Virus record (IMG/VR): IMGVR_UViG_3300044648_000011
Location: 1-51,000 of that record
Reading direction: 5' to 3' (one strand)
Length of the DNA stretch: 51,000 nucleotides
Source: a virus
Position 1 is the stretch's first letter, and each line of letters starts with the position of its first letter. A program made the position numbers and the translations under genes. Below, one piece after another: positions 1 through 51,000 of the stretch. The notes below the pieces were generated by a model. It was not told where the DNA came from and ran no database searches. It saw only the letters and a program-made list of their open reading frames with translations.

Positions 1-1065
1 ATCCCGAGACCGGTGGGGGAGGGGTATACCCCCTGGGGGTCCTAGGAGGTCTAAACTCGCAGGTCAAACCATCTTTCCTGTCAAGTCAGAAGGAGATAGC
101 ACGATGCAACTATGCAGGTCAGAGCTGCGTAAGCCCTACCCATACCCGGTACAGCACACACCCATACCTAGCAGGGGTATGCACACCACACCTACCCCCT
201 CTATACCCCCACGCCTACCCCTACTCCCAGGGCACAGCATGACCATGGGGTACGCACACACCACTGCCCTACCTACAGGGACATGCACACCCACATGGGT
301 ACGTATGGCCCCCTGTGTGGCCCTGTATGCGCATGAACATGGGTACTTGGGGTGCTGACACCGGGAAGCCCTGTTGATCTAGTTACAGCCCCTCTCAGAG
401 CTTCACCCTCCCGAGGTCAAATCAGGGCATAGCAAGGCCCCCCTTATTTAACTCATGAGCTATATACGCCTGACCTGCGTGTTTGCACCTAGCGTTTGCA
501 CATGCGACGGCATTTGGGAAACTTCAAGGGTCTGGATCTGCGCAGGTAGAAAGCTTGCTGTTAGGCATCTGTGCAGGTCAGCTAGCTAAGCCCCAGGCAT
601 TGACGCTTGCTACCTTTTTGGTGTCAGGCCAAGCGGGGAACCGCAGAGGCCAGGCACCGAGGACCTACCTGCCAGCGGAGCAGACCTCGGAAGGGCTAGA
701 AGGTCTGAGCCTCCCAGAGAGGCGGATCAGAAGCCCTGCCCAGTACGACACAACTACATCGCTCACGGACCCGGTAAGGCCGTTCAAAGGCTCGGGGACA
801 CCAGGTAAGACCGGCAAAGGCACTGGGAGCACAGAAAATCTTGAAACCGGGGTTGACTCGTCGCGCCGGAGTTTGATACGGTTACACCAGCAACACGAGG
901 TCAGGAACACCGGATCCACTGGGATTCAGGAACTTGCACCCTCTCGCAGCTTCACCAGTCAACTCAATCTAAGGTGCCTGTTCTACGACAACAGGTGTTC
1001 GGTAGTGGAAGCTAAGGTTGGACGAACCAAAGCTACCGAACGAGGAGAATCTGTTCCTCAAACAA
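1..1065. other. Left-end non-coding, repeat-rich region
   Basis: No secure gene is visible here apart from a weak candidate at 104-358. The first 360 bases are rich in TACCC/GGGTA words, including CATGGGGTAC at 244-253 and ACATGGGTAC at 293-302 and 337-346. The 8-mer GCAGGTCA occurs at 59-66, 114-121 and 573-580 and inverted at 471-478. The 11-mer GCTATATACGC at 459-469 recurs near the right end (50755-50765). An open frame over 483-1103 lacks a ribosome binding site and runs through the tRNA-like element at 1066, so I treat it as chance. A packaging, replication or regulatory role for this end is inference only. Confidence 0.6.
104..358 (+). CDS. Possible small Pro/Thr-rich protein (weak candidate)
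   Basis: An 84-residue open frame starts at an ATG preceded by a very good Shine-Dalgarno sequence (AAGGAG, about 8 bases upstream). The predicted product is low-complexity, rich in Pro, Thr, His and Tyr, with no recognisable domain. The DNA is C-rich and repetitive, unlike the coding style of the neighbouring genes. It may be a real leader-type gene or merely a ribosome binding site above a shorter peptide. I do not recognise it. Confidence 0.25.
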   Translation: MQLCRSELRKPYPYPVQHTPIPSRGMHTTPTPSIPPRLPLLPGHSMTMGYAHTTALPTGTCTPTWVRMAPCVALYAHEHGYLGC

Positions 1066-1142
1066 GGTCCCTGCCCGGGGCTGATCATGTAAGGCCGATG
1101 TAAAAGGCAGTGATCAGAGCGGTTCGACTCCGTTCGGGACCA
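1066..1142 (+). tRNA. tRNA-like element without a D-arm
   Basis: The ends pair as an acceptor stem: GGTCCC at 1066-1071 with GGGACC at 1136-1141, position 7 mismatched, A1142 as discriminator. A T-arm is present: AGCGG (1118-1122), T-loop TTCGACT (1123-1129), CCGTT (1130-1134). In place of the D and anticodon arms there is a single 7-bp stem, CTGATCA (1081-1087) with TGATCAG (1111-1117), closing a 23-base loop that has a minor GCC/GGC pairing. There is no D-arm and no variable loop. It is therefore a tRNA minihelix joined to a rebuilt anticodon domain, and no anticodon can be assigned. It lies 28 bases upstream of the first secure gene. Confidence 0.5.
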
Positions 1143-1170
1143 CGCAATAACGTCAACGAAAGGTTCGATC

Positions 1171-1320
1171 ATGGCTAAGCTGGACAAGGCAGTCAAGGCG
1201 TGGAAGTCGAAGGTCAAGAGCGGTAAGGGCAAGCTTACGGCTGCTCAGGAGGTCAAGACAGAGCAGGGTGTCTCGCTTGCAGACCTTGAGGCAGAGTTGA
1301 AGGCACGCGGTCTCATGTAA
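1171..1320 (+). CDS. Small Lys-rich protein, first secure early gene
   Basis: 49 residues starting at ATG with the leader GAAAGG, a spacing shared with the next genes. The protein is highly basic in its N-terminal half (repeated K residues between positions 4 and 23) and has a C-terminal helix ending in an LKARGLM motif. No domain is recognised. The leader GGTTCGATC plus ATG is nearly identical to that of 1522 and 1917, suggesting common control of translation. A nucleic-acid-binding role is possible from charge alone. Confidence 0.6.
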   Translation: MAKLDKAVKAWKSKVKSGKGKLTAAQEVKTEQGVSLADLEAELKARGLM

Positions 1321-1390
1321 TTGAGAGGCTTGGAGCAGAGGCAGGCTACGGCCTGCCTCCCATCCTGGAATCTCAACGAAGGAGAAACGC

Positions 1391-1510
1391 ATGAGTAGGG
1401 GTAAGACACACCGCACACGGTACGGCCAGATTCGTACCATTCGGGTCCGTGGTGGCATCGTAACGCTGGACAAGCACAACAACATCCTCCGTTCGAAGTC
1501 CACCCGCTGA
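1391..1510 (+). CDS. Small Arg-rich protein
   Basis: 39 residues from ATG with the ribosome binding site AAGGAG about 6 bases upstream. It is very basic (many Arg and Lys, with His and Thr) with a short hydrophobic GGIVTL stretch in the middle. No domain is recognised. It sits between two other small early genes on the same strand and is probably in the same transcript. Confidence 0.55.
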   Translation: MSRGKTHRTRYGQIRTIRVRGGIVTLDKHNNILRSKSTR

Positions 1511-1521
1511 AAGGTTTGATC

Positions 1522-1773
1522 ATGTTTACCGAAAACCTCATGGCCTTTGACAAGGTCGTAAAGCACCACAACGGCAAGAACATCCAGGCGTTCCAGGGCG
1601 CGGGCTACGTGATCTTCGATCTCGAGTTCCCCACTCGGGAAGACGGGATGCACTTTGGCTTTGCCGTCAACCAAGCGTGGCGCCACATCGTCACTCGAGT
1701 ACAGTACATCACCACATACGATGATGGTGCCGTGCTCTACACGGTGACGGTCGATCTACCCAGAATCGACTAG
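1522..1773 (+). CDS. Hypothetical early protein, 83 aa
   Basis: I choose the ATG at 1522 rather than the upstream in-frame TTG at 1516, because GAAAGG lies 7 bases before the ATG. The protein mixes aromatic and charged residues (motifs DKVVKHHNG, VIFDLEFP, YITTYDDGAVLY), typical of a small alpha/beta fold. There is no signal peptide or membrane segment. I do not recognise the family. It is followed by a compact RNA-like element at 1781-1822. Confidence 0.65.
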   Translation: MFTENLMAFDKVVKHHNGKNIQAFQGAGYVIFDLEFPTREDGMHFGFAVNQAWRHIVTRVQYITTYDDGAVLYTVTVDLPRID

Positions 1774-1780
1774 CTAGGAT

Positions 1781-1822
1781 GGGTGCGCGGTTCAGCCGTA
1801 GCCGTTCAATCGGCACGCACTC
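1781..1822 (+). ncRNA. Predicted three-way-junction RNA element
   Basis: GGGTGCG (1781-1787) pairs with CGCACTC (1816-1822), 7 bp with one G-U. It encloses two adjacent hairpins: CGG-TTCAG-CCG (1788-1798) and GCCG-TTCAAT-CGGC (1801-1814). The second resembles a T-arm. At 1876-1890 a further hairpin, CGGG/CCCG with a 7-base loop CTGCTAA, looks like an isolated anticodon arm but has no matching T-arm downstream. The element fills the gap before the protease gene. Function is unknown; it could be a leader structure or a degenerate tRNA. Confidence 0.35.
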
Positions 1823-1916
1823 ACGCAGAGGACGTAAAGCGGTACCGCCTAGGGTCATACACTCTAGGGTGTCTACGGGCTGCTAACCCGCTACCTAAAC
1901 TTAGAGAGGCTTGATC

Positions 1917-2489
1917 ATGAGGGCACACATGCTTGCGGTAGTCGTTGCTCTTGGCATCTTGGGTTGGTCCGCAGGTTCGATTGCGGACTACCTGACCAGC
2001 GACGCTAAGCCTGCTCCGGTTGTGCAGGAAGTGGTCAAGCATGAACACAAGCACGATGCGGCGCCTACAGCCGAACAGCTCATCCCGGTAATGCCGTCTG
2101 AGTGCAACGCTAAGGCTCTTGCAGACGTTCAGAGCTACCTAGGCCATGTCGACACCATCACATGGATCTGGGCAGATCTGCCGAGCAAGGTGGCAGGCTA
2201 CGCCTACGCAGGTTCCAACACGATCGCGCTTGACGTTGACCTGGAATGTGGTTGGGTGCCTAGCGTCGTCATGCACGAGTGGATGCACATCGCTACGTAC
2301 GGCACGTACGGTGAGTACCCGGCAGGCAAGCAAGGCGGAGAGCTTATCTCCGAGTTGATAGCAGACTGTGGCTCTGAGACGCTTGGTAACAGGTTTGGCT
2401 ACCAGACCTACACCAACTACGCAAACCGTGCGGGTGGATGCACGGACAATATCAACGTGATGGTTAAGCACATCTTGAACACCTACTGA
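1917..2489 (+). CDS. Predicted exported zinc metallopeptidase (HEXXH)
   Basis: 190 residues from the ATG at 1917 (GAGAGG 6-10 bases upstream; the in-frame TTG at 1911 is rejected). Residues 5-25 form a hydrophobic segment suited to a signal peptide or membrane anchor, followed by a polar His/Lys linker. The motif HEWMH at about 120-124 is the HEXXH zinc site, and a downstream ELIAD at about 146-150 places an acidic residue where gluzincins have their third zinc ligand. Four cysteines in the outer part could form disulfides, in keeping with export. Substrate unknown: cell-envelope, host-surface or self-processing targets are all possible. It precedes the AAA+ gene by 14 bases and probably shares its transcript. 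Confidence 0.7.
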   Translation: MRAHMLAVVVALGILGWSAGSIADYLTSDAKPAPVVQEVVKHEHKHDAAPTAEQLIPVMPSECNAKALADVQSYLGHVDTITWIWADLPSKVAGYAYAGSNTIALDVDLECGWVPSVVMHEWMHIATYGTYGEYPAGKQGGELISELIADCGSETLGNRFGYQTYTNYANRAGGCTDNINVMVKHILNTY

Positions 2490-2503
2490 GAGAGGCTAGA
2501 CAC

Positions 2504-3784
2504 ATGCTTAAGAAGCACTCCGAACGCACGGTCAGGAAGCCTTGCCAGAAGTGCGGTAGCCGTAATCTGTACTGGGCTCACGACACCGACCGCGAAACCG
2601 GCGAGTGGTGCGCTCGATGCGACTCGAACGGCAAGTTCACGTTCATTAACCCGGACGGCACACGTCACGACTGCCAGAACAAACACGGTGCCAAGCTCGA
2701 CCCGTTCGGTTTCGACCGGAACAAGAACGGTTTGTACGACGAGGTTAACGACCGGCCCGACGACAAACTTCAGATTGAGGGCAGCAAGACCGAACAGCCC
2801 TACAAGATCCACACCATGCAGGATGGTATCGAGATCCCCAAGCCCGGCCCCCGAGTCAAGAAGGATGATGTAAAGGTGAAGACGGACAGCAACCCTGATG
2901 TTCAGGCCGCACTCGGCTTGCTTGCAGAGGCTCTTGGGGGCCCCAAGCTCGATGAGAGCAAGATCGAACAGATGATTCGAGACCAGATCTCGAACGTTGT
3001 CTTCCCGACTCGCACCGTGGTTGAGAAGCTCAACGGGGAGCGTAAGGAACTCGAGGGTTCGACTCACCACAAGCTCGCAGACGTGACCACGGCTCTCATG
3101 GCGGGTGAACACGTGATGATGGTTGGACCGGCCGGAACCGGTAAGTCCACCATCGCAGAGCAGGCCGCAGACGCGCTTAGCCTGCCGTCCTACTCCATTT
3201 CGCTTAGCCCCCAGACGCCCGCATCGCAGCTTCTGGGGTACATGCAGGCGCAAGGCGAGTACGTGCCGAGCTTGTTCCGCAAGGCTTACGAGAACGGTGG
3301 TGTGTTCCACTTCGATGAGATGGACAACGCTCACCCGTCGGTCCTGGCCACGATCAACGCGGCCTTGGCGAACGGGCACATGGCGTTCCCCGATCAGATG
3401 GTGAAGCGCCACGAGAACTTCCGGGCGGTTGCCAGCGCCAACACCTACGGCCGTGGTGCTACTCGCGCCTACGTCGGTCGACAGGCTATCGACGCTGCGA
3501 CGCTCGACCGGTTCTCCATCGAGACCATTGAGGTTGACGAGTCGCTTGAGAACGAGCTGTGCCACTCAATCGACCTCGAAAAGGCTCAGGTCGACCGGGT
3601 CCTGAAGTTCGTGCGCAAGCTCCGTAAGAACGCTGAGACGCACGGTATGACCGTGGTTGTCTCCCCGCGTGCGTCGGTAGGCATGTGCCGTCTCCTGGCC
3701 GCTGGTCGGTCCTGGGAGTCTGCGGTTGAGGCTCGTGTCCGTCGCGGTCTGAGTGACGCTGACTGGAAAAAGCTCAACGGCTAG
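2504..3784 (+). CDS. MoxR/CobS-like AAA+ ATPase with N-terminal zinc ribbon
   Basis: 426 residues. A zinc ribbon (CxxC at 14-17 and CxxC at 36-39) is followed by a DRNKNGLYD stretch near 71-79 that resembles an EF-hand loop. The AAA+ core has Walker A GPAGTGKST (208-216), Walker B VFHFDEMD (about 267-274), sensor-1 SANT (about 311-314) and a possible arginine finger in LDRFS (about 334-338). This arrangement matches dynein-related/MoxR ATPases, which usually remodel a protein together with a VWA-domain partner. The next gene (3909) is a candidate for that partner. The start is supported by GAGAGG about 9 bases upstream. Confidence 0.85.
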   Translation: MLKKHSERTVRKPCQKCGSRNLYWAHDTDRETGEWCARCDSNGKFTFINPDGTRHDCQNKHGAKLDPFGFDRNKNGLYDEVNDRPDDKLQIEGSKTEQPYKIHTMQDGIEIPKPGPRVKKDDVKVKTDSNPDVQAALGLLAEALGGPKLDESKIEQMIRDQISNVVFPTRTVVEKLNGERKELEGSTHHKLADVTTALMAGEHVMMVGPAGTGKSTIAEQAADALSLPSYSISLSPQTPASQLLGYMQAQGEYVPSLFRKAYENGGVFHFDEMDNAHPSVLATINAALANGHMAFPDQMVKRHENFRAVASANTYGRGATRAYVGRQAIDAATLDRFSIETIEVDESLENELCHSIDLEKAQVDRVLKFVRKLRKNAETHGMTVVVSPRASVGMCRLLAAGRSWESAVEARVRRGLSDADWKKLNG

Positions 3785-3796
3785 AAAGCTTTGGAT

Positions 3797-3876
3797 AGGG
3801 CGATAGGCTAGCGGCTATGCCGGTTGGTGGCCTTAGGGTGCACTGACAGACCCCGGTTCGAATCCGGGTCGCCCAC
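3797..3876 (+). tRNA. tRNA-like gene with expanded anticodon loop
   Basis: A near-canonical top half: acceptor pairs GGGCGA (3798-3803) with TCGCCC (3869-3874), T-stem CCCGG/CCGGG around the loop TTCGAAT (3857-3863), and U8/A9 equivalents. The D-arm GGC/GCC (3806-3808, 3819-3821) has a GG in its loop. The anticodon arm is abnormal: GTTGGTG (3823-3829) pairs with CACTGAC (3841-3847) in a 7-bp stem closing an 11-base loop (3830-3840), so no anticodon can be read. It may be degenerate, contain an insertion, or be a specialised RNA. It separates the AAA+ gene from its neighbour. Confidence 0.55.
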
Positions 3877-3908
3877 AAGTTAAAATCAATAATGAGAGAG
3901 GCTTGGAT

Positions 3909-4793
3909 ATGCGGATCACACAAGAGGGCAACCACATTCGTCACGACTTCGATTCCATCGCTGAGATAGCGCAGGTTGCGCGTGACTCGAGTGAGCCCGG
4001 TCGTAGTCGTGGCCGGGGTTACGACGGTAAGAAGAGTTGCTATCACGATCTGGACGGGTTCGGCGGTTACGAATTCTTTCACGTTCGCAACCACAAGGAA
4101 CTGAACAACCTTGTCCAGAACGGATGGGAAGAGCACGCCGACAGCACATACCAGGTCGCAGAAGAGACTCTGAAGTCGGTTGCTCGTGAGTACGACATGC
4201 CGTCATTCCAGAGCTATTACGACGTGACCGGGTCAGACGTTGACGTTGACCGGTTCCTGTCTGGTGAGCCTGAGAACATGATCGCTTACCACATGGTGTC
4301 CACTCCTAAGGCTGGACGAGTGATCACGATCGTGTCTAACATCGCTGTGAATGCGATGACGAGTACCAAGAAGATGATCGCCCGGGGTAAGGCTGTAGCC
4401 GCTTTGGTGATGGCCATCGAAAGTCTTGGTCTCCGGACTGAGCTGTTCGTCGAAATGCAGAATGACTGCGGCTACGGATTCAAGAAAGGCAGTTACACCT
4501 TGCGTCAGGTGACCAAGGTCAAGAGTCCTGAAGACACGCTAGACGCATCGCTGATGCTCTTCGGGTTTGCTCATCCCGGGTTCTTCCGTTCGTTGTCTCT
4601 GGGAGCCATGTGGGCGCTTCCCAAGGAGTTGCACGATGACTTTGGGGTTGGCTATGGGCACGGCCACGCCACGAACGACCTGGGTTACGAAGATGCCTAC
4701 CCGGAAGGGACGATTCACATCCCGTCGTCACTGGACATCGACAACCCGCGTGGATTCGTGGTTGAGCATCTTACAGGCTTGGGGATCATCTGA
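3909..4793 (+). CDS. Hypothetical protein, possible VWA-like partner of the AAA+ ATPase
   Basis: 294 residues from the ATG at 3909 (GAGAGG upstream; the in-frame TTG at 3903 is rejected). The N-terminal third is polar with an RGRGYDG patch. The middle (about 135-185) reads as strand, then an RGKAVAALVMAIESLGL helix, then TELFVE strand, as in a VWA/CobT-type Rossmann fold. The DxSxS metal site of true VWA domains is not evident. The C-terminus is a conserved-looking acidic/aromatic region with a GYGHGHATND stretch. The context downstream of a MoxR-like ATPase is what prompts the VWA suggestion. This is inference from pattern and position only. Confidence 0.6.
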   Translation: MRITQEGNHIRHDFDSIAEIAQVARDSSEPGRSRGRGYDGKKSCYHDLDGFGGYEFFHVRNHKELNNLVQNGWEEHADSTYQVAEETLKSVAREYDMPSFQSYYDVTGSDVDVDRFLSGEPENMIAYHMVSTPKAGRVITIVSNIAVNAMTSTKKMIARGKAVAALVMAIESLGLRTELFVEMQNDCGYGFKKGSYTLRQVTKVKSPEDTLDASLMLFGFAHPGFFRSLSLGAMWALPKELHDDFGVGYGHGHATNDLGYEDAYPEGTIHIPSSLDIDNPRGFVVEHLTGLGII

Positions 4794-4794
4794 A

Positions 4795-5046
4795 ATGAAA
4801 TACACATGCGATGATGTAGTTGTTCTAGATACAACAGTAGAAGATCATGAAAGTGCTCTTCTCATCGAGATTCGTGAGCGATTCTTTGTTGTATCAGTCG
4901 CACACCGATTCGGAAATTGTTACGAAACGTGCGTATACAGATCCGACCCCGACGGTTGTATCGACGATTGGGGCGAAGTTGTCTGCGTACCCGGAATCGA
5001 TCATTACGAAGCAATTGAATGGCTGTTAGAAGAGTTGAATACCTAA
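4795..5046 (+). CDS. Hypothetical acidic protein, 83 aa
   Basis: Starts at the ATG at 4795, directly after the stop of the previous gene, so translation is probably coupled; no strong ribosome binding site is seen. The product is acidic and Cys-containing (C5, and CYETC, DGCIDDW and VVCVPG motifs) and ends in an EAIEWLLEEL helix. It reads as a small alpha/beta protein. I do not recognise the family. Confidence 0.6.
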   Translation: MKYTCDDVVVLDTTVEDHESALLIEIRERFFVVSVAHRFGNCYETCVYRSDPDGCIDDWGEVVCVPGIDHYEAIEWLLEELNT

Positions 5047-5235
5047 TACTGAATGGGAACCTAGTGCGTAAACGGATAGGGAGCGCACCGTGCCGCAGGT
5101 GAGGGTTTAGGCGGATTGAATGTGAGACACGGGTATGGTGGTTGTGGAGAGCTTAGGGGATGCGTGTCGCTACCTTAGGTTCAGTGAAGCCCTAGCGGTA
5201 GGAGTCACCACGGAATCTGTGCATTATGTAAGATC
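5047..5235 (+). other. Intergenic leader before tRNA-like gene
   Basis: No gene is seen. There are short inverted repeats (GTGCG/CGCAC near 5063-5090 and CTACC/GGTAG near 5170-5200), suggesting RNA structure, but no convincing tRNA fold or promoter. Confidence 0.4.
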
Positions 5236-5308
5236 GGGTGTGTAGCTCAGCGGCAGAGTGCGCCGGTTAGGGCGCGGGTCGAGGGTTCGAGTCCCTCCAC
5301 ATCCACCA
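5236..5308 (+). tRNA. tRNA with encoded CCA and shortened anticodon arm
   Basis: Acceptor GGGTGTG (5236-5242) pairs with CACATCC (5298-5304), discriminator A5305, encoded CCA 5306-5308. D-arm GCTC/GAGT with an AGCGGCA loop; T-arm GAGGG/CCCTC with the canonical loop TTCGAGT (5286-5292). The anticodon arm folds best as GCGCC/GGCGC with only six loop bases (GGTTAG, 5265-5270) and no base 26. A normal 7-base loop cannot be drawn without losing the stem, so the anticodon is ambiguous. It is the only tRNA-like gene in the + arm with an encoded CCA. Confidence 0.65.
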
Positions 5309-5400
5309 GGACAGCAAGGTGCAACCTTGACTAATAGACTCGCAACCTATTGGTTCCTGAGTAACCATGGTCGCCGCTGGCGCGTGTGAAAGGGCTGTCC
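5309..5400 (+). ncRNA. Predicted multi-hairpin RNA abutting the tRNA 3-prime end
   Basis: GGACAGC (5309-5315) is perfectly complementary to GCTGTCC (5394-5400) and begins at the base after the tRNA CCA. Inside are four successive hairpins: AAGGT/ACCTT with loop GCA (5316-5328), AATAG/CTATT with a 9-base loop (5333-5351), GGTT/AACC with a 7-base loop (5352-5366), and CGCC/GGCG with loop GCT (5372-5382). The layout resembles a cloverleaf of tRNA size without a T-loop. It may be co-transcribed with the tRNA and released by 3-prime processing. No known RNA family is recognised. Confidence 0.45.
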
Positions 5401-5438
5401 GTCAAACTACAGATTTGGAATAAATAGAAGGGGTTGAT

Positions 5439-5633
5439 ATGGCAGACCGATTCAAAGTGGTGTGGAATGGCTCGACCAAAAAGTGGGGAGTTTGGGACAA
5501 GAATAAGGGGGCTTACGCATTCGGAACCGAGCAACTGACGGACGGTCCCAAGCATAAGAAGAGGCTACAGAAGCAAGCCGATGACATGAATAGTGAATGG
5601 GAACGCATCAAGCGAGAGAAGAAAGGCAAGTAA
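5439..5633 (+). CDS. Hypothetical basic protein, 64 aa
   Basis: ATG preceded by AGAAGGGG at good spacing. Residues 5-25 (FKVVWNGSTKKWGVWDKNKG) form a strand-turn-strand with repeated Trp, followed by a charged Lys/Arg helix to the end. It resembles small phage proteins that handle environmental sequence repeats such as W-G-V-W, but no function can be assigned. Confidence 0.65.
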   Translation: MADRFKVVWNGSTKKWGVWDKNKGAYAFGTEQLTDGPKHKKRLQKQADDMNSEWERIKREKKGK

Positions 5634-5690
5634 CCGGGCTGAGTCTGTCGGAGAGCGGTTGAAACACCCTCTCCGGTAGAGTCTACCCGG
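5634..5690 (+). ncRNA. Long intergenic hairpin with symmetric internal loop
   Basis: Begins at the base after a stop codon. The outer stem CCGGG (5634-5638)/CCCGG (5686-5690) and inner stem CGGAGAG (5649-5655)/CTCTCCG (5669-5675) are perfect. They are separated by an internal loop whose two sides both contain GAGTCT (5641-5646 and 5679-5684). No T-run follows, so it is not a standard terminator. It could protect or process the transcript. Confidence 0.4.
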
Positions 5691-5735
5691 CAACGTGCTT
5701 AAGACGCTTAGAAACGAAATGAGAGGCAGGAAAGC

Positions 5736-5945
5736 ATGAGTGAAGCCGAGCATGTCTATCGTGTTATTCGAAACGATGGTCGTACCATCTGGGAGGGAAG
5801 GGGCTCAGACCCGTTCACCCGACGTGCGTCCGCTCGAGCTAGGGCAACCAAGCTCAACAATGAACGAATTCGTTGGGGTGAAGACCATCCCGCCTACAAG
5901 GTTCAGCGTGCGGTAGTCGAGTGGGAGGATGACACGGATGAGTGA
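5736..5945 (+). CDS. Tandem small paralogue 1
   Basis: 69 residues from ATG with AGGCAGGAAAG upstream. It begins MSEAEHVYRVIRNDG and ends with KVQRAVVEWEDD. The next two genes share this frame (an initial VYRV strand followed by DG, and a terminal QRxxVEWED strand), so the three are diverged tandem duplicates. The middle is Arg-rich and likely helical. No known domain; the product is presumably a small beta-rich protein. Confidence 0.65.
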   Translation: MSEAEHVYRVIRNDGRTIWEGRGSDPFTRRASARARATKLNNERIRWGEDHPAYKVQRAVVEWEDDTDE

Positions 5946-6120
5946 ACCTGAGTACGTCTACCGCGTGGTGCAGGATGACGGCACCCCGATTCGTACGGGT
6001 ACATACGCGTCAGCAGGAGGTCGACAACACACCTACCCAAAACAGCACACAGCGGAAATCGTGGCTAAGGCCAAGGGTTGTAAGGTGCAGCGATCACGAG
6101 TAGAGTGGGAGGACGTGTGA
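5938..6120 (+). CDS. Tandem small paralogue 2
   Basis: 60 residues. I choose the ATG at 5938 (MSEPEYVYRV) over 5929 because it aligns with paralogue 1 and overlaps the previous stop in the usual way. The shared features are the N-terminal YVYRVVQDDG and C-terminal KVQRSRVEWEDV. The middle differs from paralogue 1. Function unknown. Confidence 0.6.
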   Translation: MSEPEYVYRVVQDDGTPIRTGTYASAGGRQHTYPKQHTAEIVAKAKGCKVQRSRVEWEDV

Positions 6121-6293
6121 ACGACAGTAAAGGTTTGGACAACCCCATTGAGGTCGAGTACCGCTACCGTGTAGTCTGGGAGGATGGACGAGAGAAGCTG
6201 TACAAATCACTCGAGGCTGCTTCTAAGAAGGTGTACTACCAAGGCGGTACACTTCAGATGGGCCGAATCGAGTGGACTAACGTTCCCCTTTAA
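6117..6293 (+). CDS. Tandem small paralogue 3
   Basis: 58 residues from the GTG at 6117, which overlaps the previous TGA by 4 bases, as is common in this region. It has VEYRYRVVWEDGREK near the start and LQMGRIEWTNV at the end, matching the other two paralogues in layout. Function unknown. Confidence 0.6.
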   Translation: MNDSKGLDNPIEVEYRYRVVWEDGREKLYKSLEAASKKVYYQGGTLQMGRIEWTNVPL

Positions 6294-6305
6294 GAAAGGC
6301 TTCGG

Positions 6306-6476
6306 ATGTCTAAGTTGGAATATTACATAACTACAGGCTTGGTGATCTTCTTAATTCTGCTAAGCATCCTTGAGGCTGCGTTTGGTGATTTCACCAGCGC
6401 AACAGCCTTAACAGCGGTGTCTATCGGCATCGCGGCGCATGTCCGAATTGACCTCATCGAGAAAGGGCGCAAGTAA
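6306..6476 (+). CDS. Small single-span membrane protein
   Basis: 56 residues from ATG (AAGAAAGG upstream). Residues 9-27 are a hydrophobic span (TTGLVIFLILLSILEAAFG) and residues 31-45 are a second moderately hydrophobic stretch, ending in a basic tail. Directly abuts the next gene (GTG at 6477). No family recognised. Confidence 0.55.
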   Translation: MSKLEYYITTGLVIFLILLSILEAAFGDFTSATALTAVSIGIAAHVRIDLIEKGRK

Positions 6477-6752
6477 GTGCCTAGTATCAAGGCTATTCCA
6501 CCAGCACACCTAGCCCAGTATCGGGCTACTCGAAAAGACAAAAAGAACATGTCAGCGTCTGCTAAGACGCAATGTGCATGTTCTCGATGCAAAACCTTGT
6601 ACCGTGCCGAGATGTACAGTTCACGATGTGAATCGTATCATGCGGAACGTCGTGCCAAGCAGCAACGTCTGTACGATCAGCTCAAAAAGGACGCTAACGA
6701 AGGTAACAAGGCCGCTTTGAGACTCGTTCAGAAGTGGAAGTGGGAAGAGTAG
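6477..6752 (+). CDS. Small zinc-knuckle-like protein
   Basis: 91 residues from GTG directly after the previous stop. A cysteine cluster (CACSRCKTLYRAEMYSSRC, about 33-51) followed by His suggests a small zinc-binding site. The rest is a Lys/Arg-rich helix ending in KWKWEE. It resembles many phage-encoded HNH-less zinc knuckle proteins; nucleic-acid binding is a guess. Confidence 0.6.
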   Translation: MPSIKAIPPAHLAQYRATRKDKKNMSASAKTQCACSRCKTLYRAEMYSSRCESYHAERRAKQQRLYDQLKKDANEGNKAALRLVQKWKWEE

Positions 6753-6812
6753 CTAGTCGCTTAGCTTGGCACCCGAGTGTGCAGAACGTTCGGGTGTCTT
6801 GCTAAGTACTAG
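6753..6812 (+). ncRNA. Intergenic long hairpin
   Basis: Three nested perfect stems, starting right after a stop codon: CTAG (6753-6756)/CTAG (6809-6812), CTTAGC (6760-6765)/GCTAAG (6801-6806) and ACCCGA (6771-6776)/TCGGGT (6790-6795), with a 13-base loop. There is no U-tract, so an intrinsic terminator is unlikely. The next gene starts 35 bases later. Confidence 0.45.
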
Positions 6813-6846
6813 GTATAAAGAAAGTCTTGAGAGGAGTAAGAAAGAC

Positions 6847-7314
6847 ATGGATGAGCCGGTATACAACAGTAATTCGGGTTACTTTAGCGACGCGTTTGGT
6901 GAATGGCACATTCTGCTTGATAACGCTTTGAAGCATCTCGTTGATCTGAACTTTGATACCATCATAGGTACCGGCATGTCAGGCACGCTTGTAGTACCTC
7001 GACTCGCTGCTGATCTGGATGTGTATTGGGCGGTAATCCGCAAACCTAACGTTGACTCCCACTCGAGCAAAAGGGTTGAGGGACGCGTAGGTAAGCGTTG
7101 GGTGTTCGTAGACGACTTCGTATCGTCTGGAGCAACCTACCAGCGTGTTCGCAACGCTGTTCAGGATCACAAATACATACCACCTATGGACCAGCCCTGG
7201 GACGGTACGATGCTTACGTTGGGAGATCACACCGAGTTGGTTGGTGTGTACGAATACCAGCACGGTGGTAAGTTCACCCACTGGGGAGACGGTAACTACG
7301 AATATGGCGGATAG
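6847..7314 (+). CDS. Phosphoribosyltransferase-like protein
   Basis: 155 residues from the ATG at 6847 (GAGAGGAGTAAG upstream; upstream in-frame TTG start rejected). The PRPP-binding signature is clear: a hydrophobic run, then VFVDDFVSSGATY (about 91-103), with an upstream IIGTGMSG loop (about 39-46) for pyrophosphate. The C-terminal part is unlike characterised enzymes. Members of this fold use PRPP to make or salvage nucleotides. The base substrate cannot be inferred. Phages with such genes often adjust nucleotide pools. Confidence 0.75.
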   Translation: MDEPVYNSNSGYFSDAFGEWHILLDNALKHLVDLNFDTIIGTGMSGTLVVPRLAADLDVYWAVIRKPNVDSHSSKRVEGRVGKRWVFVDDFVSSGATYQRVRNAVQDHKYIPPMDQPWDGTMLTLGDHTELVGVYEYQHGGKFTHWGDGNYEYGG

Positions 7315-7327
7315 TCTGTAGAAAGGC

Positions 7328-7356
7328 TTGCGTCGAATGATTCAAGCTGATACGAT
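7328..7356 (+). promoter_or_regulatory. Candidate sigma70-type promoter
   Basis: TTGCGT (7328-7333), 17 bases, then TACGAT (7351-7356); each hexamer matches four of six consensus bases. It lies 38 bases before the start of the next gene. By eye only. Confidence 0.3.
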
Positions 7357-7393
7357 AGACTTCCAACTTCAATCAACGTGAGGAGAGATTTAC

Positions 7394-7879
7394 ATGGGTG
7401 CCCCTTCACCTAGGCGAATGAACAAGCTTGGTAAGGTGGGTTGGGAGGTTGCTTGCAACTTCGATAAGTGCAGTCAGAAGTTCTGGGCTGTCGAAAGGAA
7501 GGACGCATCAAAGGCTTGGCGCGATCACGATAGGTCTCACGCTAGTGCACGTCGTGCGGAGGCTCAGAAGCTTAAGGACGCTAAGCGTGATGCCCGGCAG
7601 GCTAAGAAGGATGCCGCAGCTCAGAAGAAGCAAGCCAAGCAGGAAAAGAAGGCACACAAGCAGCGCAAAGACGATGCCAAGAAGGAGGCTTTCCAGAAAC
7701 GTCGAGCTGCGGCTGACAAGAAGAACGAAGAGAGTACACCGGTCAAGAAGTTCTCTGGGTTGCACACCAAAGGCATCCCGAACGTAAAAGATGGGCAGAA
7801 CATCAACGGCATCGTGTACGACAGGGACGGACACCGTGTGCCGCCTGAGACCATCAGGAAGTATTCTAAGGGCTGGTAA
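7394..7879 (+). CDS. Basic coiled-coil protein with N-terminal Cys/His cluster
   Basis: 161 residues from ATG with GAGGAGAG upstream. An N-terminal C-x4-C (CNFDKC, about 21-26) and HDRSH (about 45-49) could bind zinc. Residues 50-115 are an uninterrupted Ala/Lys/Arg/Gln helix likely to be a coiled coil. The C-terminus is a short folded tail (PNVKDGQNINGIVYDRDG). Possibly nucleic-acid binding; no family assigned. Confidence 0.65.
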   Translation: MGAPSPRRMNKLGKVGWEVACNFDKCSQKFWAVERKDASKAWRDHDRSHASARRAEAQKLKDAKRDARQAKKDAAAQKKQAKQEKKAHKQRKDDAKKEAFQKRRAAADKKNEESTPVKKFSGLHTKGIPNVKDGQNINGIVYDRDGHRVPPETIRKYSKGW

Positions 7880-8037
7880 TGCCTGAAAGGTTATACAGCT
7901 TAGCTCCAATCACGTCCGAGACCTGGGAGGCTTCCTGCAATAAATGCGGGAAGCCTTTCAGGTCTGACGTTAAGGAGAAAGCTATTAAGAAAGTCTTGGA
8001 TCATGTTAAAGACTGTGGAGGAAAGGGCAAGACATGA
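7879..8037 (+). CDS. Small zinc-finger protein, 52 aa
   Basis: The ATG overlaps the previous TAA by one base (TAATG). CNKCGKPF (20-27) and HVKDC (42-46) give a C-x2-C...H-x3-C zinc site. It is similar in design to the N-terminus of the previous gene product. The stop overlaps the next start (ATGA). Confidence 0.6.
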   Translation: MPERLYSLAPITSETWEASCNKCGKPFRSDVKEKAIKKVLDHVKDCGGKGKT

Positions 8038-8222
8038 AGTCTTATAATCGTGCGGCCATCGCTCAGGAATTGCAGTCCAATGGCTATGAAAAGCTATGGC
8101 AGTATTATGATTACGGCCCTGGCGATTTGATTGCAGTCTGGGAAGCTGGATATCGGAAAGCTCTCGCAGATGCTCGTGAACATTTGAAGGGCGAGCTAAG
8201 GAAGATTTATGACAATCTCTGA
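8034..8222 (+). CDS. Hypothetical helical protein, 62 aa
   Basis: Starts in an ATGA overlap with the upstream gene. Predicted largely helical with aromatic residues in the middle (KLWQYYDYGPG) and a charged C-terminal helix. No family recognised; co-translated with the nuclease gene that follows. Confidence 0.6.
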   Translation: MKSYNRAAIAQELQSNGYEKLWQYYDYGPGDLIAVWEAGYRKALADAREHLKGELRKIYDNL

Positions 8223-9057
8223 CCCTGAGTATTCCTGGCAGCGTATGCAAGACGTCAAGGGTCATCCCCGTTCCGTCTCTCAAGTCAAGTCGTACCTCCC
8301 TGAACTAGGAGGGTGTGGTTACGCCTACTTTCTGAATCGAATTGCACAGACTTGGAACAAGCCAGCAGCCTGGTTTCCCCAAGGCTTGGCAGTCCATGAG
8401 GCAGCAGAGTTCTGGGAGAAGTCAGGACGTGCGGCTACGCGTGAGCAGGTCGTTGCGGCCTATCAGGAGTCCTACAGGAAGCACACAACCCGTCTCGAGC
8501 AGGGTACGCCTAACTTGAACTTCTGGTTCGCCTCAGGCCCTTACAAGGGCTGGGATGACATCACCAGGCGTGCGTATCTCGGACTCGACATGATCGATAG
8601 ATACCTCGAGTATTACCAGAATACTGCGCCTAACGAAGTCATCTGGATTACGCCTGATGGTGAGCCTGCCATTGAGCTTAAATTCGACATCGAGCTTGAC
8701 GGTATTAAAATCACAGGCTTCATCGACCAGATCATCTCTATGATTATGGATGGTCGGCTAAGGCTTAGGGACATCAAGTCTGGCAACAACCCGGGCGATA
8801 CGTTCCAGCTTAAGGTGTATGACATCGCTGTGCTCGAGACATTCGGCATTGCGATTGGTGAAGGTGATTATTGGATGGGTAAGAAGGGCAAGCCTACTAA
8901 GGTGTATGACCTTTCACCCATGAGCCGAGAACAGGTAGTTGACTTGTTCGGCAAGATGGACTATGGTGTGAAACAAGAAAGTTTTGAACCCGACCCAAGT
9001 CCCGAGAAGTGCAGATTCTGTTCTGTCTCGTCGGCTTGCCAATACAGAGAGGGATAA
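8209..9057 (+). CDS. Cas4/RecB-like PD-(D/E)XK exonuclease with Fe-S cysteines
   Basis: 282 residues. The nuclease core is at about 155-195: GFIDQI supplies an Asp, and LRDIKSG the D-x-K motif, with an EFW-type helix upstream. One Cys near residue 36 (GGCGYAYF) and three in CRFCSVSSAC (about 266-275) match the four ligands of the 4Fe-4S cluster in Cas4/AddB-type nucleases. Such phage enzymes act on DNA ends in recombination or replication. It overlaps the previous gene by 14 bases. No CRISPR repeats were found, so this is a phage recombination-type nuclease and not part of an array. Confidence 0.8.
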   Translation: MTISDPEYSWQRMQDVKGHPRSVSQVKSYLPELGGCGYAYFLNRIAQTWNKPAAWFPQGLAVHEAAEFWEKSGRAATREQVVAAYQESYRKHTTRLEQGTPNLNFWFASGPYKGWDDITRRAYLGLDMIDRYLEYYQNTAPNEVIWITPDGEPAIELKFDIELDGIKITGFIDQIISMIMDGRLRLRDIKSGNNPGDTFQLKVYDIAVLETFGIAIGEGDYWMGKKGKPTKVYDLSPMSREQVVDLFGKMDYGVKQESFEPDPSPEKCRFCSVSSACQYREG

Positions 9058-9059
9058 TA

Positions 9060-9224
9060 ATGCAAATCGGACTGCCTGGAGCTTTGTTTCTTGTCTTCCT
9101 TGTTCTGAAGCTAACGGAGGTTATCGACTGGTCCTGGTGGTGGGTTACTTCACCCCTGTGGATTGCCGGTGGAATCTCGCTTCTGTTCCTGGCTATTGTG
9201 ACGGTGTTTGTGAGTCGTGACTGA
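9060..9224 (+). CDS. Small two-span membrane protein
   Basis: 54 residues from ATG. Two hydrophobic helices (about 5-21 and 29-50) are joined by a short Trp-rich turn (DWSWWW). No family recognised. Confidence 0.55.
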   Translation: MQIGLPGALFLVFLVLKLTEVIDWSWWWVTSPLWIAGGISLLFLAIVTVFVSRD

Positions 9225-9291
9225 AGATAAGGTTCAGACTGAAAAGGAAATGCAAGAAAAGTACGTCATCCTTCGAAAGGGGAAGAAATGA
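9217..9291 (+). CDS. Possible 24-aa charged peptide
   Basis: GTG start overlaps the previous stop, and its TGA overlaps the next ATG by 4 bases, a pattern used by neighbouring genes. The peptide is Lys/Glu-rich. It may be a genuine tiny gene or a coupling device between its neighbours. Confidence 0.35.
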   Translation: MTEDKVQTEKEMQEKYVILRKGKK

Positions 9292-9674
9292 GCGACGATA
9301 ACAAGACGGTGCACGCTGACATCATCCTGACTCTCAAGGGTGGTCCGTACGACAAGACTCCGTTCATGGAGATGATCCATCACGGGAACGTGTCGGGCGA
9401 CGAGACTTCAGTTGACAGGCTGCGGCAGATCTCTTCCCTGCTGTTCGAGGCGGCATGGCTGATGGAAGACCAGGCCAACAAGTTCTCGGAATACGAAAGT
9501 CTTCGTGTCTTCGAGGACACGTCAGGCAACCAGTGGTTTGAGGTGAAGACAGACGTGTTCTACTGCGCTTCTGACCTCGAAGAGGCTCAGAGTCTGTTCG
9601 TGGCTGGTGCGCCCAACACCACCGAAAAGGCTTTGCGTGCGGTGAATGGCGATAAGCTGAAGGAGGTCAAGTGA
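9288..9674 (+). CDS. Hypothetical acidic protein, 128 aa
   Basis: ATG with GAAAGGGG upstream. It has an initial strand region (ADIILTLKGGPYD), a helix (LRQISSLLFEAAWLMEDQANK) and a following strand pair (WFEVKTDVFYC). It ends four bases into the RNA ligase gene, so translation is likely coupled. No family recognised. Confidence 0.6.
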   Translation: MSDDNKTVHADIILTLKGGPYDKTPFMEMIHHGNVSGDETSVDRLRQISSLLFEAAWLMEDQANKFSEYESLRVFEDTSGNQWFEVKTDVFYCASDLEEAQSLFVAGAPNTTEKALRAVNGDKLKEVK

Positions 9675-10339
9675 TTACCTTCGAGGCATGGCCTAAGACG
9701 CCAAGGCTTAACAACCGTGGGACTACGATCACCGAGAAGATCGATGGCACCAACGCTGCTGTAGTGATCATTCCTGTGAATGCGATCGAAGCATGGGGTC
9801 GGTTGTGCACCGACTACGGTGGCTTTGCCTGGGTGGATGATACAGTTCGTAAGGACATCACTTACGTGGTTGGTGCTCAGTCCCGTAAGCGATTGATTCG
9901 TCCCGGAGACGACAACGCAGGCTTTGCTACGTGGGTAAGCCAGAACGTAGACGAGTTGGTGGATCTGCTCGGCCCTGGTCGCCACTTTGGTGAGTGGTGG
10001 GGACAGGGTATCCAGCGTCGCTACGGCATGGATCGCAAGGTGTTCTCTCTGTTCAACACCCACAAGTGGGGTAAGATCGCCACAGAGCGTCTTGACTGGC
10101 ACAGTCGAGCCCGCGATATCAACATGTCAGTTGTACCTCTTCTCTGGGAGGGCAAGTTTTCGGATGTAGTGGTAGACATGAGCATCGGATCACTACGCCA
10201 GAACGGCTCTTACGCCGCTGCTGAGTGGGGCTTTGCCGGACAACCGGCAGAAGGCATCATTCTTCGGCATAGAGAACTTGGAGGCAATCTGAAGGTGCTT
10301 CTCGAAAACGATGATATCCCGAAAGGAGTAGCACGTTGA
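9671..10339 (+). CDS. RNA ligase, T4 Rnl2-like
   Basis: 222 residues from GTG. The nucleotidyltransferase motif I is EKIDGTNA, with the adenylated Lys at residue 23. A motif III region, FGEWWGQGIQRRYG (about 105-118), motif IV AEGIILRH (about 195-202) and a motif V-like LKVLLEND are in order. It is short, close to a minimal catalytic core without a large C-terminal domain. Rnl2-type enzymes seal 3-OH/5-phosphate RNA ends. A second ligase and a Pnkp are encoded downstream, suggesting a tRNA-repair set. Confidence 0.8.
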   Translation: MITFEAWPKTPRLNNRGTTITEKIDGTNAAVVIIPVNAIEAWGRLCTDYGGFAWVDDTVRKDITYVVGAQSRKRLIRPGDDNAGFATWVSQNVDELVDLLGPGRHFGEWWGQGIQRRYGMDRKVFSLFNTHKWGKIATERLDWHSRARDINMSVVPLLWEGKFSDVVVDMSIGSLRQNGSYAAAEWGFAGQPAEGIILRHRELGGNLKVLLENDDIPKGVAR

Positions 10340-10578
10340 TTGCTGTTGGACTTGTGGTATCATTCGTTGCGGGCGGCCTTGTAATGATGGCCATCAACGC
10401 TCGAATCGATGGAACAAAACGAGCACTTAAGAAGAAGCTTTATGCTGCTCAGAATGCTTTGTTCGATATCGACGGGGTTATTTTCACCTACATCGGTCAG
10501 CTTGACATCGTAGGTCAGGCAATGGCCGACAAGATCTCTAAGTCCATTACCGAATTTAAGAGAGGAATGATCAAGTGA
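10336..10578 (+). CDS. Small membrane-anchored protein, 80 aa
   Basis: TTG start overlapping the ligase stop. An N-terminal hydrophobic helix (3-18) anchors a charged helical region with Lys-rich segments. Just upstream of the SPFH-like lipoprotein gene, also overlapping it by four bases, so the two may work together at the membrane. Confidence 0.55.
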   Translation: MIAVGLVVSFVAGGLVMMAINARIDGTKRALKKKLYAAQNALFDIDGVIFTYIGQLDIVGQAMADKISKSITEFKRGMIK

Positions 10579-11471
10579 AGAGGTTCGGAATTGCTGTTCT
10601 CACGGCGCTGATGGCACTTACTTTCACAGCCTGCGCTACCATGTCCACGTCGGCGTCAGAGGTAGCCCTCCAGTATGAGGGCGGACCCATCGACTCCTCC
10701 TCGTATTACGAGTGCTTTGGAGGGGGTACGAAGGAGCACAACGACGTTGGGGATGTTCATTACTACTACCCGGTTGGACAGCGTGACTTTTCGTTCTCTT
10801 CGGATGAGAAGAAAGGAGCTGACTCGGCTGCTCTTACCGCGACCACCAAGGATCTTCAGGAGGTCAAGGTCGAGGGTACGGTTAAGTTCACACTAAATTT
10901 GACATGCGAAGAGTTTAAGGACCCGAGTGGTAAGATCTGGCCGGGTGGTACGGCTCAGTTCTTCCACGAGATTTTCGGATCTAAGCACCAGGCGTACAAC
11001 AACGACGGTGGTCAGGCGTACGGCGAGGGTTGGTCTAAGCTTCTTCGTGAGTACGTAGGCTTTGCGGTTGATCAGACTGTGGACAACGCTACTCTGACTT
11101 TGACGCTTGACGAGTTGCGTGCAAGTGAGTCTGCTAAGACTGGTTGGCAGGGTGCGGTTCAGAAGAACCTTACTGAGGCTGTTAAGAAGCTGACTGGTGG
11201 TGTCGAGGTGTTCCGGATCAACACGGTTCTCCTTCAGCGTCCTGGTGTGAACCCCAAGATTTCTGATGCTCTTGCCGAGAAGCAGGCCGCACAGATCGTC
11301 GCAGATGCCTCTAGTATCGACGCTCAGGCCGCTTCGACGTGGCCTGGTGGTATCTCTGCCTACCTCGAGTATAAGCGTCAGCAGGCTCTGAACGAGGCCA
11401 TCAAGGATGGCAAGATCAAGGTGATTCCGGTCCCGTATGGTTCGGATGTTCTTGTTCAGCCGGGAGGATGA
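10575..11471 (+). CDS. SPFH/band-7-like lipoprotein
   Basis: 298 residues. A signal peptide ends in FTAC (C20), a plausible lipobox. Residues 60-190 include SAALTATTKDLQEVKVEGTV and a regular strand-helix pattern like SPFH/prohibitin domains. The C-terminal region (about 225-285) is an Ala/Gln-rich helix (LAEKQAAQIVADASSIDAQA), as in stomatin-type coiled coils. These form membrane-associated oligomers. In a phage it could shield the membrane or organise an envelope site. The assignment rests on pattern only. Confidence 0.6.
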   Translation: MKRFGIAVLTALMALTFTACATMSTSASEVALQYEGGPIDSSSYYECFGGGTKEHNDVGDVHYYYPVGQRDFSFSSDEKKGADSAALTATTKDLQEVKVEGTVKFTLNLTCEEFKDPSGKIWPGGTAQFFHEIFGSKHQAYNNDGGQAYGEGWSKLLREYVGFAVDQTVDNATLTLTLDELRASESAKTGWQGAVQKNLTEAVKKLTGGVEVFRINTVLLQRPGVNPKISDALAEKQAAQIVADASSIDAQAASTWPGGISAYLEYKRQQALNEAIKDGKIKVIPVPYGSDVLVQPGG

Positions 11472-11472
11472 C

Positions 11473-11676
11473 ATGGCTAAGATCAATGTACTATCTGAGC
11501 CTCGCTATCAACTCGAACTTTCAGCCGACGAGTTGGAAGGTCTGGCAGCTTTGCTAGGATCAGGGACAGGCGAGAATACACTTGACACCTTGTCTCTGAA
11601 GGATGTATACTTGCAGGTACGAGATCACGCAGTCAGGGCTCCCAACCGATTTCGCGAGATTGCCAATCTGTTCTAG
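11473..11676 (+). CDS. Hypothetical protein, 67 aa
   Basis: ATG at 11473, one base past the previous gene (GGGAGGATGAC carries the ribosome binding site). Contains a YQLELSADELEGLAALLG helix and a C-terminal VRDHAVRAPNRFREIANLF segment. No family recognised. Confidence 0.55.
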   Translation: MAKINVLSEPRYQLELSADELEGLAALLGSGTGENTLDTLSLKDVYLQVRDHAVRAPNRFREIANLF

Positions 11677-11691
11677 TCTGTAAGGAGAAAC

Positions 11692-11856
11692 ATGGCTAAG
11701 AAGGAAGGTCGTTGCAAGGTTTGTCGGACGTGGGTTCCTAAGGCAGTGGGAAAGACTGTGATCGCTTCCCACAGGGTTCCAACCGAAGATGGCAAGAGCA
11801 CGGAGCTTTGCCGAGGTCGCCTTACCGAACCTGTTGAGAAACGTGGCAACTGGTAA
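11692..11856 (+). CDS. Small zinc-binding-like protein, 54 aa
   Basis: ATG with AAGGAGAA upstream. CKVC (8-11), H27 and C40 could form a zinc knuckle. Basic N- and C-termini. The stop codon overlaps the next ATG (TAATG). Confidence 0.55.
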   Translation: MAKKEGRCKVCRTWVPKAVGKTVIASHRVPTEDGKSTELCRGRLTEPVEKRGNW

Positions 11857-12080
11857 TGAATCCCAAAGAGGAAGGGCTTCGCTCGGCTGGTGTGCGATTC
11901 AATCCGGAAACGGAAGAATACACCTGGTCGGGCGAAGCCCATGGTGTTCGAGCGTATTTCACCAGTGCAGACGAAACACTAGAGATCTTCATCAGCCCTA
12001 TTTTCACTATGCGTGAAAAGGGTGTAGCATTGGTTGATCAGACCGGGACAATGCGAGTCAACCGGAGGAGGGATCGATGA
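11856..12080 (+). CDS. Hypothetical protein, 74 aa
   Basis: One-base overlap with the previous gene. A short beta-rich product (VRFNPETEEYTWSGEAHG, VALVDQTGTM) with a basic C-terminus ending NRRRDR. No family recognised. Confidence 0.55.
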   Translation: MNPKEEGLRSAGVRFNPETEEYTWSGEAHGVRAYFTSADETLEIFISPIFTMREKGVALVDQTGTMRVNRRRDR

Positions 12081-12304
12081 GGTACAGGTATTTCGAGGAA
12101 AGGATTGGGTCAGGGGTTAGTATCTTTAGTCGCTGGGACAGCGAAACCCATCGAATGCACGTTCGTATGCTGCCTCCTCACGACACAGGATGGGAGCCTG
12201 ATGTACTTGCGCTAACTCTCGAGGATATGTTGGATGTCATCCTTGACCCTCCGGTAGAATTGACGGAGGAGCAAATCAAGGAGAAGTTCAATGAAATTTG
12301 CTGA
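12077..12304 (+). CDS. Hypothetical protein, 75 aa
   Basis: ATG in a 4-base overlap. Basic at the start (YRYFEER), with an amphipathic C-terminal helix (LTEEQIKEKFNEI). No family recognised. Confidence 0.55.
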   Translation: MRYRYFEERIGSGVSIFSRWDSETHRMHVRMLPPHDTGWEPDVLALTLEDMLDVILDPPVELTEEQIKEKFNEIC

Positions 12305-12629
12305 CGAACCTCCTCCACCGGATGACGCACACCCGTTTTACATCGATGTAGCCGACGATATTCTGGACTCGTTGCTTACCGGAGCTACAAGCATCACGAT
12401 GGTTGATCCGAATATACCTTGGGAAGGTTATTCCTACGACGCTTTCGAGTCTGATCCCTTTCGGCCTATGGAGACAATCACTCTCCAGGTCAGTCGGGCT
12501 GTTAGTCGAGATCATGACGGTAGGTTTTGGACCTGGTTGGTGGCATCAGACAACAAAGGTCGATACGTTACTAGTCCAGCAGAAGAGAGGTCAGTTCGTG
12601 ACTGGAGATTCGGATCGCAAGAAGGATAA
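12291..12629 (+). CDS. Hypothetical acidic protein, 112 aa
   Basis: ATG inside the 3-prime end of the previous gene, with AAGGAGAAG upstream. The N-terminus is Pro/Asp-rich (PPPPDDAHPF), the remainder mixed strand and helix with several Trp. No family recognised. Confidence 0.55.
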   Translation: MKFADEPPPPDDAHPFYIDVADDILDSLLTGATSITMVDPNIPWEGYSYDAFESDPFRPMETITLQVSRAVSRDHDGRFWTWLVASDNKGRYVTSPAEERSVRDWRFGSQEG

Positions 12630-12708
12630 GAAGTCGATCAAACGTACCATCAAGAAGTTAAAGAAGCTAACGAAGAAGGAACTGAAGAAACGAAAGGATG
12701 GCAAATGA
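12598..12708 (+). CDS. Very basic 36-aa protein
   Basis: GTG start (AGAGAGG upstream) within the end of the previous gene, with an ATGA overlap at its own stop. About half the residues are Lys or Arg in a continuous helix (KKLKKLTKKELKKR). A nucleic-acid-binding role is plausible from charge only. Confidence 0.45.
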   Translation: MTGDSDRKKDKKSIKRTIKKLKKLTKKELKKRKDGK

Positions 12709-12917
12709 GCGACGAGAAGGAAGTTCGCCTGGGGTATAGCTCCAGTCACAACATCTCTTTCAATGGAACGTACGAAACGGGTATCCCTCGCAGTGAATGG
12801 GACCACATGTCCGACAGGGACAAGCAAGAGGTTTACCAGGAAGCGCTGAATGATCTGGTCGAAGTGTTCGAGCTAGACGACGATGAGCCGGACTACGCCG
12901 GACGTTCGTGGCGATGA
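12705..12917 (+). CDS. Hypothetical acidic protein, 70 aa
   Basis: ATG in a 4-base overlap. An early strand region, a charged helix (SDRDKQEVYQEALNDLVEVFEL) and an acidic tail (DDDEPD). No family recognised. Confidence 0.55.
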   Translation: MSDEKEVRLGYSSSHNISFNGTYETGIPRSEWDHMSDRDKQEVYQEALNDLVEVFELDDDEPDYAGRSWR

Positions 12918-13000
12918 TAGGCGTAGTCGTAGCTCAGGTGGCAGCCATTTTGATTACTTGCTACATCATCAGATACGCAGGACGGAACAAATGGCTGTAA
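12914..13000 (+). CDS. Tiny membrane protein, 28 aa
   Basis: ATG overlaps the previous stop by four bases and its own TAA lies inside the start of the endonuclease VII gene. A single hydrophobic span (GVVVAQVAAILITCYII) is followed by a basic tail. It may be a real microprotein. Confidence 0.4.
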   Translation: MIGVVVAQVAAILITCYIIRYAGRNKWL

Positions 13001-13431
13001 GCCAGGTCGGGCCGTGTGTGGACTGTGTCAAGGAAGGTCTGCCCTTGACACGTCGAGCCACACGGCCCGGCCCCCGGTGTGCCACTCACAAGAGGCTTAG
13101 GCGTAAGATTGCCTCAGACGCCCGGTGGGAGGCGTACATCCTGAAGACGTACAAACTCACCGCAGAACAGTATTGGAGGCTGTATGAAGCTCAGGGAGGC
13201 CATTGCGCACTGTGCCAACGGGCTACGGGGAGAGCTAAGAGACTATCTGTCGATCATGACCATGCGTGCTGCCCCGGCAAGACTTCTTGTGGGCGTTGTG
13301 TACGCGGGTTGCTTTGTGGTCCTTGTAACAAGTTGCTTGGACATGCTAGGGATGTGATAGAGTTCTTCATGAGGTGCATCGAGTACCTGAAGAACCCGCC
13401 TGCTCGACGAGTATTGCGGAGGAGGAAGTAA
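12991..13431 (+). CDS. Recombination endonuclease VII-like protein
   Basis: 146 residues from the ATG at 12991; the longer frame from 12883 is rejected because this ATG has GGACGGAA upstream and clean context. The core has CALCQR (about 70-75), VDHDH with a following C (about 87-92) and two C-x2-C pairs (CGRC...CGPC), which match the zinc-binding treble-clef H-N-H site of T4 endonuclease VII. The N-terminal half has further Cys. These enzymes cut branched DNA before packaging. Confidence 0.75.
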   Translation: MAVSQVGPCVDCVKEGLPLTRRATRPGPRCATHKRLRRKIASDARWEAYILKTYKLTAEQYWRLYEAQGGHCALCQRATGRAKRLSVDHDHACCPGKTSCGRCVRGLLCGPCNKLLGHARDVIEFFMRCIEYLKNPPARRVLRRRK

Positions 13432-13432
13432 G

Positions 13433-13507
13433 ATGGAAGCTAAGGATTTCCTGTGGACTTTAGTTTTAGTCCTGCTGTTTATCGGACTGACAGGAGGGTT
13501 CGAATGA
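13433..13507 (+). CDS. Tiny membrane protein, 24 aa
   Basis: ATG with AGGAGGAAG upstream. Nearly all of it is one hydrophobic span (TLVLVLLFIGLTGGF). Stop overlaps the next ATG by four bases. Confidence 0.45.
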   Translation: MEAKDFLWTLVLVLLFIGLTGGFE

Positions 13508-13662
13508 AGGTCTGGAAATACAGCTTGTGGACAGCTACACTATTCGTAGTATCGTGGGTCATTTGTCTCGTGTCTGCGCTAGTTGCTGGAAAGGGAGGCT
13601 TGAACAATGCCAAACATGTTTTTTCGAGTGAAACCACGAATTACGAAGTGTCGTTCCACTAA
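13504..13662 (+). CDS. Small membrane protein, 52 aa
   Basis: ATG overlap with the preceding tiny gene. One strong membrane span (about 9-27, LWTATLFVVSWVICLVSAL). It overlaps the next gene by 56 bases in another frame, unusually long for this region. Confidence 0.45.
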   Translation: MKVWKYSLWTATLFVVSWVICLVSALVAGKGGLNNAKHVFSSETTNYEVSFH

Positions 13663-13792
13663 TAAATGGATCTTGAATTATTCAGGTCGGCAGCACATCT
13701 GCGGACGCAATTACTCGATGGACGTTGGGTTCACTAGGTGGGAAAATGCAATGATGGAAGCTGTCCTGTATTGTAAAGAGAGGTATGGATGA
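13607..13792 (+). CDS. Hypothetical protein, 61 aa
   Basis: ATG with AAGGGAGG upstream, inside the previous gene. Contains KCRSTNKWILNYSGRQHICG and a C-terminal helix with LYCKERYG, so a small Cys/His site is possible. Ends in an ATGA overlap with the primase-helicase. Confidence 0.55.
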   Translation: MPNMFFRVKPRITKCRSTNKWILNYSGRQHICGRNYSMDVGFTRWENAMMEAVLYCKERYG

Positions 13793-15543
13793 ATGACCGA
13801 CGTCAGATAGTGTCTGATTATCTGTCTCGAGGTTGGGTGCCATTTGCCTATTCTGGTCAGTTCACACCGCCGCCAGGCTGGCAACGCTCTACCGTGGATG
13901 ACGACACCCTGGATAATGTAGCTTCGAAGAATACCCCGGTAGCTATTCTGCTGGGCAAGGTTTCCGGCATCGTGGTTATCGATCTAGATCAACGCAACGG
14001 TGGCAACGTCAAGGCATTTATGGAGCATTATGGTCTTGGACCTAAGTCCACTCGAGTTCACCGGACAGCTTCGCCCGGGTCATACCACATGTTCTTCAAG
14101 TTCCCGGCTGAGTTGGACGAGCTTCCCAAGACTAAGGGTGAGCGGACCGGCATTCCTGCTCTTGCAGGCGTTGACATGCTCGCAGACGGCTCTCACATCC
14201 TCGCTCCGCCTACGGTTCGGGTAGGTCATCCCGACAAGCCAGACGGCGAATACGAGCTTGCTGTAGACGTTCCTGTCATGGACATGCCAGACGCGCTGTT
14301 GGTTGACTGGTTGGCTGCCACGACTCGACAGACGCCTGAAGGCAAGGCTGTAGGTCAGATCAACCCCAATGATTACGATCGGGTACTAGCTCTTCACAAG
14401 CGGAATATTGAGATCGCCGCGAACGCTGTACCAGGTACAAGGGATGATGTTTGTGTCTCTCGTATCGGATCATCCGTTCGTATCGCTCAGGCCATGCCTG
14501 ATGTCGTTCTCTCGATTGAGAAGATTCGAGAAGATTTCGAACAGGGAGTACCATACGAGATCAAGGATCTTGATGGTAAGCTGAGTCGAGCGATTGAGTG
14601 GGCAGAACAACACGCATGGAAAGAGCTGGTAGCGCCAGAAGGCACATTGCCGGACGGTGTACCACCCGACCGTGCAGGGGAATTCTTCGACGAGTTGAAT
14701 AAGCTAAGGGTCCGAGAGGCTGCTAAGCGTACCTTCAGGCTCGAAGAATTGGAACGAGAGACATCGTACCTAGAGATTGGACCTGTAATGAACGGAGAGG
14801 ACTTTTTGGGCAGCAAGCCACCAACGCCCGAATGGATCGTAGAAGGATTGATTCACCACGGCGGTAGTGCATTGCTAACCGGTAAATACAAGTCAGGTAA
14901 GTCTACGCTCATGCTAAACCTTATCGCTGCGCTCACTACAGGTTCCGTGTTTCTCGGACAGTTCGGAGTAACCAAGCCTAAGCGAGTAGCGTACATCGAT
15001 ATGGAACTTGGGCAGGGTATGGCCTGGCGTTGGCTTAAGGACATCCCGAACGTCGACACAAGTCGACTACTGTACCTTCCTCGTGTTGGACAGGGTAACC
15101 AGCTCAACATGAGGTCTGAGACGCTTCGAGCCAACACAGCTCGAATGTTGATCGAACACAAGGTAGACGTTTTGATCCTAGACCCGTTGTCCCCTGTGAT
15201 GTCCGCTCTGGGCATTGACGAGAACAGCGCAGATGTAGTGCGTCCATTGCTCGACTCATTCGACATGCTCAAGGCAGAGGCCAATCTAGAAGCCATCGTA
15301 GTCAGTCACCACACAGGCCACCAGGACCCATCTCGAGCGCGAGGCAGTACGGCCTTTATGGACTGGGCTTCGTCATTCTTGTCTGTAGTTCGGCAGGGTG
15401 AAGAATACGATTCACCTCGTACCTTCCGTGCAAGTGGTCGAGACGTTGCGGTGAATACCGCAGAGCTAGTGTTTAATGTTCAGCATCGAGAGCTGATCTT
15501 GACAGGGTCGGGACTTCACGTTCCCGACACCAACCCATTCTAA
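13789..15543 (+). CDS. Bifunctional primase-helicase
   Basis: 584 residues. The N-terminal third is a prim-pol (archaeo-eukaryotic primase-like) domain: VVIDLDQRNGG (about 62-72) with the catalytic DxD, and a GSYHMFF (about 99-105) histidine. The C-terminal part is a RecA-like ATPase: Walker A GKYKSGKST (about 364-372), Walker B DVLILDPLS (about 460-468) and an ELGQGMA motif. It would prime and unwind phage DNA. It is the first of a replication cluster ending in the polymerase. Confidence 0.8.
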   Translation: MNDRRQIVSDYLSRGWVPFAYSGQFTPPPGWQRSTVDDDTLDNVASKNTPVAILLGKVSGIVVIDLDQRNGGNVKAFMEHYGLGPKSTRVHRTASPGSYHMFFKFPAELDELPKTKGERTGIPALAGVDMLADGSHILAPPTVRVGHPDKPDGEYELAVDVPVMDMPDALLVDWLAATTRQTPEGKAVGQINPNDYDRVLALHKRNIEIAANAVPGTRDDVCVSRIGSSVRIAQAMPDVVLSIEKIREDFEQGVPYEIKDLDGKLSRAIEWAEQHAWKELVAPEGTLPDGVPPDRAGEFFDELNKLRVREAAKRTFRLEELERETSYLEIGPVMNGEDFLGSKPPTPEWIVEGLIHHGGSALLTGKYKSGKSTLMLNLIAALTTGSVFLGQFGVTKPKRVAYIDMELGQGMAWRWLKDIPNVDTSRLLYLPRVGQGNQLNMRSETLRANTARMLIEHKVDVLILDPLSPVMSALGIDENSADVVRPLLDSFDMLKAEANLEAIVVSHHTGHQDPSRARGSTAFMDWASSFLSVVRQGEEYDSPRTFRASGRDVAVNTAELVFNVQHRELILTGSGLHVPDTNPF

Positions 15544-15554
15544 GGAGGCACATA

Positions 15555-15578
15555 ATGAACGGATTGGTGGGTACATGA
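15555..15578 (+). promoter_or_regulatory. Seven-codon leader ORF upstream of 15575
   Basis: A strong ribosome binding site (AAGGAGG) precedes an ATG whose frame encodes only MNGLVGT and stops at 15576-15578, overlapping the next gene start by four bases. This would load ribosomes onto the following gene by coupling, as its own start has a weaker site. Confidence 0.4.
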
Positions 15579-16066
15579 GCACCCCACTATACGACGAGGG
15601 TCAAGAAATCGTCGTAGGCGAGGGGGATTACAAAGGCCAGTACGGTGTAGTTCTCAAGTTCGAAGACATCTTTGATCGCTACTACGTACAACTACCCAAC
15701 CTATCAGTAACCGGCTACTTTGCTTTTCAGGAACACGAGCTTCTACCGCTTGCACCTGAAGAGGAAGTTTCAGACGAGGAAGAAGAGGACGAGACGCCTA
15801 GGCTTGGCATGACTGATACTGAGTTTGTCCAGCACGTCGAGTTCATGATTAACCGTTCTCTCGACCGGCTAGTTACTGTTGGGCCTGAGACAGCTTTCTT
15901 TGGTTACCAGGAGTTCGAGGGAATGACCCCGAACGAAGTACTCATTCAGCTCATGGACAAGCTCGAGGAAGGTATTGCCCACCTGGCACAAGCACACGTT
16001 CTGGTATCCCGCATCGCGGTAGCTCTCCAGGGCACAATTGAGGAGGTATCGCGTGACAAGGATTAA
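15575..16066 (+). CDS. Acidic protein with KOW/SH3-like start
   Basis: 163 residues. The first 50 (GEGDYKGQYGVVLKFED) resemble a small SH3/KOW-type beta-barrel. An Asp/Glu-rich linker (EEEVSDEEEEDE, about 65-76) is followed by a helical C-terminus. Unrecognised in detail. Its position next to replication genes suggests a DNA-related role. Confidence 0.55.
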   Translation: MSTPLYDEGQEIVVGEGDYKGQYGVVLKFEDIFDRYYVQLPNLSVTGYFAFQEHELLPLAPEEEVSDEEEEDETPRLGMTDTEFVQHVEFMINRSLDRLVTVGPETAFFGYQEFEGMTPNEVLIQLMDKLEEGIAHLAQAHVLVSRIAVALQGTIEEVSRDKD

Positions 16067-16811
16067 AGATCCGATGAAGCGGTTGATTATCGATATCGAG
16101 ACTTCCGCTATGCGAGGTAGGTTTTGGGGCTTGTGGGATCAGAACATTGGTCTAAACCAACTCGAGAACCCAACCCAGATGTTGTCGTTCGCAGCCAAGT
16201 GGTATGGTCAGAAGAAGACATACTTCTTCGCGGAGTATGAGGTCGGTAAGTCGGCCATGGTTAAGGCGGCTTGGGACTTGCTTGACGAAGCCAACGTGTT
16301 GATTCACTTCAACGGCGATAAGTTCGACCGTCGCCACCTTAACCGAGAGTTCCATGAGGAGCGGCTCGGACCGCCAAGTCCTTACCAGCAGATCGACCTT
16401 ATGAAGGTAGCTAAGAAGTATTTTTACCTGCCTAGCAATAAGCTCGAGTACATCCTTCGATGGAATGGTTTCGAAGGAAAGGTTCAGCACTCTGGCTTTG
16501 GTCTCTGGACTGCGGTAGAATCAGGAGACAAAAAGGCTCGAGCGTTGTTCAAGAAATACAACATCGGAGACGTGGTTAAGCTCGAGCCGTTGTACGACGA
16601 GCTAAAGCCGTGGATCGAGAATCACCCGAACATGCAGTTGTTCGTTCCTCGTGGCGAAGAGCCCTCGTGCCCTACGTGCGGAAGCACAAATTATAATCTA
16701 GACGGTACGGCTGCTCGTGGTAATCTTTCCCGCGTTCAGCGATACAAGTGCAAGGACTGCAATCGCGGGTTTAGCGGTCGCCTGTCCGTGATTCGAGCGG
16801 AGGAACGATGA
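16053..16811 (+). CDS. RNase H-fold exonuclease with C-terminal zinc ribbon
   Basis: 252 residues from the GTG at 16053 (GAGGAGGT 5 bases upstream; an ATG at 16074 is possible). LIIDIETS (about 9-16) is the DxE exonuclease motif; LIHFNGDKFD (about 80-89) and a later IGDVVKLEPL add acidic residues, as in DEDD-type 3-5 exonucleases. Residues 206-245 are a separate zinc ribbon, CPTCGS...CKDC, like those of transposase-type DNA-binding ribbons. The fusion suggests a targeted nuclease in replication or repair. Confidence 0.7.
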   Translation: MTRIKDPMKRLIIDIETSAMRGRFWGLWDQNIGLNQLENPTQMLSFAAKWYGQKKTYFFAEYEVGKSAMVKAAWDLLDEANVLIHFNGDKFDRRHLNREFHEERLGPPSPYQQIDLMKVAKKYFYLPSNKLEYILRWNGFEGKVQHSGFGLWTAVESGDKKARALFKKYNIGDVVKLEPLYDELKPWIENHPNMQLFVPRGEEPSCPTCGSTNYNLDGTAARGNLSRVQRYKCKDCNRGFSGRLSVIRAEER

Positions 16812-17419
16812 GTACCCTGAATGACATCATGCCTGAGCTTAAGAAGGCAGCTCGGACTGTGGCCTACAAGTGGCCCCAAATCACGACCGAAGACGACATG
16901 CTTCAGGACTTGTCGGTTCACTTCTTGGAACGTGAAGGTTCGCTAACTAAGCTTTCAGAAATGAGTTCGACTACCCGGCTAGCCAGTCTAATTCGAGTAG
17001 GGCACCAGATTGCATCATCACATCGTGATGACTATGATGTGTTTGCTGGGCAGTTTACCTACTCGGTAGAAGAGGTTCGTAAGCTTCTCGAGAATCGAGG
17101 TTTGGATGTAGACTCGGATTTGTACAGCTATAACCCGGCTGTTCAGGATCTGAAGTTGGCTATTCTTCAACTTCAAGAGAAGAATTTCGATCAGTCTTCC
17201 GCTATCTTGAACCGGTATGTATTTAATCTAGTGCCTGATCGAGATTCAAATGATCGAAAGCTGTTGAACCGGGCAGTAGATTCTTTGACCAAGCTAATGA
17301 ATCGAACTAAGGCGAGTGACAGTTACGAATACAAGAATGGTGGTCGCCATCGTAACAACACGCAGGCTTTGAGTGTCTCTGAGCTGTCGTACGACGGGGA
17401 AACTGAGTTCGATGGATGA
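16808..17419 (+). CDS. Sigma-factor-like protein (tentative)
   Basis: 203 residues from an ATGA overlap. Residues 20-45 (VAYKWPQITTEDDMLQDLSVHFLE) resemble sigma70 region 2.1-2.2, where an acidic DLxQ motif contacts RNA polymerase. A helical middle and polar C-terminus could hold a region 4, but no clear helix-turn-helix is seen. This might redirect host RNA polymerase, yet an ordinary DNA-binding role is as likely. Confidence 0.45.
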   Translation: MSTLNDIMPELKKAARTVAYKWPQITTEDDMLQDLSVHFLEREGSLTKLSEMSSTTRLASLIRVGHQIASSHRDDYDVFAGQFTYSVEEVRKLLENRGLDVDSDLYSYNPAVQDLKLAILQLQEKNFDQSSAILNRYVFNLVPDRDSNDRKLLNRAVDSLTKLMNRTKASDSYEYKNGGRHRNNTQALSVSELSYDGETEFDG

Positions 17420-17498
17420 GCTACAACCAACGCACTGGACGGACGACTACGAAGAGATCCAGGACGTTTGGATGGACGTATGGGAGGAGGCACGATGA
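17412..17498 (+). CDS. Very acidic 28-aa peptide
   Basis: ATG inside the end of the previous gene, ending in an ATGA overlap. Composition is dominated by Asp, Glu and Trp (TDDYEEIQDVWMDVWEEA). It may be a real acidic microprotein. Confidence 0.4.
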   Translation: MDELQPTHWTDDYEEIQDVWMDVWEEAR

Positions 17499-17674
17499 GT
17501 CATAGCATCTTTGACATCGCGTTCAGCGATGAGCGGTATCAAGCACAGGTAATGCCAGATCTGTTTCCTGATCAGAAGCAGCCAGTATTGAACAACTGGC
17601 ACCCTGAAGATCTCGAGGCTTTCTGTGGTGGCGAGTATACAAACCGTCGAATTGGTCTCAAGGTTAGTAACTAA
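17495..17674 (+). CDS. Hypothetical protein, 59 aa
   Basis: ATG with GGAGGAGG upstream and a 4-base overlap. Contains FDIAFSDERYQAQVMPDLFP and WHPEDLEAFCGGEY. No family recognised; lies between the sigma-like and SSB-like genes. Confidence 0.6.
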   Translation: MSHSIFDIAFSDERYQAQVMPDLFPDQKQPVLNNWHPEDLEAFCGGEYTNRRIGLKVSN

Positions 17675-17688
17675 GAAAGGAAGTATCA

Positions 17689-18120
17689 ATGAGCTTCGAT
17701 GACATCAACCGGGAAATCAACGATCGTCGCAAGGCGATGGGTGGCGAGTGGAAGAAGCTAAATCGGGTTGAGCACGGTCGGGTTTCTGGTAAGGTTGTTC
17801 ACGTACAGGCTCGTGACAAGGTCTACGAGGGTCAGACTATTCTGATCACCAAGGGACCGAACGAGGGTAAGCCTCGCAAGGAATGGGTGTTCACTCTCGA
17901 GAACGCTGCGGGTGACAAGGTCAAGTACGCTGCGAATGAGAACGCTCAGTACGCCATCCTTCAGGCTCTTGACGGACGACAGATCGAAGAGGGTGCAATG
18001 ATCGAGGTTTGGGTAACCGAAGATCCTAAAAAGAAGACCGAACAGGCCACCTACAAGGCATCGTATGGTCCTCCGATGGGTAATGATCCTTTCGAGGGCT
18101 CTGACGAGACGCCGTTCTGA
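17689..18120 (+). CDS. SSB-like single-strand DNA-binding protein
   Basis: 143 residues. The body (about 25-120) reads as a five-stranded OB-fold with GRVSGKVVHVQARDK and QTILITKG. The C-terminus NDPFEGSDETPF resembles the acidic tip by which SSB proteins recruit partners (compare DDIPF). Its place just before the polymerase gene supports a replication role. Confidence 0.65.
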   Translation: MSFDDINREINDRRKAMGGEWKKLNRVEHGRVSGKVVHVQARDKVYEGQTILITKGPNEGKPRKEWVFTLENAAGDKVKYAANENAQYAILQALDGRQIEEGAMIEVWVTEDPKKKTEQATYKASYGPPMGNDPFEGSDETPF

Positions 18121-18584
18121 TGGCCGACCCATTCACTCCCGATGAGGAGACCTCAGTAACTCTAACGTTGAAGGCTGACAAGGGCTATGACGCTCCCTGG
18201 CTGGTCTTCAAGGCGCCTTCTGTCCAAGACCTGAACAAGCTACTTACGGACGGTGGAGAAGACGTCAGCAGGCTACTGGCCCTCGCAACAGGGGTCAGTG
18301 TGGCTTTCATGAATCAGTACGATAAGCGGATGAATCCTCCTAAGTCTGGTGAACAGGGCAAGTCTGAAGAGGCTAAGCTTCCAAGCCAGGAAGTTGGACA
18401 GGATCCGTTCGTAAAGTCTGGCGGTTATAGTGAGCCGTATGGGATTGGAGCTAAGGGATCGCCTGAGCCTGTACGGGCCTGCCAGCATGGTAAGATGGAG
18501 CTGGTAACACACAAGGGTAAGACTGGACATGTATGTCCCTTGCCTAAGGGTTCCGAGGGTCGGTGTGAGACGATCTTCGTGTGA
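18120..18584 (+). CDS. Hypothetical protein with C-terminal Cys/His cluster
   Basis: 154 residues; start overlaps the previous stop by one base. Early strand-rich segment (VTLTLKADKG), a Lys/Glu linker, and a C-terminal CQHGKMELV...CPLPKGSEGRC cluster that could bind zinc. Followed by a structured gap. Confidence 0.55.
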   Translation: MADPFTPDEETSVTLTLKADKGYDAPWLVFKAPSVQDLNKLLTDGGEDVSRLLALATGVSVAFMNQYDKRMNPPKSGEQGKSEEAKLPSQEVGQDPFVKSGGYSEPYGIGAKGSPEPVRACQHGKMELVTHKGKTGHVCPLPKGSEGRCETIFV

Positions 18585-18590
18585 GTAATC

Positions 18591-18660
18591 GATCGAAGGT
18601 CTAGCACTAGATAAGAGACGGTATGCCAGAGTGCTTAAGGTCTGTCGTTCGCCTTCGATC
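18591..18660 (+). ncRNA. Predicted structured RNA closed by a 9-bp stem
   Basis: GATCGAAGG (18591-18599) is perfectly complementary to CCTTCGATC (18652-18660). Within are the small hairpin TCTA/TAGA (18600-18611) and weaker pairings. TCTCTTTT follows (to about 18668), so termination is possible, though the loop is larger than usual. It sits between the previous gene and the polymerase start. Confidence 0.4.
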
Positions 18661-18680
18661 TCTCTTTTGAAAGGAATCAC

Positions 18681-20519
18681 ATGGAGCCTACCGGGACACT
18701 AGTATTTGACATCGAGACGCATCAAAGCAAATTGCTATACTCGATGGTACCTGAAGAATTCGTACGGTTGATTGGTTATGCATGGGACGATGAAGAGCCA
18801 GTTATCACCACCGACCTCGAAGAGCTGAAAGAACAGATCCTTAAGGCACGATGGATCATCGGTCATAATATCCATGACTTCGACCTTCGCGCCGTGTTCG
18901 GAATCTACTCTGACGTTCCTATGATGCTTGCAGATCAGGGTCGAGTTTATGACACGTGGACTCATGCAGTCCTCGTGCATCCCTGTCCTTACACCTACAC
19001 AAACCGATTCGGTAAGGGCGCTAAGGGTGAGAAGCCAGAACAGATGCGATCGTGGTTCGGCCTTGACGAGCAGGCATATCAGCTTGGCGTCACAGGCAAG
19101 ACCATGGCTTTGTCAGATCTGGCATTCGAGTTTGGTGATTCCAGCCTTCCCAAGAAGGAACGCATTCTCGATGGATACGGGAAGATCCCTACCAACGACC
19201 CTCGATACCGTGAATACCTCGTAGGCGATGTCAAAGCATCTCGTGCGGTAGCGAAGAAGCTGATTGCTCGAGGTGGTTTGAATGAGTACGCGCTTCGGGA
19301 ACAAAGGATCGAATCTCGTAAGGCGGCTATCTCGTCCAACGGATTCAGAGTTGACGTCGAAGTCGCACAAGCTCGAGTAGAAAAGCTGCGAGCTAAGCGC
19401 GAAGTCATCATGAACATGCTGGTAGAGAAGTATGACTTTCCGACCGAAGGCAAACAGCCGTGGCGTTCTTCAATTGGCAAGGAAGCCATCAAGAAGGCTC
19501 TTCGAGACGCTGGTATCGACGAGGGCAGTCGTCCTCACTGGCCTAGGACTCAAGGTGGCGATCTGTCACTAGGTGGAGAAGTTCTCCTTGCCTTGACTAA
19601 GGGCACAGATGCCGAGACTCTGGGCCAGGCGTTGGCCGAGCTGATGGGTCAACGCTCGCTAGCAGAACTGGCCCTGAAGTCCACGTACGCGGACGGAAAG
19701 GTTCATCCCGAGATCTCCATGCTTCAGAAGTCTGGACGTTGGTCTACGACCGAACCAGGGCTTACAGTGTGGACTGCTCGAGGAGATGGAGCGGTTGAGA
19801 AGTCGTACTTCATCCCTGACAATGATGACCAGGTCATTATCGAGATCGACTTGAGCAACGCAGACGCTCGAGCTGTAGCCGCTTTGTCTGGCGATATGAA
19901 GTATGCCGAACGGTTCGAGCCTGGCGCAGACGGTCACTTGATCAATGCATGGGCAGCGTGGGGCAAGGATGTAGTAGGTACCGACAAGCGAGATCCTAAG
20001 ACAGCCATGTACAGGCAGAAGGCTAAGGTGCCTGGTCACGGTTGGGGCTACAAGATCGGACCTAAGAAGCTTCACCTCCAGACAGGGATGCCACTAGATG
20101 AGGCGAAGTTGTTCTTGCAAAACATGAACAAGGCGTTCTCGGGTGTGGTAGCATGGCAGAAGCGAGCTACTCAACACGCTTTGGACTATGGGTACGTGAT
20201 GAACCCGTGGGGACGGAAAATGCCGGTCGACCCTGGTCGGGAGTACACACAAGCTCCCGCTCTGCTTGGCCAGTCGGCTACTCGAGAGATCATCTGTGAT
20301 GGACTCTTGGCAATGCCGTATCACATCGTTCGCACGGTCAAGGCTCAGATCCACGATGCCTTGGTGTTCTCGGTTCCTAAGGCGAACTGGGAAGCTTGCC
20401 GAGATTACCTGCTGACTTTCATCGAGTCTTACATGGACCCGACTGGTGGACAGCGAATCGATTTCCCGGCTGGTAGTGGCCCGGCTGGCGCTAATTGGTA
20501 TGAAGCATCACACGAATGA
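18681..20519 (+). CDS. DNA polymerase, family A with proofreading domain
   Basis: 612 residues. Exonuclease motif I FDIETH (D10, E12) and a later NIHDFD give the 3-5 exonuclease. Polymerase motif A is EIDLSNADAR (about 388-397), motif B R-QKA-K-x6-Y (about 443-455), motif C QIHDALV (about 556-562). Motif C reads HDA where most family A enzymes have HDE; the Asp is kept and the following Glu is replaced. Ends with a normal thumb/finger spacing. Start ATG has GAAAGG upstream. Confidence 0.9.
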   Translation: MEPTGTLVFDIETHQSKLLYSMVPEEFVRLIGYAWDDEEPVITTDLEELKEQILKARWIIGHNIHDFDLRAVFGIYSDVPMMLADQGRVYDTWTHAVLVHPCPYTYTNRFGKGAKGEKPEQMRSWFGLDEQAYQLGVTGKTMALSDLAFEFGDSSLPKKERILDGYGKIPTNDPRYREYLVGDVKASRAVAKKLIARGGLNEYALREQRIESRKAAISSNGFRVDVEVAQARVEKLRAKREVIMNMLVEKYDFPTEGKQPWRSSIGKEAIKKALRDAGIDEGSRPHWPRTQGGDLSLGGEVLLALTKGTDAETLGQALAELMGQRSLAELALKSTYADGKVHPEISMLQKSGRWSTTEPGLTVWTARGDGAVEKSYFIPDNDDQVIIEIDLSNADARAVAALSGDMKYAERFEPGADGHLINAWAAWGKDVVGTDKRDPKTAMYRQKAKVPGHGWGYKIGPKKLHLQTGMPLDEAKLFLQNMNKAFSGVVAWQKRATQHALDYGYVMNPWGRKMPVDPGREYTQAPALLGQSATREIICDGLLAMPYHIVRTVKAQIHDALVFSVPKANWEACRDYLLTFIESYMDPTGGQRIDFPAGSGPAGANWYEASHE

Positions 20520-20528
20520 GAGGAAGTT

Positions 20529-20951
20529 ATGAAACCCCCGCTTACTATCTTGGTAACGGGCAGTCGTTATATCGAGGACATGCAGGCGGCCGAGTCTCAA
20601 GCTCGGCTTCTGCTTGCCCAAGAAGCTGCCCTAAGAGGTCCAGAAAACATCCTTGTAGTACATGGTGCCGCTGAAGGTTGGGATCAGTTGTTTGATCGTA
20701 TCGTGACTCAGTGGACGGGTATGAATTGGTTGGCTGTCCCGGCTTGGAAGTTCGAAACTCCTTTAGTCAGAAATCAATTTATGGTTGATGTAGTTTCTGG
20801 AAATCTTGGAGCTGTAGATCATGACGTTGTGTGTTGGGCGTTTACTAACAAATGGGCGTCTGGAACTGGTCATTGCGCTCGAAGGGCTCGACTGGCCGGT
20901 ATCCCTGTGATAGACTATGGTGTACCTACTGGACCGAACGAGAGGAATTAA
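20529..20951 (+). CDS. SLOG/DUF2493-type nucleotide-binding protein
   Basis: 140 residues. TILVTGSRY (6-14) and VVHGAAEGWD (about 43-52) match the Rossmann-like SLOG fold of YspA-like proteins (VTGSR...HGxAxGAD), which bind nucleotides or derivatives. No effector domain is attached. A role in sensing or handling nucleotides is inferred. Confidence 0.7.
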   Translation: MKPPLTILVTGSRYIEDMQAAESQARLLLAQEAALRGPENILVVHGAAEGWDQLFDRIVTQWTGMNWLAVPAWKFETPLVRNQFMVDVVSGNLGAVDHDVVCWAFTNKWASGTGHCARRARLAGIPVIDYGVPTGPNERN

Positions 20952-20952
20952 C

Positions 20953-21159
20953 ATGGCAAGCACTCTTGAATTGGTGACAGACATCGAACTACTGAAGGAA
21001 GAGCTTCGAGAGGTCGGAGTTGCTTTCGAGCGACTTTCTAACGCTGTGCTGAATGCCACGAAGGCTCTAGATGACCTGAGCGAGGTTCCTCTAATGGATC
21101 TGGAAGATAGTATTCAGATCATCGCTGATGCTCTTCGAAACGCGAACGGCCGAGCGTAA
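20953..21159 (+). CDS. Small coiled-coil protein, 68 aa
   Basis: ATG at 20953 with GAGAGG upstream. Nearly the whole protein is heptad-like helix (LELVTDIELLKEELREVGVA...). Stop overlaps the next ATG. Confidence 0.55.
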   Translation: MASTLELVTDIELLKEELREVGVAFERLSNAVLNATKALDDLSEVPLMDLEDSIQIIADALRNANGRA

Positions 21160-21593
21160 TGGTACCCGACCCTATAGAGCGTTTCATTACCAAGGATTCG
21201 GGTAAGCGGGCCTCGTTCTCGAATGGCGGGGTCCGCGACACCCAGGATGGTAAACCACGGTTTGATTTGGTCCTGGCTAAGACCGTGCCTTACGATCGAC
21301 AGATGCTTACTCGCTGGGCAGCGTTGATGGCTCGAGGAGCCGAGAAGTATTCGGATCGGAACTGGGAACAGTTCAGCGATCAAGACGCACTCGATCGAGC
21401 AATAGCATCGGCTGTTCGTCACATGATCCAGTGGGCAACTGGTGAAGACGACGAAGACCATGCCGCTGCTGTCTATTTCAACGTAATGGCTGCTGAGTAC
21501 GTCAAGGGTGTCCTAAACGGTGACTGGCCTGCCCTGTCTGCTGAAGACCACACACGAGTCCTACAGGCTATCGAGAGGCTGGAAACCCCATGA
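21159..21593 (+). CDS. dATP/dGTP diphosphohydrolase N-domain-like protein (DUF5664-type)
   Basis: 144 residues. GKPRFDLVLAKTVPYDRQMLTRWAALMARGAEKY is typical of the family: R-x-DL then ML-R-A-LM-GA-KY, followed by DRNWEQF and an SAVRHMIQW-GEDDEDHAAAV stretch with the acidic residues (E, E, D, H) that coordinate metal in MazG-like enzymes. The family acts on deoxynucleoside triphosphates. Its neighbours are other nucleotide-related genes. Confidence 0.7.
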   Translation: MVPDPIERFITKDSGKRASFSNGGVRDTQDGKPRFDLVLAKTVPYDRQMLTRWAALMARGAEKYSDRNWEQFSDQDALDRAIASAVRHMIQWATGEDDEDHAAAVYFNVMAAEYVKGVLNGDWPALSAEDHTRVLQAIERLETP

Positions 21594-21811
21594 CTCAACC
21601 AGAGTTGCAATACCTACATCATCTACAACGTGCTGATGAACTGCTCCAAGAAGCCGAATCTAGGATGCGCCCTGGCAACACGTTCGATAGTATTCAAGAG
21701 CCCCTAATTAAGGCTCATCTAGAATTGATGAAGGCTCTTAGTACTGCTACCCGCATAATCATCGAGCTTACTACGATACCGCCACGAGTTGTATTTATGG
21801 AGGATTTGTGA
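21590..21811 (+). CDS. Hypothetical helical protein, 73 aa
   Basis: ATGA overlap. Mostly helical (LQYLHHLQRADELLQEAESR, LIKAHLELMKALSTATRIII). No family recognised; co-translated with the dNTP hydrolase-like and HAD genes. Confidence 0.55.
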   Translation: MTQPELQYLHHLQRADELLQEAESRMRPGNTFDSIQEPLIKAHLELMKALSTATRIIIELTTIPPRVVFMEDL

Positions 21812-22206
21812 CCACGACAATCGAACAGCTTTCATTCCAGCTAGAGCCCCCACGCGGTAAGCTGCTTTGGGCAGCCGTAGATCTGGATGGCACACTGGCT
21901 GAAGGCGTATGGACTGCCGACAACCCTACTGCCGATATCGGACCAGTTAAAGTTTACAAGAATGGCCGGACAGCTAAGGATCTAGCAATCGAGCTAGTCA
22001 AAGCCGGCTATAAAATTGTAGTACATACGGCTCGTTCATGGACAGATTATGAAAACATCGAGAAGTGGCTAAACCACAATGAGATTCCCTTTCGGGGTAT
22101 CGTGTGTGGTAAGCTGCTGGCAGCGATGTATATCGATGACCGAGCTATCTCGGCTTTCGAATACTCGTGGCTCCCCGAGAACCAACCAGGAAGGAATAAG
22201 CCATGA
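21808..22206 (+). CDS. HAD-like phosphatase
   Basis: 132 residues from GTG. Motif I is AVDLDGTLA (about 22-30), followed by VVHTAR (about 71-76) and a late YIDDRA (about 108-113) acidic motif, all typical of the HAD superfamily. It is about the size of a minimal domain with a small cap. Substrate unknown: polynucleotide 3-phosphates, sugars or nucleotides are possible. Confidence 0.65.
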   Translation: MTTTIEQLSFQLEPPRGKLLWAAVDLDGTLAEGVWTADNPTADIGPVKVYKNGRTAKDLAIELVKAGYKIVVHTARSWTDYENIEKWLNHNEIPFRGIVCGKLLAAMYIDDRAISAFEYSWLPENQPGRNKP

Positions 22207-22379
22207 CCGTTCAGATTCCCCTGAGGAAGCGATACTGTTCGGATTTTACGCCTAAGCGAACAGGTGCAGGCAGTAACGACAGTGGTAAGCCTCGCAGGCG
22301 ACTGCGTAAGCCGGCTCCAGTGTCTCGAATCCGTACCAAGGTGTTGGGTGCCGACATGAAGATTCATTGGGAGGGCTGA
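22203..22379 (+). CDS. Small basic protein, 58 aa
   Basis: ATG overlaps the previous stop by four bases. Rich in Arg, Lys, Pro and Ser (RKRYC, KPRRRLRKPAPVSRIR). No fold evident; could bind nucleic acid. Its TGA overlaps the next ATG by one base. Confidence 0.5.
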   Translation: MTVQIPLRKRYCSDFTPKRTGAGSNDSGKPRRRLRKPAPVSRIRTKVLGADMKIHWEG

Positions 22380-22561
22380 TGCAGAAGCTTACCCAATATG
22401 CCAACTACAACGGTGACGTGACCCACATCGTAGGCGAGAGCTTTACGTGTCCACGACTTGCGCACCCGCAGTCAACCATGCTACGATGGGTAGCAACAGA
22501 CGCAGTGTATAACTTCTCAACCGATCGTACCCGCGTAGAATTTGATGGAGAGGAGATCTAA
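22379..22561 (+). CDS. Hypothetical protein, 60 aa
   Basis: ATG one base into the previous stop, with GGGAGGGC upstream. Short beta-rich protein (VTHIVGESFTCPRL, AVYNFSTDRTRVEFDGEEI). No family recognised. Confidence 0.55.
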   Translation: MQKLTQYANYNGDVTHIVGESFTCPRLAHPQSTMLRWVATDAVYNFSTDRTRVEFDGEEI

Positions 22562-22562
22562 A

Positions 22563-22685
22563 GTGCACCCTGCGGCAGAGATTTTGATCTGGGCAGGCAC
22601 TGCCACAGTTCTTATCATTTTGGTGGGGCTGGTAACGGCAGTTGTTATCGGAGTTACTCGATCCATTAAAGAGAGGAAGCGATGA
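22563..22685 (+). CDS. Single-span membrane protein, 40 aa
   Basis: GTG start with GAGAGGAG upstream. A long hydrophobic span (about 7-31) followed by a basic tail (RSIKERKR). Stop overlaps the next gene. Confidence 0.5.
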   Translation: MHPAAEILIWAGTATVLIILVGLVTAVVIGVTRSIKERKR

Positions 22686-22876
22686 GTCTTAAGGTGGAGG
22701 TCATCCTCCGGAATACGTATGATGATGGTCGAACCGAGGACCACCCAATGGCAGACGTTACCTTGGCAGACCAGACAGAGATGATCAAAGTCTGCTACAT
22801 GCTGGTTGCAGTCGCAGACATGATCGCGCAGGTGACGTTGGAAAAGGTCTTGGGTGTTAAGGCAGAAGATGACTAA
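22682..22876 (+). CDS. Hypothetical protein, 64 aa
   Basis: ATG in a 4-base overlap, GAGAGGAAG upstream. An N-terminal strand pair (KVEVILRNTYDDG) and a C-terminal amphipathic helix (MIKVCYMLVAVADMIAQ). No family recognised. Confidence 0.55.
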   Translation: MSLKVEVILRNTYDDGRTEDHPMADVTLADQTEMIKVCYMLVAVADMIAQVTLEKVLGVKAEDD

Positions 22877-23132
22877 GATCCTGTATATCTTTGGAGAGGA
22901 CTACGCGGCAGTAACATTCGATAACCTTGCTGAACGAGGCATCGTTACAGCCGAGGAACTGTGGAACACTGCACATTATGAGGGTGCTTCATGTAGGTAT
23001 TCCGAAGGAGATGACGTGTTCGAGTATCAGGCTCTATTGTTCGAAGACGTTGATTCGGATTTCATTGCCTTCGTTCAATTTGAACTGGTAGACTATGATG
23101 CGTCGAAGACGGCAAACATTTATGTAGTGTAG
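22869..23132 (+). CDS. Acidic hypothetical protein, 87 aa
   Basis: ATG at 22869, inside the end of the previous gene. Acidic product (EELWNTAHYEG, EDVDSDFIAF, DYDASKT). No family recognised. Upstream of the hairpin and the Rnl1-like gene. Confidence 0.55.
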   Translation: MTKILYIFGEDYAAVTFDNLAERGIVTAEELWNTAHYEGASCRYSEGDDVFEYQALLFEDVDSDFIAFVQFELVDYDASKTANIYVV

Positions 23133-23135
23133 CGA

Positions 23136-23175
23136 CATGGACCGGTCCGGCCCTTTGGGGTCGGGCCTTTCCGGA
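23136..23175 (+). terminator. GC-rich intergenic hairpin
   Basis: GGCCC at 23151-23155 pairs with GGGCC at about 23163-23167, followed by TTT and flanked by CCGG and CCGG words. It resembles a weak intrinsic terminator or attenuator ahead of the RNA ligase gene, whose ribosome binding site (GAGAGGAAG) starts just after it. Confidence 0.35.
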
Positions 23176-23184
23176 GAGGAAGCT

Positions 23185-24249
23185 ATGAAGCTTAACCAGC
23201 TAATCAATCCAGACCTTATGCGTCGTATGCTCGAGGGTGGATTCATTCGCAAGCAGAAGCACCCGAGCCTGGATCTGTACATCTACAACTACAGCGAGAA
23301 GGCTCAGTTCTCCAAGATGTGGAATACAGCTACCCTGGCTTGTCGAGGACTGATCGTGGATGGCGAAGGCAACATCGTTGCTCGCCCCTTCCCCAAGTTC
23401 TTCAACTGGGAGGAACCTAAGCCTAAGGGCAAGAAGTTTCAGATGAGCCTAGACGAACCTGTCGTTGTCACAGACAAGATGGATGGATCTCTAGGTATCC
23501 TGTATCGGGCTGTGCCCGGATCGAAGACGGTAACTAGAATCGCCACGCGAGGAAGCTTCGAGAGCGAACAGGCTAAGCGAGGTACTGAGATCCTAGGTAC
23601 TAAATATTCACACTTCTATCCGCCTGATGGTTGGACCATGCTCTTCGAGATCATCTATCCGGAGAACCGTATTGTACTTGACTACGGCGACATGGAAGAC
23701 CTCGTATTGCTCGGAGGGGTAGACATCGAGAGTGGCACCATAGTCGGCCCTGAGAGCTTCCCTAGGTGGTTCGGCCCCAAGACTCAGACCTTCCCCTACA
23801 AGACTCTACGAGAGGCCCTTAGCGTGGCTCCTAGGCCGGGTAAAGAGGGTTTGGTAGTAAGGTCGCTCATGGATGATTTGATGATCAAGCTTAAGCAGGC
23901 TGACTACATAGAGCTGCACAAGATCGTAACCGGTCTGAACGAGCGTGTGATCTGGGAGCGGCTGTCTGAGGGACGAGACGCCTTCGAAGGCATCCCGGAT
24001 GAGTGGCACAAGTGGGTTCAAGAAGTCGCTGAACCGTTGCTGCAAGCTCATGGTGAGCTAAGGATGGCTGCCTGGGGCGAATGGCTTAAGGTTCGTCACC
24101 TAGTCAACAATCGTCGTGCTTTTGCGATGGCCGTCAAGGACTTGACACCGTGGCTCAAAACTGTTATGTTTCTCTGGGCAGACGGGAAGGACGCACATCC
24201 ATTCCTGTGGAAGCAGGTCAAGCCGAGAGGAGACAAGACGGATGGCTGA
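23185..24249 (+). CDS. RNA ligase, T4 Rnl1-like
   Basis: 354 residues from the ATG at 23185 (GAGAGGAAG upstream; upstream in-frame start rejected). The sequence TDKMDGSLG carries the adenylated Lys at residue 98, close to K99 of T4 Rnl1. An upstream LACRGLIVDG...RPFPKFFNWEE is the Rnl1 specific N-terminal motif. Later motifs include LFEIIYPENRI, VLLGGV and EGLVVRS, and IKLKQADY as motif V. Rnl1 reseals tRNA cut in the anticodon loop after end-healing by Pnkp. A Pnkp is encoded 600 bases downstream. Confidence 0.85.
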   Translation: MKLNQLINPDLMRRMLEGGFIRKQKHPSLDLYIYNYSEKAQFSKMWNTATLACRGLIVDGEGNIVARPFPKFFNWEEPKPKGKKFQMSLDEPVVVTDKMDGSLGILYRAVPGSKTVTRIATRGSFESEQAKRGTEILGTKYSHFYPPDGWTMLFEIIYPENRIVLDYGDMEDLVLLGGVDIESGTIVGPESFPRWFGPKTQTFPYKTLREALSVAPRPGKEGLVVRSLMDDLMIKLKQADYIELHKIVTGLNERVIWERLSEGRDAFEGIPDEWHKWVQEVAEPLLQAHGELRMAAWGEWLKVRHLVNNRRAFAMAVKDLTPWLKTVMFLWADGKDAHPFLWKQVKPRGDKTDG

Positions 24250-24430
24250 ACATCTGGTCGGTGTGTTCAACACCAGTACAGGCGGTTGCATCGCCGAGTG
24301 TGGCGAGTGTGGTGACAAGATTTCGGCGGGTAATGAGGGTCGAGTCAAGAACCGTATGTCTTCTCACTACAAGAAGAAGCACCCTGAGCACACTGTTAAG
24401 TTCAAGCGATACGATTGGAACCGCTCATGA
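24242..24430 (+). CDS. Small zinc-finger protein, 62 aa
   Basis: ATG in the ligase 3-prime end. CIAECGECG (16-24) and HYKKKHPEH (43-51) form a C-x3-C-x2-C with His residues, a likely zinc site. Basic C-terminus. Lies in the RNA-repair cluster; RNA or DNA binding is a guess. Confidence 0.55.
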   Translation: MAEHLVGVFNTSTGGCIAECGECGDKISAGNEGRVKNRMSSHYKKKHPEHTVKFKRYDWNRS

Positions 24431-24726
24431 CAGACGAAGTCGAGTACGAATACTATCTGGAATATAGGTATCTGATCACCAATCAGTACAACTTCAAGGA
24501 TGGAGTTTGGGAAAAGGTAGGAGATGCTGAGTGGAGTAATTGGCGCGATGCTTCTGGATACAACAAGAAGGGATCGACTTACTCAAAGCTTAGTGCTGTA
24601 AAGGGTGTAATCACCGGGCACCAGCGAAACGTGAACAGATATCAAAACACTAAATACGATCTAGAGTTTCGATTGTTCCGTCGCCCTGTTCTCACTCCGC
24701 CTCCCTGGGAGCCTTGTGATGTCTGA
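24427..24726 (+). CDS. Aromatic-rich hypothetical protein, 99 aa
   Basis: ATG overlaps the previous stop by four bases. Starts with DEVEYEYYLEYRYLI, echoing the YRYRV strands of the 5736-6293 paralogues, and contains many Tyr, Trp and Asn. No family recognised. Part of the RNA-repair gene run. Confidence 0.55.
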   Translation: MTDEVEYEYYLEYRYLITNQYNFKDGVWEKVGDAEWSNWRDASGYNKKGSTYSKLSAVKGVITGHQRNVNRYQNTKYDLEFRLFRRPVLTPPPWEPCDV

Positions 24727-24880
24727 CAAAAAGAATCGTCGTAAGGGTGACAACGACTCGGACAAGACCGTGCGTATACAACCAGTTAAGAAGGTCGTAG
24801 AAGAGTGGTTCAGCGACGAGAAGGATGGAACTGAACCGCCTACGGGTAAGCGAAAGAAGAATGGGGAGGAAAAGAAATGA
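24719..24880 (+). CDS. Small basic protein, 53 aa
   Basis: ATG in the end of the previous gene; stop overlaps the Pnkp start by four bases. Highly charged with Lys/Arg clusters at both ends and a VVEEWFSDEKDG centre. No fold evident. Confidence 0.5.
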   Translation: MSDKKNRRKGDNDSDKTVRIQPVKKVVEEWFSDEKDGTEPPTGKRKKNGEEKK

Positions 24881-25785
24881 GTGGTACGCTCGTAATCTTT
24901 CGAGGGTTGCCGGCTAGTGGTAAGACAACTCGAGCTAAGCTTTTGCGGGCAAGCTCTGGAGGTCGTCTCGTCGGTCGTGACCATCTGCGTGTGATCCTAG
25001 GTGCTGAAGGGCTCGGAACACCAAAGCAAGAAGCCGAGGTGACTGCGCTTCAGGATCGTCTCATCGCTCAAGGCTTGCAGAATGACGAGTACGTATACGT
25101 CGATGATCAGAACCTGAAATCAGTGTATGTGTCTCGGCTGATTGGCCTTGCCCAGAAGTACAACGCCTTCTACGTGATTGAGGACATGACTTTCCTGGAC
25201 GTTGTGACCTGTCTAGAGCGCAACGAAGGTCGGGAACGTAGGGTCCCGGCTGAGCTGATCGTTACCAACTACGAAAAGTATGTCAAGGGTAAGACATACC
25301 CCCTTCCCGTCCCTAAGGGAAAGCTAAGCTCTCCGTATCTTCCTCCTGAGCCTTATGTTCCTCCTACAGGAGGCATCAAAGCTGTGTTGGTGGACGTAGA
25401 CGGCACAGTAGCTGACCACACGGGGATTCGAGGGCATCACGAGTACGACAAAGTTGGTCTAGACCTTCCCAAGTACGATGTCATCAAGATGGTTCGGGCG
25501 GCATTGGAAGCTGGATACACGCCAATCTTCCTGTCCGGTCGTCCCGAGAAGTCTCGATACGATACCCGACAGTGGTTGAACAGGCATGTGACTACAGCAG
25601 GATCTCTGCTGATGCGTCAGGACGGCGACCACCGGGCTGATTACATCGTCAAGAAGGAACTGTTCGACGAGTACGTTCGGAACACCTACCGTGTAGCGGT
25701 AGCTTTCGACGATCGCAATCAGGTGGTTGACATGTACCGAGAGATGGGTCTTACGGTTCTCCAAGTCGCTGAAGGGAACTTCTGA
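24877..25785 (+). CDS. Polynucleotide kinase-phosphatase (T4 Pnkp-like)
   Basis: 302 residues. The kinase P-loop GLPASGKTT (10-18) begins the protein, with VGRDHLRVILG as the next motif and a central Arg-rich lid (NEGRERRVP). From about residue 165, a HAD phosphatase domain follows: AVLVDVDGTVADH (DxD about 172-174), then FLSGRPEKSRYD and a terminal FDDRNQVVDMYRE. This is the kinase-then-phosphatase order of T4 Pnkp, which heals 5-OH and 2,3-cyclic-phosphate RNA ends before ligation. It overlaps its neighbours at both ends. Confidence 0.85.
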   Translation: MSGTLVIFRGLPASGKTTRAKLLRASSGGRLVGRDHLRVILGAEGLGTPKQEAEVTALQDRLIAQGLQNDEYVYVDDQNLKSVYVSRLIGLAQKYNAFYVIEDMTFLDVVTCLERNEGRERRVPAELIVTNYEKYVKGKTYPLPVPKGKLSSPYLPPEPYVPPTGGIKAVLVDVDGTVADHTGIRGHHEYDKVGLDLPKYDVIKMVRAALEAGYTPIFLSGRPEKSRYDTRQWLNRHVTTAGSLLMRQDGDHRADYIVKKELFDEYVRNTYRVAVAFDDRNQVVDMYREMGLTVLQVAEGNF

Positions 25786-26012
25786 TGACCGATGCACAAG
25801 AATGGAAGGCCAAGGCTGACCGTCTCCTCTATGAGCGCTGGTACGTCATTCCCAACGATGTTGTAGGTGGATGGTCTATCGCCGCAATAAACAAGCCGGT
25901 AAGCGAGATCATCGGATTGGAACATATAATTGCGGATGATGTACTGACTCAAGAGATCGCTAGCTATATTGTAGCTGTGCATAACTACCGACTCGGACAG
26001 TCCGATGGTTGA
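25785..26012 (+). CDS. Hypothetical protein, 75 aa
   Basis: Start overlaps the Pnkp stop by one base. Contains WYVIPNDVVGGWSIAAINKP and a helical tail. No family recognised. Confidence 0.55.
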   Translation: MTDAQEWKAKADRLLYERWYVIPNDVVGGWSIAAINKPVSEIIGLEHIIADDVLTQEIASYIVAVHNYRLGQSDG

Positions 26013-26082
26013 TGTTGTCTGGACTGTCATGATAATCATCATCCTCGTAGTAATTCTCGGACTGTGGCTAACCAGCCCGTAA
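26005..26082 (+). CDS. Tiny membrane protein, 25 aa
   Basis: ATG in the end of the previous gene. Almost entirely hydrophobic (VWTVMIIIILVVILGLWL). May be a microprotein of the membrane. Confidence 0.4.
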   Translation: MVDVVWTVMIIIILVVILGLWLTSP

Positions 26083-26102
26083 GACCAGTTCCTAGACCTT
26101 GT

Positions 26103-26144
26103 CCTCCACACCCCCATGCTAAGTTAATCAAGGGGGTGTGGAGG
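26103..26144 (+). ncRNA. Very stable intergenic hairpin
   Basis: CCTCCACACCCCC (26103-26115) is perfectly complementary to GGGGGTGTGGAGG (26132-26144), a 13-bp stem around a 16-base loop. There is no T-run, and GTG/ATG starts of the next gene follow closely. It could block or protect transcript ends, or pause RNA polymerase. Confidence 0.5.
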
Positions 26145-26170
26145 TGCACGGTATGCAGAAAGAAGGTACG

Positions 26171-26326
26171 ATGAGTACTAAACCTTGGATGGTTCGACGT
26201 TCTGGAGAAACTCAAAGCGAGCAGATCGATCGATTGAATCGAACTTGCTATCACTGCGGTAAGTTCTTCCGACAAGTCTCTGAATGCAATAAACACGAAA
26301 CGGAATGCGAGAAGAGGCCACATTGA
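26171..26326 (+). CDS. C2H2-like zinc-finger protein, 51 aa
   Basis: ATG at 26171 with AAGAAGG upstream; earlier in-frame GTG/ATG at 26138/26153 are less likely because they fall in or next to the hairpin. CYHCGKFFRQVSECNKHETEC gives C-x2-C...H-x3-C. The stop overlaps the next start. Confidence 0.55.
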   Translation: MSTKPWMVRRSGETQSEQIDRLNRTCYHCGKFFRQVSECNKHETECEKRPH

Positions 26327-26586
26327 CTTTTGAACAAATCCTCGTCGTGTGCTTCTCCGTAGGCAACCTTACCGGCATGATTCTTAACGTTAAGAAGATC
26401 CCGGCGGGTTGGGGCTTTGTGGCATTCGCTCAAGGCTCTATGGGTCTTTACCTCGCTGTAACAGGCAACTGGCAAGAAGGAATCGCCCAGTACGGATGTC
26501 TTGCCATTTCGCTCTGGGGCCTGTATGCTTGGACCTATCAGCGAAAGGAGAAGGCTCGTGACGATGGGGAGCAAGAGGAAGTTTAA
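26323..26586 (+). CDS. Small multi-span membrane protein
   Basis: 87 residues from the TTG at 26323, which overlaps the previous stop and has GAGAAGAGG upstream; an ATG at 26305 would give a longer start. Three hydrophobic segments (about 4-18, 27-45, 50-68) with a charged C-terminus. The layout recalls small PnuC-like transporters but is too short to be one. No secure family. Confidence 0.5.
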   Translation: MTFEQILVVCFSVGNLTGMILNVKKIPAGWGFVAFAQGSMGLYLAVTGNWQEGIAQYGCLAISLWGLYAWTYQRKEKARDDGEQEEV

Positions 26587-26758
26587 GGACTGGATTGACG
26601 ACTACGGCACCAAGGTAGGACGCCGTTGGGCCAAGCACCACACTCGTCGTCTCGACCGTATCGAGGGCAAGGAACAGATCCAAGAACAGCTCGAAGACGA
26701 CAATAACGTGAACTACAACGTCGGCATTGCCAACTGGGTATTGGACATGAATCGATAA
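26558..26758 (+). CDS. Basic hypothetical protein, 66 aa
   Basis: GTG at 26558 with GAAAGGAG upstream; a further ATG at 26564 is possible. Basic, with KFKDWIDDYGTKVGRRWAKHH and an acidic centre. Overlaps the previous gene by 29 bases. No family recognised. Confidence 0.5.
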   Translation: MTMGSKRKFKDWIDDYGTKVGRRWAKHHTRRLDRIEGKEQIQEQLEDDNNVNYNVGIANWVLDMNR

Positions 26759-26771
26759 TAAAAGGAGAGAA

Positions 26772-26987
26772 ATGGGCGCTAAGGACTGGCCGAATATCAA
26801 GTACACCAAGCGTCGGGCTAAACGTCATATCAATGTCAAAGGCGTGACCAAGATGCCTTGTGGCCACGAGATCGACGAGATGTTTCGAGGCGAGACCGAA
26901 GAACGAGCTAAGCGTGTAGCTAAAGAACAGATCGAACTCCAAGGCAACGGCCACCTGAGATGGTGCAAGGATTGTAAGAACTCTTAA
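26772..26987 (+). CDS. Small Cys/His protein, 71 aa
   Basis: ATG with AAAGGAGAG upstream. MPCGHEIDEMF (about 28-38) and RWCKDCKNS at the end give a possible zinc site of C-x-H...C-x2-C type. Last gene of the rightward block; a strong terminator follows. Confidence 0.6.
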   Translation: MGAKDWPNIKYTKRRAKRHINVKGVTKMPCGHEIDEMFRGETEERAKRVAKEQIELQGNGHLRWCKDCKNS

Positions 26988-26995
26988 ACGACAAA

Positions 26996-27046
26996 AAGCC
27001 CCCTTAGGAACCTTGAGCTTAATGCTCTTGGAACCTAAGGGGGCTT
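26996..27046. terminator. Bidirectional intrinsic terminator
   Basis: A 13-bp perfect stem, AAGCCCCCTTAGG (26996-27008)/CCTAAGGGGGCTT (27034-27046), is followed by ATTTTTATTT on the + strand and preceded by AAAAA, so it also works on the - strand. It sits exactly between the convergent arms. Confidence 0.9.
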
Positions 27047-27064
27047 ATTTTTATTTGTCTAAAA

Positions 27065-27298
27065 TCAATCCTTGCGCTTGTTCTTTGCGCCGAACACTGC
27101 ACCTACAGTAGCGACCGCAGTCAGAACAGCCGTTAGCAGCGTACCGCCTTCAGCCCAACTGATACTCCCGTCCGCTACAGACGTGATGAACAGTGCAAGA
27201 ACACCAGCGGCCGACGTACCAGCCGCCCACACGGCCTTCGCAGCAGTGTAAACAGGCTCCGGTACAGGAACCTTCAGATCAGGATTGGGGACCGTCAT
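27065..27298 (-). CDS. Holin-like membrane protein
   Basis: 77 residues. Two hydrophobic helices (about 24-42 and 51-70) with a polar N-terminus and a KNKRKD tail match small class II holins. It lies next to the endolysin gene, as holins usually do, and would open the membrane for endolysin release. The name is inferred from position and topology. Confidence 0.65.
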   Translation of the reverse strand: MTVPNPDLKVPVPEPVYTAAKAVWAAGTSAAGVLALFITSVADGSISWAEGGTLLTAVLTAVATVGAVFGAKNKRKD

Positions 27299-27319
27299 TA
27301 CATTATCTCCTTAGTTATC

Positions 27320-28174
27320 TTAGTCAAGCACACCCGGAGGAATCTCTCCACCAGGAGCAAATGGGATTGCGTCTAGGTCGTCCTGCTCCCAGACATCTAG
27401 ACTGCCCTGAGACTTCAACATACCTCGCTGTGCCGGACTCCCTTCTAGATACCAACGCTCTGCCTTTTCAGGAAGGGTTGGATCTAGGCGTACCATAAAC
27501 TGAAGTGCACCGTAGCTGTATGTCTTACCCGGAACCATCTGCGTGCTGTTACCCTTGACTAGCCGTAGGGACATATCTTCTTTCTTCCTTTCAGGGGGAG
27601 GAGGCGGAACATCCAACCCTGCGAGCACCCGCGCTCGAGGGATAATCCGGTTAATAAGCTGACTGATACGACGATCTCCCGGACAGACCTTTCCGTCTGC
27701 CAGCGTCCACAGTTCGCCACCGTAGACACGACCTCCGAATGCGTAACCGGCCCAGTTGCCATCTACGCCCTGTCGATGATACGCGATACCTCGAGAACCG
27801 GGCTTAGAGTTGGGTGCCAGAACAAGCGGGATACCGTGTGTGTGATACGCCCACGCACAGATCTTAGCGATTGCTTCAACCTGAGCATCCGTGAATGCTG
27901 GAACCTGGTGTCCATTGTCCGTATCCCAAGCTCCGAAGGCAGGTCCATGGTCTTCATTCTCGATAGAGATAATGCGATGGTTACCTTCGTAGTTAGCGGC
28001 TCCCTTATACATCGTGTCTCGAGACTGGTAGATGTATCCGTTAGCCTTCGTCGAGAAATGAGCTGCGTGTGCAGGCGCATATCCGACGATGGTGTGAATA
28101 CACACGATGTCGTATCGAGTCATAGGCTTGCTGGAGGCAGCATTAAGAAATACTGCTCCTGGCATGACAGCCAT
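27320..28174 (-). CDS. Endolysin, N-acetylmuramoyl-L-alanine amidase
   Basis: 284 residues. The PGRP/amidase_2 motifs are in order: VCIHTIVGY (about 24-32, zinc His), YGYIYQS-like segment, a HGxAF region, then YHRQG (about 132-136) and CPGDRR (about 163-168). A Pro linker (PPPPPE) leads to a C-terminal domain (about 200-284) of unknown binding function. It cleaves the bond between muramic acid and L-alanine in peptidoglycan. Located between the holin and collagen-like genes. Confidence 0.85.
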   Translation of the reverse strand: MAVMPGAVFLNAASSKPMTRYDIVCIHTIVGYAPAHAAHFSTKANGYIYQSRDTMYKGAANYEGNHRIISIENEDHGPAFGAWDTDNGHQVPAFTDAQVEAIAKICAWAYHTHGIPLVLAPNSKPGSRGIAYHRQGVDGNWAGYAFGGRVYGGELWTLADGKVCPGDRRISQLINRIIPRARVLAGLDVPPPPPERKKEDMSLRLVKGNSTQMVPGKTYSYGALQFMVRLDPTLPEKAERWYLEGSPAQRGMLKSQGSLDVWEQDDLDAIPFAPGGEIPPGVLD

Positions 28175-28189
28175 CTTGAGTCCCTTCTA

Positions 28190-28969
28190 TCAATCAGGTA
28201 CACAAACCAACATCGATTCCCCAAGAGGACTTGATGTGGTTACTACCGTCCTAGTTTCGTAATGCCATGTCATACCATCAGTAAGAGGACAGTTGCCAGA
28301 AGGACCAACAGGGCCGACAGGACCCATTGGCCCGGTATCTCCTGTATCGCCCTTGTCACCCTTAGGTCCGGTAGGGCCGACCACATGACCAATCATCATG
28401 GAAGGCCAGGCAGGGTCATCGAAGTCAACCCAAAGGTTTCCGTCACTGTCGATGAAGAAGCTGGTTACACTCCGTCCATCTTCCCCGTCTTGGCCCCTAG
28501 AACCGTCTGTGCCGTCCTCACCATCTTCTCCGGGCTTACCACCCTCACCCGGTTGTCCCGGTCGACCAGGGAAGCCCTCAGGGCCTCGAAATGAGGGGTC
28601 ATCCTCAATCTGGTCGTACAAGATGGCTGCGGCTGCTGCGGCCATGGCATCCGCGTCGACAGCTTCTCCTTCATCAGGAAGAGGGATCTGAGGTAGACCC
28701 TTAGCTTCCAGTTGTCGGTTAGCCGCCCGTAGAGATTCCACACCTTCTTCGGTGAGAGCCGACCTAGCTTCGTTTTGAGCGATGTTGATGGTGTTAACGC
28801 CGTTCCACACAACTGACCCGAGTGCGACCAACAGAGAGATGATCACCACGACCTGACCTCGTCGATTGAACCTGCGCTCAATCTTCTCGACCTTAGGAAC
28901 CTGCTCAACCTCAGCTAGCGTGTTCTCAAGGTCAGTCAGAGGCTCCCCGGTGCCTCTTGAGGTATTCAT
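28190..28969 (-). CDS. Membrane-anchored collagen-like protein
   Basis: 259 residues. Residues 38-58 are a single membrane span after a charged cytoplasmic start. Two Gly-X-Y blocks follow (about 129-170 and 198-226; GRPGQPGEGGKPGEDGEDG and GPTGPKGDKGDTGDTGP), as in triple-helical collagen-like proteins, joined by a small globular piece (VTSFFIDSDGNLWVDFDD). It ends in a short Cys-containing domain. It lies in the lysis region and could be a trimeric fibrous protein in the envelope. Function unknown. Confidence 0.75.
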   Translation of the reverse strand: MNTSRGTGEPLTDLENTLAEVEQVPKVEKIERRFNRRGQVVVIISLLVALGSVVWNGVNTINIAQNEARSALTEEGVESLRAANRQLEAKGLPQIPLPDEGEAVDADAMAAAAAAILYDQIEDDPSFRGPEGFPGRPGQPGEGGKPGEDGEDGTDGSRGQDGEDGRSVTSFFIDSDGNLWVDFDDPAWPSMMIGHVVGPTGPKGDKGDTGDTGPMGPVGPVGPSGNCPLTDGMTWHYETRTVVTTSSPLGESMLVCVPD

Positions 28970-29303
28970 TTTCTGTCACCAGCCCTCGTACCGTATTTTC
29001 TAGCTTGTCAATTGTTTTGCGATCTTCTTCACGTAATGCCTTAAGTTCTGCGATCTCTGTCTTCATAGCTGCCATTTGCTCGCGTACGAGTGCAACAGCT
29101 TCACGGGCAGCCGCCACTGCGCCCACCTCGCCTTCGAGATCGGCTTTCTTGTCTTCGCGCTTTTCCTTACGAGCGTCTTGCCAGATCTTGGCCAGCCACC
29201 CAATCAAACCACCAGCGGCTAGCAGAGGACCGCCTGTACCAAAGATCTGAGCCCAGTCAAAGGCAGGAGGGTCTGCGGCCTGCTGTAGCAGGAACCAGTT
29301 CAT
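28932..29303 (-). CDS. Membrane-anchored coiled-coil protein
   Basis: 123 residues. One membrane span (about 20-40, GTGGPLLAAGGLIGWLAKIW), then an extended Ala/Glu/Lys/Arg coiled coil. It overlaps the collagen-like gene by 38 bases. Possibly a holin-type or envelope-associated lysis protein. Confidence 0.6.
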   Translation of the reverse strand: MNWFLLQQAADPPAFDWAQIFGTGGPLLAAGGLIGWLAKIWQDARKEKREDKKADLEGEVGAVAAAREAVALVREQMAAMKTEIAELKALREEDRKTIDKLENTVRGLVTENEYLKRHRGASD

Positions 29304-29737
29304 CTGCCTTCTCCCTGTCTCATACCATTAGCTAGCAAGACAAGTTCCTTGGCTAGTTCTTTTTCCTCTCGAATACGAGTTTGTTTAGCCAATCGCTCTC
29401 TACGAATGTCGTACACGCTTTGCATGGCAAACGCACCGAACAAGAACGCATACGCTAATACCCTAGTGCCTCCCGACAACGCAACAACTACCGAGATGGT
29501 TGACAACCCAATCGCTACGACAAGCAAGCCTGCCATGCGAAGAGATCGCCGTCGGCCCATACCGGCGATAAGAAGGCACCCCGCGATGAAGAATTCAATT
29601 CCGAGGGTAACTTCTGCCCAGTACGGTGCCGAACGCTCGAGGCTTACAATCGGATACACCGTAGAGTAAGCCCCGAACGCCATAAGCAGAACGTAAATGA
29701 GCAGCCGATCCCAATCTGTTTTGAGACGGCTCATCAT
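29300..29737 (-). CDS. Four-span membrane protein, possible second holin
   Basis: 145 residues with four hydrophobic segments (about 13-31, 42-60, 67-83, 90-106) and a charged, helical C-terminus. Start is ATG at 29737 or 29734. It lies in the lysis cassette. Holin or envelope function is inferred. Confidence 0.6.
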   Translation of the reverse strand: MMSRLKTDWDRLLIYVLLMAFGAYSTVYPIVSLERSAPYWAEVTLGIEFFIAGCLLIAGMGRRRSLRMAGLLVVAIGLSTISVVVALSGGTRVLAYAFLFGAFAMQSVYDIRRERLAKQTRIREEKELAKELVLLANGMRQGEGR

Positions 29738-29740
29738 TCA

Positions 29741-30001
29741 TCACACCAACTGATATTCCTTAGGGTCAAAATCAGGGACGGTCTGATACTGAGATTCCAA
29801 CTGTTCGTCTGTCATCGTGTTGAAATGAAGCAAGTGATGCCCCAATGGAATGGAACCAAATGGATATGTTAGTGTTCCATCCTCTTCTAGTACAAACTCC
29901 CATCCGTACGATTCTTCCATTGCGAGCCGAGTGGATTCTTGTCCATCCCACTTAAAGAACTTCTGGATTGAAGGACGTTGTACGTAATATCCGAAAGACA
30001 T
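29741..30001 (-). CDS. Hypothetical protein, 86 aa
   Basis: ATG start at 30001. Contains WDGQESTRLAMEESYGWEFVLEEDG and a Pro/Asp-rich C-terminus (DFDPKEYQLV). No family recognised; between tail and lysis genes, so perhaps a tail component or chaperone. Confidence 0.55.
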   Translation of the reverse strand: MSFGYYVQRPSIQKFFKWDGQESTRLAMEESYGWEFVLEEDGTLTYPFGSIPLGHHLLHFNTMTDEQLESQYQTVPDFDPKEYQLV

Positions 30002-30022
30002 CTAAACCCTTTCAATGATTCA

Positions 30023-30787
30023 TTATGGAGCTGAGGCAAATAGAACAGACATACTAGATGCGTGTCCGTCCGCAATGGATGTATTCTGTGTAGACGAGGA
30101 GAAGGCTTGCAAAGAAATTATATCGTTAACGGCTAGTTCCACCAGAATATTGTTCTGAATATCTGTAATGTAAGCCGCAGCGTTACCAGACACATCGAAC
30201 TTGTCTCCGTTAGCCAACGTAGCCCCATTCTTCAACCATCTAGTGCCTCCACTACCTGTAGCAGCAGCGCGACTCACATTCGAAGTCAGCCAGTAAATTC
30301 CAGCCGTTAGGATGGTTACTGTGTTATTAGTTAGGTTGACCGTGACACCACGAGACTTAACCGTGCTGTGCCAGTCAACTAGAGTGGCTGTAGCTGCAAT
30401 AGACTGGGCCGATGTTTGCACCAACTTACAGTACGGTGCTAGACCACCTGAAGCGGCTTCGAGGCTAGTAACTCGAGTATCCAGAGCAGCGTTACCTGAA
30501 CCAGCAGCCAGTGTTCGGTTCTCTACTACAGTGATTCGGGACCGTACGTCCGTTAGCTGTGAAGTAGCCGAGCCGGTAGTGACGTTTGCACCAGTGCCTA
30601 CACCCGTTCCAAACCGATCTGCTAGACGGGCGTTGCCCTGACCACCATTGGTAGCGGTGTTGGTGGTCAGGGCTTCCGTAACATCAAGCCTAGTATCTAG
30701 GTTCTCAACGTTGGTAATGATTTGATTGTTAGCAGCCGAAGAGGCGACTTGCCCCGCTACCGCCGGGGTCATGTTTCCAAAAGCCAT
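30023..30787 (-). CDS. Tail fibre/minor tail protein with C1q/TNF-like head
   Basis: 254 residues from the ATG at 30787 (GGAGTG upstream; longer in-frame start at 30850 rejected). The N-terminal half has repeated helical segments (LDTRLDVTEALTTN, LTDVRSRITVVENRTL, ALDTRVTSLEAAS) typical of trimeric fibre shafts. The C-terminal 120 residues (WHSTVKSRGVTVNLTNNTVTIL...YWLTSNVSRAAATGSGG) fit a C1q/TNF-like jelly roll, a common receptor-binding tip. Confidence 0.65.
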   Translation of the reverse strand: MAFGNMTPAVAGQVASSAANNQIITNVENLDTRLDVTEALTTNTATNGGQGNARLADRFGTGVGTGANVTTGSATSQLTDVRSRITVVENRTLAAGSGNAALDTRVTSLEAASGGLAPYCKLVQTSAQSIAATATLVDWHSTVKSRGVTVNLTNNTVTILTAGIYWLTSNVSRAAATGSGGTRWLKNGATLANGDKFDVSGNAAAYITDIQNNILVELAVNDIISLQAFSSSTQNTSIADGHASSMSVLFASAP

Positions 30788-30788
30788 G

Positions 30789-33323
30789 TCATGCACTCCA
30801 ATAAAAACTCTGATCCCATAGGCCGTACTGAGCGGAATCCCAGTAACCAATGAGAGGCGGACGAAGCATTTCGACTGTTAGGGTATCGACCAATCCCTGC
30901 TCACTGCTATAAGAACGTCGAATACCGTAAATCTGAACCTTCATCTCTTCTCCCATTCCGTCTGGATCTTGGATCAACATAGTGTCACCAAGTTGTAGAC
31001 GGGGGTCGCCTGGGATAGTGATAGCGTCTGTCGTAGGAATCGGGTTGATAGAACGAGGCAGCAGATAGTCAAGAAGACTTTGTGCTGACTGTGGCTGCCA
31101 CTGTACCCAGTCTCCTGACACAGCAAGGTTGCGAGGGCCATAGCGATTAACACTCGGGGTATCCATCTTAGTCACAACGACGTTTGGAGCCGAAGTAATC
31201 AACGTACCAAGCACTCGAAGAGCTGCCTGGTTATCCCCTGTCCCTGTTCCAAACCGAGCAGGATTAGCGTAACCGTTGAAGATAACAACAACCATGTTGC
31301 CATCAGCGTCTAGACGAGCGGTAATATCGACACCGCTGGTAAAGTGGTTAGCTTCTTGCCAGACACCTGCAATGAGGAACTGAACCACATATCCATCGGA
31401 ATCGCCATCGGGATCCCACAAATCAGGTACGTTAGAGTCAGTTACCGTAGCAAATCTTGGAACCTTCCACGGATCTACCTGATAAATATCGTCTCGATAG
31501 ACGGTGAGTTCGACAGTAGAGTTAGCCGGAACATACAATTCATCTACCGAGCTGGCCGCATAAGCTACAGCGCTACCCGTTGCGGTTACTGCCTTGGTAT
31601 CAGCGGTAACAACATTTCGAACGGAGTCTAGGGAGTTAGTGATCTGAAGACCCGTGACATCATCCAAGTTAAGCGTTCGAACAATATCTTCTTGCTTTGC
31701 TAGGACAGTGTCCCTATTCCAAAATCGGAATACACCATGTTCGTCCCACATAGCAGAGCCAAGCTCCGCCGCAGCGACGTCGGTAATAACCTGCCAAGCA
31801 TCTTCGTACTGTCCTACAGGGGTTGCCGTAAGCTTGTTCAAGCCATTATCCAAGACAGCCGGGTATTTGGCTTCCGGCATGAATTGACCCTGAGTGAACT
31901 CTGATTCCAAGCTGCCTATAGAATAGTACCTTGAATTCCAGAAAATATCACTGATAGACGCCTTACGACGAACAACTACCAAGCCCTGAATATAATCTGT
32001 CGGGAACGCATACGGATCGGGTCCGTCTCCCCAATGAGTTTGAATGTTCCATCCGGTGTTGACTAAACCAGCCGATAGCAGCGTGCCATTGGCATAAACG
32101 GCTAGTTCAACAACGTCTGACACGACATGGCAGATGATTGTAAACTGGCAATTATCCACAATCGGAATAGCATACCACGGTGTCACCGCTCCGCCCATCG
32201 TCTCCCGCTGACGAATTTCAGCTCGAATGCTTCCTGTGTTAATTCCAATCCTCAACATATGCATTCGGCCGATATAGATGTCCATCGGATAATACGTGGG
32301 GGTAACAGTACCTGGGTAACTCGGATTGTAGCTTACGTCAGGGTCTGAAACTCGGTTCAGAGTGAATCCGAAGAATTGAGTTCCTGTTGTTCCGAAGTTC
32401 TTTCGATCTCTTGCCCAATACCGATTTTCATTGGCTGACCAAGGACCATCGGCTGTCTCTCCCGTAGCATCATCAGTTACACCGTTGAAACCTCGAGTTC
32501 GACGACCCGGATCCGAGCCGGGATGAACATCCGCAGTCTGTGAGTACATCGGTGCTCCCGTTGTCTCAGACTTAGGATAGCCCTGAGATCTTGAGTTATC
32601 CAGTTGTCCTACACTAGGTACGATAGATCCGTTCCCTGTGATAAACAATTGCATACCAACATCCAGATAATTCCACCAAGGGTCATCATGCTGTCCAAAC
32701 TCCCTGTCGTACTTCCAACGAAAGCGACTTGGAGATGTATCACCATGGCGAAGGCAGTGGTCGATGACCCACTGAGAATCGCATAGCTGAGCTTCTGCCC
32801 AGCCTCGATCCACATGCCATGAAGAGATGGCCCACTTGGGGAACTTAACAGGCACACGAAGCACCTCAGCCCTGTCTAGAGCCGTGATGGTGATGGAGTT
32901 AGAGCCTCGATTGGGTGAGATCAATCGGATGTTTCCTACGAACTGGCTGTACCAAGAGATACCTACTGAAGTATCAATGCCAAGACGATAGGTGATCTCA
33001 CAGCCAACAGGATCTAGACCATACAAAGGTGAGGTACCGTTGTATGGAGAGAACACCCCGGTAAGGTTCATACCGTTGTCCAAGACGCCACCTAGAGAAA
33101 TTTCTAGTTCAGCAGCACTCGAACCTTCAATAAGCATTACCTCTTCAGGAGCCGAACCACGAAGAGACCTGTCCGTACTCACCGTATCGATGTAGCCGGA
33201 CAGGTCACTAAGCTGATGGTCGAACAAACCGTTTCGGTTCCAGTCAACCTTTACTTCAATATAAAACTGACGCTCGGATGAGAGAATAGCTTCCTCGGCG
33301 AACGCGCCACCCTCTGTCTGCAT
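30789..33323 (-). CDS. Large minor tail protein (tail tip/receptor)
   Basis: 844 residues from the ATG at 33323, which overlaps the previous stop (TGATG). The N-terminus (DWNRNGLFDHQLSDLSGYID, about 26-45) has an EF-hand-like DxNxNGxxD stretch. The middle (about 290-470) contains a LamG-like beta-sandwich (GFTLNRVSDP...IGRMHMLRIG...LAVYANGTLL). The C-terminal part (LQLGDTMLIQDPDG...) is tail-hub-like. It lies between the distal tail gene and the fibre, so a tail tip role is likely. Confidence 0.75.
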   Translation of the reverse strand: MQTEGGAFAEEAILSSERQFYIEVKVDWNRNGLFDHQLSDLSGYIDTVSTDRSLRGSAPEEVMLIEGSSAAELEISLGGVLDNGMNLTGVFSPYNGTSPLYGLDPVGCEITYRLGIDTSVGISWYSQFVGNIRLISPNRGSNSITITALDRAEVLRVPVKFPKWAISSWHVDRGWAEAQLCDSQWVIDHCLRHGDTSPSRFRWKYDREFGQHDDPWWNYLDVGMQLFITGNGSIVPSVGQLDNSRSQGYPKSETTGAPMYSQTADVHPGSDPGRRTRGFNGVTDDATGETADGPWSANENRYWARDRKNFGTTGTQFFGFTLNRVSDPDVSYNPSYPGTVTPTYYPMDIYIGRMHMLRIGINTGSIRAEIRQRETMGGAVTPWYAIPIVDNCQFTIICHVVSDVVELAVYANGTLLSAGLVNTGWNIQTHWGDGPDPYAFPTDYIQGLVVVRRKASISDIFWNSRYYSIGSLESEFTQGQFMPEAKYPAVLDNGLNKLTATPVGQYEDAWQVITDVAAAELGSAMWDEHGVFRFWNRDTVLAKQEDIVRTLNLDDVTGLQITNSLDSVRNVVTADTKAVTATGSAVAYAASSVDELYVPANSTVELTVYRDDIYQVDPWKVPRFATVTDSNVPDLWDPDGDSDGYVVQFLIAGVWQEANHFTSGVDITARLDADGNMVVVIFNGYANPARFGTGTGDNQAALRVLGTLITSAPNVVVTKMDTPSVNRYGPRNLAVSGDWVQWQPQSAQSLLDYLLPRSINPIPTTDAITIPGDPRLQLGDTMLIQDPDGMGEEMKVQIYGIRRSYSSEQGLVDTLTVEMLRPPLIGYWDSAQYGLWDQSFYWSA

Positions 33324-34162
33324 CAGGTCTCCAATAGGCTTAATGTACAATTGGTCATGGGGAAATAAGGACTGACATTGCTAAGCTGATCCACGTTCAC
33401 GACCGGAGCACCTCCACCGATCTGCCATTCCGTAGCTGTAGGCCCTTGTTCGAGCTGAGCAGCAGCTAGGTCAATAGACTCGGTAGTATTAGTGGTGAAC
33501 CCCGCAAAGACGGCTCGACTGATTCCGACCGGAACCGTTCGAGTGATTGAGAATCGTGTCCATACGTTAGTGACGTTACAGGCCACCTGAGTGGAAGATG
33601 TCTGTGTCCCGTTAATATCGTACCAATCAAACAAGATCGGTACTGTAACAGGGTTTAGAGCAGTCTTCATCCAAATAGAGCCTGTGATCTCTTCACCTGG
33701 AAATACCGTGGTCTTCTTCTTTTCGTCCATTCGCCAGACACCCGTATTAGTTCGTACGAACCAACGTGTAGACATACCTCCGACATAAGAGATAGTCGAA
33801 GGCCACGCCCATTCACGACTGCCAATACCTAGCGTAAAAGTCATCCCTTGAGCAGTACCGCCCCCGAGTTTAGCGAACGAAGCCTCAGGAGTTAGACGAT
33901 TACGCTTAAGAGGATTGATGAGACGGAAGGGACCTCGTACTAGGCGAAGATGCATAGCTTCAAGCCAGCGATATTCTTCTTCTTCGATATAATTGTAGGA
34001 AAAATCGAACGTCTGGCGATGGCCTGTGATGTCCGTGGTATTCGATCCGGAGAGACCCTGATGGCTACCTCCGAATCGAACCACGTTTAGACCAACACCA
34101 GTTTCAGGACACGTCAGAGCCCGCAAGTCTCCCGTAGGGCCGAGATACCAAATCGGGTCCAT
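33323..34162 (-). CDS. Distal tail/minor tail protein
   Basis: 279 residues. The N-terminal half (TGDLRALTCPETGVGLNVVRFGG) is as in siphovirus distal tail proteins. The second half (about 100-265, EWAWPSTISYVGGMSTRWF...EEITGSIWM) reads as a carbohydrate-binding type beta-sandwich. It sits between the tape measure and the large tip gene, the normal place for a distal tail protein. Confidence 0.65.
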   Translation of the reverse strand: MDPIWYLGPTGDLRALTCPETGVGLNVVRFGGSHQGLSGSNTTDITGHRQTFDFSYNYIEEEEYRWLEAMHLRLVRGPFRLINPLKRNRLTPEASFAKLGGGTAQGMTFTLGIGSREWAWPSTISYVGGMSTRWFVRTNTGVWRMDEKKKTTVFPGEEITGSIWMKTALNPVTVPILFDWYDINGTQTSSTQVACNVTNVWTRFSITRTVPVGISRAVFAGFTTNTTESIDLAAAQLEQGPTATEWQIGGGAPVVNVDQLSNVSPYFPMTNCTLSLLET

Positions 34163-36813
34163 CAGTTCCTCCGCTTGTTCTTAATGTTTTCCTTACGAAC
34201 CATCTTAGCCATACCGCTCGGATCTAGACTTACTGACCATCCGCCCATCGCGGAAAGAAGCCGTTCCATAAAGTCCTCAAAATCAACATTCGAGGAATCG
34301 GAGTCGCCAGATCCAATGCGTAGAAGCGAGCTAGCCAGATCGCGGTTGGAAGTAACATAACCAGCAGCAGGCGGCGTGAACTCACCAATAGGACCAGCCA
34401 TCAGGAATGTTTCACCTGATGTCTTAGTGTACAACTCAGGTCCAGACTCATTAGCAAGATACGTACTGCCCCCGCTAACAGGTCCGCCTTCTTGCCTTGT
34501 TGTCAGACTACCTCCGGTTAGCTTTCCGTTGACAGTTCCGAGCATGTTCTTAAACGCATCCACTACGTCTGAGATTAGACCCTTGACATAGTTAAATGCC
34601 CTTACGAACGGAGTTGTGATTGCGTCCCAGATTCCAGACAATGCATCACCAATCCAACCAACCACATTCCAGAAAATATCAACCAGGTCACTGATTCGTT
34701 CCTTAACCCAGTTAACAACTGCTGTAATTACGTCGGATACTAGCTTCCAGACCCAATCCCATGCTGCCTTTGTAGCTGCGACAATTTCGTCCCAGTTCAA
34801 GATGATCAGTGCTACCAAAGCAATAATGGCAGCGATGATCCACCCGATAGGTCCCATAGCGATAACCCATGCAGCAGCCATGCGAATAGCGTTCAACGTA
34901 GCCGCAGCCGCCATAGCAACCCACCCTGCTACCCATGCAGCAGCCGTCTTAGCAGCGTTTGCCACAGCAGCTACAGTCATTCTAACGAATGCAGCAATGG
35001 CCTGGGCAGCCATAATGGTGTAGTACCGAGCTGTAAACATCATGCTCTTGAAGGCACTAGAGATCCAAGCAGCAGAAGCCTTAGCAGCGTGAAGAATAAC
35101 CGTAGCAGACCATCGAACGAATGCCGCAATCTGCGTAGCTAGATAGGCTACAACCTTGACTGTACCCTTCAAAACGTCAACAACAAATGCACCGAATGCC
35201 TTGGAAGCATTCCCTAGAATCTTTGCAGCGGCCTTCATGGCCACATAAGAATCTCTAATGGCAATGATTCCCTGTGCGGCAGTAGCAGCCAGCTTGAAAG
35301 CAGTAACCAAGCCAATAAGAGCAATCACCAGGGGAGCGATGATCTCCTTATTTTCAGAGAAGAATCGAGCTAGTCCCTGTAGCATAGGTCCGACAGTACG
35401 AATGATGGCCATCAGGACAACACCCAGTACATGGACAAACTGCTGGATGAACGGCATAGCGTCCTTAAGGACACGACCGATCGTTCGGAACAGTTCACCA
35501 AATACGTCGGTGCCTACGTCAACAATCTGACCAAGAACCTTACCGATGTTCTTGAATGCATCCTGAACAGCGACTTCTTCCGTAAACTCACGGAAAGACT
35601 GGGTCATCCCTTCAATGATGTCTAGGAATTCCTTACCGCCTCGCATCGCTTCAGAGATGTTCGAGAAGCCTGCCCAGACGTCTGCGATTACGCGTCCTAG
35701 CTGCTTAATCTTTTCTAGGGCGTTTTCGATCCACTCACGCATTTCACCAGTCTTGCGTGCCTCAGAAGCCCATTCACGGAATCGACCTGTGACACCAGCG
35801 ATCTCAGAACCCCACTCGGTAAACAGACTGGAGCCCACGACTGCGAAGTCCTTAAGTACCGATCCAATATCAGCCAGTACCGGCTTCATTTCTCGTAGAC
35901 CTGATGCTACATGCACACCAATTCGAGTAAGGTCGTCCTGGGATTCCTGGGTAGTGGCCATCTTGGCCCACTCCTGAACCATCCCACGAACACCGTTGGC
36001 AGCACCAGCAAGGCCGCTCTTAACGCCTGGAAGAAGTTCCTTCAGGCTCCGGAAGGTCTCATCCATGCCTTCGAAAAGACGTTCCTGGACAACCTTACGA
36101 ATCTCCGCAAGAGGTTCCTTGAATTCCGCCAATGCTCGAGCAGCAGACTGTGCCGAAGGCGTTAGCTTCTTTAGTGCTTCTTCGAAAGCAGCCGGATCTC
36201 CCGATGCTCCCAGAGCAGCAAAGAAGCCCTTCGTTCCTACAGCGATCGCACCGATAGCCAAACCAAAACCAGCAGCAATAGCAGGTAGGGTAGCTAGCAA
36301 CCCTCCAACTACAGAAATAGCTCCTCCGATAGCCCCCAGAATATGAGGAATGGTGAGCAGAGTAGCAGCGATAGCAGTAGCGTATGCAAGCATTCGCCCC
36401 CACGACACGAGGTCGATAGGGATTTTAATCTTGTACGCTGAAACAATCTTGTTAATAATCGCCATGTCCGCTCGAATGCGAGCGATCGTGGTCTTATAGT
36501 CAATAGAGGCTGTGAGCTTGATAGCAGTAGCAGCCTTTTGAGCAAGGTTCTTAATACGTCGAGTTTCGCGTACTAGACCATCGCCGTCTAGCTCAGCTTC
36601 AAGCTGAATCTTCTCGCGCTTTGTAGAATCCTTGACCTTCTTTAGTTCTTCCTTGACCTGTTCGGTAACAAGCTCGACAGGGATCTGAAGCTTAAGACTC
36701 TTCTCCAGATTCTTTAGTTCCTTGCGAAGATCTTCCGGGAATTGGGAAGTGTTGGGCACGGCACGTACTGAGACGCGCCCAACTTCCTTACCACCTGGAC
36801 CAGTCACGGTCAC
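34162..36813 (-). CDS. Tape measure protein
   Basis: 883 residues. Long helical N-terminus, then several hydrophobic membrane-like stretches (about 130-205 and 470-720) alternating with helical blocks, and a Gly-rich region (LTGGSLTTRQEGGPVSGGS). Ends in a basic tail. Tape measure proteins set tail length and enter the host membrane. Starts 4 bases before the end of the chaperone gene, the standard order. Confidence 0.85.
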   Translation of the reverse strand: MTVTGPGGKEVGRVSVRAVPNTSQFPEDLRKELKNLEKSLKLQIPVELVTEQVKEELKKVKDSTKREKIQLEAELDGDGLVRETRRIKNLAQKAATAIKLTASIDYKTTIARIRADMAIINKIVSAYKIKIPIDLVSWGRMLAYATAIAATLLTIPHILGAIGGAISVVGGLLATLPAIAAGFGLAIGAIAVGTKGFFAALGASGDPAAFEEALKKLTPSAQSAARALAEFKEPLAEIRKVVQERLFEGMDETFRSLKELLPGVKSGLAGAANGVRGMVQEWAKMATTQESQDDLTRIGVHVASGLREMKPVLADIGSVLKDFAVVGSSLFTEWGSEIAGVTGRFREWASEARKTGEMREWIENALEKIKQLGRVIADVWAGFSNISEAMRGGKEFLDIIEGMTQSFREFTEEVAVQDAFKNIGKVLGQIVDVGTDVFGELFRTIGRVLKDAMPFIQQFVHVLGVVLMAIIRTVGPMLQGLARFFSENKEIIAPLVIALIGLVTAFKLAATAAQGIIAIRDSYVAMKAAAKILGNASKAFGAFVVDVLKGTVKVVAYLATQIAAFVRWSATVILHAAKASAAWISSAFKSMMFTARYYTIMAAQAIAAFVRMTVAAVANAAKTAAAWVAGWVAMAAAATLNAIRMAAAWVIAMGPIGWIIAAIIALVALIILNWDEIVAATKAAWDWVWKLVSDVITAVVNWVKERISDLVDIFWNVVGWIGDALSGIWDAITTPFVRAFNYVKGLISDVVDAFKNMLGTVNGKLTGGSLTTRQEGGPVSGGSTYLANESGPELYTKTSGETFLMAGPIGEFTPPAAGYVTSNRDLASSLLRIGSGDSDSSNVDFEDFMERLLSAMGGWSVSLDPSGMAKMVRKENIKNKRRN

Positions 36814-37561
36814 TCCTTACGACGTTGAGCCGCTGCGAAGGCTGCTCTAGCCATAGCCGCGAACTGGTTTTGTTTCTTCTTGCCTGTTGTCTTCTCCGGG
36901 CGATAAACCGGTTCAGGTCGTGCAGGTGCCTTCTTCTTAGGATCTCGATTAGCCATAGCCAAAGCGTAGGTAATCTCACGCACAGCGTCAATCAAGGATG
37001 CTTCCATGTAAGCTCTAACATCCCAATCTCTAAATTCGGGTCCTCCCCGCATTTCTGCGACGGTGTTAGACGCTAATGGAAGCTGCCTAATCAATACAAG
37101 AATATGACGCGGCGAGTAGCCTGAACCCGGTCTTAGTATTTCTACCAGGTTCAGGCCGTACTCTCTTTGAAAATCAGCCAGAATAGACTCGCCGTGTAGA
37201 TCGATCAGCTCGGCGAGTCTACAGCTTCCCCCGGCTGTGTCGCCTTAGCCCACTCCTTCAGAAGGGTCATGTTACGAAGTAGGTCATTCCCTACAGCCTT
37301 AACCAACCATTCACCCTTATTGTCCTTAACAACGGCCTTAAAAATGTACTGCATGGCCGCTAGAGCGTCGTCTTCAGAAAGGGCGTTGTCATCCTGCTGA
37401 TCGAGAGCCGCAAGGTAGTCCTGAACCTCGTCACGCTTGCTCTTGTCAACACGCATCAAGGACTGAAGAACATACTCGTAATCCCCCACCTGAAGGGTTA
37501 GGGGAGCGTACTGGCGCTCGATAGCTTCATCTAGGTCGGCTAGAGTAATAACATTGCTCAT
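36810..37561 (-). CDS. Tail assembly chaperone, frameshifted long form
   Basis: The short form (37205-37561) continues by a -1 shift at GGGGGAA (37226-37232) into a frame open to 36810. After the shift the frame reads AELIDLHGESILADF and joins the 94-residue open frame at 37094 (MIRQLPLASNTV...). The long form ends in a Lys/Ala-rich helix. This is the usual gpG/gpGT arrangement of siphoviruses, whose products load the tape measure. An 11-bp hairpin at 37120-37155 lies downstream. Confidence 0.8.
37205..37561 (-). CDS. Tail assembly chaperone, short form
   Basis: 118 residues. Mostly helical, acidic and Gln-rich (LAALDQQDDNALSEDDAL), as expected of gpG-like proteins. Its last codons contain the slippery GGGGGAA, before a stop at 37205. 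Confidence 0.8.
   Translation of the reverse strand: MSNVITLADLDEAIERQYAPLTLQVGDYEYVLQSLMRVDKSKRDEVQDYLAALDQQDDNALSEDDALAAMQYIFKAVVKDNKGEWLVKAVGNDLLRNMTLLKEWAKATQPGEAVDSPS
37226..37232 (-). promoter_or_regulatory. Programmed -1 ribosomal frameshift site
   Basis: The heptamer GGGGGAA (minus strand) in the short chaperone frame. The -1 frame is open for more than 400 bases, the 0 frame stops 19 bases after it. This heptamer is a known slippery sequence in actinobacteriophage tail chaperone genes. Confidence 0.8.
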
Positions 37562-37609
37562 GGTTTGGCGAACCTTTCGTTAGTATGGACGGACCTCGAG
37601 ATAAAACAA

Positions 37610-37644
37610 GGGAGCCGGACGGTCCGCCGAGTAATCCGGCTCCC
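37610..37644 (-). terminator. Intrinsic terminator after the major tail gene
   Basis: GGGAGCCGGA (37610-37619) pairs with TCCGGCTCCC (37635-37644). Read on the minus strand the stem is followed by TTGTTTTAT. It lies between the major tail gene and the chaperones and probably makes tail-tube mRNA more abundant by partial readthrough. Confidence 0.8.
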
Positions 37645-37658
37645 TTTGTATTACTAGA

Positions 37659-38240
37659 TCACGGGGTGTCGATACCCGGGATCCAAGCTAGCTTAGGCTT
37701 CGTAGAAGCCGACACACGGTCAAGGATGGTGGCACGCATAGGCAGAGCACCAAACTCATCCACCGAAAGGCTGATAGCGTCATCACGACGGAGGCTGGTG
37801 TTGGAGCCGTAAAAGGCGATCTTGTTATCACCATCGACGATGACGATAAGAATTGCCTGTTCGGTCTCTCCACCAGGAGTACCAACCATCGAGTACGTAC
37901 CGACTTCAGTAGCCGTGTTTGCCGAACCGTAGTACAGCTCGAACGTATCAGCATCAAACTGCACAAGCTGGAACGTCACATAGTCGACGGCAGGATCGGT
38001 AACAACCGTCCGTAGAGCCGCCTTCTGCCACGTGCCACGGGTCTCGGTGTCTCCACCGTCAAACCCGAACTCGGGTAGTTCGTCTCGACTCGTGTGGCCG
38101 ATAATAGTAAACCCGGTTAGGGTTGTAGTCTCGTCCACGAAATCGAAAATCTGCTGCTGTGTAGGCGGAGCTACGTCCACTACACCCGTGTAAATGTATC
38201 CAGTCGCGGCCGTAAAGACCGCGTCATCAACAAGCGCCAT
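37659..38240 (-). CDS. Major tail (tube) protein
   Basis: 193 residues. Beta-rich (VDVAPPTQQQIFDFVDETTTLTGF; VTFQLVQFDADTFELYYG) with the length and position expected of siphovirus tube proteins: after the head-tail genes, before the chaperones, with a strong terminator just after it. Confidence 0.8.
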   Translation of the reverse strand: MALVDDAVFTAATGYIYTGVVDVAPPTQQQIFDFVDETTTLTGFTIIGHTSRDELPEFGFDGGDTETRGTWQKAALRTVVTDPAVDYVTFQLVQFDADTFELYYGSANTATEVGTYSMVGTPGGETEQAILIVIVDGDNKIAFYGSNTSLRRDDAISLSVDEFGALPMRATILDRVSASTKPKLAWIPGIDTP

Positions 38241-38251
38241 CTGGCGTCTCC

Positions 38252-38677
38252 TTAGTTTCTAGGCGGCCGGACGGCCAATTGGATTAGGCCCTGGACTCGC
38301 CAGGTACCATCGAACGGTGAATCAAATTGAGTCATACCCATTACTTCAAAGAAGGAGTGGAGGTGACCCACTTCTGGGATTACCGTTTGGCGCCTGACCA
38401 TGTCCCAGAGTACGTGTCGAGCATCAAGATAAAGGTCTTCTGTTTCGACAATCCCGTCTCGGGTGTAAGCGGTCATTTCGACTACTGCTCGATCTAATAG
38501 TCGAGGGTCTACCGCTTGTCCACCAACACGACGGATATTTAGCATAGGGAACGTTCGTCCCGCGTCTACATCCTTAATCCATGAAGTCACATCAAGGGTA
38601 GACCAATGAGAAGCTAGTTCTGACCTAAGGATAGGCAAGATGACTTCTTGAACACGAGGCATGTTACGATCGTCCAC
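38252..38677 (-). CDS. Tail terminator protein
   Basis: 141 residues. Mixed alpha/beta (VQEVILPILRSELASHWS; SWIKDVDAGRTFPMLNIRRVGG) with the characteristic order of tail terminators just upstream of the tube gene. It caps the tail during joining. Confidence 0.65.
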   Translation of the reverse strand: MDDRNMPRVQEVILPILRSELASHWSTLDVTSWIKDVDAGRTFPMLNIRRVGGQAVDPRLLDRAVVEMTAYTRDGIVETEDLYLDARHVLWDMVRRQTVIPEVGHLHSFFEVMGMTQFDSPFDGTWRVQGLIQLAVRPPRN

Positions 38678-38978
38678 GTCGCCAACTCCCCTTGATGATG
38701 TCGAATGCTCCAGTCACGATGTAAAGACCAGGCAAGTACTTCTTAGCCCAGACATTCCATCCACCGAATTCAATCGACTCGGCAGCTTCGTCTACGAGGC
38801 TAACGATCGAATCCTTATCAGTAAAATCCAACTCAATCTTAGCTGCGCCTGTGTGACGATGAGCTGCTAGACGAGCTTCTGCCTTAGCAGCTCCTACTTC
38901 AGCAACGTGATGAACAGCGTCTCGAACACCCGGAAGCTCAGCAACGATCTCAGCGCAATTCCTATACACGCGAGCCAT
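38664..38978 (-). CDS. HK97 gp10-like head-tail protein
   Basis: 104 residues. Starts with VAELPGVRDAVHHVAEVGAAKAEARLAAH, a helix typical of gp10/tail-completion proteins, then a strand region and a basic tail. It overlaps the next gene by 14 bases. Confidence 0.6.
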   Translation of the reverse strand: MARVYRNCAEIVAELPGVRDAVHHVAEVGAAKAEARLAAHRHTGAAKIELDFTDKDSIVSLVDEAAESIEFGGWNVWAKKYLPGLYIVTGAFDIIKGSWRRGRS

Positions 38979-39331
38979 TAGTTCCTCCGGATCATGTAAT
39001 CGATATGCCTGGTCCTGACACTGCCGTTGTATCGAACTGCCTTACCGACTACAGTCCAACGAACTCCTAGCCACTGAACCTCAGCTTCCAAATCCATCGC
39101 GAGATTGTCACGTCGTGAAAACCTGAGACGATAGTTTTGCTCGGTTTCGTAACCTTCGTTGTCTTGCTCGGCTCGACGTGCGGAAGTACCGGACTGTTGA
39201 GCAGGCTGAATAGTTGCCTTAGCAGGAACTCCTACAATCGATGGGCGAAGAATAGTATTTCCATCACGGTCTGTAACCTCAACCTGATGGAAAATGAGAA
39301 TGTCTTCTACTGCCTTATTTAGTAGGCTCAC
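38978..39331 (-). CDS. Head-closure/head-tail stopper protein
   Basis: 117 residues from the GTG at 39331, whose ribosome binding site GGGAGG and GTGA overlap make it better than the longer start at 39358. Beta-rich (ILIFHQVEVTDRDGNTILRPSIVGVPAKATIQ, WTVVGKAVRYNG) like SPP1 gp16-type stoppers. Its position after the connector fits. Confidence 0.65.
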   Translation of the reverse strand: MSLLNKAVEDILIFHQVEVTDRDGNTILRPSIVGVPAKATIQPAQQSGTSARRAEQDNEGYETEQNYRLRFSRRDNLAMDLEAEVQWLGVRWTVVGKAVRYNGSVRTRHIDYMIRRN

Positions 39332-39777
39332 CAGTCCTCCCACCACGGAGGATCCCAACCGGCCCTACAAGGAATCAAGGAACCTTCTGGGAGTGCGTCG
39401 TATCCAATCTTTGGAGTGATGACAAACATACCACCCGAACCAGGTGGCTTGAGTAGATCCCATTCTGAATCGAGAACCTCGAGGCGACCAGAGGCCACAG
39501 CCTGGTAAATGGCGTACGAGTAGTTCCCGTCAGATTCCTGGGAATATCCTTCTGGATTACGAATGAGCCTAAGAACCATCTCGGCTTCGATCATGATTAC
39601 TAGTTCGAGATAATTTGGCCAGAGAATCGGGTCAGCTACTCGCTCATCCAGATCAGGAATTCGATTCCGAAGAATGAGTTCGGCGTCCGCCAACCGGGTA
39701 TTAACCACTAGTTCCATGGCTTCGTCCAGATCTTCGTGATAACGATCCTGGACGTCTTGTAGGGTGGCGTACGCCAT
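39328..39777 (-). CDS. Head-tail connector (adaptor)
   Basis: 149 residues. Typical helical N-terminus (YATLQDVQDRYHEDLDEAMELVVNTRLADAELILRNRIPDL) of gp15/gp6-type connectors, then a C-terminal region with Gly/Trp. It sits between the capsid block and the stopper. Confidence 0.7.
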   Translation of the reverse strand: MAYATLQDVQDRYHEDLDEAMELVVNTRLADAELILRNRIPDLDERVADPILWPNYLELVIMIEAEMVLRLIRNPEGYSQESDGNYSYAIYQAVASGRLEVLDSEWDLLKPPGSGGMFVITPKIGYDALPEGSLIPCRAGWDPPWWEDW

Positions 39778-39781
39778 TAGC

Positions 39782-40108
39782 TCACTCCTTGTGTGCGTTC
39801 ATGTAAGCCTCTACGGCGTGGCGAGGAAGCTTGCCCTTTGCCGGTACGTTCTGAACACCGTTTGCACGTGCCCACTCACGCATCTCAGGGATAGTAGCTA
39901 CCTCAGATACCTCTTCCTGGTCCTCAGATGCCTCTACAGGCTCCTGAACGTCTTCCTCGGTGTCATCACCCTGGGGTGCACTCTCTACAGTCTCTGAGAG
40001 CTTCTCAGCGGGTGCATCTACAAAAGTCCAAGATCCCCCACTGACCAGAGTGTTGGCCTTCTTATTGGGTACATCAACTACAGTTCCATTAAAATGCTTA
40101 ACTCTCAT
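39782..40108 (-). CDS. Protein with Lsr2-like C-terminal domain
   Basis: 108 residues. A polar, acidic middle (DDTEEDVQEPVEASEDQEE) is followed by residues 73-108 (IPEMREWARANGVQNVPAKGKLPRHAVEAYM), which resemble the C-terminal DNA-binding domain of actinobacterial Lsr2 (EWARENG...RGRIPxxVxEAY). It lacks the Lsr2 oligomerisation half. Located between capsid and connector genes, so a role in packaging or DNA contact in the head is possible. Confidence 0.65.
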   Translation of the reverse strand: MRVKHFNGTVVDVPNKKANTLVSGGSWTFVDAPAEKLSETVESAPQGDDTEEDVQEPVEASEDQEEVSEVATIPEMREWARANGVQNVPAKGKLPRHAVEAYMNAHKE

Positions 40109-40138
40109 CTAACTTCCTTTCGAGGAAAGGAGGGAGGC

Positions 40139-40160
40139 CGGGAAGCGGTTAAACTTCCCG
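40139..40160 (-). terminator. Hairpin after the capsid gene
   Basis: CGGGAAG (40139-40145)/CTTCCCG (40154-40160) with an 8-base loop, just after the capsid stop. A second hairpin at 40116-40130 (CCTTTC/GAAAGG) overlaps the next gene's ribosome binding site. Could favour capsid mRNA over downstream genes. Confidence 0.5.
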
Positions 40161-40169
40161 ACCATCAAC

Positions 40170-41186
40170 TCACGGGGTATCGACCTCAGTAAGCTTGGCA
40201 AACGCTTCTAGATCGCCTACGACCCACCCGAAGGTGACCTCGCACATAACGGCAACCTGGTTGGTCTGCCAAAGGTTAACAGTGTTAGTACCGTCAGACA
40301 GGGTAGCCTGGTCAGATACCTTGAATCGAATTTCATCCGCAAAGCCCCACTTAAGCTGGGAGAAGTCACCCAGGAAAGCGCGCACAGGCGGAGTCGGTCC
40401 AGCATAGGCACCGATACGGCCGGGAGCAGCCTTGTGGAAGTTGGCAGGAAGACCAAGAACACTGGATTCCTGCGCAGCTAGATTCACATCACCGGGAGAA
40501 AGAACGTTCCCGTTAGCGTCCACACCACGCATAGCCGCAGCCAGCTTGGTACGGTAGCGAGGATCGAAAACCCAACGTTCCGGGTCGTAGTCCTCACCGA
40601 TAAGATCGTACAGGGCTAGAAGGTCGTTGATCAGATTTCCAGCATTGGCACCAGCAGGGTCGTGTGCTACGACGTTCGTGGTGTTAACCAGGACGTTGTT
40701 CACATCGATACCCTGTAGAGCAGTACCAAGAAGAGCGTCACGCCCGTGGAATACCGCGAGGTCCATTTGACGGGCAATCGCAGCCGACAGCTTACCGCGA
40801 ATGGAGTTAAAGCGGTTCTGCGGGTTCTGACGAACGAATTCATCCGAAGCCGTCACGATAACCGCGAACTTCACGGGGCTGAACGAACGCGAACCCCAAC
40901 CAACACCAGACAGAGGCTTAACGCCACCTTCACGCTGTTCGTTAGAAGTACCCACGCCGACCTGACCGGCCTGAGGTTCAGTCACGGTAACTGGAATAAC
41001 CGTCTGACCGTAAGTAACCTCGATCTGCTCAGCACCAAGACGAGGCAGAAGCGCCTGTTCGGTAGCCTTAGCGAAAATTTCCCCTACAACCGCCTTGGGC
41101 GCGAAGTCCGCGTCAAGGTGGCTTAGCCGAAGCTGATGCGGGCCATCGCCCGGTGTATTCGGCTCTAGCTCATTAATAGTAGCCAT
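40170..41186 (-). CDS. Major capsid protein, HK97 fold
   Basis: 338 residues. The E-loop/P-domain pattern is seen in VGEIFAKATEQALLPRLGAEQIEVTYGQTVIPV and FSPVKFAVIVTASDEFVRQN, followed by an A-domain (NDLLALYDLIGEDYDPERWVF) and a strand-rich C-terminus ending in MCEVTFGWVVGDLEAFAKL. Follows the scaffold gene, the standard place. Confidence 0.85.
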   Translation of the reverse strand: MATINELEPNTPGDGPHQLRLSHLDADFAPKAVVGEIFAKATEQALLPRLGAEQIEVTYGQTVIPVTVTEPQAGQVGVGTSNEQREGGVKPLSGVGWGSRSFSPVKFAVIVTASDEFVRQNPQNRFNSIRGKLSAAIARQMDLAVFHGRDALLGTALQGIDVNNVLVNTTNVVAHDPAGANAGNLINDLLALYDLIGEDYDPERWVFDPRYRTKLAAAMRGVDANGNVLSPGDVNLAAQESSVLGLPANFHKAAPGRIGAYAGPTPPVRAFLGDFSQLKWGFADEIRFKVSDQATLSDGTNTVNLWQTNQVAVMCEVTFGWVVGDLEAFAKLTEVDTP

Positions 41187-41204
41187 TAGAATGCTTTCCT
41201 TTGC

Positions 41205-41723
41205 TTAGTTGAACTTAGACATCATGAAAGAAGCGAAATTGCTGTCTGCGTTCTCACTGCCGTCACCCGCAAGACCCTGGGAAGGATCAGTAGCAGGCTT
41301 GTTAGCAGGGACGGTTTCGGTAATACCGAAAATCTTCTTCACTTCGACAGCATCTGCCTTAAGCTCCTCGGCTGTACTGCCCTGGAGCCGGCTTGCGAAA
41401 CTGGTTAGCTTGTCAGTTGGAACACCAGCTTCGATAGCGGCATTCAGCTTAGCCATAGACATAATCGCCTGAGCGAGTTGGTCTTTGGTAGCTTCGTGTG
41501 CGGTGTTCGATTCTGCCAGCTTGGCTTCGAACGCCGTCTGAACTTCGCTCTTTGCGGCTTCCACAGCCTCATTCTTCTTGACACGAGTACTAGCGTTTTC
41601 CTGACGAAGTTCGGAAATCATATTACGAGCAAACTCCGGTAGCTGTTCCACCGTAGTAATTTCGGTCTGAGTCACTACCGTCTCGGTTGTAGACTCAGTG
41701 CCAGTGCTGGCCGTTTCGGACAT
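41205..41723 (-). CDS. Capsid scaffolding protein
   Basis: 172 residues, Thr/Glu-rich start, then a long Ala/Glu/Lys/Gln coiled coil (ISELRQENASTRVKKNEAVEAAKSEVQTAFEAKL), ending in a short folded tail. AGGAGG precedes the ATG. It lies directly upstream of the capsid gene. Confidence 0.75.
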   Translation of the reverse strand: MSETASTGTESTTETVVTQTEITTVEQLPEFARNMISELRQENASTRVKKNEAVEAAKSEVQTAFEAKLAESNTAHEATKDQLAQAIMSMAKLNAAIEAGVPTDKLTSFASRLQGSTAEELKADAVEVKKIFGITETVPANKPATDPSQGLAGDGSENADSNFASFMMSKFN

Positions 41724-41745
41724 TTATTGCCTCCTGGGCAGAGAA

Positions 41746-41766
41746 AAGCATTCTCCTGGAATGCTT
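41746..41766 (-). terminator. Hairpin with T-run upstream of scaffold gene
   Basis: AAGCATTC (41746-41753)/GAATGCTT (41759-41766) with a TCCTG loop; on the minus strand the stem is followed by TTTTC. It lies between the MuF and scaffold genes and may give partial termination. Confidence 0.5.
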
Positions 41767-41810
41767 GTTGGGCGAACCTTAAAGCCGGCCCTTACGTCCG
41801 GCAGGGTGTG

Positions 41811-42605
41811 TTATGCGGCGATGGACATTTTACGAACGTCTACATCGCCGTTCTCGATGGCTCGACGGAATGCGTTCATCGCATCCTTACCTCGATAACC
41901 TCGAGTTTCTTTCTTCCAGATATCCAACGCTCGTTTGTAAGCGTCTCGACCAGGCCAACTAGCCTTGTCGAACACCGGAACTACCTTGCAATCGCATCCC
42001 GGATGCCATCTGGTCATTAGTTCCTTGAGCGCAGCAGCATCACCGCTTGCCCAAAGCTGTTCTGCTAGTTCATCACTAGCGTTTAGTCCAGCACCACGAG
42101 CCGACTTGTAAGCCGGTCCTCGTGATACCAACATCATGCAAAATCCACAAGTCTCCCGACCTGTTGCTACTCGAGCCCACCCGAGAACTTCATTGTCTTC
42201 TTCGACTGCTCGAAGAATGGTGCGTCGACCGCCATTTTCAACGGCCTTAGCAGCACGCAATGCGACCTGAGCAAGTGAACCTTCTGAGGCGCCTGTCTCC
42301 AGAAAGTCGTCTCGAGCCGGAAACATCTCTTCTGTAAACCAGTCCAGCCGGTATTCAGCAAGATAGATGTCGCGTCGTGGTAGTTCTGGGTGATGCTCTT
42401 TCCGCTGAGAATCATAAAATCGCCTACCTAATTCGGCAGACTTCTTACGAGCTTCATAAACGAACGGAAAGAGCAACTCGAGTAGGAATCGCCAATCGTA
42501 AATGGTTAGGGTAGGAAGGCGATAGCTAGAAGACAGCTCGAGCACCGTAGCCACTAGCTCCGCGCTAATCGCGGCTTGTGCCTCTGCGTACTCTTCGGCT
42601 GTCAT
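41811..42605 (-). CDS. MuF-like head morphogenesis protein
   Basis: 264 residues. The Cys cluster CGFCMMLVSRG (about 154-164) and HPGCDCKVVPVF (about 206-217) is the typical zinc-like core of the MuF domain; a helical N-terminus precedes it. MuF proteins join the portal in procapsid assembly. Follows the portal by a 4-base overlap. Confidence 0.8.
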   Translation of the reverse strand: MTAEEYAEAQAAISAELVATVLELSSSYRLPTLTIYDWRFLLELLFPFVYEARKKSAELGRRFYDSQRKEHHPELPRRDIYLAEYRLDWFTEEMFPARDDFLETGASEGSLAQVALRAAKAVENGGRRTILRAVEEDNEVLGWARVATGRETCGFCMMLVSRGPAYKSARGAGLNASDELAEQLWASGDAAALKELMTRWHPGCDCKVVPVFDKASWPGRDAYKRALDIWKKETRGYRGKDAMNAFRRAIENGDVDVRKMSIAA

Positions 42606-44020
42606 TCGTCACGTCCCTCCGGTAGTTGAGTTCTTCCTGTTACGGGAGGTCCGTACAGCTCTGCTAGCCTGCCACGCGGACTGTTCTTATCCATCTTCTC
42701 CATCTCTTCACGTTCACCAATGGAGAAGTTGAGCTTGATTCGAGCCATCTCGACAGGGATAACAGCGCGTCCGTCAGGAGTGATAGCCGTAGCTAGCTTA
42801 ACTACCGCGTCAGCCATTGCAGCAAACGTCGGAGTGGCCGGGTTACGCCATACCGTTTCCATTCGGAATGCGTCTGTAGGAATCGTTCCGTCCATTACCT
42901 TAAGGGCAATGCGCATTACCATTTCCCACGCTTCGCCGAACATTCGACACTTGCGTTCAGCCTTTTTGACTAGTCGATCTTCGCTGGCACGAATAGCGTC
43001 AGCAGAAGCCGGATTGTCAGACGAGAAGCTGAAGTACTGGGGAGGGAGACCGGTGTAACCCGACGCTTCCTTACGAAGCATCTCCATTCCTTCACCGAAG
43101 TTACGAAGTTCAGCCGCAGCAAACTGCGAGATCTTACCGTCTGGATCTTCGAAAGCTAGAAGATTAGCAATGTAAGCTTCCCACGAAGATTCTCCGGTTT
43201 GACCCATGATCTCGGCACGATCCACACCAAAGATAACTCGCTGTGGAATGGCCATCAGCTCAGCAGTAGCCTGCATATTCATCATGAGGCGGGACGCCGC
43301 GTCGCTAACACTTCGTAGTTCTGGCTTGATCTCGGAGCAACCATCCTGCTGTTCAATGCGTTCCTTATTAAGGATCGGAACCACAGGGACAATGCCCAGA
43401 TTATGATCTACTCGCCATTCTTCAATCCACCCGTTGTTGTTTCCAACACGGTTACTTTCTACGTAACCAATGGTAGAATTAGGAAGATAAAGAGTGATCT
43501 TTCGAACCTTGACTGTGGTAACACCAACAGGAACGTTGTAAACACGAATAGCTCGAGTAACTCGCCCCGATACCGGATCAACTTCAGCATACATTGATCG
43601 AGGAGACTCAACCTTGATCACCGGAGTGGTCGGATCCATCAAAGGATCGTTAGGATTAGGGGCCGCGATCGTCACATAAGCCCGGCCATGAACCAAAGCT
43701 TCGGTGTGAGCCAGCCCGGACTCGACGTCCATACGGTTAGCCTGCCACCACTGCCACAGTCGGTCATCCGCCTTGGACTTACCGGCTAGAATGAACCCTT
43801 CGATGTCTAGACGCTCTTCAAGGCTGCCTAGATACGTACGGGACCACCCAATTTGAGCTAGAAGATGCTTCATCGCGGGTGGAACGGCTAGACCAACCGC
43901 CTTTGGGCGATACGTGCCGTTGTAATACGCGTTATTGACCTTAAGCTCGCTTGCGTCCCTTCCAAACTTGCCTAGAAGGTATTCGATCTGCTCGGCATTA
44001 CTCTGGACAGGTGCTGTCAT
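42602..44020 (-). CDS. Portal protein
   Basis: 472 residues from the ATG at 44020 (ATGA overlap with terminase; longer start rejected). Typical SPP1-like portal features: YYNGTYRPKAVGLAVPPAMKHLLAQIGW near the start, a wing with strand pairs (VGVTTVKVRKITLYLPN), and the stem helix region (RKEASGYTGLPPQYF...). Twelve copies would form the packaging ring. Confidence 0.85.
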   Translation of the reverse strand: MTAPVQSNAEQIEYLLGKFGRDASELKVNNAYYNGTYRPKAVGLAVPPAMKHLLAQIGWSRTYLGSLEERLDIEGFILAGKSKADDRLWQWWQANRMDVESGLAHTEALVHGRAYVTIAAPNPNDPLMDPTTPVIKVESPRSMYAEVDPVSGRVTRAIRVYNVPVGVTTVKVRKITLYLPNSTIGYVESNRVGNNNGWIEEWRVDHNLGIVPVVPILNKERIEQQDGCSEIKPELRSVSDAASRLMMNMQATAELMAIPQRVIFGVDRAEIMGQTGESSWEAYIANLLAFEDPDGKISQFAAAELRNFGEGMEMLRKEASGYTGLPPQYFSFSSDNPASADAIRASEDRLVKKAERKCRMFGEAWEMVMRIALKVMDGTIPTDAFRMETVWRNPATPTFAAMADAVVKLATAITPDGRAVIPVEMARIKLNFSIGEREEMEKMDKNSPRGRLAELYGPPVTGRTQLPEGRDE

Positions 44021-45705
44021 CGGAATACGGCCACCTTTCCAGTGCGATTCTTCTTGTTCATAAGGTACTCCTGCCTTCCAGCGAAGGCGAGGACTGCGCA
44101 AACAGCCGCATCGATCTTGCGTGAACTGTCTTTGCTCGCCTTACGAATACTGATTGCGTCGTAAGTGGTTGGGTTTCTATGTGCATTCAAGACGTGCTGC
44201 CTCAGAATCGCCGATCCATTATGAGAAACAGCTCCTTCAAGTACAGCATCGTTAAGCTTTTCACAGTCAAGTGCAAATCGCTTAGTCTGACCACGCATAT
44301 CGAATGCAATCAGGTTGTTCGGAGATGCCTTAACCTTAAGCTTCTTCTTATACTGCCTGCTCCAGGCGTCTACATACGATTCGAACTCCTTGACATCCGC
44401 CCGGAATGCCACTACGTTGAATCGAGAGAAGACCCAATGAACAGTAGCGTCGACATCTTCTCGCGGGATTTCACCGCCGTACTTCTCGGGATCCCACACC
44501 TTGATCGGGACAAGAAGACCGTCATCGATACGACATGCCACTAGGGCCGTGAAGTCGCCGGACTTTGATCCGTCGAATCCAAGGCTGATCGTGTCGCCAG
44601 GTTCTAGCGTGACATCCTTAAGAATACGATCCCACTCGTGAGGGGCGATCCAAGCATCCTCAGCCGCGTTAATGTGGTTGAGGAACTTACGTCGAGACTC
44701 TGAGATGGGGTTGTTGATGTCTAGGATCGATCCTACGATGGTATCGATGTCTAGCCAGTATGCATCCCCTCGAGCGGTCGTCAGACCGTCCTTGAGCATC
44801 TTGAGGCCCAACTCAAAGCCTTCTGGGTCCACGTCCTCGGATGGGATCTCCGAAACTGGAGTTTCAGCCGGAGCCTCGAGCGCATCATAAAGAATACCTG
44901 TATCTACAGCGCCCTTAGTCTGCACCGCGATGTAGGAATCCCACATGCGCTCGCCGATGGAGTTTCGTCCTGGGACGTGCGCATTGCAGATAGCCAGGTA
45001 ACGAGCCACACCCATGCGAGACTTCGTGATGTTACCTTCAACGACGCCGTACATAGCGTGACCATCGTTAGTTTCGATCCACTCCTGGATTTCGTTAAGG
45101 ATTACGAATGTGGGACGACCACCTTCCAGAGTTGCTGGAGAGGAGGTTACGCCTTCGATTAGCCCGCCCGAACCATCAGTAGAGTGGATAATAGTCTTAT
45201 TAATATCAAGCTTAAATTCTTCCTTAAGCTTAGGGCTAACCATGCTAGGGAAAAGCTTAAGCGTGTTACCCGTCTGAGTCTGCGATACCGCAGCAATCTG
45301 AATCCACGGAGCCTTTACACGCTTCCCAACGGGCCGAAGACCTTCCCAGTGACTGAACCGAGCAGGGCCACATAGTTCGACGAGTGCCAGCGCGGCACAC
45401 ATCGGGTCCTTACCCCACCCCTTCATTCGCCTTAGCACACCATTACGGTACGCAAAACGGCCCAGCTCGTCTACGGCATACCACCATAGAATGAACCGGG
45501 CCTGTTCTGAAGTTGGAATGAATGGGTCATCGTCATTATCTCCGCCTGGAGACCGTACATACTCGGCTAGCCAGTCTAAAATCCCCCAACCTAGACTCGC
45601 CTTGGGAAGATGCCAGCGTCCGTCTCGACGACGACGCCATGTAGGGCCTATTACGTGCGCGGGTGCAGGCTTAAGGTCCGATAGGCGGACCAGGGTGTCC
45701 ACCAT
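44017..45705 (-). CDS. Terminase large subunit
   Basis: 562 residues. ATPase Walker A is the degenerate RRMKGWGKDP (92-101), Walker B PTFVILNEIQEW (about 197-208). The RNase H-like nuclease part has LGFDGSKSGDFTALV (about 385-399) with catalytic Asp, and a later DAAVCAVLAFAG. Unusually, it is separated from the small subunit by the tRNA array. GAGGTGT-type spacing before the ATG fits translation. Confidence 0.9.
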   Translation of the reverse strand: MVDTLVRLSDLKPAPAHVIGPTWRRRRDGRWHLPKASLGWGILDWLAEYVRSPGGDNDDDPFIPTSEQARFILWWYAVDELGRFAYRNGVLRRMKGWGKDPMCAALALVELCGPARFSHWEGLRPVGKRVKAPWIQIAAVSQTQTGNTLKLFPSMVSPKLKEEFKLDINKTIIHSTDGSGGLIEGVTSSPATLEGGRPTFVILNEIQEWIETNDGHAMYGVVEGNITKSRMGVARYLAICNAHVPGRNSIGERMWDSYIAVQTKGAVDTGILYDALEAPAETPVSEIPSEDVDPEGFELGLKMLKDGLTTARGDAYWLDIDTIVGSILDINNPISESRRKFLNHINAAEDAWIAPHEWDRILKDVTLEPGDTISLGFDGSKSGDFTALVACRIDDGLLVPIKVWDPEKYGGEIPREDVDATVHWVFSRFNVVAFRADVKEFESYVDAWSRQYKKKLKVKASPNNLIAFDMRGQTKRFALDCEKLNDAVLEGAVSHNGSAILRQHVLNAHRNPTTYDAISIRKASKDSSRKIDAAVCAVLAFAGRQEYLMNKKNRTGKVAVFR

Positions 45706-45721
45706 ATCGGCCTTCCTGGAG

Positions 45722-45919
45722 TTATTGGATTTTCCTCTTCTTTAAGATCTTGTTTTCTTGGGATTGCATACACACTGAACAGTATAAAGTTTGGAAAGTG
45801 ACCATGTAGTCACCGACTTTGGCTGTTTTCTGCATCCCTTTGGTTTTCTTATTGCACTTATGCTTGGGAATCTCGCTCACTGTCAACCCCTTCTCGTTGG
45901 TGATGACAGCATACCACAC
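45722..45919 (-). CDS. Small Lys-rich protein, 65 aa
   Basis: ATG at 45919. Contains HKCNKKTKGM and a C-x2-C (LYCSVCMQS), so a zinc site is possible, and a KKRKIQ tail. It lies between the terminase gene and the tRNA array. No family recognised. Confidence 0.5.
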   Translation of the reverse strand: MWYAVITNEKGLTVSEIPKHKCNKKTKGMQKTAKVGDYMVTFQTLYCSVCMQSQENKILKKRKIQ

Positions 45920-45931
45920 TTCGTGTCTATG

Positions 45932-46003
45932 TGCACCTGGCAGGACTCGAACCTGCGTCTCCGACTTAAGAGGACGGAGCTAAACCATCTCAGCTACAAG
46001 TGC
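45932..46003 (-). tRNA. tRNA-Lys(CTT)
   Basis: Acceptor GCACTTG/CAGGTGC, D-arm GCT/AGC, anticodon loop CTCTTAA giving CTT, T-loop TTCGAGT, discriminator A. The anticodon stem has one T-T mismatch. Reads AAG codons, which dominate this phage's genes. Confidence 0.9.
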
Positions 46004-46004
46004 G

Positions 46005-46079
46005 TAGGTCTGGAAGGATTTGAACCTTCGGTCTCTTCGTTATCAGCGAAGTGCTTTTACCGGACTAAGCTACAAACCT
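46005..46079 (-). tRNA. tRNA-Ile(GAT)
   Basis: Acceptor AGGTTTG/CAGACCT, anticodon stem CTTCG/CGAAG with loop CTGATAA giving GAT, T-arm GAAGG/CCTTC with loop TTCAAAT, discriminator A. One base separates it from tRNA-Lys. Confidence 0.9.
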
Positions 46080-46080
46080 A

Positions 46081-46157
46081 TGGTGGAGCCTGCGGGGATC
46101 GAACCCGCCGCCTCTTCCTTGCAAGGGAAGCGCTCTTCCTAAATGAGCTAAGACCCC
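46081..46157 (-). tRNA. tRNA-Ala(TGC)
   Basis: Acceptor GGGGTCT/AGGCTCC, anticodon stem CTTCC/GGAAG with loop CTTGCAA giving TGC, T-arm GCGGG/CCCGC with loop TTCGATC, discriminator A, CCA encoded. Confidence 0.9.
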
Positions 46158-46159
46158 GG

Positions 46160-46230
46160 AGCCTCTGGTAGGAATCGAACCCACGTCACCTGTTTACAAG
46201 ACAGGAGCTAAGCCACTCAGCTACAAAGGC
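46160..46230 (-). tRNA. tRNA-Thr(TGT)
   Basis: Acceptor GCCTTTG/CAGAGGC, anticodon stem CCTGT/ACAGG with loop CTTGTAA giving TGT, T-arm GTGGG/CCTAC with loop TTCGATT, discriminator T. Confidence 0.9.
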
Positions 46231-46234
46231 AATG

Positions 46235-46306
46235 CTGCCCATCAAGGATTCGAACCTCAAACAATTGGTTCAGAGCCAACCGTGTTGCCAATTACACCAA
46301 TGGGCA
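46235..46306 (-). tRNA. tRNA-Gln(CTG)
   Basis: Acceptor TGCCCAT/ATGGGCA, anticodon stem GTTGG/CCAAT with loop CTCTGAA giving CTG, T-loop TTCGAAT on a weak stem, discriminator G. Reads CAG codons. Confidence 0.88.
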
Positions 46307-46310
46307 TTAC

Positions 46311-46359
46311 GAGCCAGCCCCGGTCAATGGAAATTCCAAAGGCACTGAGGCAGACTGGC
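46311..46359 (-). ncRNA. Small stem-closed RNA element inside the tRNA array
   Basis: GAGCCAG at 46311-46317 and CTGGCTC at about 46353-46359 are perfect complements, 7 bp like an acceptor stem, closing about 35 bases without a T-loop. A TGGAAATTCCA word lies inside. It may be a decayed tRNA or a spacer structure for processing. Confidence 0.35.
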
Positions 46360-46364
46360 TCTCG

Positions 46365-46437
46365 ACCCCCTGACAGGACTCGAACCTGCACGTGAACGCT
46401 TAGAAGGCGTCTGATCTTCCAATTGAACTACAAGGGG
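46365..46437 (-). tRNA. tRNA-Arg(TCT)
   Basis: Acceptor CCCCTTG/CAGGGGG, anticodon stem GACGC/GCGTT with loop CTTCTAA giving TCT, T-loop TTCGAGT. Discriminator reads T, and the D-stem has a mismatch. Confidence 0.85.
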
Positions 46438-46438
46438 A

Positions 46439-46523
46439 TGGCAGCGGATAAAGGTATTGATCCCTCGAGTGTAACCCCGGCCTGGTTTTCAAGACCAGTT
46501 TGTGCACCTGCACGCTATCCGCT
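46439..46523 (-). tRNA. tRNA-Ser(TGA)
   Basis: Class II tRNA of 85 bases. Acceptor AGCGGAT/ATCCGCT, D-arm GTGC/GCAC, anticodon stem CTGGT/ACCAG with loop CTTGAAA giving TGA, long variable arm, T-loop ATCAATA (not TTC), discriminator G and encoded CCA. Confidence 0.8.
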
Positions 46524-46527
46524 CTAG

Positions 46528-46600
46528 CACCCCTAACAGGATTCGAACCTGCGACAACCCACGTTCGTAGCGTGGCGCTCTTCCACTGAGCTATAGGGGA
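46528..46600 (-). tRNA. tRNA-Arg(ACG)
   Basis: Anticodon stem CCACG/CGTGG with loop CTACGAA giving ACG, T-arm GCAGG/CCTGT with loop TTCGAAT. Acceptor pairs 2-7 only; 1-72 is a T-T mismatch, discriminator G. Confidence 0.88.
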
Positions 46601-46669
46601 TTGTGTCGGAGTTCAGCACCCACCCTCATGCCCTCAACGGACAATCGTGGTACCCGACTCGGGTTCTCG

Positions 46670-46738
46670 TCCTGCCGGGAGGGATCGAACCTCCTACAGT
46701 AGCGGTTTACAGCCGCGCTGCTCTCCAAGAGCGTCAGG
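46670..46738 (-). tRNA. tRNA-Tyr(GTA)
   Basis: Acceptor CCTGACG/CGGCAGG with one mismatch, D-arm GCTC/GAGC, anticodon loop CTGTAAA giving GTA on a GCGG/CCGC stem, T-arm GGAGG/CCTCC with loop TTCGATC. Short variable loop, unlike the long arm of most bacterial tRNA-Tyr. Confidence 0.78.
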
Positions 46739-46740
46739 AT

Positions 46741-46754
46741 GGGTCTTTCGACCC
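46741..46754 (-). other. GNRA-type hairpin
   Basis: GGGTC-GAAA-GACCC on the minus strand, a GNRA tetraloop hairpin, between the small gene at 46761 and tRNA-Tyr. Probably a processing or stability element. Confidence 0.4.
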
Positions 46755-46760
46755 TATGGA

Positions 46761-46976
46761 CTAGAATACATCTTCTGGCTTGGCAATAGCACGTACAAAG
46801 AACATAAAGCCCTCTTGCAGATGCGTCTTGGCTAGAGCCATCGAACGCTTGTCGATATCGTCAAACTGAGCAAATTCTCGCCATAGTTGACCGACCTGCT
46901 TCTCCATGTCCTTGACACGATTCATGTCGGCTACATCATCTTCGCTTAGTTCGCGATAACCCTTAACGTCAGGCAT
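46761..46976 (-). CDS. Small helical protein inside the tRNA array
   Basis: 71 residues from the ATG at 46976, with GAAAGG upstream; longer in-frame start rejected as it runs through the tRNA-Phe gene. A charged, mostly helical protein (ELSEDDVADMNRVKDMEKQVGQLWREFAQF, LAKTHLQEGFMFFVRAIAK). It may be a minor RNA-binding or regulatory protein. Not recognised. Confidence 0.6.
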   Translation of the reverse strand: MPDVKGYRELSEDDVADMNRVKDMEKQVGQLWREFAQFDDIDKRSMALAKTHLQEGFMFFVRAIAKPEDVF

Positions 46977-47008
46977 CCTCGACCTTTCGTAGTTTATAAT
47001 ACCTTGCG

Positions 47009-47080
47009 TGGAATCTACAGGGTTCGAACCTATGCGCACCGGGCTTCAACCGGTTGCTCTACCCACTGAGCTAAGATTCC
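47009..47080 (-). tRNA. tRNA-Phe(GAA)
   Basis: Acceptor GGAATCT/AGATTCC, D-arm GCTC/GAGC, anticodon stem ACCGG/CCGGT with loop TTGAAGC giving GAA, T-loop TTCGAAC, discriminator A. First tRNA upstream of the small gene. Confidence 0.92.
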
Positions 47081-47152
47081 ATAAGCAGACACCGCATTCG
47101 ATCCTAAATGCTCATTTAATCAAGGCTCGGAACGTCCCTGAAGTGCCTTACG

Positions 47153-47236
47153 AGGAAGATAAAGGAATCGAACCCTTAGGCTTTCACCTAGTACTAGCTT
47201 AGCACGCTAGTTGCCAACCAATAGGCACTATCTTCC
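47153..47236 (-). tRNA. tRNA-Ser(GCT)
   Basis: Class II. Acceptor GGAAGAT/ATCTTCC, D-stem TGCC/GGCA, anticodon stem CTAGC/GCTAG with loop GTGCTAA giving GCT, long variable arm (TAGG/CCTA), T-loop TTCGATT. Discriminator T instead of the usual G. Confidence 0.85.
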
Positions 47237-47238
47237 GG

Positions 47239-47312
47239 GGTGACTGGAGGGTATCGCACCCTCTTCCATCGGATTCACAGTCCAATAAACTCACTTTTCG
47301 TATCTCAGTCAC
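47239..47312 (-). tRNA. tRNA-His(GTG), odd D-arm
   Basis: Acceptor GTGACTG/CAGTCAC, anticodon stem TTGGA/TCCGA with loop CTGTGAA giving GTG, T-loop TGCGATA, discriminator C as expected for His. Base -1 is T rather than the normal G-1, and the D-loop lacks the GG pair. Likely functional only if G-1 is added or tolerated. Confidence 0.72.
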
Positions 47313-47314
47313 AG

Positions 47315-47386
47315 TCCCTTCACAAGGATTCGAACCTTGGACCCGCTGCTTGTAGGGCAGCCGCTCTTCCGCTGAGCTATAAAGGG
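47315..47386 (-). tRNA. tRNA-Val(TAC), C at position 33
   Basis: Acceptor CCCTTTA/TGAAGGG, D-arm GCTC/GAGC, anticodon stem GCTGC/GCAGC with loop CCTACAA giving TAC, T-arm CAAGG/CCTTG with loop TTCGAAT, discriminator A. Base 33 is C instead of the near-universal U. Confidence 0.85.
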
Positions 47387-47387
47387 G

Positions 47388-47460
47388 TAGCTCTCCCGGG
47401 ATTCGAACCCGGACTGAACAGTTTCTAAGACTGTTGCCTCTCCCGTTGGGCTAGAGAGCC
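47388..47460 (-). tRNA. tRNA-Leu(TAG) with short variable loop
   Basis: Acceptor GGCTCTC/GAGAGCT, D-arm GCC/GGC, anticodon stem ACAGT/ACTGT with loop CTTAGAA giving TAG, T-arm CCGGG/CCCGG with loop TTCGAAT, discriminator A. Leu tRNAs are class II in bacteria, but here the variable loop is five bases. Confidence 0.82.
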
Positions 47461-47463
47461 ATA

Positions 47464-47500
47464 TGGATTACAGGCACTTTCATGTCAGCCTGCTTATCCA
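47464..47500 (-). other. Stable hairpin between tRNAs
   Basis: Nested stems TGGAT/ATCCA (47464-47468, 47496-47500) and CAGGC/GCCTG (47471-47475, 47488-47492) in the gap between tRNA-Leu and tRNA-Trp. Possibly a processing signal. Confidence 0.4.
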
Positions 47501-47501
47501 G

Positions 47502-47572
47502 CACCGATAGAAGGATTCGAACCTTCGCGGACCGGTTTTGGAGACCAGCCGACACATCCAGCGCTTATCGAT
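47502..47572 (-). tRNA. tRNA-Trp(CCA)
   Basis: Acceptor ATCGATA/TATCGGT, anticodon stem CTGGT/ACCGG with loop CTCCAAA giving CCA, T-arm GAAGG/CCTTC with loop TTCGAAT, discriminator G. The D-arm is irregular. Confidence 0.8.
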
Positions 47573-47608
47573 AAGAGGAGTCAACATTGCCTAGGATATC
47601 AACTCCAG

Positions 47609-47682
47609 TAGCGGGAGTGAGATTTGAACTCACGACCTTAGGCTTATGAGGCCCACGCGCTAGCCTACTGCGCCATCCCGCT
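47609..47682 (-). tRNA. tRNA-Met(CAT) (elongator-type)
   Basis: Acceptor AGCGGGA/TCCCGCT fully paired, which argues against an initiator; D-arm GCGC/GCGC, anticodon stem TGGGC/GCCTA with loop CTCATAA giving CAT, T-arm GTGAG/CTCAC with loop TTCAAAT, discriminator A. A CAT anticodon could also be a lysidine-modified Ile tRNA; sequence alone cannot say. Confidence 0.82.
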
Positions 47683-47684
47683 AG

Positions 47685-47717
47685 AGTATCCAGGTGGTAG
47701 CGAGGTACCTGGATACT
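47685..47717 (-). other. Perfect 11-bp hairpin downstream of CDS
   Basis: AGTATCCAGGT (47685-47695)/ACCTGGATACT (47707-47717) with an 11-base loop. Lies just after the 47730-47861 gene on the minus strand; may stabilise or end that transcript segment before tRNA-Met. Confidence 0.5.
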
Positions 47718-47729
47718 GGTCTGTTATGC

Positions 47730-47861
47730 TCACGGTTGTCCGTACAACTCGCGATACATCTCCCGAACCTCGTGTCGGTCATGTCCTTCTGCGTTCGGCA
47801 CATGCGGCCTGCGCGATTGATCAGCCAACCTGTCCGCGTATCGTTCAACTTCAGTAAGCAT
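47730..47861 (-). CDS. Small charged protein, 43 aa
   Basis: ATG at 47861 with GAGAGG upstream, ending TGA at 47730. Charged and His/Arg-rich (LTEVERYADRLADQSRRPHV, GHDRHEVREMYRELYG). Too short for confident fold assignment; found by reading the sequence between the DUF7448-like gene and the hairpin. Confidence 0.55.
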   Translation of the reverse strand: MLTEVERYADRLADQSRRPHVPNAEGHDRHEVREMYRELYGQP

Positions 47862-47871
47862 ATCTAACCTC

Positions 47872-48309
47872 TCAACTCGTGCTTAGCAGATCATCCGTCA
47901 GTTCGGGCAATGTATCCGTGATGTTGTTCATTACTCGATCAGCGTCCGTTGCGTACATCCAACCACCGTAATACCCATTCGAGTCGTTCCGGAAACTAAA
48001 GACCGAAGTCTGTTCACCCCACATGTCCGATTCAGTGAAGATTTGGAATCCGTAGCAACGGGTTACGTCGTAGTCGTTTTTCTCGTCTTCGCCGAGATCT
48101 ACTTCTTTGACCGAAATTACCGGTCCGTTCTCCAAGAGCTTCTTGACTCCGTGGAAATCATAAAAGTAGCTGTGCGAGCAACAGTCACCTTCGACTGTGA
48201 AGGCAAAACGTCCTTCGTCCGTCTCGAAGACCAAGTATTCGTCGTTCATAAAGACACGCTCGATGACCTTGCCAACCAAATTCCCTAGGCCGTTGTCTGA
48301 ACTCCACAT
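47872..48309 (-). CDS. DUF7448-like protein
   Basis: 145 residues. VIERVFMNDEYLVFETDEGRFAFTVEGDCCSHSYFYDF is typical of the DUF7448 family found in phages and bacteria; the rest is acidic (DLGEDEKNDYDV). Function unknown. GAGAGGAGAG precedes the ATG. It is one of three protein genes among the tRNAs. Confidence 0.7.
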   Translation of the reverse strand: MWSSDNGLGNLVGKVIERVFMNDEYLVFETDEGRFAFTVEGDCCSHSYFYDFHGVKKLLENGPVISVKEVDLGEDEKNDYDVTRCYGFQIFTESDMWGEQTSVFSFRNDSNGYYGGWMYATDADRVMNNITDTLPELTDDLLSTS

Positions 48310-48358
48310 GATCTTCTCTCCTCTCTACGTTAGAGGCAGCAGCGTACCACCGCCCACG

Positions 48359-48430
48359 CGCACCGAACGGGATTCGAACCCGCGTCTCCCAAGTTGACAA
48401 CCTGGTGCTCTACCGCTGAGCTATCCGTGC
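48359..48430 (-). tRNA. tRNA-Asp(GTC)
   Basis: Acceptor GCACGGA/TCGGTGC with one mismatch, D-arm GCTC/GAGC, anticodon stem CCAGG/CTTGG with loop TTGTCAA giving GTC, T-arm GCGGG/CCCGT with loop TTCGAAT, discriminator G. Confidence 0.88.
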
Positions 48431-48434
48431 TTGA

Positions 48435-48538
48435 TAAGACCATACTACACGACGACCCGACTTGTGCACAAGCCTCTCGCGCCCCTTCCCCACATCCGTA
48501 TTCACCCTAAAGGATGACAACAACCTCGTATGGTCTTA
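48435..48538 (-). ncRNA. Stem-closed RNA element between Asp and Asn tRNAs
   Basis: TAAGACCATAC (48435-48445) is perfectly complementary to GTATGGTCTTA (48528-48538), 11 bp, enclosing about 82 bases with a palindrome CTTGTGCACAAG. No T-loop or reading frame is present. Unrecognised; could be a structured RNA. Confidence 0.45.
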
Positions 48539-48540
48539 CG

Positions 48541-48614
48541 CTGGCTAGACAGGACTCGAACCTGTAACAACCGGGTTAACAGCCCGGCTCCCCTGCCGAT
48601 GGGGACTCTAACCA
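48541..48614 (-). tRNA. tRNA-Asn(GTT)
   Basis: Acceptor TGGTTAG/CTAGCCA, D-stem TCCCC/GGGGA with a GG loop, anticodon stem CCGGG/CCCGG with loop CTGTTAA giving GTT, T-arm ACAGG/CCTGT with loop TTCGAGT, discriminator G. Confidence 0.85.
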
Positions 48615-48618
48615 TGAA

Positions 48619-48642
48619 GGTCAGCCGTATTAGGGTCTGACC
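48619..48642 (-). other. Intergenic hairpin
   Basis: GGTCAG and CTGACC pair around a 12-base loop, in the spacer between tRNA-Asn and tRNA-Pro. Possible processing element. Confidence 0.3.
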
Positions 48643-48689
48643 CTGTCGACTCCTTCCACAAGAAGTTAATCTTGCACAGGTGGCCGTCG

Positions 48690-48760
48690 TCAGGCCACGA
48701 GGAATTGAACCTCGTCCGCTTCATTCCAAATGAACCATGCAACCACTACACCATGGCCTG
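48690..48760 (-). tRNA. tRNA-Pro(TGG)
   Basis: Acceptor CAGGCCA/TGGCCTG, D-arm GTG/CAT, anticodon stem TTCA/TGAA with loop TTTGGAA giving TGG, T-arm CGAGG/CCTCG with loop TTCAATT, discriminator A. Confidence 0.85.
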
Positions 48761-48795
48761 GCAACGCTAGTCGCGGTGGTCGATCACACCATCCC

Positions 48796-48877
48796 ACTAG
48801 CTCTGGGCACCTTGAGAATTCAAGTCTCGTCTTACGTCCTTAGGATGCACGCCCTAAGGAACCCAGCTAAAGCTAGT
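48796..48877 (-). ncRNA. Multi-hairpin RNA element in the tRNA array
   Basis: Outer stem ACTAGCT/AGCTAGT (48796-48802, 48871-48877) and CTGGG/CCCAG next to it enclose hairpins CTTGA/TCAAG (48811-48824) and CCTTAGG/CCTAAGG (48838-48859). The latter has an 8-base loop that reads GCGTGCAT on the minus strand. tRNA-sized but with no T-loop or normal anticodon arm. I tested a tRNA-Cys reading (GCA in the loop) and could not make it fit. Confidence 0.4.
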
Positions 48878-48917
48878 CACAGTTTCACTGCCGTGAGGCA
48901 GGCTTTCTGCAACCGCG

Positions 48918-48989
48918 AGCGTTATACAGGATTCGAACCTGCTCCGTCTGGTTGGAAGCCAGACATGCTACCGTTAACACCAATAACGC
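48918..48989 (-). tRNA. tRNA-Gly(TCC)
   Basis: Acceptor GCGTTAT/ATAACGC, anticodon stem TCTGG/CCAGA with loop CTTCCAA giving TCC, T-arm GCAGG/CCTGT with loop TTCGAAT, discriminator T, as usual for Gly. Confidence 0.88.
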
Positions 48990-48992
48990 AAG

Positions 48993-49071
48993 GGGCCGGT
49001 CCGGAAGATTCGAACTCCCGATTCTCCCAATTGTGAGGGATTTTCTTCTGCCTGAACAAAGATTACCAGCC
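48993..49071 (-). tRNA. tRNA-like gene with aberrant anticodon arm
   Basis: Acceptor GGCTGGT (5-prime end 49071) pairs with ACCGGCC; D-arm TCTT/AAGA with GG in its loop; T-arm GGGAG/CTTCC with loop TTCGAAT, followed by two extra G. The anticodon arm only gives TCCC/GGGA with an 8-base loop, so the anticodon is not readable (loop contains CAC and CAA). Lies between tRNA-Gly and tRNA-Glu. Confidence 0.5.
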
Positions 49072-49075
49072 TTTG

Positions 49076-49147
49076 TACTCCGTACGGGGATCGAACCCGT
49101 GCTTCCAGGGTGAAAACCTGGCGTGCTTACCATTACACCAACCGAGC
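49076..49147 (-). tRNA. tRNA-Glu(TTC)
   Basis: Acceptor GCTCGGT/ACGGAGT with one mismatch, D-arm GTG/CAC, anticodon stem CCAGG/CCTGG with loop TTTTCAC giving TTC, T-arm ACGGG/CCCGT with loop TTCGATC, discriminator A. First tRNA after the promoter. Confidence 0.88.
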
Positions 49148-49378
49148 AAACCGCCTCTGCCGAGATTCATACTGCCGGTCGTTACGAAGCGGTAGATCTT
49201 GTGAGTAGAACTCTACATCGTGTCTGGAGTCTTGTCAACCCCTGGATCTGATTAAGTTTTGGAGCCCTCCTCGCAGTCCGGGCCGAAGCCTATGGCAAGG
49301 TTACTCGTGCGGGCACATCACACGGTTGGGTTTGCCTCCGAAGAGGCCACTAGGGTGGAGAGGGCACCCTAGGCAAAG
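49148..49378. other. Promoter region of the tRNA array
   Basis: No gene. It holds the promoter at 49210-49238 and, toward the right, nested inverted repeats: TTTGCCT/AGGCAAA (49331-49337, 49371-49377) and CTAGGGTG/CACCCTAG (49350-49357, 49365-49372). Confidence 0.55.
49210..49238 (-). promoter_or_regulatory. Promoter for the tRNA array
   Basis: On the minus strand: TTGACA (49233-49238), 17-base spacer, TAGAGT (49210-49215). The -35 matches the bacterial consensus exactly. Transcription would start near 49203, 56 bases before tRNA-Glu. Confidence 0.75.
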
Positions 49379-49405
49379 CCTGATCAGTGTCGGAACACGA
49401 TCAGG
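49379..49405 (-). terminator. Hairpin downstream of the small-terminase operon
   Basis: CCTGATC/GATCAGG with an inner GTGT-CGGA-ACAC stem, directly after the 49412-49582 gene on the minus strand. No T-run, but the stem is strong; it would separate the terminase-small operon from the tRNA promoter. Confidence 0.55.
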
Positions 49406-49411
49406 AGCAAG

Positions 49412-49582
49412 TTACCAGATATTTTCTGTCCAAATCCACTTGTGCTGTTTACGGCCATGGTTCAACATGTCCAAAACCGCAACGCCCTTTTTCTTGTTTT
49501 TGATCTTTGTAGAACAATCAGGGCAATACAGCACGTGAAGATCCCCTTCTTGGCGGAATTTCACCTTGGGTCGATCGCTCAT
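49412..49582 (-). CDS. Small zinc-finger protein, 56 aa
   Basis: ATG at 49582 (AAAGGAAG upstream). VLYCPDCSTKIKNKKKG (about 18-34) and HGRKQH (about 42-47) give C-x2-C...H-x4-H. Part of a short leftward operon with the next gene and the small terminase gene. Confidence 0.6.
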   Translation of the reverse strand: MSDRPKVKFRQEGDLHVLYCPDCSTKIKNKKKGVAVLDMLNHGRKQHKWIWTENIW

Positions 49583-49728
49583 CGCTTCCTTTCGGGCAAG
49601 ACCTTTCGTCCAGGCCCGATGCAATGACCTACAACACCTCGGATCTTGTTGTCGTGCTCTTCGATCTTCCCTGAGCTTAACACATCAACCTGGTTATGGC
49701 AAATCGGACATCTGTACTTCCGAGCCAC
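49579..49728 (-). CDS. Small zinc-finger protein, 49 aa
   Basis: GTG at 49728 (GGAGG upstream), overlapping the small terminase stop by one base, and ATGA overlap with the next gene. CPICHN (7-12), H25 and HC (35-36) suggest a zinc site. Not obvious from longer-frame searches because of its size. Confidence 0.55.
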   Translation of the reverse strand: MARKYRCPICHNQVDVLSSGKIEEHDNKIRGVVGHCIGPGRKVLPERKR

Positions 49729-50180
49729 TAGTTAGCCTCCCGTTGCTTCTCGAACAGCTCTTCGAAGCGCTGAGCAGCATTAATGACCTTGCCAGTAGCT
49801 TCGTTTCGCTGTACTTCTACCTTGACCCTACGACGATCGCCTTCAGTGAGTAGTAGTTTGCTCATCATCGCGTCGATCGTTGACAGAAGCATAGCAGACA
49901 TCTTCGAAGAAAACAACATGTTGTTCAGAGCGTACATCGTGATTCGTGCATACTCCCAGTCAGAAGGTTCCCAAAACCTGGTTTGACCTGAGTTAGGAAG
50001 GCTGTCCCATAGATCTTGAATGAGTGGATGCGTTTCAACGCCCAAGTCAAGAGACGGGATCTCTACATCGCCGATCATCCGAACTGTTTCCGTCACTAGA
50101 CCATCTTCTCCGGTCTTGTTACGACGTACTCGTTCTGACGGGTGCTTACCAATCGGTCCGGGCTTACCAAGTCCTGGCAT
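49728..50180 (-). CDS. Terminase small subunit (likely)
   Basis: 150 residues from the ATG at 50180, with AGGAGG upstream. N-terminal GKPGPIGKHPSERVRRNK, then a helical region ETHPLIQDLWDSLPNSGQTRFWEPSDWEYARITMYALNNML, characteristic of actinophage small terminases, and a helical C-terminus. It would recognise the packaging site. The large subunit is 4 kb away, past the tRNA array. Confidence 0.75.
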   Translation of the reverse strand: MPGLGKPGPIGKHPSERVRRNKTGEDGLVTETVRMIGDVEIPSLDLGVETHPLIQDLWDSLPNSGQTRFWEPSDWEYARITMYALNNMLFSSKMSAMLLSTIDAMMSKLLLTEGDRRRVKVEVQRNEATGKVINAAQRFEELFEKQREAN

Positions 50181-50218
50181 TTTAGCCTCCTGGGCTTTAG
50201 ACACCTCCTGGGTGTCGA

Positions 50219-50524
50219 TCATCGCAGACCGGGGTGTCTCCCAGTCGGTCGTTTTCTTAACATCTTGAGTCTCGCCTTGGCATTATTGCCTTCGCGGGAA
50301 CTTTTCTTAGCATGACATCGCTCACATACAGCTTGCAAATTCGAAAATCGATGATCATCGCCTCTTACTATATGATCTACTTCAGTAGCTTGAATCTGAC
50401 AACCATCATCGATAATTTTACAAGTATACTTATCTCTTTTTAGTATTTTAGGAACAATATAAGTTTCCCAGTCTTTAGGAAGACGTTCCTTCCTAGTAGA
50501 AGTAGACCAAGTCACTATAATCAT
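50219..50524 (-). CDS. HNH endonuclease
   Basis: 101 residues. The HNH core is clear: CKIIDDGCQIQATEVDHIVRGDDHRFSNLQAVCERCHAKK gives C-x6-C...VDHI...N...C-x2-CH. The ATG at 50524 is directly against AGG, so the GTG at 50515 may be the real start. Such genes near terminases often help cut DNA for packaging; homing is also possible. Confidence 0.8.
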   Translation of the reverse strand: MIIVTWSTSTRKERLPKDWETYIVPKILKRDKYTCKIIDDGCQIQATEVDHIVRGDDHRFSNLQAVCERCHAKKSSREGNNAKARLKMLRKRPTGRHPGLR

Positions 50525-51000
50525 CCTTAGTTATATCTATGTTATCTAAGTAGTTAGAAGGTCTCTTGAAGTCTCTCATATGTTAATACATGTCCACAAG
50601 AGTAGTCTGTGGTCGTCTGAGACCAGATTGTGACGTAGTTCACACTCATACCAACATGATAAGTGTAGGTGGTCCGGTAGGGCTGGTAATGGTCCCTTAC
50701 GACGCGACGCTGTGACCTGCATGTTTACCTGTTGATCAAGTATATTACCACTTGGCTATATACGCTGGTCAGAGCGTTCTAGACCAATGTTGATTACAGT
50801 TGCTTTTATGGTCTATCACCTCAACGTAGTCTTCGCAGGTAGAGAGATCGAAGTATGTCCACACTTGCAGATTGGTCTAGTAAATTGGTCTATTCTAGTA
50901 GAGCCATCGTTGTAGCGATTGATATAGCGGAATGACACGGGGGTATGCGTATTTTGGGCTTAGATCAGCTCCCTATCCCGTACGTAACCTCGAAACCGCA
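50525..51000. other. Right-end non-coding region with repeated motifs
   Basis: No gene is seen. ATTGGTCTA occurs at 50871-50879 and 50884-50892 and inverted (TAGACCAAT) at 50780-50788. TCTAGTA repeats at 50876-50882 and about 50894-50900. GCTATATACGC (50755-50765) and TGACCTGC (50713-50720) match words at the left end. These could be operator, promoter or replication sites. Confidence 0.5.

Follow-up and report, generated by a model that had tools for sequence, protein, structure and literature searches.

A near-complete tRNA array with an embedded acb2-like gene in the terminase interval of a Cluster A-like soil virus, and its possible role against tRNA depletion

The window, that is the whole stretch of 51,000 bases of a virus record analysed here, comes from a soil virus, putatively of actinobacteria, whose large terminase subunit is about 64% identical to those of Cluster A and related actinophages. 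The features considered in this study are collected in Table 1. On the minus strand, ARAGORN finds 19 tRNAs between the two terminase genes, and thereby most of the 21 listed in a first-pass annotation of the same sequence. The two genes that ARAGORN missed are tRNA-His(GTG), added by Rfam with 38.3 bits, above the gathering threshold, and tRNA-Ser(TGA), for which the one supporting match is a sub-gathering hit (34.6 bits) to the long-arm tRNA-Sec model of Rfam, a model that fits the array's other serine tRNA as well. Both have odd T loops (TGCGATA in His, ATCAATA in Ser(TGA)); the Ser(TGA) gene has an anticodon stem of 5 bp, a loop of 7 nt and a T stem of 5 bp, and a per-gene check found a T stem of 5 bp, an anticodon loop of 7 nt and 4-5 paired anticodon-stem positions in 21 of 21 genes. 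With isotypes assigned from the anticodons, the total comes, as in the first-pass annotation, to 21 tRNA genes that serve 19 amino acids and leave out Cys. Arg and Ser are represented twice each. At 6.5 tRNAs per kb (21 genes in 3.2 kb) the locus belongs with the high-number, high-density phage tRNA arrays.

Table 1. Positions of the features discussed, in window coordinates
Feature	Position	Strand	Support or remark
Second RNA ligase	9671..10339	+	PF09414
RNA ligase 1 (T4 Rnl1 family)	23137..24249	+	PF09511, 56 bits
Polynucleotide kinase-phosphatase	24877..25785	+	AAA_33 37.2 bits, HAD_PNKP PF25109 148.7 bits
Terminase large subunit (terL)	44017..45705	-	phrog_9, 6e-93
tRNA array, 21 genes	45931..49147	-	ARAGORN, Rfam, per-gene arm check
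tRNA-Ser(TGA)	46442..46524	-	sub-gathering Rfam tRNA-Sec match, arm check
acb2-like gene, 71 aa, between the Phe and Tyr tRNAs	46761..46976	-	PF24729, PDB Acb2, fold match
tRNA-His(GTG)	47239..47312	-	Rfam, arm check
In-array ORF, 145 aa, DUF7448 (PF24240), function not assigned	47872..48309	-	profile match
Asn-Asp spacer RNA	48431..48539	-	terminal helix 9-10 bp
Gly-Pro spacer, strong predicted fold	48761..48916	-	core similar in L002
Decayed tRNA-like element, between Glu and Gly	48990..49074	-	acceptor and T arm kept, anticodon-arm loop 8 nt
Promoter-like TTGACA-17-TAGAGT	49210..49238	-	63 nt upstream of first tRNA
Terminase small subunit (terS)	49728..50222	-	PF25673, 9e-35
HNH endonuclease, first gene of its arm	50219..50524	-	annotation matches

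In order of transcription the genes are Glu, Gly, Pro, Asn, Asp, Met, Trp, Leu, Val, His, Ser(GCT), Phe, Tyr, Arg(ACG), Ser(TGA), Arg(TCT), Gln, Thr, Ala, Ile and Lys. The CCA end is encoded in the Ala gene only, and the Leu and Tyr genes are without the long variable arm that their bacterial counterparts usually have; the Leu sequences listed from the loci all measure 73-78 nt, and the annotated Leu genes of mycobacteriophage Rey are equally short (75-76 nt). The element between Glu and Gly is cloverleaf-like with an anticodon loop that is not usable, has no Rfam match at E<=1, and is replaced in L002, a strain on another contig with 94-99% identical genes. Degenerate cloverleaves might be thought of as dedicated decoys; since the examples are only scattered and have the appearance of decay, we set this idea aside as a minor possibility.

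The placement of the array between terS and terL, as originally annotated, is confirmed by the flanking matches to PF25673 and phrog_9. The accompanying notion that the two terminase genes are normally adjacent, and have here been split by the array, is wrong for this lineage and is ruled out by relatives with the same 4-kb interval: the distance is 4.0 kb in the window, filled with tRNAs and small ORFs, versus 3.9 kb in the Cluster A mycobacteriophage MyraDee, where it is filled with tail, lysin and holin genes and contains zero tRNAs. The order HNH, terS, interval, terL, portal and protease is that of MyraDee and, save for an unnamed second gene, also that of Anthony, a phage with two tRNAs in the interval. 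Since many of the Cluster A-like relatives carry 1-3 tRNAs upstream of terL, the site of the array is ordinary for the lineage, and it is the number of tRNAs that stands out. The terS family PF25673 is named minor tail protein in PHROGs.

By its related terminase and left-arm gene order the window falls with the Cluster A (L5/Bxb1-like) phages. Integrase profiles (PF00589, PF00239) have no match in any of ten array genomes (the window and nine others), and ParA (PF13614) has none in the window, and so we refer to the window as Cluster A-like rather than as a temperate Cluster A member. The pattern CTTGACAGCCACC, used here for the stoperator (repressor site) and perhaps different in this lineage, occurs 20 times with up to 3 mismatches versus 15 expected, which is not above chance.

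The decoding capacity of the array is that of one tRNA per codon box, with U34 in all four-codon boxes except Arg CGN (A34). If superwobble is allowed, 53 of the 61 codons are read, corresponding to 95.4% of all phage codons and 96.2% of those in minus-strand genes; with strict wobble the coverage of phage codons is 68%. Codons left without a reader in the array under the rules used are AAA, CAA, CGG, TTA/TTG, ATA and TGY. A bacterial initiator tRNA has a mismatch at the start of the acceptor stem. The acceptor stem of the Met-CAT gene starts instead with a paired A-T, meaning that the array has no initiator tRNA and that the set is not autonomous. Such a broad and economical coverage looks more like replacement of a tRNA pool than like a supplement for a few rare codons; however, with Cys and the initiator tRNA missing and several codons left unread, the array could not fully replace the host pool. 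The set is near-complete, not self-sufficient.

At the DNA level, the best-matching records of cultured phages each cover 8% of the array at most. IMG/VR relatives do carry arrays, with ARAGORN counts of 13 tRNAs in L006/L007, 16-17 in L070-L075, 16 in L120, 13 in L122/L125/L126 and 10 in L151/L152. In the terL tree the window groups with L002, L004-L006 and L018, in a clade that adjoins L003, and a second array clade (L070, L074, L117, L120, L125, L131, L151, L152) adjoins L059 and L132; the two clades have similar tRNA sets in different gene order. L002, whose only close match is the window, has identities to it of 98-99% for HNH, terS and terL and of 94-96% for the two in-array ORFs, and synonymous substitutions prevail among the coding changes (28 to 1 for terL). 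The L002 array has gained Leu-CAA, has Gln replaced beside an HNH-like ORF, differs in several spacers and also shows decayed elements. Across the tRNA base pairs of the two arrays, Gln excluded, 14 are changed on both sides, 8 on one side and 0 are broken, a count in which broken pairs are underestimated because both sequences went into deriving the structure. A promoter-like site precedes the first tRNA of the window, and similar sites lie 63-81 nt upstream in L002, L006 and L004; the region as a whole is not enriched in such sites over shuffled sequences, so that the support comes from their repeated placement.

Two protein genes lie inside the array. The product of the acb2-like gene scores 64.7 bits against PF24729 (cut-off 27) and 4.5e-8 against the PDB Acb2 sequences; its AlphaFold2 model (mean pLDDT 85) matches the fold of 8h2x with a TM score of 0.79, and the top eight Foldseek matches are all Acb2 or Vs.4. 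The residues that align with Acb2 Y11 and K26, presumably important for binding, are present. By family profile and modelled fold, this ORF is a predicted member of the Acb2-type cyclic-nucleotide sponge family, and it is conserved in L002. A family member is found elsewhere in the genome in 8 of the 9 other array genomes, lying outside the array in the second clade, and also in eight array-free relatives among those searched; a genome-wide link between Acb2 and arrays is thus not exclusive. The other in-array ORF contains DUF7448, and its relatives sit elsewhere in Cluster A phage genomes. A PADLOC scan returned nothing of note.

Outside the array, the window carries what is by domain content an Rnl1-Pnkp pair, predicted to act in tRNA repair. 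Both genes occur in 10 of 10 array records (window, L004, L070, L074, L117, L120, L125, L131, L151, L152) versus 0 of 44 records that have at most three tRNAs near terL, all records being at least 45 kb long (Fisher 4e-11, with rows that are related rather than independent and an array cut-off chosen after the data had been seen). The array class includes L117 with four ARAGORN genes, and L004 with three ARAGORN genes and one added cloverleaf in an array that reaches the contig end. None of the Cluster A mycobacteriophages searched has Rnl1. The second RNA ligase, looked for in the first 30 records searched, is present in the window, L004, L070, L074 and L075 and in none of the array-free ones. 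Each of the two array clades stands beside a lineage that lacks both array and Rnl1 (L003 for one, L059/L132 for the other), and the tree supports about two independent events behind the association. Arrays are not required by the repair genes, since CrystalP has Rnl and Pnk with two tRNAs (PMC5511906).

The interpretation that we find best supported, and probably the correct one by a moderate degree of confidence, is that the array serves as a tRNA replacement and repair module against a tRNA-depleting defence, with a sponge gene embedded in it. Transcribed as one unit from the promoter-like site and charged by host synthetases, a near-complete and economical set would keep phage translation running during cleavage or depletion of the host's tRNAs, for which host anticodon nucleases or another defence that depletes tRNAs would be the most likely cause; Rnl1 and the polynucleotide kinase-phosphatase could reseal cut tRNAs, and the Acb2-type sponge would blunt cyclic-nucleotide defence signalling. 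In favour of replacement and repair are the intact tRNA arms, the kept pairing, the acb2-like gene in the array, the repair genes that track the arrays and the absence of an integrase match; against it are the odd T loops of His and Ser(TGA), the short Leu and Tyr genes, the missing readers, and the occurrence of both repair genes and Acb2 also without arrays. The first-pass annotation had proposed that the set could let the phage translate after host tRNAs are destroyed or limiting: the same observations agree with this in its general sense, but not to the extent of a full replacement of the host pool.

Phage tRNAs are most widely explained by codon supplementation (PMC10264068), in which they speed up phage translation where phage and host codon usage differ, with no tRNA damage involved. 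The genome has a GC content of 52%, and its preference for AAG and CAG is matched by Lys-CTT and Gln-CTG; on the other hand, nearly every codon box is covered once, where a few mismatched codons would be expected to be served, and the repair genes track the arrays, so that we regard this explanation as unlikely, if the strongest of the alternatives. A near-complete set would also be needed, and repair enzymes would be equally compatible, if the phage itself degraded or stopped the host translation RNAs and used the array to restore its own supply, with no host defence at play. The scanned proteins, many of them from genes without known function, brought up neither a phage tRNase nor a host-shutoff gene, and we consider such a shutoff distinctly improbable. 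Still less probable is a neutral or selfish accretion, with the terS-terL interval acting as an insertion hot spot for tRNA genes, HNH genes and small ORFs and the set taken together bringing little benefit: the exchanges and decayed elements of L002 and the one to three tRNAs in the interval of many relatives are as expected from it, but not the tRNA pairing kept through changes on both sides, isotypes that cover nearly all boxes, or the similar sets reached by two clades in different gene order. Integration into a host tRNA gene that is replaced by the phage copy, although known in several actinobacteriophage groups (PMC10865867), is hardly credible here, because a single cognate tRNA would be enough and a serine recombinase is present in 3 of 3 array-free relatives, versus no match to a tyrosine or serine integrase in the ten array genomes.

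Replacement and repair can also be judged against known systems. Mycobacteriophage Rey (Cluster M) likewise has a single block of 21 tRNAs, all on the same strand, with an RtcB-like RNA ligase annotated nearby in place of Rnl1 and Pnkp; it differs in covering all 20 amino acids, Cys included, in having a tmRNA in the block, and in belonging to another phage group (Vilmaviridae, 84 kb), with no terminase gene annotated in the 12 kb around the block. The two enzyme families of T4-type tRNA repair are both predicted in the window; T4 itself has only eight tRNAs, versus 21 here. The cluster C1 arrays of mycobacteriophages (about 33 tRNAs), which are large actinobacteriophage arrays with the same proposed role, have been interpreted as a means of evading anticodon nucleases, and the mycobacteriophages of that study rarely encode Ser(NGA) tRNAs, unlike the present array with its Ser(TGA) (PMC10264068). 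Shigella phage Sf14 has 26 tRNAs for 19 amino acids, similarly a near-complete set minus one amino acid, in a myovirus of enterobacteria (PMC12482277). Each component is already known on its own, be it the array, a repair enzyme near an array or Acb2; what is new is that array, repair pair and Acb2 are combined in this lineage and that array and repair pair recur in two clades. Two clades that pair arrays with identical types of repair enzymes, beside relatives with neither, together with one array that encloses a known type of anti-defence protein, turn a general idea of why phages have near-complete tRNA sets into specific tests: whether array or repair pair rescue the phage from host anticodon nucleases, and whether loss of one makes the other essential.

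Finally, several of the array spacers have the appearance of structured RNAs. There is precedent for such RNAs within arrays, a tmRNA and also a structured RNA about 430 nt in length having been reported from mycobacterial ones (PMC5966550); Rfam 15 has no match for the spacers of this array. The window, L002 and L006 differ in the bases of the terminal helix of the Asn-Asp spacer but all retain the helix itself, which encloses the conserved words GAGGTTG, GGAYGTGGG and CGTGTA, on which the comparison was anchored by script because MAFFT misaligned the three RNAs. A scan with the corresponding pattern gave 9 stretches, six of which, beyond L002 and L006/L007, have no ARAGORN tRNA and resemble chance matches; the same applies to hairpin motif C, whose ten other loci outside the family have no tRNA near. 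With an Asn-Asp helix maintained across three phages, and with further hairpins seen repeatedly among relatives, we tentatively entertain, as possible but short of probable, that the array is a mixed RNA operon, in which structured non-tRNA RNAs fill the spacers between the tRNAs; they might then process or insulate the tRNA precursor, or have an anti-defence role of their own. As an example of the recurring hairpins, motif A appears in 13 sequences, with a core that is fixed by the search pattern. In the other clade the end-to-end pairing of spacers is weak (0.36 versus 0.28 expected); in the window, such pairing holds for 7 of the 8 spacers of 33-130 nt, versus an expected fraction of 0.30 (p 0.001).

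The contigs of the window and of L002 (a strain with 94-99% identical genes in which some of the array tRNAs are swapped) start at the same base, window position 51000 being L002 position 1, and this coincidence hints that their shared start is a true genome end. Within the L002 array an HNH-like ORF (approximately 4970-5303) adjoins the replaced tRNA-Gln, which suggests that a homing endonuclease is mobile inside this array.

Two tRNA-like features of the window are listed in the table below, together with a gene from a Streptomyces phage. An Rfam search with the first of them matched no family; no isotype was given by ARAGORN for the second, for which only partial matches could be recognized in the searched relatives.

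Coordinates of tRNA-like features and of a gene next to another phage's tRNAs
Feature	Location	Strand	Remarks
tRNA-like acceptor stem and T arm	window 1066-1141	+	close to left end of window
tRNA-like gene, encoded CCA	window 5236-5308	+	intact acceptor and T arms; 6-nt anticodon loop
Ro-like RNA-binding protein (annotated)	L173 (Streptomyces phage pSt2308) 1-1249		adjoins that phage's tRNA block

Hairpin motifs recur in the spacers between the tRNA genes of the arrays of relatives L070, L071, L073, L074 and L120, at positions that vary in the array order.
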